Source: Streptomyces sp. CA-278952
GTDB taxonomy: Bacteria; Actinomycetota; Actinomycetes; Streptomycetales; Streptomycetaceae
Direction of reading: 5' to 3'
DNA length: 64,000 bases
Assembly (NCBI RefSeq): GCF_028747205.1
Contig: NZ_CP112880.1
Location: 1,736,001 to 1,800,000, forward strand
The notes below the pieces were generated by a model, which made no database searches, was not told where the DNA came from, and saw nothing but the letters and a program-made list of their open reading frames with translations. Position 1 is the first letter of the stretch; every line of letters starts with the position of its first letter. The position numbers and the translations under genes are program-made. This document shows, in pieces, positions 1-64,000 of this stretch.

Positions 1-46
1 TCATTCGACCCTGCCCGCACCGTGGGCGCGTAGCGAAGGGAGGACC

Positions 47-688
47 GTGACCTTCGGATTCGCCCCGTCCACAGCCACTTCGACAGCGGCGTCCTCGGTC
101 TCCGCAGACTCCGACAACCGCCTTGCCCGGATGCTCGAACCAGCGGAGTGGGCCTCGGCGGGCATACCCCTTCTCCGGAGCCCCCGGGAGGTCGTCAGCG
201 GACTGCACTCCCGGCACCGGCCGACTCCGGCCACCGCCGTGGTCGCGGTCCTCGATCATGAGGAACGGCTCACGGCGAGCGCCTCGTTCAGCCGCCGGGC
301 GACGGTGGCCGCGGACGGCTGGGAGTTTCGCAACGCCCTCCTGGCGCAGTTGCGGCGCGTCATCCCGCACGATCTGCGACGCCGCACTCCGGTCCGTACG
401 GCCGTGCTTCTGTACTGTCGTGACGGCGACGAACGCTGGACCGAGGAGGACGGTGCGTGGATGTGGGGCCTGCGGGACGCCTGCACCCTGCACGGCCTCC
501 GCTGCGGCGCCTACATCACGCTCACCCGCGGGGGCTGGCAGGTGCTCGGCGAGGGAAGGGGCGGACGGCGGCCCAGTTCGCTGTCGGAGCCGGCGCTCCT
601 GGCCGACGCCGTCGCCGAGGACCGGACCACGCCGACGCGGTCGGGCGGCGGAGCGGCGGAGGCGCTGCGGCGCACCGCGGCCCGCTGA
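47..688 (+). CDS. Conserved hypothetical protein, soluble
   Basis: Encodes 213 residues. The GTG start at 47 follows GGGAGG at 38-43. There is no signal peptide and no membrane segment. The first 35 residues and the last 25 are low-complexity (Ser/Thr/Ala, then Gly/Ala/Arg). The middle, about residues 35-185, looks globular and contains the stretches EFRNALLAQLRRVIPHDL and WMWGLRDACTLHGLRCGAY. I do not recognise a catalytic motif, and the family is known to me only as a Streptomyces hypothetical close to rnhB. It converges on the gene at 803-1447, with a hairpin between the two stops. Coding is likely because GC is strongly biased to third codon positions and the ribosome site is well placed. 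The function is unknown. Confidence 0.75.
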   Translation: MTFGFAPSTATSTAASSVSADSDNRLARMLEPAEWASAGIPLLRSPREVVSGLHSRHRPTPATAVVAVLDHEERLTASASFSRRATVAADGWEFRNALLAQLRRVIPHDLRRRTPVRTAVLLYCRDGDERWTEEDGAWMWGLRDACTLHGLRCGAYITLTRGGWQVLGEGRGGRRPSSLSEPALLADAVAEDRTTPTRSGGGAAEALRRTAAR

Positions 689-752
689 GCGGGCGCGGCG
701 CACCCGTCGGGCGGGCACCGATCGGCCCCGTAGGGGCTGGGCGACCGGCGGC

Positions 753-790
753 GGTGCTCCCGCCCGCCCCTGGAGGCGGCCGGGAGCACC
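753..790. terminator. Hairpin between convergent genes
   Basis: GGTGCTCCCG at 753-762 pairs perfectly with CGGGAGCACC at 781-790 around an 18-base loop. It lies between the stops of the genes ending at 688 and 803, so it could serve both strands. There is no U-tract, which is usual for Streptomyces terminators. Confidence 0.55.
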
Positions 791-802
791 GGTGGAGTGG
801 GA

Positions 803-1447
803 TCAGACCCCGGCGCCGAGTGCGGAGTTGATCGTCTGCGGGTCCCCGCAGACGATCAGCAGCGTGGCGGCGCGGTCACGTGCGGCGGGCAGGGTACGGG
901 CCACGGCCGGGTCCGCGTCGTCGTTGACGGCGACGACGACCACGGGCCGGGATGTGGCCCGGGCCGCCGCGGAGATGTCGGCGAAGAAGACGTCGTCGCC
1001 CGCGTCGTGCTGGGCCCAGTACGCGGCTTCGCCGAAGGACAGCTCGTGGGCGGCCCACGGGTGCTGTTCGCCGGTGGTGAGCACCAGGATGTCGCCCGGT
1101 GCGCGACCGGACTCCAGCAGCAGGTCGACTGCTTCCTCGGCCGCGTCGAGTGCTCCGGCCGCTGGAGCCGGGATCAGCTGGATCTGCGGCGCGGAACGAT
1201 TCTCCGCCGGCTCCGGGCGGGCGGGGGCCGGCGTCGGAGCGGCGGGTGCCGCGGGGGCGGGATGGGCGCGCTGCGCCGGGGGCGCGGGGCGCGCGGGGCC
1301 GGGACCCGGACGGCCGGGACGCGGGGTGGCCGCGGAACGCGGACCGGGTACGGGACGGGGGGTCGGCGCGGTGCGGCCGGCGGCCGGAGTGACGCGGGGA
1401 CCCTGGGCGCTCTCGGGAATCTGAGGCTCCTCGGAGATCAGAGGCAT
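803..1447 (-). CDS. Hypothetical protein with Pro/Ala-rich N-terminus
   Basis: Encodes 214 residues from ATG at 1447 (begins MPLISEEPQIPESAQG). The reading frame stays open upstream to 1591, but that part overlaps the end of rnhB and is Arg-rich, so the shorter start is preferred. No strong ribosome site is visible. Residues about 15-95 are a Pro/Ala/Arg-rich linker. The last 110 or so residues form a compact alternating hydrophobic pattern with the strands DILVLTTGEQ, RPVVVVAVNDD and AATLLIVCGDP, suggesting a small alpha/beta domain. I recognise no catalytic residues. It lies directly downstream of rnhB (62-bp gap) on the same strand and could be its operon partner. Confidence 0.65.
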   Translation of the reverse strand: MPLISEEPQIPESAQGPRVTPAAGRTAPTPRPVPGPRSAATPRPGRPGPGPARPAPPAQRAHPAPAAPAAPTPAPARPEPAENRSAPQIQLIPAPAAGALDAAEEAVDLLLESGRAPGDILVLTTGEQHPWAAHELSFGEAAYWAQHDAGDDVFFADISAAARATSRPVVVVAVNDDADPAVARTLPAARDRAATLLIVCGDPQTINSALGAGV

Positions 1448-1509
1448 GAAGGTGGTCTGTGGCGGACGCCGATGTCGTCGGCGTCGGTAAGAGGGGCGCG
1501 TGTGCGCGA

Positions 1510-2220
1510 TCAGAATTCGAAGCCGAGCTGGCCCCCGCTTTCGAGTGCGGCCGCCTCGGCGGAAAAACGGACCTTCTTCAGGTGCTGCCACCGGGGCAGC
1601 GCGTCCAGATACGCCCAGGAGAGGCGGTGATGGGCCGTGGGCCCCCGCTCCTCCAGCGCGGCCCGGTGCACGGGCGAGGGATACCCCGCGTTGGCACCGA
1701 AGGCGAAGTCGGCGCAGTCCTCGGACGCGGCGCCCAGCTCGGCCATCATCCGGTCACGGTGCACCTTGGCGATCACCGAGGCGGCCGCGACCGCGATACA
1801 GGACTGATCGCCCTTGATCACGGTGCGCACCTTCCAGGGAACGCCCAGATAGTCGTGCTTGCCGTCGAGTATCACCGCGTCGGGGCGCACCGGCAGTCCC
1901 TCCAGGGCGCGCACGGCGGCGAGCCGGAGGGCGGCGGTCATTCCGAGGTCGTCGATCTCCTGCGGCGAGGCGTCGCCCAGCGCGTAGGCGGTGACCCAGC
2001 TCCGCAGCACGGGAGCGAGCTCGGCGCGCCGCCGGGGGGTCAACAGCTTGGAGTCGGTGAGGCCTTCGGGCGGTCGGCGCAGACCGGTGACCGCCGCACA
2101 CACGGTGACGGGTCCGGCCCACGCTCCGCGTCCGACCTCATCGACACCGGCGACGGTCCTGGCACCGGTGGTAGCGCGAAGTGAGCGCTCGACGGTGTGC
2201 GTGGGTGGTTCGTACGGCAT
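1510..2220 (-). CDS. rnhB: Ribonuclease HII
   Basis: Encodes 236 residues. RNase HII cuts the RNA strand of RNA-DNA hybrids and removes single ribonucleotides misincorporated into DNA, starting ribonucleotide excision repair in the cytoplasm. The signature [13 protein letters not shown] near residues 25-37 holds the first two catalytic acids (D27, E28). D119 (in ILDGKHDY) and D156 (in HRDRMM) supply the other two, so the four-acid metal site is complete. Length is normal for actinobacterial RnhB. The ATG at 2220 is the only sensible start before the conserved core. It is adjacent to, and on the same strand as, the hypothetical gene ending at 803. Confidence 0.95.
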
Positions 2221-2363
2221 GGCGCCAGCCAGCGTACGCCGAGAGCCACGGCAGCAACACCCCGGGGCGCCGTGCGAACCGCGAATCAGCCGACGACGGC
2301 GGGGGCGGGACCCCTCGGGCCCCTGCCCCGCGGGCGCGGGCCCCCTGAACCCGTGGGTTCAAA

Positions 2364-2401
2364 GGGCCCGCCGGCTCAGTCGGGGGGCCCGCCGGCTCAG
2401 T
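2364..2401. repeat. Two 17-bp direct repeats at a gene end
   Basis: GGGCCCGCCGGCTCAGT occurs at 2364-2380 and 2385-2401. The second copy contains the stop codon of the membrane protein gene ending at 2397. An upstream copy seems to have been duplicated into the intergenic DNA. Confidence 0.6.
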
Positions 2402-4235
2402 ACGGGTCGTAGCCGTCGCCGTCCGGCTCGTATCCGTCCCGCGTCCCTTCCCTGCCCGCGCCGTAGCAGTCACGCGTGTCGCCCTTCACCGGGCGCTTCT
2501 CCAAGATCTCCCTCGCCCGCGCCTCTCCCCAGCTGGTCGCGTACCAGGGGGTGTCGGCGCCGAGGACGTCGTTCTGGATGATCCGCAGCGCACAGGAGCG
2601 TTCCGGTTCGGGCAGTCGGTCCAGCGCCGGTACGGCGTCGGCGGACAGGTCCTTGACGTAGTCGATGTCGATGGCCGTCGACCGGCTGTCCTCGAACCGG
2701 CTGTCCTCGAAGCGCTGGACGTTCTGCTCGGCGATCAACCCGTCCGGTGAGAGCAGCCCGAAGGCCAGGACGCCGGCCGCCGCGCTCACCGCGATGGCCC
2801 GGGGCAGGAACCGGGCCCCGAAGACGCCTGCCGCCAGGACGAGGACCAGCACCACCCCGAGCCAGAGCTCCATCGCGGCCACGGATATCCGGAGCCTGGT
2901 CAGGCCGTACTCGTCGACGTACAGGTCCATGCGCCGCAGCGCGGAGGCGACCACGACGAGGGTGAGCACGCAGAGGGGGCCGAGGACCGACCGCACCAGG
3001 GTGCGGTCCCCGGTGCCGCCGCGCGGTGCCCAGCGCAGGGCCAGGGCGATCACGAGAAGGGTGAGCAGCGTGGCCCACAACAGCTGCCAGAAGCCCTGGC
3101 GGGCGTACTCGGCGTGGTTGAGCCCCGTCACGTCCCGCACCTTGTCGTAGCCGCCGAAGAGCACGACGAGCTGGAGGGTGATGAACGCGGCGAAGAGCAG
3201 GTTGAGGACGATCAGCGGAAGGGCCCACTCGGCCCGTCCCCGGGGTTTGCCGGGCCGTACGGTGATGCCGTCCCAGCGCACCGGGGCGGCCGCGGCGTGC
3301 GCGGCGGCGAGCGCGCCGGCCAGCCCGAGGGCGAAGAGGAAGATCCGCCACGGTCCCTCGCCGACCGAGGCGTCGGGCATGAGACTGCCCAGCAGTTCGG
3401 CGAACGCGGCGTCCGCGCTGGCGAAGAGGGTTCCGAACACCACCAGCAGCACGAGGGCCACCACCGTGGTGCGCAGGGCTGCGCCCCAGCGCGCCCGGGA
3501 ACCGTCGGCCCGGGAGCGGACCCCCCGCACGCCCCAGATGATGCCGGGGACGACCGAGTCGAACAGCCCCAGCGAGCCGATCAGCACCCCCAGCCAGCTG
3601 CGGCTGCCGTGCAGCGCGAGCGAGCCCAGCGCGAAGGCGGACACCACCGCGAGGAAGGTGGGCCAGCCCGCGTCCCGGAGGGCCGGTACCGCGAGCAGCG
3701 CGAGTCCTCCCACCGCCCAGGTCGCGGTCCAGGGCCGTAGCCGACGGCCTGCCGCCCGCGCGGCGAAGAACGCGGCCAGTGTGGCGGGCACGGCCACGAT
3801 CAGAAGGTTCACCCCTAGTCCGTCGCCCAGGAAGAGCGCGCTCAGGAGGGCGGTGGCCAGGACCGAGCCGAGCACGGCGGGGCCGATCAGGGGCGGCGCG
3901 GGGGGCCGGATGCGGGCCGTCACATCGTTGTCCTCGGCGGAGTGCACCCCGGCGCCGTACTGCCAGGGGTTGCCCGGCGGCCCGGCCTTCCCGGTCGCCT
4001 GGGCCCGGGCGCGCGGGTCGCCGGAGGCCTGCGACGGGGCCGGATCCCACACCGCGGACTGCCGCGCGGTATCGGCGGCCGGCGCACCGGCGGGCCGCGC
4101 CGCGGTGGGATCCGGTTGATGCGCTGGTGTGCCGACGGCCTCGGACGCCGCCGTCGGCGGTTCCGGGGGCCGGGGCGCGCCGGCTTCCTTCGGATCTTCG
4201 GGCGGTCTGGGCGCCTCGGACGGCTGATCGGACAT
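2397..4235 (-). CDS. Polytopic membrane protein, DUF4153/DUF4173 type
   Basis: Encodes 612 residues. The ATG at 4235 is preceded on its strand by GGGGAGGGG. The frame is open further upstream, but that start lacks a ribosome site and encodes Arg-rich sequence. Residues 1-120 are a cytoplasmic Pro/Ala-rich tail. From about residue 130 to 520 there are roughly a dozen hydrophobic segments, for example LIGPAVLGSVLATALLSALF and AVWALGVVL-like helices. The C-terminal 90 residues are hydrophilic, beginning around VKDLSADAVPALDRL and ending in an Asp/Tyr/Gly-rich tail. This arrangement matches the DUF4153/DUF4173 family, which has no firm function. It is separated from rnhB by 176 bp on the same strand. 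Confidence 0.85.
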   Translation of the reverse strand: MSDQPSEAPRPPEDPKEAGAPRPPEPPTAASEAVGTPAHQPDPTAARPAGAPAADTARQSAVWDPAPSQASGDPRARAQATGKAGPPGNPWQYGAGVHSAEDNDVTARIRPPAPPLIGPAVLGSVLATALLSALFLGDGLGVNLLIVAVPATLAAFFAARAAGRRLRPWTATWAVGGLALLAVPALRDAGWPTFLAVVSAFALGSLALHGSRSWLGVLIGSLGLFDSVVPGIIWGVRGVRSRADGSRARWGAALRTTVVALVLLVVFGTLFASADAAFAELLGSLMPDASVGEGPWRIFLFALGLAGALAAAHAAAAPVRWDGITVRPGKPRGRAEWALPLIVLNLLFAAFITLQLVVLFGGYDKVRDVTGLNHAEYARQGFWQLLWATLLTLLVIALALRWAPRGGTGDRTLVRSVLGPLCVLTLVVVASALRRMDLYVDEYGLTRLRISVAAMELWLGVVLVLVLAAGVFGARFLPRAIAVSAAAGVLAFGLLSPDGLIAEQNVQRFEDSRFEDSRSTAIDIDYVKDLSADAVPALDRLPEPERSCALRIIQNDVLGADTPWYATSWGEARAREILEKRPVKGDTRDCYGAGREGTRDGYEPDGDGYDPY

Positions 4236-4461
4236 GGGACCCCTCCCCCACCGGGTCCACGCGCGGCCCTGGGCCGTACGCCTGTCCCGGCGTCTCATTC
4301 GGCGCACGCCCTCAAGATCAACGAGGGGCGGCGTGGCCGAAAGAGTAGTCCCGAACTCTCGTTCGCAGACACGCAGAGTGATCCTGTGGCAGGACCGTGA
4401 CAGAGGGCAGCAGCACCGGTTCAGGGTCGGTCGGGGCAGAGACGGGACGGTAGCGGGGCGG

Positions 4462-5370
4462 TCAGCGCAGGAGCGGCGTCAGCCACGCCGGGGGTTCCTC
4501 CGTCTGTGCCAGCCAGTCGGCCGGCGGCGCTCCGGCCTCAGCCGACGCGACGACACCGCCGACGATGGCGCACGTCGTGTCGACGTCACCGCCTGCCTGG
4601 GCGGTGACCCAGAACGCCTGCTCGTACTCCCCGAGGCTCCTGGCGGCCGACCAGAGCGCGAACGGCACGGTGTCGTGGGCGCTGGTCCGGCGGCCGTTGC
4701 CGAGGACCGCGGCGACCGTCCCCGCGTCCCGGTAGTCCAGCATGTCGCGGGCCCGGCGCAGGCCCGCGCCGACGGCGCTGCGGGGCACGAGCGCGATGAC
4801 GCCGTCGAGGAGGTCCTCGGGGCTCGGCGGCCCGCCGGAGGCGGCGGCGAGCGACGCGGCGGCGGCCACGGCCATGGCGCCGACGACGGCCTCACGGTGC
4901 TGGTGCGTGGTGTACGAGGAGATCTCCGCCTGGTGCGTGGCCTGTTCCGGATCGTCCGCGTACCAGGCGCCGAGCGGGGCGATGCGCATCGCCGAACCGT
5001 TGCCCCAGGAGCCCTGGCCCTGGAACAGCGCCGAGGACAGCTCCCGCCAGTCGCCGCCCTCCCGTACGAGCCTGAGGAGCCGGTTGACGGCGGGACCGTA
5101 GCCCCGGTCGAAGTCGTGGTGCTCGGCGAAGGAGCGGGCGAGCGCGTCCTGGTCGACGCGGCCGTGCGCGGTGAGCACGGCCAGGACCGAGCAGGCCATC
5201 TCGGTGTCGTCGGTCCACTGCCAGGGCCCGGGTGGCAGGGCCCGCTGTTTCAGCAGGGGATAGTTGGCCGGAACGAAGAACTGGGAGCCCAGGGCGTCTC
5301 CCACGGACAGCCCACGCAGGCTGGCCAGGGCGCGTTCGAAGCGCCGCGCGGAAGCAGAATCAGCGGTCAT
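4462..5370 (-). CDS. ADP-ribosylglycohydrolase family protein
   Basis: Encodes 302 residues. The family removes ADP-ribose from modified arginines and related acceptors using two metal ions. The metal-binding motifs are present: GDALG near residue 24, WTDDTEM near residue 51, GSWGNGSAMR near residue 120 and GGDVDTTCAIVGG near residue 265. All the expected Asp and Thr ligands are there, so the enzyme should be active. The ATG at 5370 is the natural start, and the length is typical of DraG-type proteins. No cognate ADP-ribosyltransferase is visible in the window. The histidine phosphatase gene lies just upstream on the same strand with a 12-bp gap, so the two are probably cotranscribed. Confidence 0.93.
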   Translation of the reverse strand: MTADSASARRFERALASLRGLSVGDALGSQFFVPANYPLLKQRALPPGPWQWTDDTEMACSVLAVLTAHGRVDQDALARSFAEHHDFDRGYGPAVNRLLRLVREGGDWRELSSALFQGQGSWGNGSAMRIAPLGAWYADDPEQATHQAEISSYTTHQHREAVVGAMAVAAAASLAAASGGPPSPEDLLDGVIALVPRSAVGAGLRRARDMLDYRDAGTVAAVLGNGRRTSAHDTVPFALWSAARSLGEYEQAFWVTAQAGGDVDTTCAIVGGVVASAEAGAPPADWLAQTEEPPAWLTPLLR

Positions 5371-5382
5371 CGCCCTGCCACT

Positions 5383-6042
5383 CTATCCGGTGCGGCCGTA
5401 CGGCTCAGGGGTCCGCCAGCTCTGGAAGGGCCGGTCGAGGGTGTAGCGGCCCCCCTCGCCCAGCAGCAGGGTCCGGGTCTCGCCGTTGCCAGGGTTGGAC
5501 AGCGACTCGAACTCCGCGACCGACCAGTGGAACCAGCGCATGCAGAACAGCCGCATCGTCAGACCATGAGTGACCAGCAGGACGTTCTCCGGGTGGTCCG
5601 GCTGCTCGAAGCTCCGGTGCAGGCTCTCCAGGAACGCCCCGACCCGGTCGTAGACGTCGGCGCCGGACTCGCCCTGGGCGAAGCGGTAGAAGAAGTGCCC
5701 GTAGGCGTCCCGGTAGGCCTTCTGCAGCCGTACGTCGTCCCGGTCCTGCCAGTTGCCCCAGTCCTGCTCGCGCAGCCGGGGCTCCTCACGGACGCGGACG
5801 CGTTCCGGATCGAGACCGAAGGCCCGGAACGTCTCGTGGGTGCGGCGGTACGGCGAGATGTAGACGCTCACCCGTTCCTCGCCGAACAGCTCGCGCAGCC
5901 CCTCCCCGGTCTCCCGGGCCTGCCGCAGACCTGTGGGGGTGAGCCGGAGCGCGTGGTCGGGCTCCCGCTCGTACACCGTGTCGTCGGCGTTGCCCTCGGA
6001 CTCGCCGTGCCGGACCAGGACAATGCGCTGCGGTCGTGCCAT
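5383..6042 (-). CDS. Histidine phosphatase (phosphoglycerate mutase) family
   Basis: Encodes 219 residues from ATG at 6042. The phosphohistidine loop LVRHGESEGN sits at residues 8-17, with the catalytic His at 11. The second-half motif LLVTHGLTMRL supplies the other His, and an Arg-rich STYR-type phosphate pocket (SPYRRTHET) lies between. The fold acts on phosphomonoesters, but the substrate cannot be read from sequence. The frame continues upstream to 6159 through the tandem repeat region, which is clearly not coding in style. It probably forms a two-gene unit with the ADP-ribosylglycohydrolase 12 bp downstream. Confidence 0.92.
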   Translation of the reverse strand: MARPQRIVLVRHGESEGNADDTVYEREPDHALRLTPTGLRQARETGEGLRELFGEERVSVYISPYRRTHETFRAFGLDPERVRVREEPRLREQDWGNWQDRDDVRLQKAYRDAYGHFFYRFAQGESGADVYDRVGAFLESLHRSFEQPDHPENVLLVTHGLTMRLFCMRWFHWSVAEFESLSNPGNGETRTLLLGEGGRYTLDRPFQSWRTPEPYGRTG

Positions 6043-6095
6043 GTCCCGACCATAGATCGGGTCGGGCCGACACGAGTGCTCGGGGCCCGCGGAGC

Positions 6096-6219
6096 TCGGA
6101 GCGGGACCGCAGCGTCCAGGTCGGAGCGGGGCCCACCGCCCGGGTCGGAACGGGATCACACCGCCCGGGTCGGAACGCGGTCACACCGCCCGGGTCGGAG
6201 CGGGATCACACCGTCCAGG
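6096..6219. repeat. Five tandem copies of a 24-25 bp unit
   Basis: Copies begin at 6096, 6121, 6145, 6170 and 6195, each starting TCGGAGCGGG or TCGGAACG. Later copies end in CACACCGCCCGGG. The last copy contains the stop codon (6206-6208) of the next gene, so the array seems to have grown out from that gene end into the intergenic space. Confidence 0.85.
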
Positions 6220-6811
6220 AGGGTTCCAGCTCCACGACGTCTCCCGTCAGGGCGATCACGTCCGTCTCGGTCCCCGCGCGGGCCGCCAGCCGCTCGGCCC
6301 CCGCCGCGCGGTACTTGCCGCGCTCGGCGCTCGACTTCCACAGGGACAGCGCCAGGAACTCGTTCCCGGGCGCCTCGCCGAACACGCCGCGCAGCATGCC
6401 GGGCGATCCGGCCATGGCGGGGTTCCACACCTGCTGCTGCATCAGCACGAAGTGCTCGGCGCGCTCCTCGTGCACCCGGCTGTGCGCGACCCTGACGACG
6501 TCCGCCTCCGCGAAGTGGGGCTCGAAGCCCGTCTTCACGTCGAAGCGGCGCTCGAAGAGCGTGACCTGCATGTCGCGGAACATGCCGGACTGCCCGGCCG
6601 CCAGCCGGTCGTGCCCGCGGGCCATGAAGGAGTCGTAGAAGACGCGGTTCTCCCAGAACGCGAAGACGTGAGCGACGCCGGGGCGCGTTCGGCTCCACCC
6701 GCCGCTCTGTCCTTGGAACCCCGGCTCGCCGAGCAGCCCCGCCCACTTCCGCTGCCCCCGCTCGAAACCATGACGGTCCACCACGGAGCAGCGAATCCAC
6801 TTCACCAGCAC
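6206..6811 (-). CDS. YdbC/DUF4937-type protein
   Basis: Encodes 201 residues. It starts MLVKWIRCSVVDRHGF, a pattern I associate with the YdbC (DUF4937) family. This is an alpha/beta-barrel-like dimeric protein found in Bacillus and Streptomyces and has no proven role. Two similar halves can be seen: VAHVFAFWENRVFYDSFMA near residues 45-65 and NEFLALSLWKSSAERGKY near residues 150-168, each followed by a basic stretch. That fits a duplicated ABM-like ferredoxin fold. There is no signal peptide and no membrane segment. It is divergent from the terD-type gene across 256 bp, and its stop codon lies inside a tandem repeat. Confidence 0.75.
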   Translation of the reverse strand: MLVKWIRCSVVDRHGFERGQRKWAGLLGEPGFQGQSGGWSRTRPGVAHVFAFWENRVFYDSFMARGHDRLAAGQSGMFRDMQVTLFERRFDVKTGFEPHFAEADVVRVAHSRVHEERAEHFVLMQQQVWNPAMAGSPGMLRGVFGEAPGNEFLALSLWKSSAERGKYRAAGAERLAARAGTETDVIALTGDVVELEPSWTV

Positions 6812-7067
6812 CGCGCCATCGTACGGCGCGGAACGTGGCGCGTGTCACGGTCGGTACGGGAGTGTGCCCCGGCCGGTCGTTGCGCCCGCGCACCGGGGCG
6901 CGGGGCCCGAGGAGTCCGCAACACCCGTGCCGGGGCCGGACAGTGGCCCGATTCCGCCGCCCGTGGCCGGAGCAGTTGGTTCCGCGGCCGGTTGCGTACA
7001 TGATCGGGTGAATCGTGTATCAGGAGATGAGAACGGTCCGTGGGCCGTCGGCCGGGAGGGAAGTCCC

Positions 7068-7604
7068 TTGAGCACTCCGAACAAGGACATCGAAAAGGTC
7101 GAGGTGCGGGTCAAATGGGACCCCAGTCGGCATGGGGCTGCCGCCAACGACCTCGACATCATCGCGGCGACCTACCCGGCCGGTGAGCCGTACGGGGCCC
7201 CCGCCTATCTGGTGCACTTCGACAGCCGCTCACCGGACGGCACCATCACGCTGAACCGGGACAGCCGGACCGGCCAGGGTTTCGGCTTCGACGAGGTCAT
7301 GACCATCGAGCTCAACCGGCTGGCCGACACGTACGGACGGGTGGTGGTCGGTGTCGCCATCCAGCAGCGCGACGGTCACAAGACCTTCGGCGACATAGGG
7401 AACACGGCGATGGAGATCCGTGAAGGCTACACGAGCCTGACCGAGGGCGACTTCTCCGACGTGGCGTGGGCGACCGCGGCGGTCATCGGGGAGTTCACCC
7501 GGGACGGGTCGGGGCTCTGGGGGTTCCGGGCGGCCGTACGCGGCTTCGACGGCGACCCCGACGCGTTCGCCGCGGTGATGGGAAGCCGGGCCGCCGAAGG
7601 GTGA
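7068..7604 (+). CDS. TerD domain protein
   Basis: Encodes 178 residues from TTG at 7068. GGGAGGG at 7054-7060 stands seven bases upstream, which decides the start; the frame is open further upstream without any ribosome site. The protein is a single TerD domain: EVRVKWDPS near the start, YLVHFDSRSPDGTI with calcium-binding type acids, and later VVGVAIQQRDGHKTFGDI. TerD proteins bind calcium and are linked to tellurite resistance, stress and envelope responses. Here it stands alone, not in a ter operon. A strong hairpin at 7697-7727 follows. Confidence 0.88.
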   Translation: MSTPNKDIEKVEVRVKWDPSRHGAAANDLDIIAATYPAGEPYGAPAYLVHFDSRSPDGTITLNRDSRTGQGFGFDEVMTIELNRLADTYGRVVVGVAIQQRDGHKTFGDIGNTAMEIREGYTSLTEGDFSDVAWATAAVIGEFTRDGSGLWGFRAAVRGFDGDPDAFAAVMGSRAAEG

Positions 7605-7696
7605 CGTCGGTCAGTTCCGGCCAACCCGGCTTCGCGGGCATCGGTAACCCGTCGAAAAGGGGCCGGGACCACGCCGAAGAGGGCCGGGGACCTGCC

Positions 7697-7727
7697 GAAG
7701 GGGACCGGCCGATGGCCGGTCCCCTTC
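7697..7727. terminator. Perfect 14-bp hairpin between convergent genes
   Basis: GAAGGGGACCGGCC at 7697-7710 pairs with GGCCGGTCCCCTTC at 7714-7727 around a GAT loop. It lies between the convergent TerD and nrdJ stops and should work in both directions. Confidence 0.85.
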
Positions 7728-7771
7728 GTGAACAGCGGGTCAGCCGCGCGTCGGCGCGGTCCCGCGTCCGG

Positions 7772-10669
7772 TCAGCTGCAGCCGCTCGTCGAGCCGCAGC
7801 CCTCGCAGATGTAGCAGGAGCCGGCGCGCTGCATCTTCGTACCGCAGGAGAAGCAGAGCGGGGCGTCCGCGCTGATGCCGAGCTGCATCTCGACCAGTTC
7901 GGCCGAGGTGTGCGCCGTCTTCGGAGCGGGCTTCACGGCGGACTCCTCGGGAGCCGCCACCACCTTCAGAGGCTCGGCGCGGACCGGGGCCGACGGGGCC
8001 AGGCTGTCCGCGTCCAGCCCGTCCGCCTCGAACGACGGCTCGTAACTGCCGGTGTCCAGGTGGCGCTGGCGTTCATCGGCGGAGTGGATGCCGAGGGCCG
8101 AGCGGGTCTCGAAGGGCAGGAAGTCGAGCGCCAGGCGACGGAAGATGTAGTCGACGATCGACTGCGCCATCCGCACGTCCGGGTCGTCCGTCATACCGGC
8201 CGGCTCGAAGCGCATGTTGGTGAACTTCGAGACGTACGTCTCCAGCGGAACGCCGTACTGCAGACCGACCGAGACGGCGATGGAGAAGGCGTCCATCATG
8301 CCCGCGAGGGTCGAACCCTGCTTGGACATCTTCAGGAAGACCTCGCCGAGACCGTCGTCCGGGTAGGAGTTGGCGGTCATGTAGCCCTCGGCGCCGCCCA
8401 CCGTGAAGGAGGTGGTGATGCCGGGACGGCCCTTGGGGAGGCGCTTGCGGACCGGGCGGTACTCGACGACCTTCTCGACCGCCGTGCGGATGGTCTCCTC
8501 GGCCTTCGCGGTGACCTCTTCCTTCTCCTTGTCCTTGGTCTTGGCGGAGAGGGGCTGGCCGACCTTGCAGTTGTCGCGGTAGATCGCGAGCGCCTTGACG
8601 CCCAGCTTCCACGCCTCGAAGTAGACCTCCTCGACGTCCTCGACGGTGGCCGTCTCGGGGAGGTTCACCGTCTTGGAGAGCGCGCCGGAGATCCACGGCT
8701 GGATGGCCGCCATCATCCGGACGTGGCCCATCGCGGAGATGGAGCGCTCGCCCATCGCGCAGTCGAAGACGCTGTAGTGCTCGGTCTTCAGGCCGGGGGC
8801 GTCGATCACGTTGCCGTGGTCGGCGATGTGGGCGACGACCGCCTCGATCTGCTCGGGCTGGTAGCCGAGGCGGCGCAGCGCCTGCGGCACGGTGCCGTTG
8901 ACGATCTGCATCGAGCCGCCGCCGACCAGCTTCTTGAACTTGACCAGGGCGAGGTCGGGCTCCAGACCGGTGGTGTCGCAGGACATCGCGAGACCGATGG
9001 TGCCGGTGGGCGCGATGACCGAGGCCTGCGCGTTGCGGAAGCCGTTCTTCTCTCCGAGCCGGATCACGTCCTGCCAGGCCTCCGTCGCGGCGGCCCAGAC
9101 CGGCGAGTCGAGGTCGTCGACGTGGACGGCCTTGGCGTTGGCGTCGGAGTGCTGCCTCATGACGCGCTGGTGCGGCTCGGCGTTACGGGCGTAGCCGTCG
9201 TACGGGCCGACGACCGCGGCCAGTTCGGCGGAGCGGCGGTAGGAGGTGCCGGTCATCAGCGAGGTGATGGCGCCGGCCAGCGCGCGGCCGCCGTCGCTGT
9301 CGTACGCGTGACCGGTCGCCATCAGCAGGGCGCCGAGGTTGGCGTAGCCGATGCCCAGCTGACGGTAGGCGCGGGTGTTCTCGCCGATCTTCTGCGTGGG
9401 GAAGTCCGCGAAGCAGATCGAGATGTCCATCGCGGTGATGACCAGCTCGACGACCTTGGCGAAGCGCTCGGACTCGAAGGACTGGTGACCCAGGCCGTCG
9501 TCCTTGAGGAACTTCATCAGGTTCAGCGAGGCGAGGTTGCACGAGGTGTTGTCCAGGTGCATGTACTCGCTGCACGGGTTCGAGCCGTTGATCCGGCCGG
9601 ACTCCGGGCAGGTGTGCCAGGCGTTGATGGTGTCGTCGTACTGGATGCCCGGGTCGGCGCACGCCCAGGCGGCCTCGGCCATCTTGCGGAAGAGGGACTT
9701 GGCCTCGACCTCTTCGATGACGTCGCCGGTCATCCGGGCGCGCAGCCCGAACTTGCCGCCCGCCTCGACGGCCTTCATGAACTCGTCGTTCACCCGGACC
9801 GAGTTGTTGGCGTTCTGGTACTGGACGGACGTGATGTCGTCGCCGCCCAGGTCCATGTCGAAGCCCGCGTCGCGCAGCGCGCGGATCTTCTCCTCCTCCT
9901 TGACCTTGGTCTCGATGAAGTCCTCGATGTCGGGGTGGTCGACGTCGAGGATGACCATCTTGGCCGCGCGGCGGGTGGCGCCGCCCGACTTGATCGTTCC
10001 GGCGGACGCGTCGGCGCCGCGCATGAACGAGACCGGGCCGGAGGCGTTGCCGCCGGAGGAGAGGAGCTCCTTGGAGGAGCGGATACGGGAGAGGTTCAGG
10101 CCGGCGCCGGAGCCGCCCTTGAAGATCATGCCCTCTTCCTTGTACCAGTCGAGGATCGACTCCATGGAGTCGTCGACGGCCAGGATGAAGCAGGCGGAGA
10201 CCTGTTGCGGCTGGGGCGTGCCGACGTTGAACCAGACCGGGGAGTTGAAGCTGAAGACCTGGTGCAGGAGGGCGTACGCCAGCTCGTGCTCGAAGATCTC
10301 CGCGTCCGCGGGAGAGGCGAAGTAGCTGTTGTCCTCGCCGGCCTTCCGGTACGTCTTCACGATCCGGTCGATCAGCTGCTTGAGACCGGTCTCGCGCTGC
10401 GGCGTGCCGACAGCTCCGCGGAAGTACTTGCTGGTGACGATGTTGACCGCGTTCACCGACCAGAAGTCGGGGAACTCGACGCCACGCTGCTCGAAGTTGA
10501 TCGAGCCGTCGCGCCAATTGGTCATGACGACGTCACGGCGCTCCCACGCCACCTCGTCGTACGGGTGCACGCCGGGGTTGGTGTGGATGCGCTCGATACG
10601 CAGACCCTTGCTCGCCTTGGCGCCCTTGGTACGGGAACCTCGTGCCGGGCCGCTCGCCGTCTCTGTCAT
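7772..10669 (-). CDS. nrdJ: Adenosylcobalamin-dependent ribonucleotide reductase (class II)
   Basis: Encodes 965 residues from ATG at 10669, with GGGAGG on its strand four bases before the start. Class II reductases use coenzyme B12 instead of oxygen to make the radical, and convert ribonucleotides to deoxyribonucleotides in the cytoplasm. Visible landmarks are FNSPVWFNVG, the glycine-rich KGGSGAGLNLSRIRSS, the active-site loop NPCSEYMHLDNTSCNLASLN, and PTGTIGLAMSCDTTG. The C-terminal tail has the redox and zinc cysteines CFSCGTKMQRAGSCYICEGC. Length is normal for the long actinobacterial NrdJ. It follows nrdR by 174 bp on the same strand, and the pair is a classical nrdRJ operon. A small GGGCG-AAAA-CGCCC hairpin lies just upstream at 10686-10699. 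Confidence 0.97.
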   Translation of the reverse strand: MTETASGPARGSRTKGAKASKGLRIERIHTNPGVHPYDEVAWERRDVVMTNWRDGSINFEQRGVEFPDFWSVNAVNIVTSKYFRGAVGTPQRETGLKQLIDRIVKTYRKAGEDNSYFASPADAEIFEHELAYALLHQVFSFNSPVWFNVGTPQPQQVSACFILAVDDSMESILDWYKEEGMIFKGGSGAGLNLSRIRSSKELLSSGGNASGPVSFMRGADASAGTIKSGGATRRAAKMVILDVDHPDIEDFIETKVKEEEKIRALRDAGFDMDLGGDDITSVQYQNANNSVRVNDEFMKAVEAGGKFGLRARMTGDVIEEVEAKSLFRKMAEAAWACADPGIQYDDTINAWHTCPESGRINGSNPCSEYMHLDNTSCNLASLNLMKFLKDDGLGHQSFESERFAKVVELVITAMDISICFADFPTQKIGENTRAYRQLGIGYANLGALLMATGHAYDSDGGRALAGAITSLMTGTSYRRSAELAAVVGPYDGYARNAEPHQRVMRQHSDANAKAVHVDDLDSPVWAAATEAWQDVIRLGEKNGFRNAQASVIAPTGTIGLAMSCDTTGLEPDLALVKFKKLVGGGSMQIVNGTVPQALRRLGYQPEQIEAVVAHIADHGNVIDAPGLKTEHYSVFDCAMGERSISAMGHVRMMAAIQPWISGALSKTVNLPETATVEDVEEVYFEAWKLGVKALAIYRDNCKVGQPLSAKTKDKEKEEVTAKAEETIRTAVEKVVEYRPVRKRLPKGRPGITTSFTVGGAEGYMTANSYPDDGLGEVFLKMSKQGSTLAGMMDAFSIAVSVGLQYGVPLETYVSKFTNMRFEPAGMTDDPDVRMAQSIVDYIFRRLALDFLPFETRSALGIHSADERQRHLDTGSYEPSFEADGLDADSLAPSAPVRAEPLKVVAAPEESAVKPAPKTAHTSAELVEMQLGISADAPLCFSCGTKMQRAGSCYICEGCGSTSGCS

Positions 10670-10843
10670 GCCGCCTCCCATATGTGGGCGAAAACGCCCT
10701 GAAGTGCCCAGATCTTCCCAGGCACAATGTGTGTCCGATGCTCCGGAAGCCGCACACGGCAGCCGGAAGCACATCTCATGTCGCCCTGCCGCCGGTCCGC
10801 AGTCATTTCCTCTGCGGGCACGGGCGTCCCGGGCGGGTACCGC

Positions 10844-11356
10844 TCAGTCGGCGGCAATGGCGGGCGCGGGGACCTCAGGGGTCTCTCCGCTCCCGCGGTC
10901 CTCTGCTGAAGGCCGCTGCGTACGCAGTTCCACGATGGCGGCCTCGAAGTCTTCCAGGGAGTCGAACGCCCGGTAGACGGAAGCGAAGCGCAGGTACGCG
11001 ACGAGGTCGAGTTCCTGCAGCGGGCCGAGGATGGCCAGCCCCACGTCGTGGGTGGTCAGCTCGGCGCTGCCGGTGGCGCGCACCGCCTCCTCGACCCGCT
11101 GGCCGAGCTTGGCGAGGGCGTCCTCCGTGACGGGCCGCCCCTGGCATGCCTTGCGGACGCCGGAGATGACCTTGGTGCGGCTGAAGGGCTCGGTCACGCC
11201 GCTGCGCTTGACCACCATCAGCGAGCAGGTCTCCACCGTGGTGAAACGGCGGGAACAGTCGGGGCACTGCCGGCGGCGACGGATCGACGTCCCGTCGTCG
11301 GTGGTGCGACTGTCGACGACCCTGCTGTCGGGGTGCCTGCAGAAGGGGCAGTGCAT
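10844..11356 (-). CDS. nrdR: Transcriptional repressor NrdR
   Basis: Encodes 170 residues from ATG at 11356. The N-terminal zinc ribbon has four cysteines, CPFC near residue 3 and CPDC near residue 31, and is followed by a basic RRFTT segment. Residues about 49-140 form the ATP-cone that senses ATP and dATP (motif VKRSG with FSRTKV). NrdR represses ribonucleotide reductase operons when dATP is high. The Ala/Pro-rich tail after residue 148 is typical of Streptomyces. It is the first gene of the nrdR-nrdJ unit. Two NrdR boxes lie 113-159 bp upstream of its start codon, so it is expected to repress itself. Confidence 0.96.
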
Positions 11357-11468
11357 GGCTCCCAACCCTCCCTCACACGCACGACTGAATAGCCTCTTCA
11401 GGGCCTTGTCCGGGCCCTTCGAAGCAGTCCCCAGCATAGGCGATGACCACGGTGCGATTGAACCGCGA

Positions 11469-11484
11469 CCACTACTTCTGGGCG
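11469..11484. promoter_or_regulatory. NrdR box 2 (weaker)
   Basis: CCACTACTTCTGGGCG matches 11 of 16 bases of box 1 and keeps the central CTA, T and G contacts of the known NrdR consensus. Its spacing of exactly 31 bp from box 1 is the usual three-turn arrangement for paired NrdR boxes. Confidence 0.65.
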
Positions 11485-11499
11485 ACTGGAGCAATCCAA

Positions 11500-11515
11500 C
11501 CACTAGATCTAGGGT
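11500..11515. promoter_or_regulatory. NrdR box 1
   Basis: CCACTAGATCTAGGGT agrees well with the 16-bp NrdR box consensus and sits in a larger inverted repeat, CAACC-A-CTAGATCTAG-G-GTTG. It lies upstream of nrdR in the 489-bp divergent region shared with lexA (11357-11845). Nothing coding was seen there apart from these operators and the lexA SOS box. Confidence 0.75.
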
Positions 11516-11768
11516 TGAGTCGCATTTTCGGGCCCATCGCGTGTCGCGCACCGGACCTCGCTGGGAGGCCGCCCGGGGGCAGCGTGGGCCAGAGGAGAGG
11601 GTACGGGAAACGCGGGGCCGCCGAGCCGCCGGGGCCCGGGCCCGCGGGCCCGGGTGAAAGACTGCGTCCGGCACCGGGAGGGGCCTCCGCGAAGCGTTCG
11701 CGCCGCCTCTATCCTGTTGCTCATACACCTGTCGGTAGCAGTGCGGCACCCCTTTATTCGTTTTTCAC

Positions 11769-11784
11769 TCGAACGTGTGTTTGG
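11769..11784. promoter_or_regulatory. SOS box of lexA
   Basis: TCGAACGTGTGTTTGG matches the actinobacterial LexA site (TCGAAC-N4-GTTCGA) at 10 of 12 fixed positions. It overlaps a plausible -35 (TTGGCG, 11781-11786) with a -10 like TACCGT at 11805-11810, so LexA binding would block its own promoter. Confidence 0.8.
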
Positions 11785-11845
11785 CGCAACCTTTCGAAAG
11801 CTACTACCGTTGTCCAGCTAGGGAGAACATTCGAGAGGGGCCGAC

Positions 11846-12643
11846 GTGACCACGACCGCAGACAGTGCCACCATCACCGCCCGGGACCACCGCTCCCAGA
11901 GCCGACTTGAGCCGGTGCATGCCATGAATGACACAGTCACGAACACGGACGGGCCCGAGCCCGCACGCACGGGACGTTCCATGCCCGGCAGGCCCCCCGG
12001 CATCCGGGCGGACAGCTCGGGGCTCACGGACCGGCAACGGCGGGTCATCGAGGTCATCCGCGACTCCGTGCAGCGGCGGGGGTACCCGCCCTCCATGCGG
12101 GAGATCGGTCAGGCGGTGGGCCTGTCCAGCACGTCCTCCGTCGCCCATCAGCTGATGGCGCTGGAGCGCAAGGGCTTCCTCCGCCGGGACCCGCACCGGC
12201 CCCGCGCCTACGAGGTGCGCGGATCGGACCAGCCCAGCACCCAGCCGACCGACACGACGGGCAAGCCCGCCGCGTCCTACGTACCGCTGGTGGGCCGGAT
12301 CGCCGCCGGTGGACCGATCCTCGCGGAGGAGTCCGTCGAGGACGTCTTCCCGCTCCCCCGCCAGCTCGTCGGCGACGGTGAGCTCTTCGTCCTGAAGGTC
12401 GTCGGCGACTCGATGATCGAGGCCGCGATCTGTGACGGCGACTGGGTCACCGTCCGCCGCCAGCCCGTCGCGGAGAACGGGGACATCGTCGCCGCCATGC
12501 TCGACGGCGAGGCGACGGTCAAGCGCTTCCGCCGGGAGGACGGTCACGTGTGGCTGCTCCCTCACAACGCCGCGTACCAGCCGATCCCCGGCGACGAGGC
12601 CACCATCCTGGGCAAGGTGGTGGCGGTGCTGCGCCGGGTCTGA
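11846..12643 (+). CDS. lexA: SOS repressor LexA
   Basis: Encodes 265 residues from GTG at 11846, behind GAGAGGGG. LexA represses DNA-damage genes and cuts itself when RecA is activated. The winged-helix DNA-binding domain runs from about residue 60 to 125 ([20 protein letters not shown], then [17 protein letters not shown]). The self-cleavage site is Ala154-Gly155 in RIAAGGP, with catalytic Ser189 (GDSM) and Lys226 (ATVKRF). A Thr/Ser/Pro-rich extension of about 55 residues precedes the DNA-binding domain. An SOS box lies 62 bp upstream, so autoregulation is expected. It is divergent from nrdR and convergent with the DinG-like helicase. Confidence 0.96.
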
Positions 12644-12724
12644 GGAACGCGTCGGTCACGGCTGCCCGCCCCGGGATCCTTGCCTAGGACGTCGATCATG
12701 ACGTCGGTCCCGGGGCTTTGCCTT

Positions 12725-12754
12725 GCCCGGCCGCCCGGAGTCGGACGGCCGGGC
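12725..12754. terminator. Hairpin between lexA and the helicase gene
   Basis: GCCCGGCCG at 12725-12733 pairs with CGGCCGGGC at 12746-12754 around a 12-base loop. It is placed between the two convergent stops. Confidence 0.55.
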
Positions 12755-12831
12755 CAGGGCCTCTCGTTTGGATCAGGTCGGGCTCGCGGGGTCCGATTTG
12801 GTCCAATCGAAAGACCCTGGTCCTCGGCGGA

Positions 12832-14802
12832 TCAGCCCCCGTCCGCCTTGGCCTGTGCGTCGATGGCGGCCAGTGAGCGGCGCGCCTGGTTCCGGTCGGT
12901 GGTGTACCAGAAGTCCGGCAGCGAGGCGCGCAGATAGCTTCCGTACCGCGCGTTCGCGAGCCTCGGGTCCAGCACGGCGACGACGCCCTTGTCGCCCGTG
13001 GCCCGGACCAGCCGGCCCGCGCCCTGGGCCATCAGCAGCGCGGCGTGCGTCGCCGCGACCGCCATGAAGCCGTTGCCGCCCGCCTCCTCGACCGCCTTCT
13101 GCCGTGCGCTCATCAACGGATCGTCGGGCCGGGGGAACGGAATCCGGTCCATGACCACCAGCTGACAGCTCGCTCCCGGGACGTCCACGCCCTGCCAGAG
13201 CGACAGGGTGCCGAAGAGGCAGGTCTCCGGGTCGGCGGCGAAGTTCTTGATCAGCTCGCCGAGCGTCTCCTCGCCCTGGAGCAGAATCGGCCTGTCCATC
13301 CGCCCCCGCAGCTCCTCGGCCGCCGCCTTGGCTCCCCGCATCGAGGAGAACAGCCCCAGCGTGCGGCCGCCGGCCGCCTCCACCAGCTCGGCGAGCTCGT
13401 CCAGCATGTCCGTACGCGACCCCTCCCGCCCCGGCGTGTTCAGATGCCGGGCGACATAGAGGATGCCCTGCCTCGGATAGTCGAACGGGGAGCCGACGTC
13501 CAGCCCCTTCCACTGAGGGACGTCCTCGCCCGCCGTGCCCTCGGGGGCCAGCCCGAGGGACGCGCCCACCCCGTTGAAATCTCCGCCGAGCTTGAGGGTG
13601 GCCGAGGTCAGCACCACGGACCGCTCGGCGAAGAGCTTCTCGCGCAGCAGCCCGGAGACGGAGAGCGGGGCGACCCGGACGGAGGCTCCGAACCGGTCGT
13701 GCTGCTCGTACCAGACGACGTCGTACTCGGAACCCTGGGTGATGCGCTCGGCGACGGCGTGGATCGACTCGACCGAGGCCAGGGCCTGCTTGCGGACGGC
13801 GTTCTCGTCCTCGACCGACTTGTCCCGGGTGGCGCCGATGGCGGAGATCACCGTGCGTGCCGCGTCGCGCAGCGCCATCAGCGCGTACCCGAGGTCCTCG
13901 GGCACCTCCTCCAGTCGCCCCGGGAGCGCCAGCTCCATGACCCGTTCGAAGCCCTCGGCGGCGGTCTGGAGGGCGTCGGCGGCCTTCTCGTTGACCAGCT
14001 TCGCGGCCCGCCGGACCGCGCGGTTGACCTGGGCGGGGGTGAGCTCGCCGGTGGCGACGCCGGTGACCCGGGAGACCAGCTCATGGGCCTCGTCGACGAT
14101 CAGCACCTCGTGCGACGGCAGCACCGGCGCGCCCTCGATGGCGTCGATCGCGAGCAGCGCGTGGTTGGTGACGACCACGTCCGCGAGCTTGGCGCGCTCG
14201 CGGGCCGCCTCCGCGAAGCACTCCGCGCCGTACGCGCACTTCGTCGCGCCCAGGCACTCGCGCGAGGAGACCGAGATCTGCGCCCAGGCCCGGTCCGAGA
14301 CGCCGGGGGTCAGATCGTCCCGGTCGCCCGTCTCCGTCTCGTCCGACCAGTCCCGCAGCCGCAGCAGGTCCTGGCCGAGCTTGCTGGACGGGGCCGCCGC
14401 CTCGAACTGGTCGAACAGCCCCTCCTCCTCGTCCTGCGGAACCCCTTCGTGGAGCCGGTGCAGGCAGAGGTAGTTCGACCGGCCCTTGAGCATGGCGAAC
14501 TGCGGGCGGCGGCGCAGCAGCGGGTGCAGGGACTCGACCGTACGCGGCAGGTCCCGCTCCACCAGCTGCCGCTGGAGGGCGAGGGTGGCCGTGGCCACGA
14601 CGACCCGCTCCCCGTGCGCCAGGGCCGGCACCAGATAGCCGAGCGACTTGCCCGTACCGGTGCCGGCCTGGACGAGCAGGTGGGATTGGTCGTCGACGGC
14701 CTCGGCGACGGCTTCGGCCATGGTGACCTGGCCGGGCCTTTCCGTACCGCCGACGGCGGTGACGGCGGCGTGCAGGAGCTCGGGGAGGGATGGCTTCGTC
14801 AT
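12832..14802 (-). CDS. dinG: DinG/XPD-type ATP-dependent DNA helicase
   Basis: Encodes 656 residues. This is a superfamily 2, iron-sulphur cluster helicase that unwinds forked DNA and R-loops in 5'-3' direction. It has Walker A QAGTGTGKS near residue 45, DEAH (VDEAHELV), the late motif LWQGVDVPGASC and the arginine-finger region QGAGRLVR. Four cysteines suited to an iron-sulphur cluster lie in NYLCLHRL and CLGATKCAYGAEC, though the spacing is longer than in E. coli DinG. ATG at 14802 is the only start before Walker A. It lies 38 bp downstream of the siderophore operon on the same strand and converges on lexA. No SOS box was found close to its start. Confidence 0.9.
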   Translation of the reverse strand: MTKPSLPELLHAAVTAVGGTERPGQVTMAEAVAEAVDDQSHLLVQAGTGTGKSLGYLVPALAHGERVVVATATLALQRQLVERDLPRTVESLHPLLRRRPQFAMLKGRSNYLCLHRLHEGVPQDEEEGLFDQFEAAAPSSKLGQDLLRLRDWSDETETGDRDDLTPGVSDRAWAQISVSSRECLGATKCAYGAECFAEAARERAKLADVVVTNHALLAIDAIEGAPVLPSHEVLIVDEAHELVSRVTGVATGELTPAQVNRAVRRAAKLVNEKAADALQTAAEGFERVMELALPGRLEEVPEDLGYALMALRDAARTVISAIGATRDKSVEDENAVRKQALASVESIHAVAERITQGSEYDVVWYEQHDRFGASVRVAPLSVSGLLREKLFAERSVVLTSATLKLGGDFNGVGASLGLAPEGTAGEDVPQWKGLDVGSPFDYPRQGILYVARHLNTPGREGSRTDMLDELAELVEAAGGRTLGLFSSMRGAKAAAEELRGRMDRPILLQGEETLGELIKNFAADPETCLFGTLSLWQGVDVPGASCQLVVMDRIPFPRPDDPLMSARQKAVEEAGGNGFMAVAATHAALLMAQGAGRLVRATGDKGVVAVLDPRLANARYGSYLRASLPDFWYTTDRNQARRSLAAIDAQAKADGG

Positions 14803-14840
14803 AGCCCGACCACCCTACGGCGCACCACTGACAACGGCGA

Positions 14841-16748
14841 TCACTCCCGGACGCGGGCGGAGGGGTGCAACGGGTTGGGGACCGTGCCGTGGATCGCCGC
14901 GTGCGGGCGGCTGGCGCGGTCCCGGTAGCCGTCGACGAGCAGGCGGTTGCGGTTCAGGCAGAGGCGCTCGATCTCGGGGGTGAGCATGTCGAACAGCTCG
15001 AACCGCTCCTTCAGCTCCGGGAAACGGGCGTGGTGGCGGACTATCTCCGCCCGGACGAGTGACCAGAAAGCGTCCTCGGAGACGCCGAGCTGCTCCTCGC
15101 ACAGGGGGGACAGATAGCGGAAGACCCCCACGAAGAGGCCGGAGTGGATGAACTGGGTGAGGAACGACGGCTCCTCGGTGAGGAGGACCGCGCGCACCTC
15201 GTCGGGCATGGTGGCGTGCTCCGGCAGGGGGTGGGCGCTGATGTTGACGTCGTCGACGAAGTCCTTGATGGCGAGCCGTACGGGCACGTCGTTCTCGTCG
15301 AACACGACGATGGCGTTCTCGCCGTGCGGGGAGAAGACGGTGCCGTAGCGGTAGAGGAAGTGCAGCAGGGGCGGCAGGAGCGCGGCGAAGAGCCGCTTCA
15401 GCCAGGCCTCCGGGGAGACGCCGGAGCGCTCGACCAGCTCCGCGGTGAACGCACGGCCCGCCGGATCCGTATGGAGGAGGGAGGCGAGCGTGCGGGCCTT
15501 CTCGCCCGGGGCGAGGCGGGGCGGCAGTGGCTCCCGCCAGATCGCGCCGAGGATCTCCTTGTACTGGTAGGGCGCTTCGGGAAGGTGGTCGTACAGCGGG
15601 TGCTCGACGGCGACGGAGGCGACCTCGCCGAGGAGGACGACCCGGCAGGTGTCGCGCAGGAACGGGTCGTCCTCGCACAGCCCCTGGACCCAGGCGGTGA
15701 CCGCGGGGGCGGCGAGGGTCCGCTCGGTCGGCAGGCCGCGCCAGACCAGGGTGTTGAGGATGGAGAGCGGGAGCTTCACGGTGTGCCGCTCGGGCCGTTC
15801 CACGTTCGCGAACGTGCGGATGGACTGCTGCGGCAGGCGGGCGTCCCCGTCGGTGTGCAGGGCCACGATGTCGCCGTCGGCGATGGCCGGGGCGAAGAGC
15901 GGCACGATCCACTCGTCCCACTGCCAGGGGTGTACGGGGAGGTAGAGGTAGTCCCGCGGGTCGTGCCCCCGGGCCCGCAGCACGTCGGCGAAGGCGTCCC
16001 GGACGTCGTGGTCGAGCTCGCCGGCGTACAGCTGCTCGGGGGTGCCGACGCGGCCCACGCCCCGGTACTGCGCGATGCGGGTGCTGACCGCGATCCACGG
16101 CAGCCGGAGCGGGCTGCGGGTCTCGGGGGTGAAGCGGGCGGCGTCGGCGGCGGAGAAGCCGAGCCGTCCCTTGCTCGCCACCAGCCAGGGGTGACCGGTC
16201 TGATGGCCTTCCAGCTCCGCGTAGTCCAGGGCGGCGAGCCGGTCCGCGGTGAGCGCGGTGTGGTCCAGCCGGGCGTCTGCGGACAGGGTCAGGGTCAGCT
16301 CGCGGATGAGGTGGCCCAGCGTCGTGCCGTCGAGTCCGAGGAGGACCCGGGCGCGGGTGAGGAACGTCAGCGGGTCGCGGAACGGCCGGGTGTCGGCGGC
16401 CGAGCCGTTGGGCTGCGCCTCGGCGCTCGCGGCGGCCGGTGATCCGTTGGCGTGGGCGGCCGGCGGCCCCGTCGTGACCTCGATCGAGGCAGGGTCGACG
16501 CGCCAGCTGCCGTAGACGCCGCGCCGGGCCGTGAAGGCGAGCGCTCCCCCGTCGTCGAGGGTCAGCCGGTGGTGTCCGCCGGTCCCGGGCGCCGGGACGG
16601 GCTCGATGATCTTCTCGTAGGCGAACTCGCCGAGCATCTTGGCGAGGAGCCGTGCGGCGGCACGGTCCCAGATCTCTCGGTTCAGCTCCGGAGGGCTGAA
16701 CAGCTGCGGGGACTCGGCTGATTCACGGCTCGCGGGATATATCGGCAC
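14841..16748 (-). CDS. IucA/IucC family siderophore synthetase (second copy)
   Basis: Encodes 635 residues from GTG at 16748, with GGAGGA six bases upstream. NIS synthetases use ATP to join a carboxylate such as citrate to an amine or alcohol, giving siderophores without a peptide synthetase. The family core is clear: LYLPVHPWQWDEW near residue 270, QQSIRTFANV, HTVKLPLSILNTLVWRGLP, and the C-terminal FhuF-like part starting about residue 470 (YRYGTVFSPHGENAIVVFDE, DFVDDVNISA). It is the last gene of the four-gene operon, 60 bp after the GNAT gene. The two synthetases differ in their middle motifs, so they probably act on different donor or acceptor steps. Confidence 0.93.
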   Translation of the reverse strand: MPIYPASRESAESPQLFSPPELNREIWDRAAARLLAKMLGEFAYEKIIEPVPAPGTGGHHRLTLDDGGALAFTARRGVYGSWRVDPASIEVTTGPPAAHANGSPAAASAEAQPNGSAADTRPFRDPLTFLTRARVLLGLDGTTLGHLIRELTLTLSADARLDHTALTADRLAALDYAELEGHQTGHPWLVASKGRLGFSAADAARFTPETRSPLRLPWIAVSTRIAQYRGVGRVGTPEQLYAGELDHDVRDAFADVLRARGHDPRDYLYLPVHPWQWDEWIVPLFAPAIADGDIVALHTDGDARLPQQSIRTFANVERPERHTVKLPLSILNTLVWRGLPTERTLAAPAVTAWVQGLCEDDPFLRDTCRVVLLGEVASVAVEHPLYDHLPEAPYQYKEILGAIWREPLPPRLAPGEKARTLASLLHTDPAGRAFTAELVERSGVSPEAWLKRLFAALLPPLLHFLYRYGTVFSPHGENAIVVFDENDVPVRLAIKDFVDDVNISAHPLPEHATMPDEVRAVLLTEEPSFLTQFIHSGLFVGVFRYLSPLCEEQLGVSEDAFWSLVRAEIVRHHARFPELKERFELFDMLTPEIERLCLNRNRLLVDGYRDRASRPHAAIHGTVPNPLHPSARVRE

Positions 16749-16765
16749 GGGGACTCCTCCGGATG

Positions 16766-16780
16766 GAACCTATGAGGTTC
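16766..16780. promoter_or_regulatory. Inverted repeat before the second synthetase gene
   Basis: GAACCT-ATG-AGGTTC is a perfect 6+6 bp inverted repeat. It lies 17 bp upstream of the GTG at 16748 and just before its ribosome site, inside the operon. It could be an operator or an RNA hairpin. It is not a good match to the iron-box consensus. Confidence 0.4.
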
Positions 16781-16808
16781 GAGCGGTGTGGAAAGTGCGG
16801 CGAGTAAG

Positions 16809-17630
16809 TCACAGCTGGGCTCGGTACGTTCGGTCGCGGATCATCAGCGCGGCGCGTTTGTCGGGGAGATCCACTTCGGCGGAGAAGCGGAAACCGGCGC
16901 TGAGGAACGCGGATACGGAGGGGGTGTTGCGCAGGTCCGGCTCGGCGACGACCCGTCCGCACCGCGGAAGGTTGTCCAGGACGAGGTCGGCGACGGCGCG
17001 GAGCAGGGTGGTGCCCACGCCCCGCCCCCGGTTGTTCACGCCCCCGATGAGGAGGTGGACGCCGGTGTCGTGGGGGCGGGCGGGGTAGTGGCGGGCCAGG
17101 GGGTCGAGGTCGGCGCGGTAGATCTCCCAGTAGCTCATGGGTGTGGAGTCGAGCACGCCCAGGCACGGGATGCTGCGTCCGTCCCCTTCCAGCTGGAGCC
17201 TGAGGTGGTCGGCGGTGACGGACTCGGGTCCGGAGAGCTCCCAGAACGCCGCCACGGCAGGATCGTTCATCCAGCGGCTGACGACGGCGAGATCACGCTC
17301 CGGCCGGACGGGGACGAGCGCGAACTCTCCCGCCGCCGTGGTCGCGGGAGACCAGGCCCCCGGGTCGCCCAGCAGCTCGTGGGTGACCCGGGTCCGGGCC
17401 GCCCCGGCGTTTCGCTCCTCGGCGATCAGGGCGAGGAGCTCCTCGGTGAGCTCCAGGTCGAGGGTGTCCTCGACGCCGGCACTGCCGTCCAGGCGGCTGC
17501 CATCCGCGCGGCTGCCGGACCGTTCGGTGCCCGACCGTTCGGTGCCCGACCGTTCGGTGCCGGACCGTTCGGCGGAGTCGTGGTCGGCCGGTACGGCGTC
17601 GGGTTCCGCTGAGGGTTCGGCGGGAGGCAC
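16809..17630 (-). CDS. GNAT acyltransferase of the IucB/RhbD type
   Basis: Encodes 273 residues from GTG at 17630, with a GAGAGGAGA ribosome site upstream. The C-terminal domain, residues about 95-273, matches siderophore acetyltransferases that acylate a side-chain amine or hydroxylamine: AFWELSGPES, SYWEIYRADLDPLARHYPA, HLLIGGVNNRGRGVG (acyl-CoA loop) and AFLSAGFRF. The first 90 residues are different: acidic/Ser-rich, with the pentapeptide ERSGT repeated, encoded by tandem 15-bp repeats. That extension is unlikely to be catalytic. It sits between the two synthetase genes (86 bp and 60 bp gaps). The acyl donor and acceptor are not known. Confidence 0.88.
   Translation of the reverse strand: MPPAEPSAEPDAVPADHDSAERSGTERSGTERSGTERSGSRADGSRLDGSAGVEDTLDLELTEELLALIAEERNAGAARTRVTHELLGDPGAWSPATTAAGEFALVPVRPERDLAVVSRWMNDPAVAAFWELSGPESVTADHLRLQLEGDGRSIPCLGVLDSTPMSYWEIYRADLDPLARHYPARPHDTGVHLLIGGVNNRGRGVGTTLLRAVADLVLDNLPRCGRVVAEPDLRNTPSVSAFLSAGFRFSAEVDLPDKRAALMIRDRTYRAQL
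17518..17577. repeat. 15-bp tandem repeat inside the GNAT gene
   Basis: Four copies of GACCGTTCGGTGCC plus one base start at 17518, 17533, 17548 and 17563. They are in frame and encode the ERSGT repeats, so copy-number change would alter length without a frameshift. Confidence 0.85.
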
Positions 17631-17716
17631 GGTGGCGCTCTCCTCTCTGGACCGGGTGCGGTCGGTGGGCGTCTCCGGAGCGGATGCGGCCGGAACCCGC
17701 CCGGGGCGGTTGGCGC

Positions 17717-19621
17717 TCAGCTGTGCAGCGGGTTGGCGATGGTGACGTACACGGACTGGGTGTCGACCGGTCCGACCAGCTCGTCGAGCCCGTGGAGCCG
17801 GGTCAGCAGGTTGGCCTTGCAGCGCAGTTGGCGGTTCTCCAGGAGATACGCGGGCAGGGGTGAGCCCAGTTCCGCGGTATCGGTGAGGAATCGGCGCAGG
17901 ACGGTGAGGAGTTCCTGCTCGTCGGCCAGCCGCTGGGCGCCGAACGCCCCGATCAGGCCGAGGACGTTGTTGATGCCGAGGTAGTAGGCGAACCGCTCGT
18001 CGGTGACCGGGTCGGAGACGAAGGTGTCGCTGACGGCGCCGATGCCGGGGAGCCGCTGTTCCAGCTCGTCGCGGCGGGAGTCGCGGAAGTAGTAGCCCTG
18101 GTTGTCCCGGTAGCGGCCGCCGACGGGCCAGCCGTCCGGGTCGAGGAGGACGAGGGTGTTCTGCTGGTGGGCTTCGAGGGCGACTCCACCATGGGCGTCG
18201 AGCCAGAGGACGGGGCGCACGACGTGGTGCAGATAGCGGCGGAACCATTCGGTGGAGACGGCGTTGGCGCCGCGGCCGGTGCGGGCGGCCAGGCCGGAGA
18301 CGACCTCGGCGAGCCGGGAGCGCATGCCGGGCCGGCCGGGCCGGGGGCGCTGCGCGGTCAGTCCCGCGATGCAGGCGGCGTCGTCGCCCGGGCCGAAGGG
18401 GTTGTGGCGGAGCATGACGTCGAGCCCCATGACGGGTGCGCCCTCGGGGTCGTCGACGGCGAGCCAGGCGGGGTCCCGGACGATGTCGAAGCCGGGGTGC
18501 TCCCGCTGCCAGCGCTCGGCGAGTCCGGTCGACAGGAGTCGGTGGACCTCGACGCCCCGGTGCAGCTCCTTGCGGAGGTTCTCCCGGCGGGAGTTGGTGA
18601 TGCGTACGCCGAGGGAGAGCTTGAGCATCACCCGTGCGCCGGGGCGGTGCACGGTGCGGATGGAGGAGGTGGGGTGCCAGTGCTCGCCGTGGGGGCCGAG
18701 GTCGTGGAGCAGGCCGGTGTCGACGAGGGCCCGGACCTGGGGGCGGTGGAGCAGATCGGCGGCCTGCCAGGGGTGCACGGGTACGGCGACGGTGCCGGGG
18801 GGCAGGCTCAGCCCTCGGGCGTGCGGGGCGAGCAGTTCGTCGGCGGTGGCCGGACCGCCTTCGGTCCAGGCGGAGTCGGTGGCGGTCAGCGACCGGTCGA
18901 CGGCGAACCAGTGGAGCGGGAAGGACCCGTGGAGCTCGGGCGAATAGCGGCGGGACTCCGACTCGGAGAGGCCTTCGCGGCTCTTGGGCGTGGGGTGGAG
19001 GGGGTGGCCGAGCAGCAGGGACTGTTCGGCGGTGAGGAAGAGGTCGGCCTCGGCGGGGTCCGCCGGGTCGCGCCGCCGCTGGTCGATGAAGCCGGCGGTG
19101 TGGCGTACGGAGTCGGCGACCCGGGCGACCAGATCGCCCGCGCCGCTCTCGCCGCCCTCACGGCCGATGAGGACGGCGACGGTGGCGGCGTCGGCGTGCG
19201 GGGCACCGGCGGGGGCGTTCTCCAGGACGGGTGCGCCGAAGCGGTGGGCCCCGGTGGCGGACCAGTAGGGGACGGGGACGAGCAGGGCGGTGCCGCTGGC
19301 GGGGAAGGCGATGCGCAGGGTGTCGCCGTCGGGGCGGGGCAGGTCGCTCTCCCGGGTCCAGCACCGCAGGAGGCTCTCCGTGCCCGCCGCGTCGGCGGCC
19401 CGCAGCGGGTCCGGGTCGTCGAGGGCGTCGGGGCCCGGGCCCTGGCCTGTCCGAACGCGGAGGTCCGGACCGGGCGCGTACGCGGCGGGGTCGGGATCGC
19501 GCGGGGATTTCTGGCGGGGCACGGTCGTCGCCTCGACCGTGCCGGGGGCGGCCGGTCCGTCCTGCCCTCGGTGCTGGGGGGTGCCCTGGCCGTCGGCCTC
19601 GGACGCGGGGGTGGGGTTCAC
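17717..19621 (-). CDS. IucA/IucC family siderophore synthetase (first copy)
   Basis: Encodes 634 residues from GTG at 19621, preceded by AAGGA. Residues 1-75 are a low-complexity leader. The NIS synthetase core follows: VAVPVHPWQAADLL near residue 280, HPTSSIRTVHRPGARVM and LKLSLGVRITNSRRENLRKE. The C-terminal part has LVLLDPDGWPVGGRYRDNQG and the FhuF-like segment near FAYYLGINNVLGLIGAFG. ATP binding by the SxRT and KLSL segments is expected from the family. It is the second gene of the operon, 28 bp after the aminotransferase. Confidence 0.93.
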   Translation of the reverse strand: MNPTPASEADGQGTPQHRGQDGPAAPGTVEATTVPRQKSPRDPDPAAYAPGPDLRVRTGQGPGPDALDDPDPLRAADAAGTESLLRCWTRESDLPRPDGDTLRIAFPASGTALLVPVPYWSATGAHRFGAPVLENAPAGAPHADAATVAVLIGREGGESGAGDLVARVADSVRHTAGFIDQRRRDPADPAEADLFLTAEQSLLLGHPLHPTPKSREGLSESESRRYSPELHGSFPLHWFAVDRSLTATDSAWTEGGPATADELLAPHARGLSLPPGTVAVPVHPWQAADLLHRPQVRALVDTGLLHDLGPHGEHWHPTSSIRTVHRPGARVMLKLSLGVRITNSRRENLRKELHRGVEVHRLLSTGLAERWQREHPGFDIVRDPAWLAVDDPEGAPVMGLDVMLRHNPFGPGDDAACIAGLTAQRPRPGRPGMRSRLAEVVSGLAARTGRGANAVSTEWFRRYLHHVVRPVLWLDAHGGVALEAHQQNTLVLLDPDGWPVGGRYRDNQGYYFRDSRRDELEQRLPGIGAVSDTFVSDPVTDERFAYYLGINNVLGLIGAFGAQRLADEQELLTVLRRFLTDTAELGSPLPAYLLENRQLRCKANLLTRLHGLDELVGPVDTQSVYVTIANPLHS

Positions 19622-19649
19622 GGCGTTCTTCCTTGTGGGGATTCCGGGT

Positions 19650-21044
19650 TCAGGTGGTCGGCCCGGCGGTGGTCCGACGGTGCGGGGAGCGTGTCGCGGC
19701 TGCCAGCGCGTCGGCGAGACGGTCGACGACGGCACTCGCCTGCTCGTCGGTGAGGGTGAGGGGCGGCAGGAGGCGGACCACGGCGTCGTGGCGGCCGCCC
19801 AGTTCGACGATGAGGCCGCGCCGCAGACATTCCTGCTGGACGGCGAGGGCGAGCGCCGGGTCGGGCGGCGGGGCCGGGTGGTCGTCGCCTGCCTCGGCGG
19901 GCAGGGGCGCGCGCTCGGGATCCACCAGCTCCATGCCGATCATCAGTCCACGCCCCCGTACGTCACCGATTCCCGGGTGATGTGCCCGCAGCTCCCTCAG
20001 ACGGGCGAGCATTCGGGCCCCCAGGACCGCAGCGCGGTCCGCCAGTTGGTTCTCCCTGACGTACGCGAGCGTGGCCGCGCCCGCCGCCATGGCGAGCTGG
20101 TTGCCACGAAACGTACCCGCGTGGGCACCCGGCTGCCAAAGATCCAGTTCAGCGCGGTAGACGATCACGGCCAGCGGCAGGGAGCCGCCGATCGCCTTGG
20201 AGAGGACCATCACGTCGGGGACGACGCCGCTGTGTTCGACGGCCCAGAAGGCACCGGTCCTGCCGACCCCGGTCTGCACCTCGTCGGCGATGAGGGGGAT
20301 GGAGCGGTCCTCGGTGATCCCGCGCATGCGGCGCAGCCAGGAGTCGGGGGCGGGATTGACGCCGCCCTCGCCCTGGACCGGCTCCACGATCATTCCCGCG
20401 GGGGCCGGGACCCCGCCCTTGCGGTCGTCCAGCAGGTGTTCGGTCCAGCGGGCGGCGAGCGCGGCGCCGCGTTCGCCGCCGGTCCCGAACGGACAGCGGT
20501 AGTCCTGCGGGAAGGGCAGCCGGGTCACCCGTACGTCGGTGGCGCCCCCGGAGGCCGCCAGGGCCCCGGCGGTCATGCCGTGGTAGGCGCCGGTGAAGGC
20601 CAGCAGGCCGGTGCGCCCGGTCGCGGCGCGGACCAGCTTGAACGCGGCCTCGACGGCGTCCGTGCCGGCCGGGCCGCAGAACTGGATGCGGGCGTTGTCG
20701 GCCAACTCGCGCGGCAGGGTGGAGAACAGCTCGGTGGTGAAGGCGTCCTTGACCGGGGTGGCGAGGTCGAGCACGTGCAGGGGCGCACCGGAGTCGATGA
20801 CCTTCCGGATGGCTTCGAGCACGACGGGGTGGTTGTGCCCGAGGGCCAGCGTGCCGGCGCCCGAGAGACAGTCGAGGTAGCGGCGTCCGTCCGCGCCCTC
20901 GATGGTGAGCCCGCGGGCGCGCACCGGGACGATCGGCAGCGACCGCGCGTAGGTGCGGGCCGCCGATTCGCGCAGGGTCTGGCGGCGGAGAATGCCCTCG
21001 TGTGCGGAGGGCGGCGCCACCGGAGCGGGTTCGGTCACGGACAC
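19650..21044 (-). CDS. Diaminobutyrate-type class III aminotransferase
   Basis: Encodes 464 residues from GTG at 21044, with GGAGGA ten bases upstream. It is a PLP enzyme of the ornithine/GABA aminotransferase class and most resembles L-2,4-diaminobutyrate:2-oxoglutarate aminotransferases (RhbA/EctB type). These make diaminobutyrate from aspartate semialdehyde. It has LDCLSGAGTLALGHNHP, PAGTDAVEAAFKLVR, AYHGMTAGALAASGG, IADEVQTGVGRTG and the PLP lysine in VLSKAIGGSLP. It is the first gene of the siderophore operon, so diaminobutyrate is the likely amine building block. The 300 bp upstream (21045-21344) hold the divergent promoters. No iron-box palindrome was recognised there. Confidence 0.92.
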   Translation of the reverse strand: MSVTEPAPVAPPSAHEGILRRQTLRESAARTYARSLPIVPVRARGLTIEGADGRRYLDCLSGAGTLALGHNHPVVLEAIRKVIDSGAPLHVLDLATPVKDAFTTELFSTLPRELADNARIQFCGPAGTDAVEAAFKLVRAATGRTGLLAFTGAYHGMTAGALAASGGATDVRVTRLPFPQDYRCPFGTGGERGAALAARWTEHLLDDRKGGVPAPAGMIVEPVQGEGGVNPAPDSWLRRMRGITEDRSIPLIADEVQTGVGRTGAFWAVEHSGVVPDVMVLSKAIGGSLPLAVIVYRAELDLWQPGAHAGTFRGNQLAMAAGAATLAYVRENQLADRAAVLGARMLARLRELRAHHPGIGDVRGRGLMIGMELVDPERAPLPAEAGDDHPAPPPDPALALAVQQECLRRGLIVELGGRHDAVVRLLPPLTLTDEQASAVVDRLADALAAATRSPHRRTTAGPTT

Positions 21045-21344
21045 GGCTCTTGATCCTCCTGCGGTAACAGTTGCGTTGCACGTCGGTACGTTCTCGCGTG
21101 GACGCACCGAGGGCGTGAACGCTGTCCTGGTGTCCCCCGTACGTACCAACGACGCCGTCCGCGATGGATCACGGGTACATCGGAACATCCTCGCGGCGAC
21201 GGAACCGCGGACCTGCCTCGTACCGTCACCATCGGCACCGGCATAGTGGGGGCCGCACAGCGGCGCGGAGCACCTGTTCCGGCGCCCGGAGTGTCCGCGA
21301 AACAGCACGAGTACCGAGTGACGAAGTCCCAGGGGGATCACGAG

Positions 21345-22568
21345 ATGCGACCCATTCGCCCGACCGATACCGCACGGCGCGGGAGGCGCGCACGGCGCAT
21401 GCCCTCCACCGCGCTCGCCGCGACCGCCGTCGCCGCCGTTCTGGCACTCACCGCCACGGCGTGCGGTCCGGAGGAGGACAACGCGGGCGGTACGCCCAGC
21501 GCCTCGGCCGGCCAGTCGTCCGACGGCAAGGTCGTCATCCCGGACGACCTCAAGAACCGTCTCAAGGAGCACGGGATCGACCCCGACAAGTGGCGGGACG
21601 GGGAGTGGAAGAACTGGGACAGGGACAAGTGGCTGCGTGAGGCCAAGGACTTCGTCAACCCGATCATCGACGGCCTGTGGGACCCGGACCGGATGCGGGG
21701 GGCCGACAAGCCCCCGGAGAACCCGGTCGACAACGACATCTCCGGCGACGACGGCGTGACGGACCCGACGCCGGCTCCGGTCCAGGCCGCCGGTGTCGCG
21801 ACGCCGTACCACGACAACGCTCCCGAGTCCGGGAAGCTGCTCTTCGACGGCCCGCAGGGGTCGATGGTCTGTTCCGCGACCGTGGTGAAGGACCCGGCGA
21901 ACCCCGGCAAGTCCAACATGGTGTGGACGGCCGGGCACTGCGTGCACGCGGGCAAGAAGGGCGGTTGGTACCGCAACATCGCCTTCGTCCCGGCGTACAA
22001 CAACGACGGCCTGTCGCTGGCCGAGCTGGAGACCGCGCCCAAGGAGAAGATCGCTCCCTACGGTGTGTGGTGGGGCCAGTGGGCCCAGACCTCCGAGCAG
22101 TGGATCGCCGAGGGCGCGGCCGTCGGCGGCCAGGGCGCCCCGTACGACTTCGCGGTGCTGCACGTGACGCCGGAGAAGGGCGCGGGCGGCAAGTCGCTGG
22201 AGGAGACGGTCGGTTCGGCGCTGCCGGTGGAGTTCGACGCTCCCGCGGTACCGGAGATCGACGCCATGACGGCCACGGGTTACCCGGCCGCGCCGCCGTT
22301 CGACGGTCAGAAGCTGCTCCAGTGCGAGGGCAAGCCGGGTCGGCTCTCCGTCTTCCAGGACCAGCCCACGATGTACCGCGTCGGGTGCACGATGACCGGC
22401 GGTTCCTCCGGCGGCGGCTGGGTCGCGGCCGGGCAGGACGGCAAGCCCGCCCTGGTCTCGAACACCTCGATCGGCCCGGTCACCGCGGGCTGGCTGGCCG
22501 GGCCCCGGCTCGGCAAGGAGGCCGAGGGCATCTACCGCGCGGTGAGCGAGAAGTACGCGGGCCAGTAG
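21345..22568 (+). CDS. Trypsin-like serine protease, probable lipoprotein
   Basis: Encodes 407 residues from ATG at 21345, with AGGGGG upstream. The N-terminus is an Arg-rich n-region, a hydrophobic core (residues 21-38) and a lipobox-like TATAC with Cys40, so export and lipid anchoring are likely. A charged, Lys/Asp/Trp-rich spacer (residues 60-130) follows. The protease domain has the complete triad: His198 in TAGHCV, Asp268 in YDFAVLHV and Ser355 in GGSSGGG. It uses GSSGG instead of the classical GDSGG. The Asp-to-Ser change before the nucleophile argues against typical trypsin specificity. A decayed partial copy lies directly downstream. Confidence 0.88.
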   Translation: MRPIRPTDTARRGRRARRMPSTALAATAVAAVLALTATACGPEEDNAGGTPSASAGQSSDGKVVIPDDLKNRLKEHGIDPDKWRDGEWKNWDRDKWLREAKDFVNPIIDGLWDPDRMRGADKPPENPVDNDISGDDGVTDPTPAPVQAAGVATPYHDNAPESGKLLFDGPQGSMVCSATVVKDPANPGKSNMVWTAGHCVHAGKKGGWYRNIAFVPAYNNDGLSLAELETAPKEKIAPYGVWWGQWAQTSEQWIAEGAAVGGQGAPYDFAVLHVTPEKGAGGKSLEETVGSALPVEFDAPAVPEIDAMTATGYPAAPPFDGQKLLQCEGKPGRLSVFQDQPTMYRVGCTMTGGSSGGGWVAAGQDGKPALVSNTSIGPVTAGWLAGPRLGKEAEGIYRAVSEKYAGQ

Positions 22569-22606
22569 GTCCCGGCTTCCGGCGACGGACCCACCCTCCG
22601 CACGAA

Positions 22607-22660
22607 ATCACGGGATCACGGGATCACGGGATCACGGGATCACGGGATCACGGGATCACG
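22607..22660. repeat. 8-bp tandem repeat ATCACGGG
   Basis: There are six complete perfect copies of ATCACGGG from 22607 to 22654 and a partial seventh. The array stands between the intact protease gene and its decayed copy. Confidence 0.95.
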
Positions 22661-22787
22661 CATATCGACCGCGGCCCCCGGTACGGCAGTAGCCGGCCAG
22701 GGGTCGCGGTCGATCCGCGACGGGCCCCGGAATCAAGCATGACAAGTACATGACAGAATGCACGACCGCTCCGCGTTCAGCCGCAGG

Positions 22788-23158
22788 TCCGACTACGCGG
22801 TCCTGCATGTGAAGCCCGAGAACGGTACGAAGTCGCTGGAGGAGACGGTCGGCAACGCGCTGCCGGTCTTTTTCGACGCTCCGAAGATCCAGCGGATCGT
22901 CGGCACGGGGGCCTCTTGGGCTGCCCGGCCGGCTCTCGATCGCCCCGGGGACCCCGACCATGTATCGCATCGGCTGCACGATGGCCGGCGGTTCCTCCAG
23001 CGGCGGCTGGTTCGTCGCCGGACCGGACGGGAAGTCGACGCTGGTGTCCAACACCTCGATCGGCCCGGTCACTTCGGGCCGGCCGGGCCGGCCCCCGGCT
23101 CGACGACGACGCCCGACGCACTTTCACGATGATGAGCGACAAGTTCGCCGGCCGGTAA
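22788..23158 (+). pseudogene. Decayed C-terminal copy of the trypsin-like protease
   Basis: The translation follows the last 140 residues of the upstream protease but shifts between frames. YAVLHVKPENGTKSLEETVG starts in one frame. After a deletion of about 40 bp near 22905, the sequence resumes as MYRIGCTMAGGSSSGGWFV in another frame, then SNTSIGPVTSG. The tail (DDDARRTFTMMSDKFAGR) is in a third frame ending at 23158. The His and Asp parts of the triad are missing. It is a broken tandem duplicate and not a functional gene. Confidence 0.85.
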
Positions 23159-23181
23159 CCCCGGCCGCCGACGGTACGCCG

Positions 23182-23225
23182 AAGGCCCGGCCCCGACTCT
23201 CCGGAGAGAGTCGGGGCCGGGCCTT
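23182..23225. terminator. Perfect 20-bp hairpin before hflX end
   Basis: AAGGCCCGGCCCCGACTCTC at 23182-23201 pairs perfectly with 23206-23225 around a CGGA loop. It separates the protease region (plus strand) from hflX (minus strand) and should stop transcription both ways. Confidence 0.92.
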
Positions 23226-23251
23226 CCGGCTGTCGCGCGGTCCCGGATACG

Positions 23252-24772
23252 TCAGTGCGCGGCGGGGACGAAGGTCCCGAGCTCCGCGGCCAGCTCCTCG
23301 TGGACCTGGGCCTTGAGCAGGGTGCCCTCGGCGGTGTGCTCCTCGGAGAGCACCTCGCCCTCGGCGTGCACCCGGGAGACCAGAGCCCCCTGGATGTAGG
23401 GCACGAGCACCTCGATCTCGACGGACGGACGGGGCAGCTCGGCGTCGATGAGCGCGAGCAGCTCGTCGATTCCGGCGCCGGTCCTAGCCGAGACCGTGAT
23501 GGCGTGCTTCTCGTTGCGCAGCAGCCGCTGGAGGACCAGGGGGTCCGCCGCGTCCGCCTTGTTGATCACGACGATCTCGCGTACGTCCACCGCGCCGACG
23601 TCCCGGATCACCTCGCGCACCGCGGCGAGCTGCTCCTCCGGCACCGGGTGGGAGCCGTCCACCACGTGGAGGATGAGATCGGACTCGCCGACCTCCTCCA
23701 TGGTGGAGCGGAACGCCTCGACCAGGTGGTGCGGCAGATGCCGGACGAACCCGACGGTGTCGGCCAGGGTGTAGATGCGGCCGCTCGGCGTCTCGGCCCG
23801 GCGGACGGTCGGGTCCAGGGTGGCGAACAGGGCGTTCTCCACCAGGACACCGGCCCCGGTCAGGCGGTTGAGCAGCGAGGACTTGCCGGCGTTGGTGTAT
23901 CCGGCGATGGCGACGGAGGGCACCTTGTGGCGCTTGCGCTCCTGCCGCTTGATCTCGCGGCCGGTCTTCATCTCCGCGATCTCCCGGCGCATCTTCGCCA
24001 TCTTCTCGCGGATCCGTCGCCGGTCCGTCTCGATCTTGGTCTCACCGGGACCACGGGTGGCCATGCCGCCACCGCCGCTGGAACCGCCGCCGCCCATCTG
24101 ACGGGAGAGCGACTGACCCCAGCCGCGCAGGCGCGGCAGCATGTACTGCATCTGGGCCAGCGAGACCTGCGCCTTGCCCTCACGGGACTTGGCGTGCTGG
24201 GCGAAGATGTCGAGGATGAGGGCGGTCCGGTCGACCACCTTCACCTTGACGACATCTTCCAGGTGGATCAGCTGGCCGGGGCTCAGCTCACCGTCGCAGA
24301 CGACGGTGTCGGCACCGGATTCGAGCACCATGTCACGGAGCTCCAGCGCCTTGCCCGAGCCGATGTAGGTGGCCGGGTCCGGCTTGTCGCGCCGCTGGTA
24401 CACCGCGTCCAGCACCTGTGCGCCCGCCGTCTCGGCGAGTGCGGCGAGCTCCGCGAGGGAGATCTCCGCGTCGCGCACCGTCCCCGAGGTCCAGACGCCG
24501 ACCAGCACCACGCGCTCCAGGCGCAGCTGGCGGTACTCGACCTCGGTGACGTCCTCGAGCTCCGTGGAGAGACCGGCCACGCGTCGCAGCGCGGCACGCT
24601 CGGAGCGGTCCAGCTGATCGCCGTCCCGCGCTCCGTCGATCTCCTGGCTCCAGGCGACGTCCTCTTCCATCAGGGCGTCGGCCCGAAGGCTTTCGGTGAG
24701 GCTCTCGGTGGTGTTCTCCGTGGCGCTCTGCGCGTCCTGCGCGTCCTGGGGAAGGGAAGAAGAGGAGGTCAT
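23252..24772 (-). CDS. hflX: GTPase HflX
   Basis: Encodes 506 residues from ATG at 24772, with AAGGA upstream. HflX is a ribosome-associated GTPase that splits stalled or hibernating 70S ribosomes. After an acidic N-terminal 60 residues, the HflX domain follows (VYQRRDKPDPATYIGSGKA, DGELSPGQLIHLED, RTALILDIFAQHA), with a coiled-coil helical arm near residue 260 (RRIREKMAKMRREI). The G domain has P-loop AGYTNAGKSSLLN, G3 DTVGF, G4 NKAD and G5-like SART. A Gly/Ser linker, MGGGGSSGGGG, interrupts the family-conserved SRQ...GGGPGE region, as is usual in actinobacteria. Confidence 0.96.
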   Translation of the reverse strand: MTSSSSLPQDAQDAQSATENTTESLTESLRADALMEEDVAWSQEIDGARDGDQLDRSERAALRRVAGLSTELEDVTEVEYRQLRLERVVLVGVWTSGTVRDAEISLAELAALAETAGAQVLDAVYQRRDKPDPATYIGSGKALELRDMVLESGADTVVCDGELSPGQLIHLEDVVKVKVVDRTALILDIFAQHAKSREGKAQVSLAQMQYMLPRLRGWGQSLSRQMGGGGSSGGGGMATRGPGETKIETDRRRIREKMAKMRREIAEMKTGREIKRQERKRHKVPSVAIAGYTNAGKSSLLNRLTGAGVLVENALFATLDPTVRRAETPSGRIYTLADTVGFVRHLPHHLVEAFRSTMEEVGESDLILHVVDGSHPVPEEQLAAVREVIRDVGAVDVREIVVINKADAADPLVLQRLLRNEKHAITVSARTGAGIDELLALIDAELPRPSVEIEVLVPYIQGALVSRVHAEGEVLSEEHTAEGTLLKAQVHEELAAELGTFVPAAH

Positions 24773-24903
24773 TGGATCCTTACGTCGATAGAAGTCTTTA
24801 CGTCAGTCACAACGTGTGATCTTCCCGGATGATTCCCTGCCGGGAACTCCGGTGCGGTCCGCCGCGCCGACGCGTCGATAGTGGCACGGCCCCACCGGGC
24901 CCG

Positions 24904-26349
24904 TCACGCGGGTTTCGCGCTGCTCCAGTCGGGGTGGCCGGGCATCGGCGGGGTCTTCTCGCCGTACAGCCAGCCGTCGAAGAAGGCGGACAGGTCCCGT
25001 CCCGCGATGCCGGACGCCAGCCGGGTGAAGTCCGCGGTGGTCGCCGTGGAGTCCCGGTGCACCCGGACCCAGGTGCGCTCCAGCCGGTCGAAGGCGGCCT
25101 CGCCGATCTCCTGGCGCAGGGCGTAGAGCACCAGCGCGCTGCCGTCGTACATGACCGGCCGGAACAGGCTGAGCTTCTGCCCCGGGGCCGGGCCGTCCGG
25201 ATGCGCCGGCGGGCCGCCGTCCGCGCGCCAGCCGTCGGACAGCTTGTACGCCTCACGCATCCGCCGCTCCAGGGTCCCGCCGCCGTTCTCCTCGGCGTAC
25301 CGGGCCTCGTACCAGCTGGCGTGTCCTTCGTTGAGCCACAGGTCGGACCAGCTCGCGGGCGAGACGCTGTCGCCGAACCACTGGTGGGCCAGCTCGTGGA
25401 TCATCACCGAGTCGACGTACCACTCCGGGTAGCCGGGCTCGGTGAAGAAGGACTTCCCGAACAGGGACAGCGTCTGGGTCTCCAGGGCGAAGCCGATGGG
25501 GCTGTCGGCGACGAGCACCCCGTACGTCTCGAAGGGATAGCGGCCGACCTGCTTCTCCATCCACTCCAGCTGGGCCGGGGTCTTCTTCAGCCAGGGCTCC
25601 AGCTTCTTCCGGTCGGCGGCCGGGACGACGTCGCGCACCGGCAGTCCGTGCGGGCCGGTGCGGTGCAACACGGCGGAGCTGCCGATGGAGACCTGGGCCA
25701 GCTCGGTGGCCATGGGGTGCTCGGTGCGGTAGGTCCAGGTGGTCGTGGCCCCGCGCCGGGTCTTTCCCGCGGGCAGGCCGGCCGCGACCGCCGTCAGCTT
25801 CTCGGGGGCGGTGATCCGGAAGGTGAAGTACGCCTTGTCGGAGGGGTGGTCGTTGCCGGGGAAGACGCGGTGGGCGGCGTCGGCCTGGTTGGCCATGGCG
25901 AGACCGTCGGCGGTGCGGACCCAGCCGCCGTCGTCCCCGGACCCGCTCGGGTCGCTGGTGTGCCGGACGGTGATGCTCAGCGGTACGCCCGCGGGGAGGC
26001 GGCGGGGGGCCTGGACGACCAGGTCCTCGTGCTTGCTGCCGAAGTCGGCCGCCAGTCCGTTGACCTCGACCCCCTGGACGGTGCCCCGGGCGAAGTCGAG
26101 GTTGATCCGGTCCAGCGGGGCGGTGGTGCGGGCCCTGATCTTCGTGACCGCGTCCAGGGGCTCGGTGTTGCGGCCGTGGTACGTGAAGGCGATGTCGTAC
26201 GCGAGGACGTCATATCCGGGGTTGCCCAGCTCGGGGAAGAGCCGGTCGCCGATCCCCAGGGGTTCGGGGGCGGGCAGGGTGGCGGCGACGAGGGTGGCCG
26301 AGGCGGTCGTCAGCAGGGCGGCGCGCAGGCTGCGAGTGAGGAGCGGCAT
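24904..26349 (-). CDS. Secreted M1 family zinc metallopeptidase
   Basis: Encodes 481 residues from ATG at 26349. M1 aminopeptidases remove N-terminal residues from peptides. The zinc site is complete: HELAHQWFGD followed 18 residues on by NEGHASWYE. The substrate-binding segment before it, IGFALETQTLS, replaces the usual GAMEN, as in several actinobacterial secreted members. Residues 1-24 (LRAALLTTASATLVAATLPA) look like a signal peptide, so the enzyme is probably exported. At 481 residues it lacks the long C-terminal helical domain of PepN. No ribosome site is obvious. Two related palindromes at 26419-26490 lie upstream and may be operators. Confidence 0.92.
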   Translation of the reverse strand: MPLLTRSLRAALLTTASATLVAATLPAPEPLGIGDRLFPELGNPGYDVLAYDIAFTYHGRNTEPLDAVTKIRARTTAPLDRINLDFARGTVQGVEVNGLAADFGSKHEDLVVQAPRRLPAGVPLSITVRHTSDPSGSGDDGGWVRTADGLAMANQADAAHRVFPGNDHPSDKAYFTFRITAPEKLTAVAAGLPAGKTRRGATTTWTYRTEHPMATELAQVSIGSSAVLHRTGPHGLPVRDVVPAADRKKLEPWLKKTPAQLEWMEKQVGRYPFETYGVLVADSPIGFALETQTLSLFGKSFFTEPGYPEWYVDSVMIHELAHQWFGDSVSPASWSDLWLNEGHASWYEARYAEENGGGTLERRMREAYKLSDGWRADGGPPAHPDGPAPGQKLSLFRPVMYDGSALVLYALRQEIGEAAFDRLERTWVRVHRDSTATTADFTRLASGIAGRDLSAFFDGWLYGEKTPPMPGHPDWSSAKPA

Positions 26350-26397
26350 GGACTACGGCTATCAGCGCGTCGTCGCCCGGCCGGGGAGCCGCGCGCC

Positions 26398-26490
26398 GCA
26401 CCACTCGAACGAGAACGGCCCACGCGTGGGAAAAGCGGTTGCATATCGCGGCGCGGCGAGTGGTGCAGAGGGCGAACGCCCACGTGTGGG
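26398..26490. promoter_or_regulatory. Paired palindromes upstream of the M1 peptidase gene
   Basis: CCCACGCGTGGG (26419-26430, perfect) and CCCACGTGTGGG (26479-26490, near-perfect) are exactly 60 bp apart. Each is preceded by GAACG and followed three bases later by AGCGGTT. They are interleaved with a perfect inverted repeat, GCACCACTCG (26398-26407) with CGAGTGGTGC (26457-26466). The layout suggests a cooperative operator. It lies in the 255-bp gap between rshA and the peptidase. Confidence 0.55.
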
Positions 26491-26604
26491 AGGAGCGGTT
26501 CGGCCGGCCGGTACACGCCGCTTCGGGCCGGGCCGCTTCCGGTGCGCGCCGCTCCCGTGGGGGCGGCTCGGTCGGCCGGGGCCGCTGGTGAGGGTCCGGG
26601 CGTC

Positions 26605-28770
26605 TCAGCCGGCGGGGGCCGGGTGCTGGGCGCGGCTGACGTCATAGACCCCGGCGACCTCGCGCATGGCGCGCATCAGGGCGGGAAGGCCCGCCGCGTC
26701 GGGGAGCTGGAGGGTGTAGGTGTGGCGGACGCGCTGCTCGCTGGGCGGTTCCACGGTGGCGGAGACGATCGCCGCCTCGGCGGTGGCGATGGCCTCGGTG
26801 AGGTCGGCGAGGAGCCGGGGGCGGCCGAAGGACTCGGCGACCAGCGTGACCCGGCAGCCCGCGTCGGATTCCCGGCCCTCGGCGTCGGCCCAGCGTGCCC
26901 CGACCGGGGCGCGGCCGATCTCCTGCATGGCGGCCACGGCGGGGCACTCGCGGCGGTGCACGGTGACGGTGCCACCGCGAACGACGAAGCCGGTCAGCTC
27001 GTCGGGGGGCACCGGCGTACAGCAGCCGGCGAGGCGCACCGGCGCGTCCGGCCCGTCGACGACGACGCCGGTGGCGCGGGGGCCGGACCGGGTGCGCGCC
27101 GGCGCGGTGGCCTGGGCGTCGCGCTCCGGGGAGGCGGGCTCGGCCGGGCCGGGTCCGCCGTCGTACAGGGACGTCATCGTCGAGGGAGTGGGCTTCGCCT
27201 CTTCGGGGTGGTCGGTGAGCCAGCCGGTGATCGCGATCCGGGCGGTGGGGGTGCGCGCGTGGTCGAGCCAGTCGGGCGAGGGACCGGAGGCGGTGTCCTG
27301 GGCGAGCAGCAGCTGCACGGTGTCGCCGTCGCTGAGGACGGTGCTCAGGGTGGCGAGGCGGCCGTTGACCCGGGCCCCGATGGAGGTGTGCGCCCGGTCG
27401 CCGTACTGCGCGTAGGCGGCGTCGACGCAGCTGGCCCCGGCGGGCAGCCCGAGGGTGCCTCCGTCGGTGCGGAACACGGTGATCTCGCGGTCCTGGGCGA
27501 GGTCGTCGCGCAGGGTGGTCCAGAACGTGTCGGGGTCGGTGGCGGACTCCTGCCAGTCCAGCAGCCGGGAGAGCCAGCCGGGCCGGGTCGGGTCGGCGCG
27601 CTCGTCGGACGGCTCGCTCGGCGGGGTGGCGGCGTCCTGGGCGTACGGGTTGCCCAGTGCGACGACGCCCGCCTCGGCGACCTTGTGCATCCGGTGCGTG
27701 CGGATGAGGACTTCGGCGACGGCGCCTCCGGGGCCGACGACCGCGGTGTGCAGCGACTGGTACAGGTTGAACTTGGGGGCGGCGATGAAGTCCTTGAACT
27801 CGGAGATCACCGGGGTGAAGCAGGTGTGCAGTTCACCGAGGACGGCGTAGCAGTCGGCGTCCTCGGTGACGAGGACGAGCAGTCGGCCGAAGTCGGTGCC
27901 GCGCAGTTCGCCGCGTTTCCTGCGGACCCGGTGCACGGAGACGAAGTGGCGTGGCCTGATGAGGACTTCGGCGCTGATGCCCGCGTCGCGCAGGGTGCCC
28001 CGCACGTTGTCGGCGATGGTGTCGAGGGGGGCGTCCGGGCCGGCCGCGGCGGCGATCAGGGCGCGGGTGTGCTTGTACTCCTCGGGGTGCAGGATCGCGA
28101 AGACAAGGTCCTCCAGCTCGGTCTTGAGCGCCTGCACGCCGAGCCGTTCAGCGAGCGGGATGAGGACGTCCCGGGTGACCTTGGCGATCCTGGCCTGTTT
28201 CTCGGGGCGCATCACGCCGAGGGTGCGCATGTTGTGCAGCCGGTCCGCGAGCTTGATCGACATGACCCGGACGTCGTTGCCGGTGGCGACGAGCATCTTG
28301 CGGAAGGTCTCCGGTTCGGCGGCGGCGCCGTAGTCGACCTTCTCCAGCTTCGTCACGCCGTCGACGAGATAGCAGACCTCGTCGCCGAACTGCTCGCGTA
28401 CCTGGTCGAGCGTCACTTCCGTGTCCTCGACGGTGTCGTGGAGCAGGGAGGCGGTGAGGGTGGTGGTCTCGGCGCCGAGCTCGGCGAGGATCAGGGTGAC
28501 GGCCAGCGGATGCGTGATGTACGGCTCGCCGCTCTTGCGCATCTGGCCGCGGTGCGAGGATTCCGCGAGGACGTAGGCCCGGCGCAGGATGGTCAGGTCG
28601 GCGTCGGGGTGGTGGGCGCGGTGCGCCTCGGCGACATGTCCGATGGCGTCGGGCAGCCGGTCGCGGGAGACCGGGCCAAGCAGTGCCACCCGGCCCAGTC
28701 TGCGCAGATCGATCCGGGGGCGGCTCCGCCTGCGTAGGGGAGCGCCCGGATCGGCGGCCTCTGCACTCAT
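26605..28770 (-). CDS. rshA: RelA/SpoT homologue, (p)ppGpp synthetase/hydrolase type
   Basis: Encodes 721 residues from ATG at 28770, with GGAGG upstream. The N-terminal hydrolase domain has the HD motif in ASLLHDTVED and the downstream KLADRLHNMRTL. The synthetase domain (about residues 245-370) keeps FKDFIAAPKFNLYQSLHTAV. The upstream segment HFVSVHRVRRKRGELRG-DFGRLLVLV departs from the usual K-S-K and D-x-x-G-x-R pattern. TGS (about 410-470) and C-terminal ACT (about 640-715) domains are present. From gene order and divergence this is the second Streptomyces RSH enzyme, not the main RelA. It is separated from dapF by 171 bp on the same strand. Confidence 0.9.
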   Translation of the reverse strand: MSAEAADPGAPLRRRSRPRIDLRRLGRVALLGPVSRDRLPDAIGHVAEAHRAHHPDADLTILRRAYVLAESSHRGQMRKSGEPYITHPLAVTLILAELGAETTTLTASLLHDTVEDTEVTLDQVREQFGDEVCYLVDGVTKLEKVDYGAAAEPETFRKMLVATGNDVRVMSIKLADRLHNMRTLGVMRPEKQARIAKVTRDVLIPLAERLGVQALKTELEDLVFAILHPEEYKHTRALIAAAAGPDAPLDTIADNVRGTLRDAGISAEVLIRPRHFVSVHRVRRKRGELRGTDFGRLLVLVTEDADCYAVLGELHTCFTPVISEFKDFIAAPKFNLYQSLHTAVVGPGGAVAEVLIRTHRMHKVAEAGVVALGNPYAQDAATPPSEPSDERADPTRPGWLSRLLDWQESATDPDTFWTTLRDDLAQDREITVFRTDGGTLGLPAGASCVDAAYAQYGDRAHTSIGARVNGRLATLSTVLSDGDTVQLLLAQDTASGPSPDWLDHARTPTARIAITGWLTDHPEEAKPTPSTMTSLYDGGPGPAEPASPERDAQATAPARTRSGPRATGVVVDGPDAPVRLAGCCTPVPPDELTGFVVRGGTVTVHRRECPAVAAMQEIGRAPVGARWADAEGRESDAGCRVTLVAESFGRPRLLADLTEAIATAEAAIVSATVEPPSEQRVRHTYTLQLPDAAGLPALMRAMREVAGVYDVSRAQHPAPAG

Positions 28771-28941
28771 GGGCACCTCCGGCGACGTCGACCGGCGCTG
28801 GCGAGGAGCGGATGCCCCTCGGGACCGGTGCTTGATGCTATCGACCCCACCACGTGGCGCAGACCCGCTCTCGCCCAGCGTGAAACGGATCACCCATTCG
28901 AGCGAAGCTCGGGTCGGTCATGGTTTCGCGTGAGCCATTCC

Positions 28942-29808
28942 TCAGGAGGTTTCGAGCCAGGCCGGGTCGATGACGCCCTCGGCGACGATCACCGCGGTCC
29001 CGGTCATGTCGATCGCGCCGTCGGGGTGCTCGGTGATGGCGAGGGTGCCGCCGGGGAGGTCCACCCGGTAGGTGGCGGGGAGGCCGGTCGTCGCGGGGTC
29101 GGCGCCGTCCCGGCGGGCGGTGGCGACGGCGACCGCGCAGGCGCCGGTGCCGCAGGAGCGGGTCTCGCCGGAGCCGCGCTCGTGGACGCGCATGCCGACG
29201 TGGCCCGGTCCCCGGTCGACGACGAACTCGACGTTGACGCCGTCGGGGTAGACGGCGCCGGGGCTGACGGGCGGGGCGGTGAACAGGTCGCCGGCGTGAT
29301 CGAGGTCGTCGACGAAGGCGACCGCGTGCGGGTTGCCCATGTTGACGTTGCGGGCGGGCCAGCTGCGGTCGCCGACGCTGACCGTGACGCTCTCCTCGGG
29401 CAGCAGGGCGCGTCCCATGGAGACCGTGATGTCGCCGTTCTTCGCGAGGTGCACGCGCTTGGGGCCGCCCCGGGTGGCGACGGTGAGGTCGCCCTCCTCG
29501 ACGAGGCCGGCGCGCTGGAGGTAGTGGGCGAAGACCCGTACGCCATTACCGCACATCTCGGCGATCGAGCCGTCCGCGTTGCGGTAGTCCATGAACCACT
29601 CGGCCGCGTCCGCCATGGAGTGCGCCTCGGGGTGTGCGGCCGACCGCACGACGTGCAGCAGGCCGTCCCCGCCGATGCCGGCCCGGCGGTCGCAGAGCCG
29701 GGCGACGACGGCGGCGGGCAGCGAGAGGGCGTTGTCCGGGTCCGGGACGATCACGAAGTCGTTCTCGGTGCCGTGACCCTTGAGGAAGGCGATCTGCGAG
29801 GTGCTCAC
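28942..29808 (-). CDS. dapF: Diaminopimelate epimerase
   Basis: Encodes 288 residues from GTG at 29808. DapF converts LL- to meso-diaminopimelate for lysine and peptidoglycan. The two catalytic cysteines sit in their motifs, EMCGNGVRVF (Cys86) and SCGTGACAVA near residue 220. FLKGHGTENDFVIV at the start and GIGGDGLL are also typical. The frame is open to 29937, but the upstream part is Arg-rich and lacks the family pattern. The ribosome site is weak (GTTGGCC). Streptomyces peptidoglycan uses LL-DAP, so the enzyme mainly serves lysine synthesis. Confidence 0.95.
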   Translation of the reverse strand: MSTSQIAFLKGHGTENDFVIVPDPDNALSLPAAVVARLCDRRAGIGGDGLLHVVRSAAHPEAHSMADAAEWFMDYRNADGSIAEMCGNGVRVFAHYLQRAGLVEEGDLTVATRGGPKRVHLAKNGDITVSMGRALLPEESVTVSVGDRSWPARNVNMGNPHAVAFVDDLDHAGDLFTAPPVSPGAVYPDGVNVEFVVDRGPGHVGMRVHERGSGETRSCGTGACAVAVATARRDGADPATTGLPATYRVDLPGGTLAITEHPDGAIDMTGTAVIVAEGVIDPAWLETS

Positions 29809-29944
29809 AGGCCAACTGTACGAGGCGGCGCCGACAACCCGCACGAGCGGACCCTGTGGCCGGGTCCGCGACCGGCCCCGGCCCCGGCGCCGCCCGGCCT
29901 CGTGCAACCGCGCGCCGTCCCGGCGCGGGGCGTGCACCCCCGGG

Positions 29945-30403
29945 TCAGCGCAGTCGGTCCACGCGCCAGACGGCGAGGGCGACCAGGGCGGCGCCGGTCG
30001 CCACGTACAGCGCGATCACCCGCCAGTCGGGACGGGCGCCGGAGCCGCGGGAGGGCAGGCCCGGCCAGGTGTGCCCGACGCGGCGGGCGGCCATCATGCC
30101 CCAGCCGGCCGCGCAGCAGCTGATCAGGAGACCCAGCATGGCGACGATGGCGCCACCGTCGCCGAACTCGAAGGCGAGGGGAAAGGCGAACATCAGCGAG
30201 CCGACCGCGGCCAGTACGACGATGGGGGCGAGCTGCCAGATCCGCAGCTTGCGGGTGGGCCGCAGCTCGACCTCGACCTCGGGGGTCACGTCCTGTTCGT
30301 CGGGCCCGTCAGGACTCAGCCGTCCCGCGGTGTCCCGCGGTGACGGCACGTCATGCTCTGTGCCGCGCTGCTCCGTGTCGCGAGGGCCGGCCTCCATCGC
30401 CAC
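29945..30403 (-). CDS. Small membrane protein with acidic N-terminus
   Basis: Encodes 152 residues from GTG at 30403, with GGGAGGG six bases upstream; ATG at 30397 is an alternative. Residues 1-55 are acidic and charged. Three or four membrane helices follow: LAPIVVLAAVGSLMFAFPLA, AIVAMLGLLISCCAAGWGMM and VIALYVATGAALVALAVW. The protein is conserved in Streptomyces next to dapF, as far as I recall, and has no known role. It is 136 bp upstream of dapF on the same strand, so the two may be cotranscribed. The 245 bp upstream of it (30404-30648) hold short inverted repeats such as CAGGT-CAGGC-ACCTG but no tRNA or gene that I can recognise. Confidence 0.75.
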   Translation of the reverse strand: MAMEAGPRDTEQRGTEHDVPSPRDTAGRLSPDGPDEQDVTPEVEVELRPTRKLRIWQLAPIVVLAAVGSLMFAFPLAFEFGDGGAIVAMLGLLISCCAAGWGMMAARRVGHTWPGLPSRGSGARPDWRVIALYVATGAALVALAVWRVDRLR

Positions 30404-30648
30404 GCGCCCTCCCAACTCGGACTCCACTGGTGGATCGATGCTCGATGATGGCACGATCACGGGTGCCGAATTGACGGGCGGGGCTTCCCGATGCCATCAC
30501 GTGATCAGGCTGTTATAGCCGGGCTTTGGGGTTTATGCAGGTCAGGCACCTGCTGCTAATCAGCGAGTCAGCAAGAGGTCAACAATAGCCCCAGGTCAGC
30601 GCCGGATTGAGCGGTCGCGGCCCGTCTGAAGAAGGAACCCTCTCGATC

Positions 30649-30846
30649 ATGTCGAACAAGCTTGCGCGGGGTATGGGCAGCTACGCCCTGGAGAAGAACC
30701 TCACCCGGGACCCGCGACGCCGCGTGCGGGAGCCGGGTTGTGTCAGCTGTACGTGCTGGAAGTGTCCTGGCCGCCCCCGGTGCTCCGCAGACGTGTCCCG
30801 GACAGACGCCGCACCAGGGCGGCAGCCAGATCATCGGCGGCAGTAG
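30649..30846 (+). CDS. Possible Cys-rich small protein or truncated gene start
   Basis: Encodes 65 residues from ATG at 30649; GAAGGAA lies 12-18 bases upstream. The first 30 residues are ordinary and basic (MSNKLARGMGSYALEKNLTR). They are followed by a dense cysteine cluster, GCVSCTCWKC, which has C-x2-C-x-C-x2-C spacing. From about residue 32 the ORF overlaps the 3' end of the ATP-grasp gene on the other strand by 104 bp. It may be a real small metal-binding or modified peptide. It may instead be the 5' end of an older gene cut off by arrival of the adjacent cassette. I favour truncation slightly. Confidence 0.35.
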   Translation: MSNKLARGMGSYALEKNLTRDPRRRVREPGCVSCTCWKCPGRPRCSADVSRTDAAPGRQPDHRRQ

Positions 30847-31672
30847 AACTGTGGGTGAGGAACAGCGAGGGTTCGATGACTTCGCATTCCAGTAGCAGCG
30901 GGGCGCCCTGTGGCCCGGGTACCAGGTCGATCCGTGCGTACAGCGGACAGCCGAAGCGGGCGGCCACGGCCTTGACCACGGCGTCACCGCAGTCGAGTTC
31001 CGGCCCGGTCGCGGGGCGGGGAGTCACGGTCGCGGTGGTGAACAGCCCGCCCTGGGCCTCGGCGCCGGGCTTGAGCAGAGCACTGCGCCGCACGGCGTGA
31101 CTGTAGGCCCCGTCCAGGTAGATCAGCGACAGTTCTCCGTGTGCGTCGACGGCGTGCTGGTAGGGCTGGGTCAGTACGGTCCTGCCCCGCGCCAGCAGCT
31201 CCTCGGCATGGCGGTGTGCCCGAGTCCGCTCCGCCGTTCCGGGACCGTAGCGCGCGGTGTCCTTGGCGGAGCACGAGACGGACGGTTTGACGACGTACTC
31301 ACCTTCCGCGGGGGCCTCCCACTCCTTGCCCGGGCTGGTCCATGTGCTGGGCACGACCGGCACGCCGTCGGCGGCGAGGTCGGACAGGTACCGCTTGTCG
31401 CTGTTCCACTCGACCATGGGGAAGTGGTTGAACAGCACCGACTCCGTGGCCGCCCGGCGAGCCCAGGTGAGGAACTCGTCGCTGCGCTTGGGGTAGTCCC
31501 ATGGGGCTTCGAGCACGACGGCGGCGAACCGGCTCCAGTCCACGGGCTCGTCCCACGGCAAGGCCACCGCTTCGATGCCGACCCGCGCCAGAGCCGCGGT
31601 CAAAGGAGCCAGGTCGTCATCGGGTTCGTCCGGAACACGGGCATGGACCAACGCGACCTGGACTCGCTGCAT
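30743..31672 (-). CDS. ATP-grasp ligase
   Basis: Encodes 309 residues from ATG at 31672. The ATP-grasp fold is visible: early VVLEAPWDYPKRSDEFL, EWNSDKRYLSDLAADGVPVV, the ATP lysines in EYVVKPSVSCSAKDTARYG, and the metal site ARIDLVP...LLECEVIEPSLFL near the end. ATP-grasp enzymes join a carboxylate to an amine, thiol or imidazole through an acylphosphate. This subgroup resembles actinobacterial orphan ligases distantly related to glutathione synthetase, and I cannot name its substrates. It follows the GS-like gene by 61 bp on the same strand, so two C-N ligases are made together. The ribosome site is weak, and translation may depend on the upstream gene. Confidence 0.85.
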   Translation of the reverse strand: MQRVQVALVHARVPDEPDDDLAPLTAALARVGIEAVALPWDEPVDWSRFAAVVLEAPWDYPKRSDEFLTWARRAATESVLFNHFPMVEWNSDKRYLSDLAADGVPVVPSTWTSPGKEWEAPAEGEYVVKPSVSCSAKDTARYGPGTAERTRAHRHAEELLARGRTVLTQPYQHAVDAHGELSLIYLDGAYSHAVRRSALLKPGAEAQGGLFTTATVTPRPATGPELDCGDAVVKAVAARFGCPLYARIDLVPGPQGAPLLLECEVIEPSLFLTHSSTAADDLAAALVRRLSGTRLRSTGGGQDTSSTYS

Positions 31673-31733
31673 TGCTGGTTCTACTGATTCGCCTCGGGGC
31701 CGGACCGGACGGTGCGACTGCGACACGTCGGGG

Positions 31734-33089
31734 TCAGTAGCGCCAGCGGGTGGCTTCGACGGTCTCCGCCCGGGTGCGGCCGGCGAAGAGGCTGTCCTCC
31801 GCGCCGCGTACCGCGAGTACCGAGCCGAAAAGGTGGTCCCCCATCGCTTTACGGAGCACCGCCGAGCCCTTGAGGTGACCGACTGCCTCATCCAGGCTGG
31901 TCGGGAGCCGCTCGATACCGAGCCGCTCGAGATCATCGGTGTCGGCGTGCGCCGGGTCATCGCCGTACTCCTCGGGCAGGCGCAACGCCTCCTCGCACCC
32001 CGCCAGACCGGCCGCGATGACCGAACCCACCACAAGGTAGGGGTTGGCCGCCTGGTCGAAGCACTTGAGTTCGGCGTTCGTGCACCGTGATGCCCGGTCC
32101 GCCGGACCGGTGACGAACCGCAGCGCAGCCTCCCGGTTCTCCCAGCCCCAACAGCGGTAGACACCGGCCCAGGCGGACGGTGCCAGCCGCAGGTAACTGG
32201 CCGGGGCGGGGCAGCCGATCGCCGTCAGAGCGGGCAGGGACCGCAGAACGCCGGCGAGGAACGCCTCACCCTCCGCCGTCATGCCACGAGCCCCGCTGCC
32301 GCCATGCAGGAGGTTCTCCTCGCCGCGCCACAGGCTCAGGTGCAGATGCCCGCCGTTGCCGATGCCGGATGCTGTCGTCAGAGGGGCGAAAGACGCCTGC
32401 AACCCATGAGCGTGGGACACGGTGCGCACCGTGTGCCGCACCAGGACGGCGGTGTCGGCGGCGCACAGCGGACCGTCGGCGGCGGTGGACACCTCGAACT
32501 GCCCCGGTTCGTACTCCGGGTGAACCTGGAGGACCTCCACACCCTGCGCGGTGAGCGCATCGACAACGTCAAGGAGATACGCACCGGAATCCGCCAGCCG
32601 GGACAGCCCGTAGGCCGGACCGTCGCCGATACGCCCCGGACCGACGCTCCACTCCGTCTCGAACCCCATGAGCAAGCGCAGCCCCAGATCCGCCGCCCCC
32701 TGCACCATGCGGTTCACGAAGGACCGATGGCACCCCGGGTACGGTGCCCCGTCCTGGCTGAAGCGGTCCGCCGGCGCCCAGGCCCAGCCCGGCTGTGCCG
32801 CCAACGGGGTGAGCCGGTTCATCTCCGGAAGCAGCAGCAGGTCGCCGACCGGTCCGCCGTGGCCGTCCGCACGGGCCACCGAATCGTCCACCAGGAACGT
32901 ATCGAACACCGGGGACATCCCCACGCCATGGTCCGCGAGCTGGGGCAGACGTCCCAGCGGCACGGCCTTCATCCGGCTGACGCCGGCGTTGTCGACCCAG
33001 CTCAGCGCGACAACGCGCACCCCTGCCTCGGCCATGCCGGCCATCGCCTGCTCCGCTCCCGCCGCGCGGTCAGTCATGCCCACAGTCAT
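31734..33089 (-). CDS. Glutamine-synthetase-like ligase
   Basis: Encodes 451 residues from ATG at 33089. TTG at 33107 and ATG at 33077 are alternatives, and no start has a good ribosome site. The fold is that of class I glutamine synthetases: N-terminal beta-grasp RVVALSWVDNAGVSRMKAVP, metal glutamates in GFETEWSV and PEYEPGQFEVS, the HLHLSLW metal-histidine segment in GNGGHLHLSLW, and NREAALRFV. The conserved E-x-R near the end is ELK (NAELKCFDQAANPYLV). At 451 residues with these changes it belongs to the GS-like amine ligases (gamma-glutamyl-polyamine or -anilide type) and not to ammonia-fixing GlnA. It is paired with the ATP-grasp ligase downstream. Confidence 0.85.
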   Translation of the reverse strand: MTVGMTDRAAGAEQAMAGMAEAGVRVVALSWVDNAGVSRMKAVPLGRLPQLADHGVGMSPVFDTFLVDDSVARADGHGGPVGDLLLLPEMNRLTPLAAQPGWAWAPADRFSQDGAPYPGCHRSFVNRMVQGAADLGLRLLMGFETEWSVGPGRIGDGPAYGLSRLADSGAYLLDVVDALTAQGVEVLQVHPEYEPGQFEVSTAADGPLCAADTAVLVRHTVRTVSHAHGLQASFAPLTTASGIGNGGHLHLSLWRGEENLLHGGSGARGMTAEGEAFLAGVLRSLPALTAIGCPAPASYLRLAPSAWAGVYRCWGWENREAALRFVTGPADRASRCTNAELKCFDQAANPYLVVGSVIAAGLAGCEEALRLPEEYGDDPAHADTDDLERLGIERLPTSLDEAVGHLKGSAVLRKAMGDHLFGSVLAVRGAEDSLFAGRTRAETVEATRWRY

Positions 33090-33404
33090 GCGGTCATGAT
33101 CAACCAAACAGACCCCCGGTCATCCTCCCGCCACTCCGCAACCGGCGCGGCCACCACCCCATCAGCAGATGACGACGCATGGCGCCGGGTTCTCCCCTTC
33201 TCTACAGGAGGGCTCTCTGCGGGAGGGCGACACCACGCGACTGACGTAGCACGGCGGGCGCGATCGACGAGGCAGTGCCACGCTGTGGGGGTGCGCGCGG
33301 TGATCGTTGACCGTGTCCGCACAGCAGCACAGCCTCTCAGCTGGACATGGCAGCTCTCTGACCGGTTGCCCTGCCGTGGTTGACGAAAGGTGGCAGGGGC
33401 GCTC

Positions 33405-33509
33405 ATGAGCATCTTCGAGACTCTGGAGTCCGAGGTACGGAGCTACTGCCGCGGCTGGCCCGCCGTGTTCGACCGCGCGCAGGGCGCCCGGCTGACCGAC
33501 GAGGACGGA
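33405..33509 (+). pseudogene. ectB: 5' fragment of ectB (diaminobutyrate aminotransferase)
   Basis: The 35 residues from ATG at 33405 read [18 protein letters not shown] then [15 protein letters not shown], which is the near-invariant N-terminus of EctB in ectoine operons. The next expected block (YLDFFAGAGSLNYGHN) is absent. After 33509 the sequence becomes unrelated ([14 protein letters not shown]), so the gene is cut off after about 8 percent of its length. No ectA, ectC or ectD is nearby. The 315 bp upstream (33090-33404) contain no gene that I can see. Confidence 0.8.
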
Positions 33510-33750
33510 CCAGCGGTTTTGTTCGACATGGTCAGAGCGAAACAGCATCGAGTGGACCGCGCAACCCTCCGACGGCGGTCGCCCTTCGGCGCGAGGAACC
33601 GCGCTGGCGAGCAGGGTCTACGCTGTGACCCGCGGCCACAACGTGATCGTTTGCCTCCACACATGGATGATCAACGGGAGGCCGCACCCGTCTCCACAGC
33701 GCGTCGGGGGCGCGCAGCGCCCGCCCGCCGCTCCTGCGTCCGGAGGACAT

Positions 33751-34083
33751 GTGCAACGTGGCGAAGTGTGGTGGGTGGAGTTCGACGAGCGGCGGCCGGT
33801 CGTGCTGCTGTCGGGAGACGACGCGTCCGGGTTCCGGGTGATGCAGGTCGTCGCTCGGGCGGGTGTCGACATCACCGGTCTGGGCGTCGAAGTGGCCGTA
33901 GGCGCTGGGGAAGCACTGCCCTTTGAAGGCGTGTTGCGGTTCGCGTTGCCACGTCCGGGCTTTACCCCTTGCACGTGGGTGACCACTGTGTCCTGGGACG
34001 ACCTGATCGAGCGAGCGGGCGTTCTGTCCTCCGCGAAACTCAGCGAGATCGAGACCGCCCTCCGTCTCGGGGGACTCGCGTAG
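33751..34083 (+). CDS. MazF/PemK-like toxin
   Basis: Encodes 110 residues from GTG at 33751, with GGAGGA at 33742-33747. MazF-type toxins are ribosome-independent mRNA endonucleases. The family opening [20 protein letters not shown] carries the conserved Arg-Gly-Glu-Val-Trp motif. [12 protein letters not shown] and the C-terminal helix [13 protein letters not shown] fit too. The frame is open back to 33625, but the upstream part is unlike the family. No antitoxin gene is recognisable on either side. It might be solitary, use a distant antitoxin, or be a decayed pair. It lies 93 bp from the miaA stop and converges on it. Confidence 0.75.
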
Positions 34084-34176
34084 GCTCTGATGAAGCCCCG
34101 CAACCCAGAATTCTCTCTGCCCTGCGTCGATGCAGCACTGAAGGTTTCTGTTGCAGGTCGTTCTCCTGACGAGCGA

Positions 34177-35115
34177 TCAGGCCGTGACCGCTCGTTCGAC
34201 CAACGTCAGCGCCCGGTGCGGGAGTTCCCCCCGGTCACGGTGTCCGCCTCCGAGCCACACGACACGCGCGTCACGGCGGAACCAGGAGTCCTGACGGCGG
34301 GCGAAGCGCTTGGTGGCGCGTACGGTCTCGGCCCGCGCGTCGTCCTCGGTGCACTCCCCCGCGAGCACCGCGAGGATCTGCTGGTAGCCGAGGGCCCGCG
34401 AGGCCGTGAGGCCCTCGCGCAGCCCGGACGCCTCCAGGGCGCGCACCTCGTCCACGAGCCCCGCCTCCCACATCCGGTCGACACGCAGGGCGATCCGCTC
34501 GTCCAGTTCGGGGCGGTCCACGTCGACGCCGATCTGCACGGCGTCGTAGACCGGCTCCTCGCCGGGGAGGTTGGCGGTGAACGGCTTGCCGGTGATCTCG
34601 ATGACTTCGAGGGCGCGGACGATGCGTCGGCCGTTGCTCGCCAGGATGGACCGGGCGGCCTCCGGGTCGGCGGCGGCGAGGCGCTCGTGGAGGACGCCCG
34701 AGCCGCGCTCGGTCAGCTCCGCTTCGAGGCGAGCGCGCACCTCGGGGTCCGTACCGGGGAACTCCAGGGCGTCGATGGCGCCCTTCACGTACAGCCCGGA
34801 GCCGCCGACGAGGATCGGCGTGCGCCCCTCGGCGAGCAGCCGGTCGATCTCCAGGCGGGCCAGTCGCTGGTACTCGGCGACGCTGGCGGTCTCGGTGACG
34901 TCCCAGATGTCCAGCAGTCGGTGCGGCACGCCGTCGCGCTCGGGGAGCGTCAGCTTCGCGGTGCCGATGTCCATGCCCCGGTAGAGCTGCATGGAATCGG
35001 CGTTGATCACCTCGCCGCCGAGCCGCTGGGCGAGAAAGACTCCCAGATCCGACTTTCCGGCTGCGGTGGGGCCTACGACGGTGATGACGCGGGGAGCGGA
35101 AGCGGGAGGGGTCAC
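34177..35115 (-). CDS. miaA: tRNA dimethylallyltransferase
   Basis: Encodes 312 residues from GTG at 35115; GGGAG lies nine bases upstream. MiaA transfers a dimethylallyl group to N6 of A37 in tRNAs that read UNN codons, the step before methylthiolation by MiaB, which is also encoded here. The P-loop VVGPTAAGKSDLG is at residues 14-26. NADSMQLYRGMDIGTAK and LVGGSGLYVKGAID are the substrate-binding segments, and RALGYQQI lies near the end. Length is normal. Confidence 0.96.
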   Translation of the reverse strand: MTPPASAPRVITVVGPTAAGKSDLGVFLAQRLGGEVINADSMQLYRGMDIGTAKLTLPERDGVPHRLLDIWDVTETASVAEYQRLARLEIDRLLAEGRTPILVGGSGLYVKGAIDALEFPGTDPEVRARLEAELTERGSGVLHERLAAADPEAARSILASNGRRIVRALEVIEITGKPFTANLPGEEPVYDAVQIGVDVDRPELDERIALRVDRMWEAGLVDEVRALEASGLREGLTASRALGYQQILAVLAGECTEDDARAETVRATKRFARRQDSWFRRDARVVWLGGGHRDRGELPHRALTLVERAVTA

Positions 35116-35326
35116 CCGGACAGTCTCCCAAATATCCGGGCCCTCCGGACCACACCGGGTCTCCGGAGGGGCGCGGCCGTGCACGCAGAGCGACGTCAAG
35201 GAAGCGCCGGGGAAGCGCAATGAGGCGTGTAAAAACGGCAAGAACGGACAAGTGACGGACAATGGGGGCGGGAGCACGCTCCCGCGAACAGTTCTCGAGA
35301 GTCCTCACTGCACGGAAGGTGACCCA

Positions 35327-35629
35327 ATGGGGTTCCTGGACAACCTGAAGGCCAAGCTGGGGCCGGCCAAGGACAAGGTCGGCGACCTCGCGCAGCAGCA
35401 CGGGGGCAAGATCGAGCAGGGCCTCGACAAGGCCGCGCGCACGGTCGACCAGAAGACCAAGGGCAAATACAGCGACAAGATCGATTCGGGGACGCGCAAG
35501 GCCAAGGAGGCCGTGGACAAGCTGGGCAACAAGGACGGGGGCACCCCCGGTACGCCTGGCACCCCAGGAACTCCGGGTACGCCCGGTACTCCCGGCAGCA
35601 CTCCTCCTCCGCCGCCGCCCGCTTCCTGA
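35327..35629 (+). CDS. Antitoxin-like/CsbD-like small protein with GTP-repeat tail
   Basis: Encodes 100 residues from ATG at 35327, with GGAAGG upstream. The first 70 residues are charged and helical (MGFLDNLKAKLGPAKDKVGD, QHGGKIEQGLDKAARTVDQ). They match the Rv0909/MT0933-type 'antitoxin' family, which in Streptomyces is probably a stress protein and not part of a toxin pair. The C-terminal 30 residues are a Gly-Thr-Pro triplet repeat ending in a Pro run, an unstructured tail of variable length. It is divergent from miaA across 211 bp. No toxin partner is adjacent. Confidence 0.8.
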   Translation: MGFLDNLKAKLGPAKDKVGDLAQQHGGKIEQGLDKAARTVDQKTKGKYSDKIDSGTRKAKEAVDKLGNKDGGTPGTPGTPGTPGTPGTPGSTPPPPPPAS

Positions 35630-35692
35630 CACGGTGACCGCGGACCGGCGGCGGGTACGGGGCCGAGGGCTCCGTACCCGCCGCCGGTCCGT

Positions 35693-36412
35693 TCAGGACC
35701 AGGCGGCGACGGTGTAGCCCACGCCGTACGGGGCGTCCTCGTACAGCAGTCGACCGGCGAGCCCGGCGCCCCGCGCGGCGCCGCCGAGCAGTTGCCAGGG
35801 GGCACGTCCGGCCGCCTTGAGTTCACGGGCGAGCGTCGCGTCGAGCGCGGCGAGGGCGTCGAGGTCCGCGGAGCCGAGCGCTTCGGTGGCGCGGGCGTCG
35901 AAGGCGGCTGCCCGCTCGTCGAGGTAGCCGGGGGCCTTGAGCGTGCGGCAGGCGCTGCCGTCGCCCATCACGAGGAGCGCGACCCGCTCGGCACGCCGGG
36001 CGAGGGAGTGTCCGGCCGCCGCGCACTCCGGGGCGGCCTCGCTCTCCGCCACGGCGAACCCGTCGACGGGAGCGCCCGTCCATCGGGCCCGGCCCAGCAG
36101 CCAGGCGCCCACGGTGAGGGACCCCGGCAGCGGCCGGTCCGGGGCGGCGGCATCCGGCGGGGCGTCACCGAGTGTCACGTCGAGGTTCACGCCGATGCCC
36201 CGGAAGGACCCGCGCGCGCCTGCCGGGTGGGGCCCGGCGGACCGGTCGTCAGCCGGTCCCACGACGACGAGCAGGTCCGGGCGCGAGGCGGCGAGCACAC
36301 CCACGGCGTCGAGGCACGCGTCACGCGCGGCCTCGAGCTCGGGGGCGGCCCCGGCGGCGACCTCGGGCACCAGGAGCGGCGGACAGGGGCACACGGCGGC
36401 GGCGACAAGCAT
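35693..36412 (-). CDS. Class III extradiol dioxygenase-like protein
   Basis: Encodes 239 residues from ATG at 36412. The opening MLVAAAVCPCPPLLVPEVAA and the central DLLVVVGP and GDGSACRTLKAPGY segments resemble the LigB/MEMO-like class III dioxygenase superfamily that sits between miaA and miaB in Streptomyces. The two metal histidines near the N-terminus of true dioxygenases are not evident: CPCPP stands where CPHPP is expected, so one metal ligand may be lost. The C-terminal helix-rich part (DLDALAALDATLARELKAAG) is typical. Activity is uncertain. It is on the same strand as miaB, 205 bp downstream of it. Confidence 0.7.
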   Translation of the reverse strand: MLVAAAVCPCPPLLVPEVAAGAAPELEAARDACLDAVGVLAASRPDLLVVVGPADDRSAGPHPAGARGSFRGIGVNLDVTLGDAPPDAAAPDRPLPGSLTVGAWLLGRARWTGAPVDGFAVAESEAAPECAAAGHSLARRAERVALLVMGDGSACRTLKAPGYLDERAAAFDARATEALGSADLDALAALDATLARELKAAGRAPWQLLGGAARGAGLAGRLLYEDAPYGVGYTVAAWS

Positions 36413-36617
36413 GCCGGTCAGCGTACTTGTCGTAAGCCGGAGGCCGGGGCCGGTCGGCCGCGCGGGATCTGTGCGCCGGAGTCGACGGCTACTGCCCACG
36501 GGTCCGGGGGGAAGGGGCCGACAGCCGCTGCCACTACCTCCGAGCCTGCGGCCGGCTGCTGCTACCGCCGGTCCTGGCCGGGACCGGCGGCCGGGACCGC
36601 TGAGCGGCCCCGATCCG

Positions 36618-38138
36618 TCAGCCGATGCCGCAGGCCGGGGCCGCGGTGGCCGGGAGCGGGTCCGGGGCGCCGATGCCGGGGAGGCCGAGCATCACTCCGG
36701 CGGGCTTGGCGGCCGCCTCGGTGGTGCGCTTCTCCCAGGCGTCGCCCGCGCGGGTGGACCGTACGGCGAGCGGTGTGCCCTCGGCGAGCAGGTGGTGCGG
36801 AGCGGCGTAGGTGATCTCGACGGTCACGACGTCGCCGGGGCGCACGGCCTTCTCGGGCGGTGTGAAGTGGACCAGCCGGTTGTCGGGGGCGCGGCCGGAG
36901 AGGCGCCGGGTGGCGCCGTCCTTGCGGCCCTCGCCCTCCGCGACCATGACGTCCAGGGTGCGGCCGACCTGCTTCTTGTTCTCGTCCCAGGAGATCTGCT
37001 CCTGGAGGGCGGACAGGCGCATGTACCGCTCCTGGACGACCTCCTTGGGGATCTGGCCGTCCATGTCGGCGGCGGGGGTCCCGGGGCGCTTGGAGTACTG
37101 GAAGGTGAACGCGTTGGCGAAACGGGCCTCGCGGACGGCGTGCATCGTCTGCTCGAAGTCCTCCTCCGTCTCGCCGGGGAAGCCCACGATGATGTCGGTG
37201 GAGATGGCGGCGTCCGGCATCGCGGCGCGCACCTTCTCGATGATTCCCAGGAAGCGATCCTGGCGGTAGGAGCGGCGCATCGCCTTCAGGATGCTGTCCG
37301 ATCCGGACTGCATCGGCATGTGCAGCTGCGGCATCACGTTGGGCGTCTCGGCCATGGCGGCGATGACGTCGTCGGTGAAGTCGCGGGGGTGCGGCGAGGT
37401 GAAGCGGACGCGCTCCAGGCCCTCGATGGCACCACAGGCGCGCAGCAGCTTGGAGAAGGCCTCGCGGTCGCCGATGTCGGAGCCGTACGCGTTCACGTTC
37501 TGGCCGAGCAGGGTGATCTCGGAGACGCCCTCGGCGACCAGGGCCTCGATCTCGGCCAGGATGTCGCCGGTGCGGCGGTCCTTCTCCTTGCCGCGCAGCG
37601 CCGGGACGATGCAGAAGGTGCAGGTGTTGTTGCAGCCGACCGAGATGGAGACCCACGCGGCGTAGGCGGACTCGCGGCGGGTGGGGAGCGTGGAGGGGAA
37701 GGCCTCCAGGGATTCGGCGATCTCGATCTGCGCCTCCTCCTGGATGCGGGCGCGCTCCAGGAGGACCGGCAGCTTGCCGATGTTGTGGGTGCCGAAGACG
37801 ACGTCGACCCAGGGGGCCCGCTTGACGATGGTGTCGCGGTCCTTCTGCGCGAGACAGCCGCCGACGGCGATCTGCATCCCGGGGCGCTTGGTCTTCATGG
37901 GCGCGAGGCGGCCGAGGTTTCCGTACAGCTTGTTGTCGGCGTTCTCCCGCACCGCGCAGGTGTTGAAGACGACGACGTCGGCGTCACCGTCGGAGCCTTC
38001 GGGGGCCCGGACGTAACCGGCGCCCTCCAGGAGACCCGACAGCCGTTCGGAGTCGTGGACGTTCATCTGGCACCCGTAGGTGCGCACCTCGTAGCTCTTC
38101 TGGACGTCCACTGCTTCGCTCCGGTTGCCGCTGCTCAT
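36618..38138 (-). CDS. miaB: tRNA-2-methylthio-N6-dimethylallyladenosine synthase
   Basis: Encodes 506 residues from ATG at 38138. MiaB is a radical-SAM methylthiotransferase that adds a methylthio group at C2 of i6A37 in tRNA, using the product of MiaA. The N-terminal domain has the three auxiliary-cluster cysteines ([17 protein letters not shown] and VGGCLAQ). The radical-SAM motif is CNNTCTFC with C-x3-C-x2-C spacing near residue 175. A TRAM domain follows (about residues 400-470; [13 protein letters not shown]). The last 30 residues are Ala/Pro-rich. No good ribosome site is visible. Confidence 0.96.
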
Positions 38139-38294
38139 GGGACAAGGGTAGGCGGTTGCCGGGCGGCCCCCTCCCGTCCCCTTCCCTTCCCCGGGCCCCG
38201 CCCGTCCGCCGCCCGGCCCGGCTCGGCCCGCTGTGGGCCGGGCCTCACGGAGAAGCCTGGTCAGGGAGGCAGGTGAGCTGGCAGGATCGCGCGC

Positions 38295-39296
38295 ATGTTC
38301 CACGCTCTGTCCCGATTCGGCCGTCGGCGCACCCTGCAGACGGGCGCCGTCCTCGCGGTCGTGCTCGGGCTGCTCGCGTGGTGGTTGCAGCCCGGGGGGG
38401 ACGAGGGGGAGCCGAGCGGGTCGCTCACCTTCTCCACCGGAGTGCCCAGCGGTGTCTACCAGCGGTACGGGGAACGGCTGGAGGGCGTGCTCGCCAAGGA
38501 CATGCCCGAGGTGTCCATCCGGCTGCGGACCAGCGAGGGGTCGCAGCAGAACCTCGCCCGGGTGGCGACGGGCGAGGCGGACTTCACCATCGCCACCGCC
38601 GACGCGGTGGCCACCTATCTGCGCGACGGCAGGCCGGGGGCCCAGCGACTGCGCGGCTGTGTCCGGCTGTACGACGACTACGTCCAGCTGGTCGTGCCCC
38701 GCGACTCCGACGTGCGGACGGTCGCCGACCTGCGGGGCAAGCGGGTGGGCGTCGGCCAGGAGGGTTCCGGGGTGCGGCTGGTCGCGGACCGGCTGCTGGC
38801 GGCGGCGGGGCTCGATCCGGCCGCCGACGTCACACCGGTGCCGGTGGGCATCGACACCATGCCCGTACGGCTGACCCAGGGCCGGCTCGACGCGTTCTTC
38901 TGGTCGGGCGGGCTGCCGACCGCGGCCGTGCAGGAGCTGTCGCGGCGCTTCGACATCCGGCTGGTGCCGCTGGAGGCCGAGCTGGTCGCTAAGCTCCAGG
39001 CGGCGACCGGCCCCACCCGCTTCTACCGGTCCGCCATGATGCCCGCCGACGTGTATCCGCAGGCCCAGCAGGGTCAGGCGGTGCCCACGGTCGCCGTCGC
39101 CAATCTGCTCGTCACGACCGACCGTACGGACGCGGCCATGACCGAGGCCTTCACCCGGGCGGTGATCAACAGCCGGGACCGGATCGGCCGCGAGGTCCAC
39201 GCGGCGCAGTTGGTGGATCTGCGGACGGCGATCTACACGGATCCGCTGGACGTGCACGACGGGGCCAAGGCCTACTACCGCTCGGTGAAGCCGTGA
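38295..39296 (+). CDS. TAXI-family periplasmic-type solute-binding protein (orphan)
   Basis: Encodes 333 residues from ATG at 38295. A basic N-terminus and one hydrophobic segment ([15 protein letters not shown], residues 17-31) make it a membrane-anchored extracellular protein. The binding domain matches the TAXI (TRAP-associated) family: [58 protein letters not shown] and [17 protein letters not shown] proteins normally serve TRAP transporters, and one characterised member binds glutamate/glutamine. No TRAP membrane subunit is in the window. It converges on the glutamate-type sensor kinase gene. A role as a sensing partner is possible but unproven. Confidence 0.88.
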
Positions 39297-39398
39297 AGCC
39301 CCGTCGCTCCTGAAGCCCCGTCGCTCCTGAAGCCCCGTCGCTCCTGAGGCCCCGTCGCTCCTGAGGCCCCGTCGCTCCTGAGGCCCCGTCGCTCCTGG
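39297..39398. repeat. 17-bp tandem repeat after the TAXI gene
   Basis: CTCCTGA(A/G)GCCCCGTCG repeats with an exact 17-bp period. CTCCTG starts at 39307, 39324, 39341, 39358, 39375 and 39392. It begins immediately after the TAXI stop codon and ends just before the kinase gene end. Confidence 0.95.
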
Positions 39399-39430
39399 AG
39401 GACCCACGGCGCCTCCCGCCCGGCTCCTCC

Positions 39431-40825
39431 TCAGCTCCCCGGCAGGTCGCGGGGGACCGAGACGGTCACCCGCAGGCCGTGCGGTTCGTGGTGCTCGTAC
39501 GCGATCGAGCCGCCGCCCGCCGCGAGCAGCACCCGGGAGATGGAGAGCCCCAGGCCCGATCCGCTGATGTTCTGGTGGCGGGGGCTGCGCCAGAAGCGGT
39601 CCCCGACGCGCTCCAGCTCCGCTTCGGTGAGGCCGGGGCCCCGGTCCGCGACCACGACGGTCACCGCGCGGGCTCCGGCGGCGACGGTGACGGTGACGTC
39701 CTCTCCGGCGGGGGTGAACTTCAGGGCGTTGTCGACCACCGCGTCCAGGGCGCTGGAGAGCGCCACGGGGTCGGCGAAGGCGGTGGCCGCCGGGGCCCCG
39801 TCCAGGGCGAGGTTCACGCCCTCCCGCTCCGCCATCGGGCGCCAGGAGGCGACCCGCTCGGCGGCGAGCGGGACGATGTCGATCAGCTGGAGGTCCGCCT
39901 CGGCGTGCTCGGCCAGCGCGAGGTCCAGGAGGTCGTCGAGCACCCGGGCCAGCCGCTTCCCCTCGGTGCGCACAGCTGCGATCTCCTCGCTGTCCTCGGG
40001 CAGCTCCAGGGCGAGCAGCTCGATGCGCAGGAGCAGGGCGGCGAGCGGGTTGCGCAGTTGGTGCGACGCGTCGGCGACGAAGGCGCGCTGCTGCTCCAGC
40101 ACGTCCTCGACGTTGTCCGCCATCTCGTTGAAGGAACGAGCCAGGCGTCTGAGCTCCGGCGGCCCGGCGGAGGCGGCGACCCGGGAGCGCATACGGCCGC
40201 CGGCGATGTCGTGGGTGGCCGCGTCCAGGGTCCGTACGGGCAGCAGGACCCAGCCGGTGAGCCGTACCGCCGCGCCGACCGCCACCAGCAACGCCAGCGC
40301 CTCGCCGAGGCCGATGAACAGCCAGGTCCGCAGGGTCCGGGACCGCATCTCGCCGGTGGACGAGTCGAGGACGACCACGGCGACCACATCGCCGTCGCGC
40401 ACGACGGGCGAGGCGACGACGACGCGGCCGTCGCGCCAGGGCCAGATCTGCGGGGGGTCGTGCGAGCGGCGGCCCAGCAGCGCCTCGTTGAAGGCCGTGC
40501 GCCCCTCCCCCTTGGCGGGCAGGGTCCAGTAGCCGGGGGCCTTGGCCAGGGCCCGGTAGTCCCGGAAGAAGACGCCGGCGCGGATGTCGTACACGGAGGC
40601 GTAGAGCTCCAGGTCGGTCTGGAGGGTGCGGCGCCGCTCCTCGCTGTCCGGTGAGGTGTCGGTGATGGACTGCGCCAGGGCGGCGAACCGTGCGGTGTCG
40701 TCGATCCGGTCGATCACCAGCCGCTGCTGCTCGGCGGCGGCCACGCTGATCGCTAGCGGGAAGCCGAGGGTGAGCAGGACGGCGGCCATCAGGACGATGA
40801 GCAGCGGGAGCAGGCGGGAGCGCAC
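39431..40825 (-). CDS. gluK: Sensor histidine kinase, GluK type
   Basis: Encodes 464 residues from GTG at 40825. Two membrane helices (residues 5-28 and 167-190) frame an extracellular sensing domain of about 135 residues with [12 protein letters not shown] and [18 protein letters not shown], a PDC-like pattern. Then come HAMP (about 190-245), the phospho-acceptor His255 in [13 protein letters not shown], and the ATPase with N (VVDNALKF), DRGPGLTE and GSGLGLSI boxes. It starts 20 bp after the response-regulator stop. Position next to gluABCD matches the GluR-GluK system described in S. coelicolor, where glutamate is the signal. The assignment is by position and domain order. Confidence 0.9.
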
Positions 40826-40844
40826 CGGGAGACGTACCCGCCGG

Positions 40845-41537
40845 TTACGCGGACGGCGCGACGAGCCGGTAGCCGACGCCCCGCACGGTCTCGATCAGGG
40901 CGGGCAGCCGCAGCTTGGAGCGCAGGGAGGCGACGTGGACCTCCAGGGTGCGTCCGGTCCCCTCCCAGCTGGTGCGCCAGACCTCGCTGATGATCTGCTC
41001 GCGGCGGAAGACGACGCCGGGGCGCTGGGCGAGAAGGGCCAGCAGGTCGAACTCCTTGCGCGTGAGCTGGACTTCCGTGCCGCCGACGCTGACCCGGCGG
41101 GTCGGCAGCTCGATGGTGACCGGACCGAGGCGCAGGGCGGCGACGGGGGTCTGCGCGGTGTCCTCGCCGCTGGTGGTGCGCCGGGCGACCGCGTGGATAC
41201 GGGCGAGCAGCTCGCCCGTGTCGTACGGCTTGGTGACGTAGTCGTCGGCGCCGAGGTTGAGCCCGTGGATGCGTGAGCGCACATCGGCACGGGCGGTGAC
41301 CATGATCACGGGGGTCGCGGTGCGTTTGCGGATCTTCCCGCACACCTCGTAGCCGTCCTGGTCGGGCAGGCCGAGGTCGAGGAGGATCACCCCGAAGGGC
41401 TCCTTCTCGGCGGGCAGCAGGGCGCGCAGGGCCTCCTCGCCGTTACGGGCGTGCACGACCTGGAATCCGTGCCGGGCGAGCACGGCGGACAGGGCCGCCG
41501 CGACATGGTCGTCGTCCTCGACGAGCAGCAGTCTCAT
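40845..41537 (-). CDS. gluR: OmpR-family response regulator, GluR type
   Basis: Encodes 230 residues from ATG at 41537, with GGAGGG upstream. The receiver domain has the acidic pocket VEDDD, phospho-acceptor Asp54 in LLDLGLPDQDG, MVTARAD and lysine YVTKPY. The C-terminal winged helix (about residues 130-226) has LTRKEFDLLALLAQRPGVVF and LRSKLRLPALIETVRGVGYR. It is the first gene of the gluR-gluK unit and is divergent from gluA across 450 bp. The palindrome at 41921-41948 is a good candidate for its own target site at the gluA promoter. Confidence 0.92.
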   Translation of the reverse strand: MRLLLVEDDDHVAAALSAVLARHGFQVVHARNGEEALRALLPAEKEPFGVILLDLGLPDQDGYEVCGKIRKRTATPVIMVTARADVRSRIHGLNLGADDYVTKPYDTGELLARIHAVARRTTSGEDTAQTPVAALRLGPVTIELPTRRVSVGGTEVQLTRKEFDLLALLAQRPGVVFRREQIISEVWRTSWEGTGRTLEVHVASLRSKLRLPALIETVRGVGYRLVAPSA

Positions 41538-41920
41538 GGCCCTCCTCTCCGTGTTTCCCGGGGCCGTACGGCTCCTCGGGTCTCCGTGCTTCCCCGGGGC
41601 CGTGCGGCTCCCGGGGCTCGTTCGCTTCGTCGTTCCGCCGGCATCACCGTCGCACGGCGTCACCGCGTAGGGCCCGACATTAACCCGCGCTTCATCCGCG
41701 AGGTCCCCCGAGAGCCCCGATGAGACTTCCCGTTCTGCGGTGTTTCACGTCTTCCTCGTTCAGGCATCCACGCCGATGAACGGCACACCAGTCAAGAGCC
41801 TGCCGGTTACAGCAGGGTTTCCGTTATGCACCCGGTACGCCTCCGGGGTGGCCGGGGCGTCCTGTTCACACGGAGTGTCCGGTTGCCGCCGGATCGTTAT
41901 GCTCAATTTCCGCTCAGATG

Positions 41921-41948
41921 TAATGACGTTGGTAGCACTGCGTCATTA
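41921..41948. promoter_or_regulatory. Perfect 8+8 bp palindrome before gluA
   Basis: TAATGACG (41921-41928) and CGTCATTA (41941-41948) are separated by 12 bases. They lie 40-67 bp upstream of gluA in an unusually AT-rich patch. The rest of the 450-bp region between gluR and gluA holds promoters but no gene. It could be the response-regulator operator or lie across the promoter itself. Confidence 0.6.
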
Positions 41949-41987
41949 GTCTCCTTGTTCAACCGAGGAGGACGGAGCAAGAAGCCG

Positions 41988-42773
41988 ATGAGCGGAGTTT
42001 CAGTGACCAAGGACGCCGAGGATGCCGCGCCCGCGGCGAACGACCTGGTCGTACTGAGCAACGTCAACAAGCACTTCGGCGCGCTGCATGTGCTCCAGGA
42101 CATCGACCTGACCATCGCCCGTGGCGAGGTCGTGGTCGTCATCGGGCCTTCCGGGTCCGGCAAGTCCACGCTGTGCCGCACGATCAACCGCTTGGAGACG
42201 GTCGATTCGGGAGCGATCTCGATCGACGGCAAGCCCCTGCCCCAGGAGGGCAAGGAGCTGGCCAGGCTGCGTGCCGACGTGGGCATGGTCTTCCAGTCGT
42301 TCAATCTCTTCGCACACAAGACGGTGCTGGAGAACGTCATGCTGGGCCAGGTCAAGGTCCGCAAGGCCGACAAGAAGGCGGCGGAGGAGAAGGCCCGGAC
42401 CCTGCTCGACCGGGTGGGCGTCGGCGTACAGGCCGACAAGTACCCGGCACAGCTCTCCGGTGGTCAGCAGCAACGCGTCGCGATCGCACGGGCGTTGGCG
42501 ATGGACCCGAAGGTCATGCTCTTCGACGAGCCCACGTCGGCGCTCGACCCGGAGATGATCAACGAGGTCCTGGAGGTCATGCAGCAGCTGGCCCGGGACG
42601 GGATGACGATGATCGTCGTCACCCATGAGATGGGCTTCGCCCGTTCCGCCGCCAACCGCGTCGTGTTCATGGCCGACGGGAAGATCGTCGAAGAGGCGAC
42701 CCCCGACCAGTTCTTCAGCAACCCGCGCAGCGACCGGGCCAAGGACTTCCTGTCGAAGATCCTTCACCACTGA
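41988..42773 (+). CDS. gluA: Glutamate ABC transporter, ATP-binding protein
   Basis: Encodes 261 residues from ATG at 41988; GTG at 42003 has a better-spaced GGAG and is an alternative. It is the polar amino acid importer ATPase. It has Walker [15 protein letters not shown]-loop [16 protein letters not shown], signature [15 protein letters not shown], Walker [16 protein letters not shown] and switch His VTHEMGF. It is the first of four genes in gluABCD order, with binding protein and two permeases following. It energises uptake of glutamate or a related amino acid. Confidence 0.95.
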
Positions 42774-42805
42774 CGACAACGACCCACGACCTAAGGATTG
42801 TTCAC

Positions 42806-43729
42806 ATGAAGCTCCGTCAGTCCGCCGCCGTCGCGGCCATCGCCGTCCTCGCCCTGACCGCGACCGCCTGCGGCGGCAAGGAGGGCTCCGCCGGTGACAA
42901 GCCGGGCGGCACGAAGCCCGGTTCCTCCGAGGCCCCCGCACTGCCCACGTACACCGCGGCCAAGGACGTCGCCCTGGACTCCCCGGTCTTCAAGAAGGCC
43001 AAGGAGCGCGGCAAGCTGATCATCGGCGCCAAGGCCGACCAGCCGTACCTCGGCTTCGAGGACCAGTCGACGAAGGAGCGCTCGGGCTTCGACATCGAGA
43101 TCGCCAAGATGGTCGCGGCCGACCTCGGCTTCTCCGACAAGCAGATCGAGTGGAAGACCGTCGACTCCGGCGTCCGTGAGACGGCCATCTCCAAGGGCCA
43201 GGTCGACTACTACGTCGGCACGTACACGATCAACGACGAGCGCAAGAAGCAGGTCGGCTTCGCCGGGCCGTACTACAAGGCCGGCGCCGACCTCCTGGTG
43301 CGCAAGGACGACAAGTCGATCACCGGCAAGGACGCGGTGAAGGGCAAGAAGGTCTGCTCGATCGTCGGCTCCACGCCGCTCCAGGAGATCAAGAAGCCGG
43401 AGTACGGCGCGAGCGTCGTCGAGCTGGCCAAGTACTCCGACTGCGTGCAGCAGCTGCTGACCAAGCAGGTCGACGCCGTCACCACGGACGACTCGATCCT
43501 CAAGGGTTACGCCGCCGCCAACTCCGGCAAGCTCCACGTCGTCGGCAAGCCGTTCACCGACGAGCCTTACGGCATCGGCCTGGACAAGGACGACAAGGTG
43601 CTCCGCGAGGCCATCAGCAAGTCGCTGGAGGAGCGCGTCAAGGACGGCACGTACAAGAAGATCTACGAGGCCACGCTGGGTCTGTCCGGTGCGGACTACG
43701 TCGAGCCGCCGGCCATCGAGCGCTACTGA
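42806..43729 (+). CDS. gluB: Glutamate-binding lipoprotein
   Basis: Encodes 307 residues from ATG at 42806. The lipoprotein signal has an MKLRQ n-region, a hydrophobic core and LTATACGG with the lipid-modified Cys at 22. A Lys/Gly/Pro-rich linker leads to a class 3-type amino acid binding domain: GKLIIGAKADQPYLGFED, SGFDIEIAKMVAADLGF, KTVDSGVRETAISKGQVDYY, VGTYTINDERKKQVGFAGPY. It delivers substrate to the GluC-GluD channel outside the membrane. A hairpin 20 bp after the stop (43749-43764) may limit read-through into gluC. Confidence 0.94.
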   Translation: MKLRQSAAVAAIAVLALTATACGGKEGSAGDKPGGTKPGSSEAPALPTYTAAKDVALDSPVFKKAKERGKLIIGAKADQPYLGFEDQSTKERSGFDIEIAKMVAADLGFSDKQIEWKTVDSGVRETAISKGQVDYYVGTYTINDERKKQVGFAGPYYKAGADLLVRKDDKSITGKDAVKGKKVCSIVGSTPLQEIKKPEYGASVVELAKYSDCVQQLLTKQVDAVTTDDSILKGYAAANSGKLHVVGKPFTDEPYGIGLDKDDKVLREAISKSLEERVKDGTYKKIYEATLGLSGADYVEPPAIERY

Positions 43730-43748
43730 CGCCGTCGGCCTTCGTCCC

Positions 43749-43764
43749 GCGGGCTCCGGCCCGC
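43749..43764 (+). terminator. Small hairpin between gluB and gluC
   Basis: GCGGGC-TCCG-GCCCGC forms a perfect 6-bp stem 20 bp after gluB in the 191-bp gap before gluC. Attenuating or message-stabilising hairpins are common after binding-protein genes, which need higher expression than the permeases. Confidence 0.45.
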
Positions 43765-43920
43765 CGTCGAGAGGCCGGCACCCCGTCATCCGTCACGACG
43801 CCCCGCGAGTGACCCAGGCGTCCCGTACGCCACCGCGGTTCCGGTTTTCCCGGGGACCGCGGGCGTACGGGGCGCCCCTTCCCCTGCCCTGATGCCGCTG
43901 ACCGCCGACGCGGAGACCTC

Positions 43921-44568
43921 ATGAACGTACTGCTCGACAATTTCCCAGAGTTCCGCGACGGCTTCATAGGAACCGTGTCGATCACCGCCGTCAGCTCGGT
44001 TATCGCCCTGGTCCTCGGTGTGCTCATCGCCGGATTCCGGGTCTCGCCGGTGCCGCCGCTGCGGTACTTCGGCACCGCCTGGGTGACGCTGATGCGCAAC
44101 ACCCCGCTGACGCTGCTCTTCCTGATCTTCTTCTTCGTCGTGCCCGAGATCCTCTTCCCGGGGATGAGCCCGTTCGTGCTCGGCTCGCTGGCGCTCGGCT
44201 TCTACACCTCCTCGTTCGTGTGCGAGGCGGTCCGCTCCGGCATCAACACCGTGCCGCTGGGACAGGCCGAGGCCGCGCGTTCCATCGGGATGACGTTCGC
44301 CCAGACGCTGCAGATCGTGGTGCTCCCGCAGGCGACACGGAGCGTGATCCCGCCGCTGAGCAGCATCTTCATCGCCCTGACGAAGAACTCCGCGATCGCC
44401 GGCGCCTTCAGCGTCGCCGAGCTGTTCGGCTGGCAGAAGCTGATGAGCGACCGGGGCTACGACATCGTCCCCGTCTTCATCTGGGTGGCCATCGGCTACC
44501 TGATCGTCACGTTTACCATCAGCGGCCTCTTCCGGCTGCTGGAGCGTCGCATGGAGGTCGCCCGATGA
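43921..44568 (+). CDS. gluC: Glutamate ABC transporter permease
   Basis: Encodes 215 residues from ATG at 43921. It has five predicted membrane helices (for example AVSSVIALVLGVLIAGF and TLLFLIFFFVVPEILF) and the permease EAA loop EAARSIGMTFAQTLQIVVLPQ that docks on GluA. It belongs to the His/Glu/Gln/Arg polar amino acid permease family. Its stop overlaps the gluD start (ATGA), so the two permeases are translationally coupled. Confidence 0.94.
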   Translation: MNVLLDNFPEFRDGFIGTVSITAVSSVIALVLGVLIAGFRVSPVPPLRYFGTAWVTLMRNTPLTLLFLIFFFVVPEILFPGMSPFVLGSLALGFYTSSFVCEAVRSGINTVPLGQAEAARSIGMTFAQTLQIVVLPQATRSVIPPLSSIFIALTKNSAIAGAFSVAELFGWQKLMSDRGYDIVPVFIWVAIGYLIVTFTISGLFRLLERRMEVAR

Positions 44569-45506
44569 GCGCCAGCGTTCTCTACGACGCCCCGGGTCCC
44601 AAGGCCGTCGTCCGCAACCGGATCTACGCGGTCGTCGGCAGCCTCGCCATCGCGGCCCTGATCGCGATCAGCATCGTGCGGCTCGCCGACAAGGGGCACC
44701 TCGCCCCCGCGATGTGGGACATCTTCAACTACACGGGCATCCGGCAGAACATCGCCGACGCCCTGCTCGCCACCCTCAAGGCGTTCGGTCTCGCCGCGAT
44801 CGGCTCACTGGTCCTCGGCGTGGTCCTGGTGGTGGGCCGGCTCTCCGACCACAAGCCGGTCCGCTGGGCGGCGACCACCTTCATCGAGCTGTTCCGCTCG
44901 CTCCCGCTGCTGATCACCATCTACGCCATCTGGGTCGGCTTCCTCACCGACTACTCGATGTGGGCGCTGGCCGCGGGTCTGTCCGTCTACAACGGCTGCG
45001 TCCAGGCCGAGGTGCTGCGGGCCGGCATCAACTCGGTGCCCAAGGGCCAGAGCGAGGCCGCGTACGCACTCGGCATGAGCAAGACGCAGGTCATGGTCAG
45101 CGTCCTGATGCCGCAGGCCATCCGGTCGATGCTGCCGACGATCATCGGTCAGCTCGTGGTGACCCTCAAGGACACCTCGCTCGGCTTCATCATCCTGTAT
45201 CCGGAGCTGCTCCAGACCGCGCGGCTGATCGCCTCCAACACGCAGGTGAACGGCCAGTACCCGTACGTCTCGACGATCGTCGTCATCGGCACGCTCTACA
45301 TCGCGATGTGCCTGCTGCTCTCGGCGCTGGCGACGTGGATCGAGAAGCGCGGCCGCCGCGCCAAGACCGGCATCAAGGTGGCGCCCGGCGCCCCGGCCGC
45401 CGGCATCCCGGCGATGGAGGCCGTTCCCGGCCCGGACGCGGGGGGCGCAGGGGGCGCAGGCCCGACGGCCGACGGTGCCGGTGCGACCGGTGTGACGAAG
45501 GACTGA
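44565..45506 (+). CDS. gluD: Glutamate ABC transporter permease
   Basis: Encodes 313 residues from ATG at 44565, overlapping the gluC stop by four bases. Five to six membrane helices are predicted, with a longer first cytoplasmic-to-membrane segment than GluC. The EAA loop SEAAYALGMSKTQVMVSVLMP is intact. The last 55 residues are a Gly/Ala/Pro-rich hydrophilic tail that is not needed for the channel. It completes the gluABCD importer, and a strong hairpin follows. Confidence 0.94.
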   Translation: MSASVLYDAPGPKAVVRNRIYAVVGSLAIAALIAISIVRLADKGHLAPAMWDIFNYTGIRQNIADALLATLKAFGLAAIGSLVLGVVLVVGRLSDHKPVRWAATTFIELFRSLPLLITIYAIWVGFLTDYSMWALAAGLSVYNGCVQAEVLRAGINSVPKGQSEAAYALGMSKTQVMVSVLMPQAIRSMLPTIIGQLVVTLKDTSLGFIILYPELLQTARLIASNTQVNGQYPYVSTIVVIGTLYIAMCLLLSALATWIEKRGRRAKTGIKVAPGAPAAGIPAMEAVPGPDAGGAGGAGPTADGAGATGVTKD

Positions 45507-45546
45507 CCGTCCCGGGCCCTTCCCGGCCCTGACGAGCGGAAGCATT

Positions 45547-45576
45547 CGAGGCAGCGGCGCACGCGTCGCTGCCTCG
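45547..45576. terminator. 10-bp hairpin after gluD
   Basis: CGAGGCAGCG (45547-45556) pairs with CGCTGCCTCG (45567-45576) around a 10-base loop, 40 bp after the gluD stop. It is the likely operon terminator. Confidence 0.7.
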
Positions 45577-45682
45577 GTCACTTGACGCAAGCACCACCAG
45601 TGGGTTGCATACGTTCTGTGATCACGCACCCGGCTTCCTATGCCACGTTCCGCATGACCGTACGGGCCGGAGGGTACGAGCC

Positions 45683-47383
45683 GTGGACCCGGTGATCGTC
45701 GTCGGCGCCGGGCCGGTCGGGCTGACGCTGTCGCTGGCCCTCGCCGCCCAGGGCGTCCCCTCGGTCGTTCTCGACGAGGGCCCCGGCACGGAGGAGCCCC
45801 GCCCCGCCCGCACGGTCGTGCTGCGCGACGACACCGCCGATCTGATGGGCCGCCTCGGCTGCCGGGAGCTGGACCGGGTCGGGCTGCGCTGGTCCGGGTG
45901 GCGTTCGATGCGCCGGAAGCAGCTGGTCCGCAACGTGCCGCTGAGCGGGGGCTGCGACGAGGCCGAGGCCCCGCTCTCCGGGCTCCTTCCCGCGCCGCTC
46001 CATGTTCCGCAACATGCGCTGAGCGCCGCGCTGCGTGCGGCGGCGGACAAGGAACCGCTGGTCCGGCGGGTGCCGCTGAGCCGGATCGACACACTGGAGC
46101 AGGACCCCGACGGCATCACGGTGCACACGAGGGAGCCGGGCCCGACCTGGTGGCGCGGGAGTTATCTGGTCGGCTGCGACGGCGCCAGGTCGACCGTGCG
46201 CAAGCTGCTGGACATCCGGTTTCCCGGCCGTACGGCGGTGGAGCGGCATGCCGTCGCCGCGCTCCGGGCCGAGCTGCCCTGGCCCGACCAGGCCGTCCTG
46301 CACCGGCAGCCCCCCTGGCGGACCGGGGGCGCCGAGGTCTCCGCCCGGCCGCTGCCGGACGGCGTATGGCGGCTGGACTGGCTGCTGCCGCCGCGTGGCG
46401 AACTGGTCACTCCCGAAGCTCTGATCACCCGTATCCGGGACACCCTGGCCGGCTGGTGCGGCGAGACCCCGGCGTACGAGCTGCTGGACACCGGCGTCCA
46501 CACGCTCCACCACCGGCTCGCCCGGCGCTGGCGCAAGCAGCGTGCCTTCCTGGCGGGGGACGCGGCGCACCTGCTGGGCGCCGTGGGCACGCAGGGACTG
46601 GACGAGGGGATCCGCGACGCCGAGAACCTGGCCTGGAAGCTGGCCCACGCCTGGCACCACGGCCCGGCCGAGCACCTCCTCGACAGCTATCAGACGGAGC
46701 GCCGGGCGGCGGTGGCCGCACGGCTGCGCGCCGCCGACCAGTCGCTGCCGATACTGCGCGGCGGAGGCGGCCTGCGGACCCTGGTCCCGGGTGCCGCACG
46801 TGGTCACGACACCCTGCTCTCCGACGGCCATCTGGGCTGCGGAGCCCTGGGTGCGCCCCCGTCGTACTCGCACTCCCCTCTTGCACCACCGCACACGGAG
46901 GCGCACGCCGTCGTCGGTACGCCCCCCGGTGCGCCGGTCGCCGATGTGACGGTGACCGCCCCGGACGGGACGACGGCGCGTCTGCGGGAGCGGCTCGGGC
47001 GGGGCCATCCGCTGGTGGTCCTGGTCGCGCCGGGGACCGGAGTCTGGGACCGGCGGCACTGGCAGACCGCGGGCGTCATGCCCCGCCTCACGGACGCCGT
47101 GGCGGCACTCCCCGGGTCGACGGAGCTACTGGTCACCGAGAGCTATCCGGGGGCGTCGGCCCACACGGTCCTGCTGGTGAGGCCGGACGGGCACCTGGTG
47201 GCCGCCTTCGGCGGCGTACGGCCCGCGGAGCTGCTCACCGCGGCACGGGCCGCTCTGGGCGGTGCTCCCCGCGAAGCGCGGGAGGCCGTGGAACCGGGCG
47301 ACGGCGGGGACGGACAGGACGGGGGGCGCGCGCAGGGGTCCCGGGCCCGGGTCCACGCCGACGGGACCGCCGGTCTCCACTGA
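45683..47383 (+). CDS. FAD-dependent aromatic-type monooxygenase
   Basis: Encodes 566 residues from GTG at 45683, with GGAGGG eight bases upstream; the frame opens earlier without a ribosome site. It is a class A flavoprotein hydroxylase. It has the Rossmann GAGPVGLTLSLALAAQG at residues 7-23, YLVGCDGARSTVRK (DG motif) near residue 170, and FLAGDAAHLLGAVGTQGLDEG (GD motif). The C-terminal 150 residues form a thioredoxin-like domain as in phenol hydroxylase and polyketide hydroxylases. GAVGTQGLDEG replaces the common P-x-x-GQGMN, so the flavin pocket is somewhat altered. The substrate is unknown; it stands alone with no biosynthetic cluster. Confidence 0.9.
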   Translation: MDPVIVVGAGPVGLTLSLALAAQGVPSVVLDEGPGTEEPRPARTVVLRDDTADLMGRLGCRELDRVGLRWSGWRSMRRKQLVRNVPLSGGCDEAEAPLSGLLPAPLHVPQHALSAALRAAADKEPLVRRVPLSRIDTLEQDPDGITVHTREPGPTWWRGSYLVGCDGARSTVRKLLDIRFPGRTAVERHAVAALRAELPWPDQAVLHRQPPWRTGGAEVSARPLPDGVWRLDWLLPPRGELVTPEALITRIRDTLAGWCGETPAYELLDTGVHTLHHRLARRWRKQRAFLAGDAAHLLGAVGTQGLDEGIRDAENLAWKLAHAWHHGPAEHLLDSYQTERRAAVAARLRAADQSLPILRGGGGLRTLVPGAARGHDTLLSDGHLGCGALGAPPSYSHSPLAPPHTEAHAVVGTPPGAPVADVTVTAPDGTTARLRERLGRGHPLVVLVAPGTGVWDRRHWQTAGVMPRLTDAVAALPGSTELLVTESYPGASAHTVLLVRPDGHLVAAFGGVRPAELLTAARAALGGAPREAREAVEPGDGGDGQDGGRAQGSRARVHADGTAGLH

Positions 47384-47418
47384 TCGATTGTCCGTCACGT
47401 GATCGATTGACCGTCACG
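47381..47418. repeat. Two adjacent 19-bp direct repeats at a promoter
   Basis: TGATCGATTGTCCGTCACG (47381-47399) and TGATCGATTGACCGTCACG (47400-47418) differ at one base. The difference creates TTGACC in the second copy. They immediately precede the leader peptide and may be an operator pair. Confidence 0.8.
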
Positions 47419-47435
47419 GGCGCGCGTGGTGTACT
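47407..47435 (+). promoter_or_regulatory. Promoter of the leader peptide-cdo unit
   Basis: TTGACC (47407-47412) and TGTACT (47430-47435) are spaced 17 bp. Transcription would begin about 47442, at or next to the leader ATG (47443). The leader peptide would then be translated from a leaderless message. Confidence 0.6.
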
Positions 47436-47442
47436 CCAGATC

Positions 47443-47529
47443 ATGACCGACACCGATGTGCGCCTGTGGCGGAGGGTCCATATGGACCTCGTCCGTTACG
47501 CGGGCTGCGTGTGTCGCCCGTCCTGCTGA
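47443..47529 (+). CDS. Cysteine leader peptide (28 aa)
   Basis: Encodes 28 residues ending [10 protein letters not shown], with three Cys codons in the last seven positions. The middle ([13 protein letters not shown]) matches the family of short 'R-R-x-H-x-D-L' leader peptides found before cysteine and sulphur metabolism genes in actinobacteria. Its stop lies 74 bp before the cysteine dioxygenase start. Such peptides sense cysteine: the ribosome stalls at Cys codons when charged tRNA-Cys is scarce and changes the fold of the downstream message. The ORF is probably leaderless. Position, length and composition all agree, so this is a firm call despite its size. Confidence 0.85.
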
Positions 47530-47605
47530 CTCGCCTCCCTCTGCCGGCGCGTGCCGTTTTCCGCACGGCCGGAAAACCGCGCGAACTCCTAGGACGGTCC
47601 TCGTG
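47518..47605 (+). promoter_or_regulatory. Attenuator-like RNA structures before cdo
   Basis: Three elements can be read. CCGTCCT (47518-47524), inside the last codons of the leader, is complementary to AGGACGG (47591-47597), which contains the only Shine-Dalgarno-like sequence of cdo. A hairpin, GTTTTCCG-CACGGC-CGGAAAAC, spans 47556-47577. AGGAC-G-GTCCT (47591-47601) is a local inverted repeat over the same ribosome site, two bases before the GTG at 47603. Ribosome occupancy of the leader should therefore control access to the cdo start. Confidence 0.65.
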
Positions 47606-48187
47606 TCTTCCCCTCGCTCCGCCGTGCCCACGGCAGCCGCTGTTCCTTCCCCTTCCGCCCCCGTGACCGGCGGCTCCGCAACCTCGTCCGCCGCCGCACC
47701 GACGGTCGCGGAGCTGATGGACTTCGTCCGCGGCGCCGCTCGGGACGAGGCGCTCATCGCCTCGTTGCCCCTCGATCCGGCGGGCCGCACCTGGATCCGG
47801 CTCGACGGACCGGGAGGCAGCGAAGCGTGGCTGATCGGCTGGCCGCCGGGCACCGGCACGGGCTGGCACGATCACGCCGACTCGTTCGGCGCGTTCACCA
47901 CCGTGGCCGGCGTCCTCAAGGAGCACTCGCTGGCCGTGCGGCTGCCCACCGATGGCTGGAAGACGCTGGAGCTGACGGACGGGGTGGACCGGGCGAGGAA
48001 CCTGGCGACCGGTCAGGGCAGGGCCTTCGGGCAGAACCACGTCCATGAGGTCCTCAACGAGTCCGAGGTCGCCCACGCGGTCTCCGTCCACGCCTACTAC
48101 CCGCCCCTGCCGCGGATCCGCCGGTTCAGCCGCACCGGCGCGGTGCTCCGCCTGGAGCAGACCGAGAGCCCGGAGGAGTGGCAGTGA
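47603..48187 (+). CDS. cdo: Cysteine dioxygenase
   Basis: Encodes 194 residues from GTG at 47603; the longer frame from 47456 runs through the leader and is rejected. Cysteine dioxygenase is an iron cupin that oxidises L-cysteine to cysteine sulfinate. The iron histidines are in [19 protein letters not shown] (H-D-H) and [10 protein letters not shown], as in type I bacterial enzymes. Residues 1-40 are Ala/Pro/Ser-rich and dispensable-looking. It is preceded by the cysteine leader peptide. It overlaps the rhodanese gene by four bases (GTGA), so both respond to the same control and probably serve cysteine or sulphide disposal. Confidence 0.93.
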
Positions 48188-48630
48188 GCGAGGACCGGAA
48201 CACGGACCGGGGCGAGGCCGTACCGGACGCCCCGACGCCCATGGGCATCGACGAACTGCTGGAGCGGGTCAGGGCCGGCTACGACCGGATCGGCCCGCCC
48301 GAGGCTGCCGCGGCGGCGGAGGCCGGGGCGCTCCTGGTGGACATCCGGTACGGGGCGCTCCGCGACCGGGACGGGCTGATCCCGGGCGCGCTGGTCGTCG
48401 AACGCAACGAACTGGAGTGGCGGCTCGACCCCCGGGGCAGCCACCGCGCCGCCGAAGCGGTCGGCCACGACCTGCGGATCGTCGTCATCTGCAACGAGGG
48501 CTACGCCTCCAGCCTCGCGGTCGCCTCGCTGCGGCAGCTGGGCCTGCACCGGGCCACCGACCTGATCGGCGGCTTCCAGGCGTGGCGCGGCGCGGGCCTT
48601 CCGGTCATCTCCGCCGCCACCTCCACCTGA
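48184..48630 (+). CDS. Rhodanese-like sulfurtransferase
   Basis: Encodes 148 residues from GTG at 48184, whose GGAGG at 48172-48176 lies inside the end of cdo; GTG at 48178 is too close to that site. It is a single rhodanese domain: LLVDIRYGALRDRDGLIPGA, the active Cys in VVICNEGYASSLAVASL, and LIGGFQAWRGAGLP. It transfers sulfane sulphur from thiosulfate or persulfides, and alongside Cdo it suggests persulfide or sulfite metabolism. The 4-bp overlap with cdo indicates translational coupling. Confidence 0.93.
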   Translation: MSEDRNTDRGEAVPDAPTPMGIDELLERVRAGYDRIGPPEAAAAAEAGALLVDIRYGALRDRDGLIPGALVVERNELEWRLDPRGSHRAAEAVGHDLRIVVICNEGYASSLAVASLRQLGLHRATDLIGGFQAWRGAGLPVISAATST

Positions 48631-48642
48631 CACCCGGGAGCT

Positions 48643-48671
48643 GACGCCCGGGTGCCTGGCACCCGGGCGTC
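48643..48671. terminator. Hairpin after the rhodanese gene
   Basis: GACGCCCGGGTGCC (48643-48656) and GGCACCCGGGCGTC (48658-48671) are perfect complements. With a realistic loop this leaves a stem of about 12 bp. The right arm belongs to the tandem repeat that follows. Confidence 0.7.
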
Positions 48672-48738
48672 AGGCACCCGGGCGTCAGGCACCCGGGCGT
48701 CAGGCATCAGGTGACAGGCATCAGGCATCAGGCATCAG
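48656..48738. repeat. 15-bp and 9-bp tandem repeats
   Basis: C(T/A)GGCACCCGGGCGT occurs three times from 48656 to 48700. It then degrades into CAGGCATCA units of 9 bp until 48738. The array fills the gap before the next gene. Confidence 0.85.
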
Positions 48739-48827
48739 CTCCGTTCGGACGTCACACACCCGAACGCCACGTTCCACTAGAGCAATCGCCGTGCGTGACC
48801 GACATTCGCCTCACACAGAGGACCGAA

Positions 48828-49523
48828 ATGTACGGAGATGACGCATTCATGGCGACCGCTCTCCTCACCCCCGACCAGCTCGACGGCCAGGCTTCCCGGC
48901 TGCACGACACTCAGGCGTGGCAGCAGATCGTCACGGGCTGGGAGCGCACGATTCCCGAACCCTCGGAGCCCGTGCTCACTCCGGCGGAGGCGACGTCCGC
49001 ACGGCTCGTGGAGCCCACGAAACCTGCGGAACCCGGGCCCGCAGAGCCCTTCGACTGGCGGAACCTGCTGTCCGTACCCGTGGACCGGCTGGTCGACGAC
49101 ACCCTGCGGGCACTGCCCGCCGCGCCCCCGGACGAGCGCCCGCTGCCCGGGAGGATGGGCGCGATGCTGCCCGACCGCGTCCACCTCTGGCGGCGGGTCG
49201 GGCAGAGCGACCTCCGCCCGTCGACCCATCTCGGCTACGCACGGCAGATCCTGGCCGAGTGGGGCTGGCAGAACACCCCGTACCGGCTGCGGAACACCCG
49301 CGGCGCACGCTGCGTCTGCGGGGCCCTCATCTCCGCGCACCGCCTCGGCTACGGCTCCCTCGAAACCGTGGACCGGGCGGGTGCCTGGCTGATCGCGGAG
49401 CTGCGCGCGCAGGGGTGGCCCGGACTGATCGGCCCCTGGAACCGCCATCCCGGCCGCACCGCGGCGGACGCCCTGGCCCTCGTCGACGCCACCATCCGCC
49501 GCGCGTCCCTGGCGGGACAGTGA
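48828..49523 (+). CDS. DUF6197-like conserved protein
   Basis: Encodes 231 residues from ATG at 48828, with AGAGGA upstream; ATG at 48849 is an alternative. The N-terminal half has a Pro/Glu-rich linker (residues 45-80). The C-terminal half, residues about 130-228, holds the pattern I associate with DUF6197: HLGYARQILAEWGW, RGARCVCGALISAHRLGYGS and GLIGPWNRHPGRTAADALAL. The Cys pair in CVCGAL and the WN-x(2)-PGRT element are the most conserved features. The function is unknown. These are often near recA in Streptomyces. Confidence 0.7.
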   Translation: MYGDDAFMATALLTPDQLDGQASRLHDTQAWQQIVTGWERTIPEPSEPVLTPAEATSARLVEPTKPAEPGPAEPFDWRNLLSVPVDRLVDDTLRALPAAPPDERPLPGRMGAMLPDRVHLWRRVGQSDLRPSTHLGYARQILAEWGWQNTPYRLRNTRGARCVCGALISAHRLGYGSLETVDRAGAWLIAELRAQGWPGLIGPWNRHPGRTAADALALVDATIRRASLAGQ

Positions 49524-49679
49524 CCATGGGCCCCTGACCGTCGGAAGCCGATGCCGGGGGGAGGGCCGATCTCGACGTCACGGCAGTCGGAACGCGTACC
49601 GTCGGACGCGTGCCGTCGGGAGGTAACCGCTGGCTGTCGGACGCGTCCGCCGACCGCTGCAAGCCGGCCGCTGCAAGCT

Positions 49680-49740
49680 GGCCGGTGGCCGGTGGCCGGT
49701 GGCCGGTGGCCGGTGGCCGGTGGCCGGTGGCCGGTGGCCG
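49680..49740. repeat. 7-bp tandem repeat GGCCGGT
   Basis: There are almost nine perfect copies of GGCCGGT between 49680 and 49740, in the 298-bp gap between the DUF6197-like gene and recX. Short flanking repeats (GCTGCAAG, GCTGCAAGC) precede it. No gene was seen in this gap. Confidence 0.95.
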
Positions 49741-49821
49741 CAGCGTGTTGGGTTTTGGCCGCCGCTACCCCCTGGCAGGCCCCCGCCCCCCCCTGGCCAC
49801 AAAGGTCTCCGGACCCCGCAT

Positions 49822-50550
49822 TCAGAAAGGCTCGTCCAGGCCTTCCGTGTCCTCGCCCTCCTCCTCCAGCGCCTGGCGCACCACCCGCAGGGCCATGCCT
49901 TCCCCGTATCCCTTGCGTGCGAGCATCCCCGCCAGACGACGCAGCCGCTTGTCCCGGTCCAGACCCCGCGTGGAGCGGAGTTTGCGGGCCACGAGCTCCC
50001 GCGCCGTCTCCTCCTCCTGATCCGGGTCGAGCCGGCCGACCGCCTCGTCGATCACGGTGGAGTCCACGCCCTTCGTCCGCAGCTCACGGACGAGGGCACG
50101 GCGCGCGAGCCCCCGGCCGTGGTGCCGGGACTCCACCCATGCCCCGGCGAACGCCGCATCGTCGATCAGCCCGACGTCTTCGAAGCGGGCGAGCACTTCC
50201 TCGGCCGCCTCATCCGGGATCTCCCGCTTGCGCAGGGCGTCCGCGAGCTGTTTGCGCGTTCGCGGCGTCCCGGTGAGCAGCCGCAGGCAGATGTTGCGCG
50301 CCTGCTCGACCGGGTCACGCGGCTCCCCCTTCTCGGCCCTCGACGAGGGAGGGGAGCCGCTGCTCCTGGTGCCGGAGCGGGCACGGCGACCCGCCCCCTC
50401 GCCGAATCCGCTCCCGGCACTCGCTCCCCCGCGTGAGCGGCGCCCGGGCCGCGGCCCGGAGCCCGCCTCCGGCTCGGCGGGCCCGTAGTCGGATTCGGGG
50501 TCGCCGCCGGGCTCGGCAGGGCCGCCCAGCCACTCCGTACGACGTGTCAC
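49822..50550 (-). CDS. recX: Regulatory protein RecX
   Basis: Encodes 242 residues from GTG at 50550, only three bases after the recA stop. RecX binds inside the RecA filament and limits its activity. The N-terminal 80 residues are Gly/Ser/Arg-rich and disordered. The three-helix RecX repeats follow: ARNICLRLLTGTPRTRKQLA, DVGLIDDAAFAGAWVESR and RRLAGMLARKGYGEGMALRV. The tail is acidic. Close coupling to recA is the standard actinobacterial arrangement. Confidence 0.95.
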   Translation of the reverse strand: MTRRTEWLGGPAEPGGDPESDYGPAEPEAGSGPRPGRRSRGGASAGSGFGEGAGRRARSGTRSSGSPPSSRAEKGEPRDPVEQARNICLRLLTGTPRTRKQLADALRKREIPDEAAEEVLARFEDVGLIDDAAFAGAWVESRHHGRGLARRALVRELRTKGVDSTVIDEAVGRLDPDQEEETARELVARKLRSTRGLDRDKRLRRLAGMLARKGYGEGMALRVVRQALEEEGEDTEGLDEPF

Positions 50551-50553
50551 GGC

Positions 50554-51693
50554 CTAGCTCTTGGCCGCCGCGGTCTTGGCCGGCTTGGCCTTGGCGGCCG
50601 CGGTGGTCGCCGGCTTCGCCGCCCCGTCGGCCGCCGGCGCTGCGGCTGCTGCCGCAGGGGCGTCCGCGGCAGGCTCGCCCGCAGCGGCGTCCGGACGGAC
50701 ACCGATACCCAGCTTCTCCAGGATCTTCTTCTCGATCTCGTTGGCGAGGTCGGGGTTGTCCTTGAGGAAGTTGCGGGCGTTCTCCTTGCCCTGGCCGAGC
50801 TGATCGCCCTCGTACGTGTACCAGGCGCCGGCCTTGCGGACGAAGCCGTGGTCCACGCCCATGTCGATCAGACCGCCCTCGCGGCTGATCCCCTGGCCGT
50901 AGAGGATGTCGAACTCCGCCTGCTTGAACGGCGGAGCGACCTTGTTCTTGACGACCTTGACGCGGGTGCGGTTGCCGACGGCGTCGGTGCCGTCCTTGAG
51001 CGTCTCGATCCGGCGGATGTCCAGGCGCACCGAGGCGTAGAACTTCAGCGCCCGGCCACCGGTGGTGGTCTCCGGGGAGCCGAACATCACGCCGATCTTC
51101 TCGCGGAGCTGGTTGATGAAGATCGCGGTGGTCTTGGACTGGTTGAGCGCACTGGTGATCTTGCGGAGGGCCTGGCTCATCAGACGCGCCTGGAGACCCA
51201 CGTGCGAGTCGCCCATCTCGCCCTCGATCTCCGCACGGGGCACCAGGGCCGCCACGGAGTCGATGACGATCAGGTCCAGGGCGCCGGATCGCACCAGCAT
51301 GTCGACGATCTCCAGCGCCTGCTCACCGTTGTCCGGCTGGGACAGGATGAGGTTGTCGATGTCGACGCCGAGCTTCTTCGCGTACTCCGGGTCCAGCGCG
51401 TGCTCGGCGTCGATGAACGCCACCGAGCCGCCGAGCTTCTGCGCGTTCGCCACCGCGTGCAGCGTCAGCGTCGTCTTGCCGGAGGACTCCGGCCCGTACA
51501 CCTCCACCACACGGCCACGCGGCAGACCGCCGACACCGAGAGCGACGTCGAGAGCGGTCGATCCCGTGGGGATGACCTCGATGGGCTCGTTCGGCCGCTC
51601 ACCCAGGCGCATCACCGCCCCCTTGCCGAATTGCCGTTCAATCTGTGCGAGTGCGGCGTCCAGCGCCTTCTCGCGGTCGTTACCTGCTGCCAT
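50554..51693 (-). CDS. recA: Recombinase RecA
   Basis: Encodes 379 residues from ATG at 51693, with GGTGGAA upstream; the frame opens slightly earlier without support. RecA forms filaments on single-stranded DNA, drives homologous recombination and activates LexA cleavage. Walker A is GPESSGKTT at residues 67-75, Walker [13 protein letters not shown] near residue 145. L2-type loop [20 protein letters not shown] is intact. There is no intein. The last 45 residues are an Ala/Lys/Pro-rich tail typical of Streptomyces. An SOS box lies 138-153 bp upstream. It is cotranscribed with recX. Confidence 0.98.
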
Positions 51694-51830
51694 GGGTTCC
51701 ACCCGATTTGCTTGAGTCGATCGCTTCACGTCTCAGACGCTAACCCCTGCCACTGACAACGGGCCTCGACGTCCTCCCGGCCTGTGGACAACTCCGGGCC
51801 GGGCCCGGGAAAACCCGGCCGGAATTCCAT

Positions 51831-51846
51831 CAGAATGGATGTTCGA
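51831..51846. promoter_or_regulatory. SOS box upstream of recA
   Basis: CAGAATGGATGTTCGA keeps the full right half GTTCGA and GAA of the left half of the LexA site. It sits in the 276-bp region between recA and the SDR pseudogene, at the expected distance from recA. Confidence 0.6.
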
Positions 51847-51884
51847 TTTTCATGTCAAGCGCACCACGCGGCCCTGCGGTCGCC

Positions 51885-51921
51885 CCTTGACCGAAGCCCT
51901 TGACCGAAGTCCTTGACCGAA
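51885..51921. repeat. Three 13-bp direct repeats
   Basis: CTTGACCGAA recurs at 51886, 51899 and 51912 with an exact 13-bp period, just beyond the recA SOS box. Confidence 0.85.
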
Positions 51922-51969
51922 CGCAGCCGAACCTGCACACCTGAGCGTATCGCCCTATTTACGATCGAT

Positions 51970-52456
51970 ATGGGAGCGATGGTGGAGCCCGGAGCGCCCA
52001 CCGGAGGACAGGCCCCCGGATCCGATCTGGCCGTCCGCGTGGCACTCGCCGCCGGAGGCGCCCACGGGGCCGGTAGAGGCATCGCCGTCCAGGTCGATCA
52101 CCTGGTTCCCGACCAGGTCGGGGCGCTGGTGGCCCGGATCCCGAACGAACAGGGCGCCCTGCACATCCCGGTGAACGACATCTGGGGCGCCGAGGTCGAG
52201 TGGGACAGGCCGGTGTGGAAGTCGGCGCTCGACACCGGGCTGCACACTCTGCGGCTGGCCGTCGACACCCAGGCCAGCAACCAGTCAGCCGGGCAGGCTC
52301 CGAGGTGGCCCGCTGGAACGGCAGGTCGCTCTCCAGCGGACAGCTCGCCCAGGTGTACGGCTTCACGATGTGGACGGGAGCCGGCCCGACGCCTGGCGGT
52401 ATCCGACCGAGGTCCAGGACCCCGGCCTGCCGGCCGATGTGACGGGCTACCGCTGA
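51970..52456 (+). pseudogene. Collapsed short-chain dehydrogenase gene
   Basis: Pieces of one SDR can be followed in order. They are RVALAAGGAHGAGRGIAVQ (dinucleotide site), VDHLVPDQVGALVARI, NDIWGAEVEWDRPVW, LRLAVDTQ, then in another frame EVARWNGRSLSSGQLAQVYG and, after a further shift, DAWRYPTEVQDPGLPADVTG ending at 52456. The catalytic Tyr-x3-Lys part and several hundred bases are missing. The first deletion joins GIAVQ directly to VDHLVP. Confidence 0.8.
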
Positions 52457-52478
52457 GGCGGCCCCCCACGACCGGCTG

Positions 52479-53696
52479 CTACCGCCGAGGCCACACCAGA
52501 CGGCGTATCCGGGACGGCAACGGCCTCCCGGGCGCGCGGCTGCTGCCCCCGTGCACGCGTGGGTCGTCGGTGACGTCGTACCGCTTCACATAGGCGCCGA
52601 GGAACGCCTGGAGGGTGGCGATGGCGGGAATGGCGACCAGCGCTCCGACCGCGCCGAGCAGGGCCGTGCCGGCGATGACCGATCCGAAGGCGACCGCGGG
52701 GTGGATGTCGACGGTCTTCGCGGTCAGCTTGGGCTGGAGCACGTAGTTCTCGAACTGCTGGTAGATCACGACGAACCCGAGCACGTACAGCGCGTACCAG
52801 GGGTCGATCGTGAAGGCGATCAGCATGGGCAGGGCGCCTGCGAGATACGTGCCGATGGTGGGGATGAACTGCGAGACGAGTCCGACCCAGACGGCGAGTG
52901 CCGGGGCGTAGGGCACCCCGAGGATCACCAGCAGGACGTAGTGCGCCACGCCGGAGATCAACGCCATCAGACCGCGCGAGTAGATGTATCCGCCGGTCTT
53001 GTCGACCGCGATCTCCCAGGCGCGCAGCACCTCGGTCTGCCGGGCCGGGGGCAGGACGGAGCACAGGGCGCGGCGGAGCCGGGGGCCGTCGGCCGCGAAG
53101 TAGAAGGAGAACAGGAAGATCGTCAACAGCCGGAACAGCCCGCCGAGGACCGTGGTGGAGACATCGAGCACTCCGGTGGCGCTGTTCTGGACGTACTTCT
53201 GCAGCCAGTCGGAGTGCAGCAGGCTGTCCTGGACCTCGACCCGGGAGAGTTCGGTACGGAAGGTTTGGTTGACCCAGTTGATCACCGAGTCGATGTACTT
53301 GGGGAACTCGTCGACCATGTCGACGATCTGGCCCGCGAGCATCGACCCCAACAGCACCACGAATCCGACGCCGAAGATCGTCACTGCGAGGAAGACGAGG
53401 AACGTGGCCAGCCCGCGGCGCATGCCGCGACCCGCCATCCGGCCGACCGCGGGCTCGATGGCGAGCGCGAGGAAGAACGCGATCAGCACGTTCGTCAGCA
53501 ACCCGATGAGCTGGTAGAACGCCCAACTGCCGAGCTGGAAGCAGGCGTAGAGCGCCAGGGCCAGCACCATCGCACGCGGCAGCCAGCCGGGCATGCGGAC
53601 ACCTCCTGCGCCGGAGGGCGGCTCAGGTGGTGCGGCCGGCGGGGCGGGCGGGGATGCGGACGGCTGGGCCGGGGCGGTCTCGTCTGTCGATGACAC
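52479..53696 (-). CDS. AI-2E family transporter-like membrane protein
   Basis: Encodes 405 residues from GTG at 53696. After a Pro-rich cytoplasmic tail (residues 1-35) come seven or eight membrane segments. These include VLALALYACFQLGSWAFYQL, FLVFLAVTIFGVGFVVLLGS and YVLLVILGVPYAPALAVWVG. The family signature IGTYLAGALPMLIAF with YVLQPKLTAKTVDIHP is near residues 300-350. The family includes quorum-signal exporters and Na+/H+ or pore-like proteins, so the substrate is not predictable. It ends 22 bp from the SDR pseudogene. Confidence 0.9.
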   Translation of the reverse strand: MSSTDETAPAQPSASPPAPPAAPPEPPSGAGGVRMPGWLPRAMVLALALYACFQLGSWAFYQLIGLLTNVLIAFFLALAIEPAVGRMAGRGMRRGLATFLVFLAVTIFGVGFVVLLGSMLAGQIVDMVDEFPKYIDSVINWVNQTFRTELSRVEVQDSLLHSDWLQKYVQNSATGVLDVSTTVLGGLFRLLTIFLFSFYFAADGPRLRRALCSVLPPARQTEVLRAWEIAVDKTGGYIYSRGLMALISGVAHYVLLVILGVPYAPALAVWVGLVSQFIPTIGTYLAGALPMLIAFTIDPWYALYVLGFVVIYQQFENYVLQPKLTAKTVDIHPAVAFGSVIAGTALLGAVGALVAIPAIATLQAFLGAYVKRYDVTDDPRVHGGSSRAPGRPLPSRIRRLVWPRR

Positions 53697-53825
53697 GGGG
53701 CAAGTCTGGCCTATGCCGCCGACCGCCGGTCCCCCGCCCCGAGCCGACGGTTCCGGTTGCGTCCCGGATCCTTCCCCGCCCGGAACGGGAGGCTCAGCGC
53801 TCGCCCGCCGGAACGCACCCGGGCT

Positions 53826-54020
53826 TCAGCGCCTGTCGGCCGGAACGTCCATGGCCGTACAGACCCCGCGCCAGACGTCCTTGGCGTCCCAGCCCGCGTC
53901 CAGGGCCTGGTGCACCGTGCGGCCGCCGAGTTCGGCCATCACGTGGTCACGGGCGAAGAAGTCCGCGTACGCCGCACCGAAGTGGTCGGCCATCCGCTCC
54001 CAGAAAATCGTCAACCGCAT
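53826..54020 (-). CDS. DUF3046 protein
   Basis: Encodes 64 residues from ATG at 54020. The sequence MRLTIFWERMADHFG ... ALDAGWDAKDVWRGVC is the complete short DUF3046 family, found near recA-recX in actinobacteria and without known function. It is soluble and mostly helical. Confidence 0.9.
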   Translation of the reverse strand: MRLTIFWERMADHFGAAYADFFARDHVMAELGGRTVHQALDAGWDAKDVWRGVCTAMDVPADRR

Positions 54021-54099
54021 GCCACCAGTATCCCGCTCCTGAGAGTGCAGCCGGTCCGCCGGGCATGTGCCGGACGCCTTTCCCCTCTACGGTCGGTCC

Positions 54100-55014
54100 A
54101 TGGCTGGAACCGGAGCAAGCACCCTCGCGCGAGCCGAGCAGTTCATCTGGCTCACGGCCCGTGTCCTCGAACAGCGGAGGTTCGCCCATGACTTCCTGGA
54201 CGGCGATCCCGACGCCGTCGAATCGGCCCTCTCCGCCTATCAGAACGAGGACGGCGGCTACGGTCACGCGCTGGAACCCGATCTCCGGGGTCCGGTCAGC
54301 CAACCGCTCCATACCGCCCATGCGCTGAGCGTTCTTGATTCGATCGATCGCTGCGCCGGACAGCGCGTGGAACGGATCTGTCGCTTTCTGACCGATGTGT
54401 CAACCAGAGAAGGCGCACTTCCCGCCCTGCTTCCTACCCAGCGCGGGTATCCGGCGGCCCCGTTCATCCCCATCGTGGACGACCCTCCGGCGGAGCTGCT
54501 CGCGACCGGCCCGGTCGTCGGGCTGCTCCACGGCAATCAGGTGTGGCACGCCTGGCTGTTCCGGGCGACAGACTTCTGCTGGAGTGCCGTCGAGGCTCTG
54601 GAGCAGTCCCATCCTTACGAGATCGAGGCCGCGGTCGCCTTTCTGGACTGCGCCCCGGACCGGGCACGCGCCGAGGTGGCGGCCGACCGGCTCGGCCGCC
54701 TGGTGCGCGAACAACGGCTCGCGGTGCTCGATCCCTCCCGGCGGGCGGAGTGTCCGGTGGCGACGGGCTACGCGCCGGGCGAGCACCACTTCCCGCACGA
54801 CTACGCCCGTACGCCCGGGTCCCTGGCCCGCCGCTGGTTCACGGACGAGGAGCTGGAGCGCTCGCTCGACCACCTGGCCGCCGAGCAGCAGGACGACGGC
54901 GGATGGCCGGTGACCTGGCGTCAGTGGGCACCGGGAACCGCACTGGAAGGACGCCCCCTGGTGACCCTCAGGGCCTTGGGCACGCTCCGCTCGTACGGCC
55001 GTCCGCTCGGCTGA
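54100..55014 (+). CDS. Alpha/alpha-toroid (prenyltransferase-like) hypothetical protein
   Basis: Encodes 304 residues from ATG at 54100. Repeated motifs of the squalene-cyclase or prenyltransferase toroid fold occur at both ends: SALSAYQNEDGGYGHALEPDL near residue 50 and HLAAEQQDDGGWPVTWRQW near residue 270. The Asp-rich catalytic DxDD motif of cyclases is missing. The protein is soluble and conserved in Streptomyces. The substrate, if any, is unknown. It is divergent from the DUF3046 gene across 79 bp, and no clear ribosome site is seen. Confidence 0.8.
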   Translation: MAGTGASTLARAEQFIWLTARVLEQRRFAHDFLDGDPDAVESALSAYQNEDGGYGHALEPDLRGPVSQPLHTAHALSVLDSIDRCAGQRVERICRFLTDVSTREGALPALLPTQRGYPAAPFIPIVDDPPAELLATGPVVGLLHGNQVWHAWLFRATDFCWSAVEALEQSHPYEIEAAVAFLDCAPDRARAEVAADRLGRLVREQRLAVLDPSRRAECPVATGYAPGEHHFPHDYARTPGSLARRWFTDEELERSLDHLAAEQQDDGGWPVTWRQWAPGTALEGRPLVTLRALGTLRSYGRPLG

Positions 55015-55076
55015 CCGCGTGTCCGGTGTGGCGGGCGGCTCCCTCCCCGCGTTCGGCTTTCGGGCATTCGGCTCGC

Positions 55077-55382
55077 TCAGGCCAGTGCCCGGACGCCGGC
55101 CGTGACCAGGACTCCCGCACCGACGACGACCAGGAAGGGAGCGCGGAGGACCAGCGCGAGTGCCGCTGCCCCGAGACCGGCGGCACGGGCGTCGAGGACG
55201 AGTTGCTGACCGTCGCCGAAGGTCTGCTGTGCGGTGAGAGCCGCCAGCAACGCCACGGGCAGCAGGGCTGCCATCCGCTGGACCAGCGGTCGCTCCAGCA
55301 CGCCCGCGGGCACCAGCAGGCCCAGGAGCTTGGCGAGGTAGCAGCCCGCCACGGTCAGTCCGATGGCGATCCAGACGTTCAT
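55077..55382 (-). CDS. azlD: Branched-chain amino acid exporter small subunit
   Basis: Encodes 101 residues from ATG at 55382, which overlaps the azlC stop by four bases (55379-55382). There are four membrane helices: VWIAIGLTVAGCYLAKLLGL, MAALLPVALLAALTAQQTF, GLGAAALALVLRAPFLVVVG. AzlD pairs with AzlC to export branched-chain amino acids or analogues. The length is standard. Confidence 0.92.
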   Translation of the reverse strand: MNVWIAIGLTVAGCYLAKLLGLLVPAGVLERPLVQRMAALLPVALLAALTAQQTFGDGQQLVLDARAAGLGAAALALVLRAPFLVVVGAGVLVTAGVRALA

Positions 55383-56221
55383 GGGTGCCGCTCCTCCTTC
55401 TCCCGCTGTGCCGTCTTCTTCTGCCGGGGCGCCGCGCGATCCTCGGGGCCCTCGGGGTCCGGTCCCCGTTTCGTCCGTCCCATGAGGAAGAGGACGACGG
55501 GTGCCGCGAGCGCCGACAGCAGAACGGGCACGCCCGCCGGCAGAACGGGCAGCAGCGTCAGCGCCAGCAGGACGGCCAGCCCCGCCGTGACGCGTTCCAT
55601 GGTGCTTCTGAGCATCGGCGCGAGCAGCGCGAGGAACACCGCGGGACTCGCCGCGTCCAGGCCCCACGCGTCGGTGTCGCCCAGCGCCTCGGCGCCCAGG
55701 GCTCCCACGAGGGTGGTGAGGTTCCACAGCACGTACAGGGTGAGTCCGGTGACCGTGAAGCCGATGCGCGCGGCCCGCCGGGTGGGCTGGGGCAGGGTGA
55801 CCGCGGTCGTCTCGTCGATGACCCAGTGGGCGGCGAAGGGCCGTACCGCGCGGGGGAGCGCGAGCAGTTGGGAGAGCCGCAGACCGTAGAACGCGTTCCG
55901 GACGCCCAGGAAAAAGGCCCCGGCCGCCGCAGTGTAGGGATTGCCGCCCGCGGCCAGCGCGCCGACCAGGGCGAACTGCGAGGCGCCGGTGAAGACGAGA
56001 AGACTCAGGACGCAGGTCTGGAGCAGGCTGAGGCCGGAGCCGGCGGAGGTGACGCCGAAGGCGAAGCCGGAGAGCCCGACGGCGATGCCGACACCGAGCG
56101 CGTCGCGGACGACGGCCGCGTCCGGCTTGTCCGGAAGGGCCTCGGCCGGCCGGCCGGGCGGACCCGGCGATACGGCACCGGGCGCGCCGGTGCTCCCTGG
56201 GAATGCTGTCTGTTCTGCCAC
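55379..56221 (-). CDS. azlC: Branched-chain amino acid exporter large subunit
   Basis: Encodes 280 residues from GTG at 56221; ATG at 56347 would add 42 hydrophilic residues and cannot be excluded. It has 7-8 membrane helices and the AzlC signature FTGASQFALVGALAAGGNPYTAA near residue 85-107, followed by NAFYGLRLSQLL. The ribosome site is weak. It overlaps azlD by four bases. The AraC-family gene lies upstream on the same strand, with two direct repeats in the 144-bp gap that could be its operator. Confidence 0.9.
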   Translation of the reverse strand: MAEQTAFPGSTGAPGAVSPGPPGRPAEALPDKPDAAVVRDALGVGIAVGLSGFAFGVTSAGSGLSLLQTCVLSLLVFTGASQFALVGALAAGGNPYTAAAGAFFLGVRNAFYGLRLSQLLALPRAVRPFAAHWVIDETTAVTLPQPTRRAARIGFTVTGLTLYVLWNLTTLVGALGAEALGDTDAWGLDAASPAVFLALLAPMLRSTMERVTAGLAVLLALTLLPVLPAGVPVLLSALAAPVVLFLMGRTKRGPDPEGPEDRAAPRQKKTAQREKEERHP

Positions 56222-56258
56222 GCCCGGAACGCTACGGGGATCACCAGGGTCGGGTCTT

Positions 56259-56361
56259 GTACGTTCTTGCACACCGGTCGACACCTTCTGCGCACGCACA
56301 GTCGCACTCTGCATCTGCACACGCGCTGAGGTGGTCTGCGTCATCACCGGTACGTTCTTGC
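56259..56361. promoter_or_regulatory. Two 12-bp direct repeats between azlC and the AraC gene
   Basis: GTACGTTCTTGC is found at 56259-56270 and 56350-56361, 91 bp apart and in the same orientation, each followed by CAC or CGC. Direct repeats flanking the azlC promoter suit an AraC-family operator pair that could loop DNA. Confidence 0.5.
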
Positions 56362-56365
56362 GCCC

Positions 56366-57214
56366 TCATCGGCCGGGCCGCAGCGCCCCGCGCTCGCGCT
56401 GGTAGGCGCCGGGCGGCACACCCACGATCCGGGTGAAGTGGCGGTTGAGGTGCGGCTGATCCGTGAAGCCGACGGCGGTCGCGGCCTCGGCGGGAGCGAC
56501 ACCGGCGTCGAGCAGGCGACGGGCCCTGCGCACCCGGGCGTCGGTGAGCCACGTGTGGGGCGGCATCCCGTACTCCTTCTTGAACGCTCTCAGCAGCGCG
56601 AACGGGCCGGTGCCCAGCTCGGCGGCGAGCGTCTCCAGCGTGGGCGGGGCGGCCATGTGCTCCTCCAGCGCGGCGCGGGCACGTACGGCGTTCCGCGCAC
56701 CCCCGGTGTGTGCGGCCAGTCCGGGCAACGGACTGCCGTGCCGGCTGAGGAGCCGCGTGACCAGGACCCGCAGCAGGCTGTCGGCCGCCAGCGCGTTGCC
56801 CTCCTCCGCCGCCCGGTGCACCTCGGTGATCAGGCGGGAGGCATGGGGGTCGGTCACCCGGGTCTCGGCGAAGCCGACCGTGCCGCGCAGGGACGTCACC
56901 TCGGCCGCGATGTCGTTGACGACCCGGGCCGACGGGTAGAGCGTGGCGTACGCCCATCCCTCCGGCGCCCCGGAGCGGGCGGTGTGCGGGACCTCGGGGT
57001 TGATCATGACGACGGTTCCGGGGACCGCGTGGACCGTGCCGCCCGGCAGCCCCACGTCCTCCACCCCGCCGGTGACGGCGCCGAAGACATAGCCCTCATG
57101 GCTGTGCCGGGGGAAGGTGTGCCGGACGTACCGGGCGCGCAGCAGATCGAGGTCGGGCAGCGCGGCGTACTGCCAGTGCCGTGCCCATTCCTCCGTGCCG
57201 TCCGCTCCCGTCAT
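56366..57214 (-). CDS. AraC-family transcriptional regulator
   Basis: Encodes 282 residues from ATG at 57214. The N-terminal cupin sensor domain has RHTFPRHSHEGYVFGAV and GTVVMINPEVPHTA. The C-terminal 100 residues hold two helix-turn-helix motifs: LETLAAELGTGPFALLRAFK and EAATAVGFTDQPHLNRHFTR with PPGAYQR. It lies directly upstream of azlCD on the same strand and is the obvious candidate regulator, perhaps responding to an amino acid or analogue exported by AzlCD. The ligand is unknown. It is divergent from lhr across 102 bp. Confidence 0.93.
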   Translation of the reverse strand: MTGADGTEEWARHWQYAALPDLDLLRARYVRHTFPRHSHEGYVFGAVTGGVEDVGLPGGTVHAVPGTVVMINPEVPHTARSGAPEGWAYATLYPSARVVNDIAAEVTSLRGTVGFAETRVTDPHASRLITEVHRAAEEGNALAADSLLRVLVTRLLSRHGSPLPGLAAHTGGARNAVRARAALEEHMAAPPTLETLAAELGTGPFALLRAFKKEYGMPPHTWLTDARVRRARRLLDAGVAPAEAATAVGFTDQPHLNRHFTRIVGVPPGAYQRERGALRPGR

Positions 57215-57316
57215 GGCGCCATTCTCGCAGCTCCCGGTCGTAAGCCACCGGCTGAGCGGGCCACCGCGCGCGGTGTCACCGGCCCGTTGTCAGTGCCGGG
57301 GTGCACGATGGGGAGC

Positions 57317-60300
57317 ATGACCGGATCCGCGCTCGACGCGTTCTCGCCCGCGACCCGCAGTTGGTTCGCCGGGGCTTTCAGCGCGCCCACCGCTGCGCAG
57401 GAGGGCGCCTGGCGGGCCATCGGCGAGGGCAGCGATGTCCTGGTCGTCGCACCGACCGGTTCCGGTAAGACACTGGCCGCGTTCCTCGCCTCGCTGGACC
57501 GGCTGGCGGCCGAGCCGCCGCCCGCCGACGCGAAGAAGCGCTGCCGAGTGCTGTACGTGTCCCCGCTCAAGGCCCTCGCGGTCGACGTCGAGCGCAATCT
57601 CCGCTCGCCGCTGACCGGCATCCGCCAGGAGTCGGTGCGCCTGGGCCTGCCGGAGCCGGAGGTGCGGGTCGGCATCCGGTCCGGAGACACCCCGCCCGCC
57701 GAGCGGCGCTCCATGGTGACCAGGCCGCCGGACATCCTGATCACCACGCCCGAGTCGCTGTTCCTGATGCTGACGTCCTCCGCCCGGGACGCACTGGCCG
57801 GCGTCGAGACGGTGATCCTCGACGAGGTGCACGCGGTCGCCGGCACGAAGCGCGGCGCCCATCTCGCCCTGTCCCTGGAGCGTCTCGACGAGCTGCTGGC
57901 GCGTCCTGCACGACGCATCGGCCTGTCCGCGACGGTCCGGCCGGTCGACGAGGTGGCCCGCTTCCTGTCACCGCAGCGCAAGGTGGAGATCGTCCAGCCC
58001 CGGTCGACCAAGGAATTCGACCTCTCGGTCGTGGTCCCGGTCGAGAATCTGGGCGAGCTGGGCGGCTCCCCCGCCACGGACGGTGACTCCGGCCAGGCGG
58101 ACAAGCCCTCGATCTGGCCGCATGTCGAGGAGCGCATCGCCGATCTCGTGCAGTCGCACCGCTCCACCATCGTCTTCGCCAACTCCCGGCGGCTGGCGGA
58201 GCGGCTGTGCAACCGACTGAACGAGATCGCGTACGAGCGGGCCACCGGCACCGCGTTCGACCCCGACGACCCGGCCCCCGTCCTCCCGGAGGCGCACGCC
58301 CCCGCCGAGATCATGGCCCAGTCCGGTACGGGCAGGGGCGCTCCCGCCCTGCTGGCCCGCGCCCACCACGGCTCGGTCTCCAAGGAGCAGCGGGCCCAGG
58401 TCGAGGAGGACCTCAAGGCGGGCCGGCTGCCCGCCGTGGTGGCCACCTCCAGCCTGGAGCTGGGCATCGACATGGGCGCGGTCGACCTGGTGATCCAGGT
58501 GGAGTCCCCGCCCTCCGTCGCCTCCGGCCTCCAGCGGGTGGGCCGGGCCGGACACCAGGTGGGAGCGGTCTCCACCGGGGTGGTCTTCCCGAAGTACCGC
58601 GGCGATCTGGTGCAGGCCGCCGTCGTCACCGAGCGGATGCGCGTAGGGGCCATCGAGGCGCTGCGCATCCCGTCCAACCCGCTGGACGTCCTCGCCCAGC
58701 AGCTGGTCGCCATGGTGGCGCTGGACAGCTGGCAGGCGGACGACCTGCTGGCCCTGGTCCGCCGGGCGGCCCCGTTCGCCTCGCTCCCCGAGTCGGCGTT
58801 CACCGCCGTGCTCGACATGCTCGCCGGGCGCTATCCCTCCGACGCCTTCGCGGAGCTGCGCCCCCGGGTCGTGTGGGACCGCGTCGGGGGCACGGTCACG
58901 GGCCGCCCCGGGGCGCAGAGGCTCGCCGTCACCTCGGGGGGCACCATTCCCGACCGAGGGCTCTTCGGCGTCTTCCTCGCCGGGGCCGACCCGAAGAAGG
59001 GCGGCGGCCGGGTCGGCGAGCTGGACGAGGAGATGGTCTACGAGTCCCGTGTGGGCGACGTCTTCACCCTGGGCACCACGTCCTGGCGGATCGAGGACAT
59101 CACCCGGGACCGGGTTCTCGTCTCGCCCGCCCCGGGCGTTCCGGGCCGGCTGCCGTTCTGGAAGGGCGACCAGCTGGGCCGCCCCCTGGAGCTCGGGCGT
59201 GCCCTGGGGGCGTTCCTCCGGGAGATCGGCGGGCTCTCCGACGAGGACGCCCGGCTGCGTCTGCTGGCCGCCGGGCTCGACGCCTGGGCGGCGGACAACA
59301 TCCTGGCCTATCTGGACGAGCAGCGCCGAGCCTGCGGCCACGTCCCGGACGACCGGACGATCCTGGTCGAGCGGTTCCGGGACGAGCTGGGCGACTGGCG
59401 GGTCGTCGTGCACTCCCCCTTCGGCGCCCAGGTGCACGCCCCCTGGGCGCTCGCTCTCTCCGCCCGCCTCGGTGAGCGCTACGGGATGGACGCCCAGGTG
59501 ATGCACGCCGACGACGGGATCGTGCTGCGGCTGCCCGACGCGGACATGATGGGCCTCGACCTGCTCGATTTCGACGCCCCGGGGCCCCCGGACAGCGAGC
59601 ACGGCGGATCCGCGCCGGGAGCCGTGGCCTACGACAGCGACCAGCCCCCGGTGGCGGCCGCCGACGTCGTCTTCGACCCGGGCGAGGTCCAGCAGATCGT
59701 CACCGACCAGGTGGGCGGATCGGCCCTGTTCGCCGCCCGGTTCCGGGAGTGCGCCGCGCGCGCCCTGCTGCTGCCGCGGCGATCCCCCGGTAAGCGCACC
59801 CCGCTCTGGCAGCAGCGCCAGCGGGCCTCCCAGCTGCTCCAGGTCGCCTCCGAGTTCGGCTCGTTCCCGATCGTTCTGGAGGCCGTCCGCGAATGCCTCC
59901 AGGACGTGTTCGACGTCCCCGGGCTCACGGAACTGATGGGCGACCTGGAGGCACGCCGGGTCCGACTGGTCGAGGTGACCACCCAGGAGCCCTCGCCGTT
60001 CGCCCGCTCGCTCCTCTTCGGTTACGTGGCGCAGTTCCTGTACGAGGGCGACTCGCCCCTCGCCGAACGGCGCGCCGCCGCCCTCTCCCTGGACTCCCAT
60101 CTCCTCGCCGAACTGCTGGGCCAGGCGGAGCTGCGCGAGCTGCTCGACCCCGAGGTCCTCACCGAGCTGGAGCGGGAGCTGCAGTGGCTCACCGAGGACC
60201 GGCGGATCAAGGACGTCGAGGGGGTCGCCGACCTCCTGCGGGTCCTGGGCCCCCTCACCGACGCCGAGCTCGCCGAGCGGGGCGCCGAGCCGTCCTGGGC

Positions 60301-62002
60301 ACCGGAGCTGGCGTCGGCCCGCCGGGCGATCCAGGTCCGGATCGCCGGGGCCGATCACTGGGCGGCGATCGAGGACGCCGGCCGGCTGCGCGACGCCCTG
60401 GGCACCGCGCTCCCGGTCGGCGTTCCCGAGGCGTTCACCGAGCCGGTGAAGGACCCGCTCGGCGACCTCCTCGCCCGCTTCGCGCGGACGCACGGCCCGT
60501 TCACCGCCGCCAGGGCCGCCGAGCGCTTCGGGCTGGGCACCGCCGTAACCGACGGGGCGCTGCAACGGCTGTCTGCCTCCGGCAGGACCGTCCAGGGCGA
60601 GTTCCATCCGGCGGGCATCGGCCAGGAATGGTGCGACGCCACCGTGCTGCGCAGGCTCCGCCGCCGTTCGCTGGCGGCGCTCCGCCAGGAGCTGGAGCCG
60701 GTGCCGCCCGCGGCCCTCGCCTCCTTCCTCCCCCAGTGGCAGCATTTCGGCTCCAACGGTCTGCGGGGCATCGACGGGCTGGCCCGCGCCGTCGAGCAGC
60801 TTCAGGGCGTGCCCGTTCCCGCGTCGGCGCTGGAGAAGCTGATCCTGCCGAGCCGGGTCATGGGCTATTCCCCTGCGATGCTCGACGAGCTGACGACCAC
60901 GGGCGAGGCCGTCTGGGCCGGTGCGGGCGCGCTGCCCGGCAAGGACGGCTGGGTCTCCCTCTACCTCGCCGACAGTGCGCCCCTGCTCCTGCCTCCGCCG
61001 CACCCACTGGAGCTGTCGGCGCTCCACGAGTCCGCGCTCACCACGCTCTCCGGCGGCTACGGCCTCTTCTTCCGGCAGATCGCCGACCAGGTCCGGGCCA
61101 CGACCCACCCGGACTGCACGGACCAGCAGCTGGCCGACGCCCTGTGGGACCTGGCCTGGTCCGGGCGGCTCACCAACGACACCCTGGCCCCGCTGCGCTC
61201 GCTCCTGGGCTCGGGGCGGACGGCGGGCTCCACCGCCCACCGCTCCCGGCGCAGCGTCCCGCGCGGGCGTTACGGCTCGCTCACCGCCGCCGCCCGTCCC
61301 GCGTCGCGCACCGGCCCGCCGACCGTCTCGGGCCGCTGGTCCCTGCTGCCCCCGGTCGAACCGGAACCGACCCACCGCGCCCACGCCCTGGCCCGTACCC
61401 TCCTCGACCGGCACGGCGTGGTGACCCGCGGCGCGGTGCAGGCCGAAGGGGTGGAGGGCGGCTTCTCCGCGACGTACCGCATCCTGGCCGCCTTCGAGGA
61501 CAACGGGCAGGCGCGGCGCGGCTATGTGGTCGAGGGGCTCGGGGCCGCCCAGTTCGCGATGGACGGCGCGGTGGACCGCCTGCGTGCGGCCTCCACGGCC
61601 CGCGACCGTCGCGATCCGGACTCCGCACCCCAGGCTCTGGTGCTGGCCGCGGCCGACCCGGCCAACGCGTACGGCGCCGCCCTGCCGTGGCCCGAGTCCC
61701 CTGACGGCGCCGGACACAAGCCGGGCCGCAAGGCGGGTGCACTGGTCGTCCTCGTCGACGGCGAGCTGACGCTCTACATGGAGCGGGGCGGGAAGACCCT
61801 CCTGGCCTGGCCGTCCGACCCCGAGGCCCCGGCCCTGCGGGCGGCGGCCGAGGCCCTGGCCGCCTCGGCCCGCGCCGGCGCCCTGGGCACGGTGACGGTG
61901 GAGCGGACGAACGGCGTCTCCTCCCTCACCTCGCCGCTGGGCCGGACGCTGGAGACCGCAGGGTTCCTCGCCACTCCGAGAGGCCTGCGCCTGCGCGCCT
62001 GA
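57317..62002 (+). CDS. lhr: Lhr-family ATP-dependent DNA helicase
   Basis: Encodes 1561 residues from ATG at 57317 (GGGGAG just upstream; ATG at 57308 in the same frame is an alternative). Large helicase-related proteins unwind RNA-DNA hybrids in 3'-5' direction and act in DNA repair. The helicase core has VVAPTGSGKTLAAF, ILDEVHAV, LSATVRP, STIVFANSRRLAERL and QRVGRAGHQ in the first 420 residues. A winged helix, the Lhr-specific core and a long C-terminal domain (about residues 880-1561) follow, as in mycobacterial Lhr. The frame is intact along 4.7 kb. It is immediately upstream of nei. Confidence 0.95.
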   Translation: MTGSALDAFSPATRSWFAGAFSAPTAAQEGAWRAIGEGSDVLVVAPTGSGKTLAAFLASLDRLAAEPPPADAKKRCRVLYVSPLKALAVDVERNLRSPLTGIRQESVRLGLPEPEVRVGIRSGDTPPAERRSMVTRPPDILITTPESLFLMLTSSARDALAGVETVILDEVHAVAGTKRGAHLALSLERLDELLARPARRIGLSATVRPVDEVARFLSPQRKVEIVQPRSTKEFDLSVVVPVENLGELGGSPATDGDSGQADKPSIWPHVEERIADLVQSHRSTIVFANSRRLAERLCNRLNEIAYERATGTAFDPDDPAPVLPEAHAPAEIMAQSGTGRGAPALLARAHHGSVSKEQRAQVEEDLKAGRLPAVVATSSLELGIDMGAVDLVIQVESPPSVASGLQRVGRAGHQVGAVSTGVVFPKYRGDLVQAAVVTERMRVGAIEALRIPSNPLDVLAQQLVAMVALDSWQADDLLALVRRAAPFASLPESAFTAVLDMLAGRYPSDAFAELRPRVVWDRVGGTVTGRPGAQRLAVTSGGTIPDRGLFGVFLAGADPKKGGGRVGELDEEMVYESRVGDVFTLGTTSWRIEDITRDRVLVSPAPGVPGRLPFWKGDQLGRPLELGRALGAFLREIGGLSDEDARLRLLAAGLDAWAADNILAYLDEQRRACGHVPDDRTILVERFRDELGDWRVVVHSPFGAQVHAPWALALSARLGERYGMDAQVMHADDGIVLRLPDADMMGLDLLDFDAPGPPDSEHGGSAPGAVAYDSDQPPVAAADVVFDPGEVQQIVTDQVGGSALFAARFRECAARALLLPRRSPGKRTPLWQQRQRASQLLQVASEFGSFPIVLEAVRECLQDVFDVPGLTELMGDLEARRVRLVEVTTQEPSPFARSLLFGYVAQFLYEGDSPLAERRAAALSLDSHLLAELLGQAELRELLDPEVLTELERELQWLTEDRRIKDVEGVADLLRVLGPLTDAELAERGAEPSWAPELASARRAIQVRIAGADHWAAIEDAGRLRDALGTALPVGVPEAFTEPVKDPLGDLLARFARTHGPFTAARAAERFGLGTAVTDGALQRLSASGRTVQGEFHPAGIGQEWCDATVLRRLRRRSLAALRQELEPVPPAALASFLPQWQHFGSNGLRGIDGLARAVEQLQGVPVPASALEKLILPSRVMGYSPAMLDELTTTGEAVWAGAGALPGKDGWVSLYLADSAPLLLPPPHPLELSALHESALTTLSGGYGLFFRQIADQVRATTHPDCTDQQLADALWDLAWSGRLTNDTLAPLRSLLGSGRTAGSTAHRSRRSVPRGRYGSLTAAARPASRTGPPTVSGRWSLLPPVEPEPTHRAHALARTLLDRHGVVTRGAVQAEGVEGGFSATYRILAAFEDNGQARRGYVVEGLGAAQFAMDGAVDRLRAASTARDRRDPDSAPQALVLAAADPANAYGAALPWPESPDGAGHKPGRKAGALVVLVDGELTLYMERGGKTLLAWPSDPEAPALRAAAEALAASARAGALGTVTVERTNGVSSLTSPLGRTLETAGFLATPRGLRLRA

Positions 62003-62203
62003 TCCGAGCCACCGATGACCGAGGTGCCGTCCCCCGATCATCCCGGGCCCGGCATCCCGACGGACAGCACCTCGGCGGAGGCCACCTCGGCGGACGGCAC
62101 CTGCCCCGTCGGCCGACGCCACCGACCCCCGGCCGGACGCCACCCGACCCGACTGCGGGCCGGACCATGGCACGAACGCCAGGGCGCGGCCCATCATGGA
62201 GGC

Positions 62204-63106
62204 ATGCCCGAAGGAGACACCGTCCTCCAGACCGCCACCCGGCTCCACGAAGCGCTGGCCGGGCAGGTGCTGACCCGGTCCGACCTGCGCGTCCCCCGTT
62301 TCGCCACCGCCGACCTCTCCGGCCGGACGGTCCTGGACGTCACCGCCCGCGGCAAGCACCTGCTGACCCGCGTCGAGGGCGGCCTGACCCTGCACAGCCA
62401 CCTCCGGATGGACGGCGCCTGGCGGGTGTACGCCCCGGACGAACGCTGGCGCGGCGGCCCGGGGCACCAGATCCGCGCGATCCTCGCCAACGCGGAGCAC
62501 ACCGCGGTCGGCTACCGGCTACCGGTGCTGGAGCTGCTGCGCACCAGCGAGGAGGACCGGGCCGTGGGCCATCTGGGCCCTGATCTGCTGGGCCCCGACT
62601 GGGATCCCGGCCTGGCCCTGGACCGGCTGCTCGCCGCGCCGGAGCGCCCCCTGGGCGAGGCACTCCTGGACCAGCGCAATCTGGCCGGCATCGGCAACGT
62701 CTACAAGTGCGAGCTGTGCTTCCTGGCCCGCGTCACGCCTTGGCTCCCCGTGGGCGCCCTCCCCGACGGCGCGCTCCTCCGGCTCGTCACGCTCGCCGAG
62801 CGACTGCTGCACGCCAACCGCGAGCGCCCCACCCGCACCACGACGATCACCTCCGAACTCCGCACGCCACCGGGCCCGCCGAGCCTGCCCACCACAGCAC
62901 CCCCACCGAACGCCCCGCCCACCGCACCGACCCCGGCCCCCGCCCGCCCACGCGCCCGGCCACCCGTCCGCGTACAGGAGCGGCTGTACGTCTACGGGCG
63001 GGCCCGTCGCCCCTGTCTGCGCTGCGGAACTCCGATCCGTCTCACCGACCAGGACGACCGCCCCACCTACTGGTGTCCCAGTTGCCAATCAGGACCGACC
63101 CCGTAG
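62204..63106 (+). CDS. nei: Nei/Fpg-family DNA glycosylase
   Basis: Encodes 300 residues from ATG at 62204; GGAGG lies directly in front. It removes oxidised bases and nicks the DNA. The N-terminal PEGDTV supplies the catalytic Pro2-Glu3. HSHLRMDGAW, the H2TH region (LLDQRNLAGIGNVYKCELCF) and a C-terminal zinc finger (CLRCG ... YWCPSCQ) are all present. A Pro/Ala/Thr-rich insertion of about 45 residues separates H2TH from the zinc finger, longer than in mycobacterial Nei2. It probably forms a repair unit with lhr, 201 bp upstream. Confidence 0.94.
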   Translation: MPEGDTVLQTATRLHEALAGQVLTRSDLRVPRFATADLSGRTVLDVTARGKHLLTRVEGGLTLHSHLRMDGAWRVYAPDERWRGGPGHQIRAILANAEHTAVGYRLPVLELLRTSEEDRAVGHLGPDLLGPDWDPGLALDRLLAAPERPLGEALLDQRNLAGIGNVYKCELCFLARVTPWLPVGALPDGALLRLVTLAERLLHANRERPTRTTTITSELRTPPGPPSLPTTAPPPNAPPTAPTPAPARPRARPPVRVQERLYVYGRARRPCLRCGTPIRLTDQDDRPTYWCPSCQSGPTP

Positions 63107-63142
63107 TTGACGATCCGTCAGATGCGGTCGTACGGTCCCGTC

Positions 63143-63907
63143 ATGCTTCTCTCCGCGTACGACCTCACGGGCCGCGCCGCGTTCATCACCGGCGCGGCGA
63201 GCGGGATCGGGCGGGCGAGCGCCCTGCTGCTCGCGGAAGCCGGGGCGACGGTGCACTGTGCGGACCGTGACGGGGCGGGGCTGCGCCGGACGTACGAGCT
63301 GATCGCCGAAGCGGGTGGCAGCGCCCGGACCCACCCTCTCGACGTCACCGACCGCGACCAGGTCCGTGCGGCCGTCGGCGCGGCCGGGCGTCTCGACGTC
63401 CTGGTCGCCTCGGCCGGGATCATGCACACCAGCAGCGTGCTGGAGACGGCGGACGAGGACCTGGACCGCGTGCTGGCCGTCAATTTCCGAGGGGTGCTGT
63501 ACGCCTGCCAGGAGGTGGCCCGCTCCATGACGGCCCGCTCCGCCCCCGGCTCGCTGATCACGATGGCGTCCGGCGCGGTGGACTCCGCGAGCGCGGGCCT
63601 GCTCTGCTACAGCGTCGCGAAGGCCGCCGTGGTGCAGCTCACCAAGACGCTCGCCACGGAGCTGGGGCCTCACGCCATACGGGTGAACGCCGTGGCACCC
63701 GGCTGGATCCGTACGCCCATGACCGACCGGCACGATGCCTCGGGTCAGCAGCGGGCGGAGGCGACGATGGCCCGGATCTCCCCGCTGGGCCGGGTCGGCG
63801 AACCGGAGGACGTCGCCCATACCGTGCTGCACCTGGCCTCGGACGCCTCGGCCTTCATGACCGGTCAGATTCTCCGGCCGAACGGCGGCGTCGCCATGCC
63901 TTGGTAG
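63143..63907 (+). CDS. Short-chain dehydrogenase/reductase
   Basis: Encodes 254 residues from ATG at 63143; ATG at 63122 is in frame, and neither has a good ribosome site. It is a classical SDR. It has cofactor site TGAASGIGRAS, the acidic CADRDG that favours NAD(H), VASAGIMHT, the catalytic Ser (MASGAVDSAS) and Tyr-x3-Lys (CYSVAKAAV), and NAVAPGWIRTPM. ILRPNGGVAMPW ends the protein. Nothing adjacent tells the substrate. The 93 bp after it to the window end show no feature. Confidence 0.92.
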   Translation: MLLSAYDLTGRAAFITGAASGIGRASALLLAEAGATVHCADRDGAGLRRTYELIAEAGGSARTHPLDVTDRDQVRAAVGAAGRLDVLVASAGIMHTSSVLETADEDLDRVLAVNFRGVLYACQEVARSMTARSAPGSLITMASGAVDSASAGLLCYSVAKAAVVQLTKTLATELGPHAIRVNAVAPGWIRTPMTDRHDASGQQRAEATMARISPLGRVGEPEDVAHTVLHLASDASAFMTGQILRPNGGVAMPW

Positions 63908-64000
63908 ACCACCGCCGCGCCAACGAACCCAACGAGCCCGACGGCCGGAGCAGACCCGACCACCCTGACCGCCCCGACGGGCTCACCGCCCCGGCCGACG

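Follow-up and report, generated by a model that had tools for sequence, protein, structure and literature searches.

The cdo-rhodanese gene pair of Streptomyces sp. CA-278952 is preceded by a 28-codon ORF with Cys codons close to its stop, whose last codons are complementary to the cdo ribosome site. With moderate confidence, we propose that this region is a cysteine-responsive translational attenuator, which would turn cdo-rhodanese on when Cys-tRNA is short. The features of the locus, all on the + strand, are given below with positions in the window, i.e., the whole stretch of 64,000 nucleotides that was analysed.

47407..47435, +: putative promoter, TTGACC (47407-47412), 17 nt, TGTACT (47430-47435), then 7 nt to the leader ATG (sequence and layout in relatives)
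47443..47529, +: 28-codon Cys leader peptide (NF042934 match; present at 79 of the 80 named-genome cdo loci among the matches listed, the 80 being kept from 91 confirmed)
47466..47499, +: predicted hairpin inside the leader, GGGTCC-ATAT-GGACCT plus outer pairs, which also encodes the R-x-H-x-D-L motif (RNAalifold, 54 leaders; no two-sided pair change)
47500..47504, +: GCGGG, possible anti-sequestor arm with CCTGC at 47522-47526, excluding the sequestering helix (RNAalifold; changes one-sided only)
47512..47514, +: codon 24, TGT, the invariant Cys codon, position 19 of the family profile (TGT in 122/122 distinct cdo leaders)
47518..47525, +: 5' arm of the predicted sequestering helix, CCGTCCTG, codons 26-28 (its partner in the minimum-energy fold is 47590-47597; CCGTCC in 106/122 distinct relatives)
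47531..47534, +: TCGC, predicted inner helix with GCGA at 47581-47584 (minimum-energy fold and clade exchange)
47544..47572, +: predicted hairpin between leader and ribosome site (fold; sequence and length differ among species)
47590..47597, +: (T)AGGACGG, ribosome site of cdo and 3' arm of the predicted sequestering helix (conservation and fold)
47603..48187, +: cdo, CDO_I family thiol dioxygenase, 194 aa (PF05995, 153.5 bits, cut-off 23)
48178..48630, +: rhodanese-domain protein, overlapping cdo (PF00581, 44.7 bits)

A conserved cysteine leader before cdo

The leader ORF runs from the ATG at 47443 to the TGA at 47527-47529, and its Cys codons 22 (47506), 24 (47512) and 28 (47524) are not contiguous, forming a C-x-C followed by a Cys four codons on. 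It scores 37.1 bits against NCBIfam NF042934 (cis_reg_atten, putative leader peptide; curated cut-off 27), a model that covers 19 residues and none of the RNA. The Ms5788A equivalog profile NF042933 remained below its cut-off (18.3 bits vs 45). An earlier, sequence-only reading had proposed a Cys leader before cdo, which these analyses bear out; that reading had missed the membership in a known family. Its short leader-cdo spacing also stands, with the gap to the cdo GTG at 47603 being 73 nt rather than 74 bp.

Among 293 genomes of the order, the leader is carried by 246 of the 247 that have a close cdo and by 2 of the 46 that do not; one of these two reaches a contig end (G284), and the other appears to be a relic lacking cdo (G122). 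Next to damaged cdo copies, truncated or frame-broken (G183, G018 and G160), the leader is mostly or wholly lost, and the single named-genome locus devoid of it (L052) is interrupted by a contig end. The leader is near-invariant across Streptomyces. In the window and 78 of the cdo loci among the matches listed (L032, with no anchor, and L052, at the contig end, were dropped), the ORF is 28 codons long in 75 of 79 cases and 30 in the other 4. Its mean codon entropy of 0.23 bits compares with 0.77 in cdo codons of equal conservation (p=3.8e-7): the leader codons are conserved beyond amino-acid need.

For promoter and folding analyses, we collected 122 distinct sequences that harbour GGACGG or GGATCGG (rows without a hit, L032, L052 and L143-L146, and rows with no chosen site and start, L116, L132 and L142, were left out). 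Of these 122 leaders, 1 lacks Cys22 and 8 lack Cys28. A loose scan (TTGAC or TTGAT, 15-19 nt, T....T, 4-10 nt to the start) recovered the promoter layout in 120 of them, with TTGACC in 116, TGTACT in 81, a 17-nt spacer in 108 and 7 nt to the leader start in 107. An automatic sigma-70 scan, which demands an A at -10 position 2, returned no promoter at the locus, and the promoter call thus rests on conservation. As the -10 element lies only 7 nt before the leader ATG, the message is probably leaderless, as had been suggested from the promoter spacing.

Downstream, Cdo is devoid of Cys in 81/81 sequences (read from the match start), and the rhodanese-domain protein has one. A sequence comparison with solved structures places proteins named cysteine dioxygenase nearest to Cdo (E 2.2e-12); L-cysteine is its putative thiol substrate, the CDO_I assignment coming from the family profile. 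A pattern search found the rhodanese at 74 of 81 loci, and the GTG at 48184 is its more plausible start. The sole Rfam match at gathering score in the window, nrdJ at 10693-10774, lies away from the locus.

In the class as a whole, 71 of 72 distinct leaders spell the invariant Cys as UGU, and the other Cys codons are mostly UGC, the count covering codons up to position 19 in the first 34 distinct leaders. In the poly-Cys leaders L179, L181 and L182, several Cys codons after position 19 are TGT. The motif R-x-[HA]-V-D-L-x-R is kept as a peptide with varied codons, in a sample drawn by profile and therefore possibly biased. The UGU preference at the key Cys codon appears to be new. A tentative proposal is that the leaders of this actinobacterial class might be codon-gated arrest peptides and not plain hungry-codon attenuators, in which case the pause on the cdo leader would free the ribosome site of the thiol-oxidising enzyme in cysteine shortage. 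The R-x-[HA]-[VI]-D-L-x-R segment of the nascent chain, which precedes the Cys by 6 to 13 residues, would sit in the ribosome tunnel, and one UGU, decoded by G-U wobble, unlike UGC, would be the point at which Cys-tRNA supply is measured. One Cys-tRNA reads both UGU and UGC; if so here, the UGU rule could not stem from differential isoacceptor charging, and a difference between the two codons would bear on how ribosomes sense a scarce amino acid.

Predicted pairing of the leader tail with the cdo ribosome site

As the sequence-only reading had pointed out, CCGTCCT (47518-47524) and AGGACGG (47591-47597) are exact complements, with a hairpin in between. Of the 122 predicted folds, 108 join the tail CCGTCCTG to CAGGACGG at the ribosome site of cdo, the criterion being that 4 or more of the 6 GGACGG bases pair with the leader tail; the other 14 lack this helix. 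CCGTCC is gone from the leader in L126, L128 and L139, which retain GGACGG. The fold of 47515-47607 has a z-score of -2.25. The local hairpin AGGAC-G-GTCCT that had also been proposed is not retained: it has a one-base loop as written, and many relatives read AGGACGGTACC, AGGACGGTGCAC etc. at this place.

The strong conservation that was anticipated for the pairing elements is found, but the anticipated covariation is not: no pair changed on both sides in RNAalifold alignments of 60 and 54 sequences, the tail-to-site helix was not drawn on the former, and the middle hairpin, which MAFFT cannot align, was outside this analysis. We also paired tails with the sites of other sequences. Own partners gave -21.0 vs -20.5 kcal/mol for foreign ones, a small gain that 0 of 2000 permutations equalled with relatedness not removed, and on average 40% of foreign partners beat the own one. 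Two clades with different inner helices scored -21.6 and -19.9 kcal/mol with their own partners vs -19.0 and -16.9 across. This exchange hinges on 10 sequences from one of the clades, and the preference was reversed in a further group of 13, which paired better with the sites of the main clade (-22.6) than with its own (-18.6). The proposed switch between tail and cdo site is thus supported by conservation and folding and weakly by the inner-helix exchange of two clades.

In silico, the ribosome site has a mean accessibility of 0.04 on the free RNA, and placing a ribosome on the leader changes this to 0.05 (Cys22), 0.22 (Cys24) or 0.28 (Cys28). The invariant Cys24 is the first Cys codon whose ribosome would cover the tail, and with a ribosome there the site is predicted to be still mostly paired (median 0.21, at least 0.5 in 2/122). 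The idea that a ribosome stalled at Cys codons frees the cdo start is therefore partly supported by the model for Cys24 and Cys28 and contradicted for Cys22. A ribosome on the leader stop codon is predicted to open the site as much as one at Cys28 (0.27), and the model thus leaves the sign of control unfixed.

The same genome has other leaders above the NF042934 cut-off, before a ThiS-family gene and cysteine synthase (L001), a nitrite/sulfite reductase gene (L002) and a two-domain rhodanese sulfurtransferase gene (L004), and one below it, before an SDF symporter gene (L005). Tail-to-site pairing is absent from the four sister leaders folded here, and it was rejected as a rule for the whole family; in L005, the 5' end of the leader pairs with the ribosome site instead. 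A fifth, L006, whose downstream start was not located, is outside the folding set. Among five distant relatives, only L145 keeps the pairing, which is absent in L142, L143, L144 and L146; an early reading of it in L143 was dropped after folding. With sister leaders lacking the tail pairing, the sign is not transferable from a shared architecture.

Sign and level of control

In the attenuator that we favour, the leaderless message would begin at the leader ATG. Under undisturbed leader translation, the tail CCGUCCUG would pair with CAGGACGG and hide the cdo ribosome site, and cdo and the overlapping rhodanese gene would be off. When charged Cys-tRNA is low, the ribosome would dwell at UGU codon 24 or at Cys28, and its footprint would cover the tail and block the helix, with cdo-rhodanese then being translated. 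The elements themselves, their conservation, the complementarity of tail and site and the family assignment are observed. That the site is hidden and in part set free is predicted from the folds; the leaderless start, the stalling, the cysteine response and its sign, induction in shortage, we infer.

We consider it rather unlikely that the same parts act with the opposite sign, cdo being on with plentiful cysteine, the sign that one would anticipate for an enzyme that degrades cysteine. Ribosomes running through to the stop would then keep the tail covered, and a halt at Cys22 or Cys5 in shortage would free it to hide the site. The accessibility values agree with this, the site being predicted to stay closed with a ribosome at Cys22 and to open partly with one at the stop, and disruption of GCGGG:CCUGC by a ribosome at Cys22 would favour the hiding helix. 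In the same direction, codon 5 is TGT or TGC in 37/79 leaders among the matches listed. However, codon 24 and not codon 22 is the invariant one, and codon 5 varies. Related leaders also stand before genes of sulfur assimilation, where induction in shortage makes sense. In two feather-degrading Streptomyces, cdo mRNA rises on keratin, which is cystine-rich (PMC7181669, PMC12763843); we counted this against control that is on in shortage, but it concerns mRNA and is no test of translation, and in strain KK the cdo genes are up at 96 h along with cysD, cysNC, cysC and cysH (same keratin studies).

Transcriptional action is improbable in our view. A stalled or absent ribosome would expose or hide a Rho site, or premature termination would occur, with no masking of a ribosome site. 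Rho has been proposed for Mycobacterium cys leaders (Seliverstov et al. 2005, PMC1262725, in the text available), and the lack of tail pairing in the four folded sister leaders fits this as well. Against it, no site resembling an intrinsic terminator was found in 47300-48800, the 122 sequences have GGACGG, the motif on which they were chosen, 10-13 nt ahead of the cdo start, and CCGTCC is present in 106/122 tails.

It is very improbable that GGTCC-ATAT-GGACC is a DNA operator or an RNA site for a protein, with the ORF being incidental: among the matches listed, GTC (79/79), AGG (71/79) and the GGTCC/GGACC arms are indeed fixed beyond amino acids, but related leaders retain R-x-H-V-D-L through other codons and the ORF length is held. 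That the 28-residue peptide works in trans as a small protein is scarcely credible, since despite its highly conserved amino acids the fixed synonymous codons, the fixed place before cdo and the tail complementarity argue for action in cis.

Should the direction that we favour be correct, the role of the dioxygenase may be to salvage sulfur by generating sulfite from cysteine or another thiol, and not to dispose of excess. A thiol-oxidising operon would join leader-controlled genes that serve sulfur supply where tested, and the direction of control would tell cysteine disposal from sulfur salvage by actinobacterial Cdo.

Relation to known leader peptides

Canestrari et al. 2020 reportedly proposed that a stalled ribosome holds mRNA structure off the next ribosome site. 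Structure that masks the next site, as in the mycobacterial type, is found here in silico (108/122 folds). As described in the available portions of the sources, mycobacterial polycysteine leaderless short ORFs have Cys codons near the stop and a sulfur-metabolism operon downstream (PMC9031893, PMC9094748, PMC13236596). The cdo leader, probably leaderless by its promoter pattern, likewise has Cys near the stop and a sulfur operon after it, but it has no contiguous Cys run, its operon is cdo-rhodanese and it stays below the NF042933 cut-off.

In the accessible text of Seliverstov et al. 2005 (PMC1262725), Cys leaders are reported before cys operons in Mycobacterium and P. acnes and before cbs in B. 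longum, with no conserved terminator hairpins for the mycobacterial ones and no Streptomyces Cys leader named. A short ORF, Cys codons near the stop and the absence of a terminator are common to these and the cdo leader. The closest architectural match in that text is the LEU element, in which leucine codons are paired with the leuA Shine-Dalgarno box.

Leaderless leader peptides also occur in S. lividans, for which the available part of PMC8079986 assigns eight attenuators to Leu, Trp, Ala, Ile, Met and Thr. One of them, metL, before metNIQ, reads ...RCMCRRMCAF, with three Cys; unlike the cdo leader, none of the eight is labelled as a Cys leader or stands before cdo in that part. In the literature consulted, mostly non-subscription, we found no description of a Cys leader before cdo or of the UGU rule. 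The attenuator thus looks like a kind already known from mycobacteria, with cdo as an apparently new target.

The cdo locus and the conservation of its leader

The sequence-only reading had claimed a 28-codon ORF ahead of the cysteine dioxygenase gene (cdo), and such an ORF is present at 47443–47529, 73 bases before cdo.

Features of the leader-cdo locus
Promoter, plus strand: TTGACC, 17 nt, TGTACT, then 7 bases to the leader ATG (sequence reading)
47443–47529, plus strand: leader ORF, 28 codons (sequence reading; NF042934 match)
47603, plus strand: GTG start of cdo, 73 bases after the leader; matches CDO_I
Overlapping the end of cdo, plus strand: rhodanese-domain gene (sequence reading and profile match)

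In profile searches, the leader scores above the cut-off for NCBIfam NF042934, "putative leader peptide", and below that of the mycobacterial Ms5788A model. No Rfam family was found over the locus at gathering score, and no intrinsic terminator 3' of the leader. An FAD-dependent aromatic hydroxylase-like gene (45605–47383) lies immediately 5' of the leader locus; at two other loci (L154, L156), a C-terminus similar to that of this gene sits before a decayed cdo. A 19-bp tandem duplication (TGATCGATTG[T/A]CCGTCACG, 47381–47418) spans the -35 region, and a near relative (L013) has a single copy of this repeat in the stretch read. GC-rich tandem repeats (GGCACCCGGGCGTCA, 48650–48740) are found 3' of the rhodanese gene. 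Elsewhere in the window, an nrdJ RNA (64.8 bits) occupies 10693–10774 on the minus strand.

The leader was found at 79/80 cdo loci, drawn from named genomes as the best 80 of 91 confirmed; the sole miss is at a contig end. In 79 sequences, i.e. the window and 78 loci from the same best 80 of 91, codons 24 and 12 are always TGT and GTC, respectively, while codon 11 is AGG in 71, codon 26 CCG in 75 and codon 27 TCC in 76. Where amino-acid identity reaches 94% or more, in leader and cdo alike, mean codon entropy is 0.23 bits for the leader (21 columns) versus 0.77 bits for cdo (103 columns).

Order-wide, 248 of 293 genomes have the leader and 285 a cdo match. With a close cdo defined by E at most 1e-60, the leader was listed in 246 of the 247 genomes with a close cdo and in 2 of the 46 without; these tallies report co-occurrence, adjacency being read only in the loci fetched. 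The sole exception, genome G277, showed no leader in the stretch read and no match at E 5, and its cdo is flanked by other genes. One of the two leaders without a close cdo is at a contig end, and the other is relic-like. Genomes G183 and G018 harbour cdo remnants without a leader. In G160, most of the leader is lost and the cdo frame is broken; there, a deletion joins the first leader codons to the frame of cdo (L161).

Predicted pairing of the leader tail with the cdo ribosome site

We assembled 122 distinct leader-to-cdo sequences, selected on GGACGG or GGATCGG. CCGTCC is present in the leader 3' end (tail) of 106, 115 of this set so selected have CAGGACGG as ribosome site, and tail and site are joined in 108 predicted folds. 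In the window fold, CCGUCCUG at 47518–47525 pairs with 47590–47597, with an inner UCGC:GCGA helix and a central hairpin (z-score -2.25; 4 of 200 shuffles equally good). RNAalifold also proposed a GCGGG (47500–47504):CCUGC (47522–47526) pairing, mutually exclusive with this hiding helix. Five loci (L069, L074, L075, L077, L083) carry an extra CAGGACC copy just 5' of CAGGACGG, giving two possible tail partners.

The inner helix comes in two versions, GCGAAC in 83 and CGATC in 10 of 106 distinct tail-site pairs. Pairing with their own partners amounts to -21.6 and -19.9 kcal/mol, respectively, versus -19.0 and -16.9 for crossed partners; for 13 other sequences the main clade is the better partner (-22.6, against -18.6 for their own), and the overall gain is small (-21.0 versus -20.5). 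No base pair is altered on both sides in the RNAalifold alignments, and strict covariation is therefore absent. Thus, of the conservation and covariation that the sequence-only reading had proposed to look for, the former holds for the leader (79/80, best of 91) and the latter does not.

With the ribosome modelled as 29 masked bases around the P site, the mean openness of AGGACGG (n=122) is 0.04 in free RNA, 0.05 at Cys22, 0.22 at Cys24, 0.28 at Cys28 and 0.27 at the stop codon: in silico, among the positions tested, the site is released only from Cys24 onward, and only partially. Cys24 is the sole Cys present in 122/122 sequences, Cys22 being absent from 1 and Cys28 from 8. A ribosome pausing at codon 24 would expose the cdo ribosome site, a model that fits both the computed opening values and the invariance of Cys24. 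As a slow stop codon would open the site as well, the fold does not fix the sign of control.

A class-wide leader family with a preferred UGU codon

A leader over the cut-off occurs in 96 of 148 genomes of the class. By genus, 54/81 are represented by a match at E 1e-4; the same search gave no match in 14 control genomes. We read 35 leaders (29 from the class search, 6 from this genome) and a further 40 chosen for breadth across genera (loci L001–L006 and L179–L247), 72 of the total being distinct. All 72 have Cys at the last profile position, encoded by TGT in 71 and TGC in one (L006, from this genome). Other Cys codons are TGC 38 times and TGT 8 times ahead of the invariant Cys in the first 34 distinct leaders, 37 and 3 times on both sides of it in the next 39, and 88 and 10 times in the longest downstream open frames. 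In poly-Cys leaders, TGT occurs 3' of the invariant position too.

Residues R6 and R13 never vary, and 71 of the 72 distinct leaders keep D10; the codons used for these residues differ between leaders (for R6, CGG 27, CGC 20, CGT 11, CGA 10 and AGG 4). Because hits were picked by profile, the amino-acid conservation of the motif is biased; the codon statistics are unbiased. The family thus preserves a peptide motif and a single codon. Arrest peptides use such a motif at a distance of 6 to 13 residues ahead of the pause. The leader motif is similarly placed, which suggests that a nascent R-x-[HA]-[VI]-D-L-x-R segment might gate decoding of one UGU Cys codon.

Sign of control and known systems

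Expression of cdo-rhodanese is probably switched on in cysteine shortage, as judged from the genes that follow sister leaders and from Cys contents. In this genome, leaders over the cut-off precede a ThiS-family gene and cysteine synthase (L001), a nitrite/sulfite reductase (L002) and a sulfurtransferase (L004), and one below it precedes an SDF symporter (L005). Five downstream genes tested in other genera match sulfurtransferase in two cases and, once each, nitrite/sulfite reductase, CbiX chelatase and sulfonate-binding protein; the identities in this genome and in the other genera come from Pfam and NCBIfam matches, several below equivalog cut-offs. Cysteine is absent from Cdo in 81/81 sequences, and the rhodanese has one in all 74 seen.

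The less likely alternative, that plentiful cysteine switches cdo on, agrees with the expectation that Cdo destroys cysteine and with a report (PMC7181669) that feather medium induces two cdo genes of Streptomyces sp. SCUT-3, by 50.2- and 8.3-fold, although these may not correspond to the window cdo. In strain KK, both cdo genes, with the same proviso, are described as up at 96 h, likewise cysD, cysNC, cysC and cysH (PMC12763843); this joint rise suits either sign.

Cysteine-responsive leaderless leaders have already been described from mycobacteria (Canestrari et al. 2020, via PMC9031893, PMC9094748, PMC13236596), and the prediction of Cys leaders dates back to 2005 (PMC1262725). Neither a Cys leader before cdo nor the UGU rule turned up in our literature search. 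The portion available of an S. lividans survey reports eight attenuators, none termed a Cys leader (PMC8079986). Its metL leader ends in RCMCRRMCAF (Table 4), with three Cys codons; its assignment to Met may therefore be mistaken, and Cys the amino acid to which it belongs.
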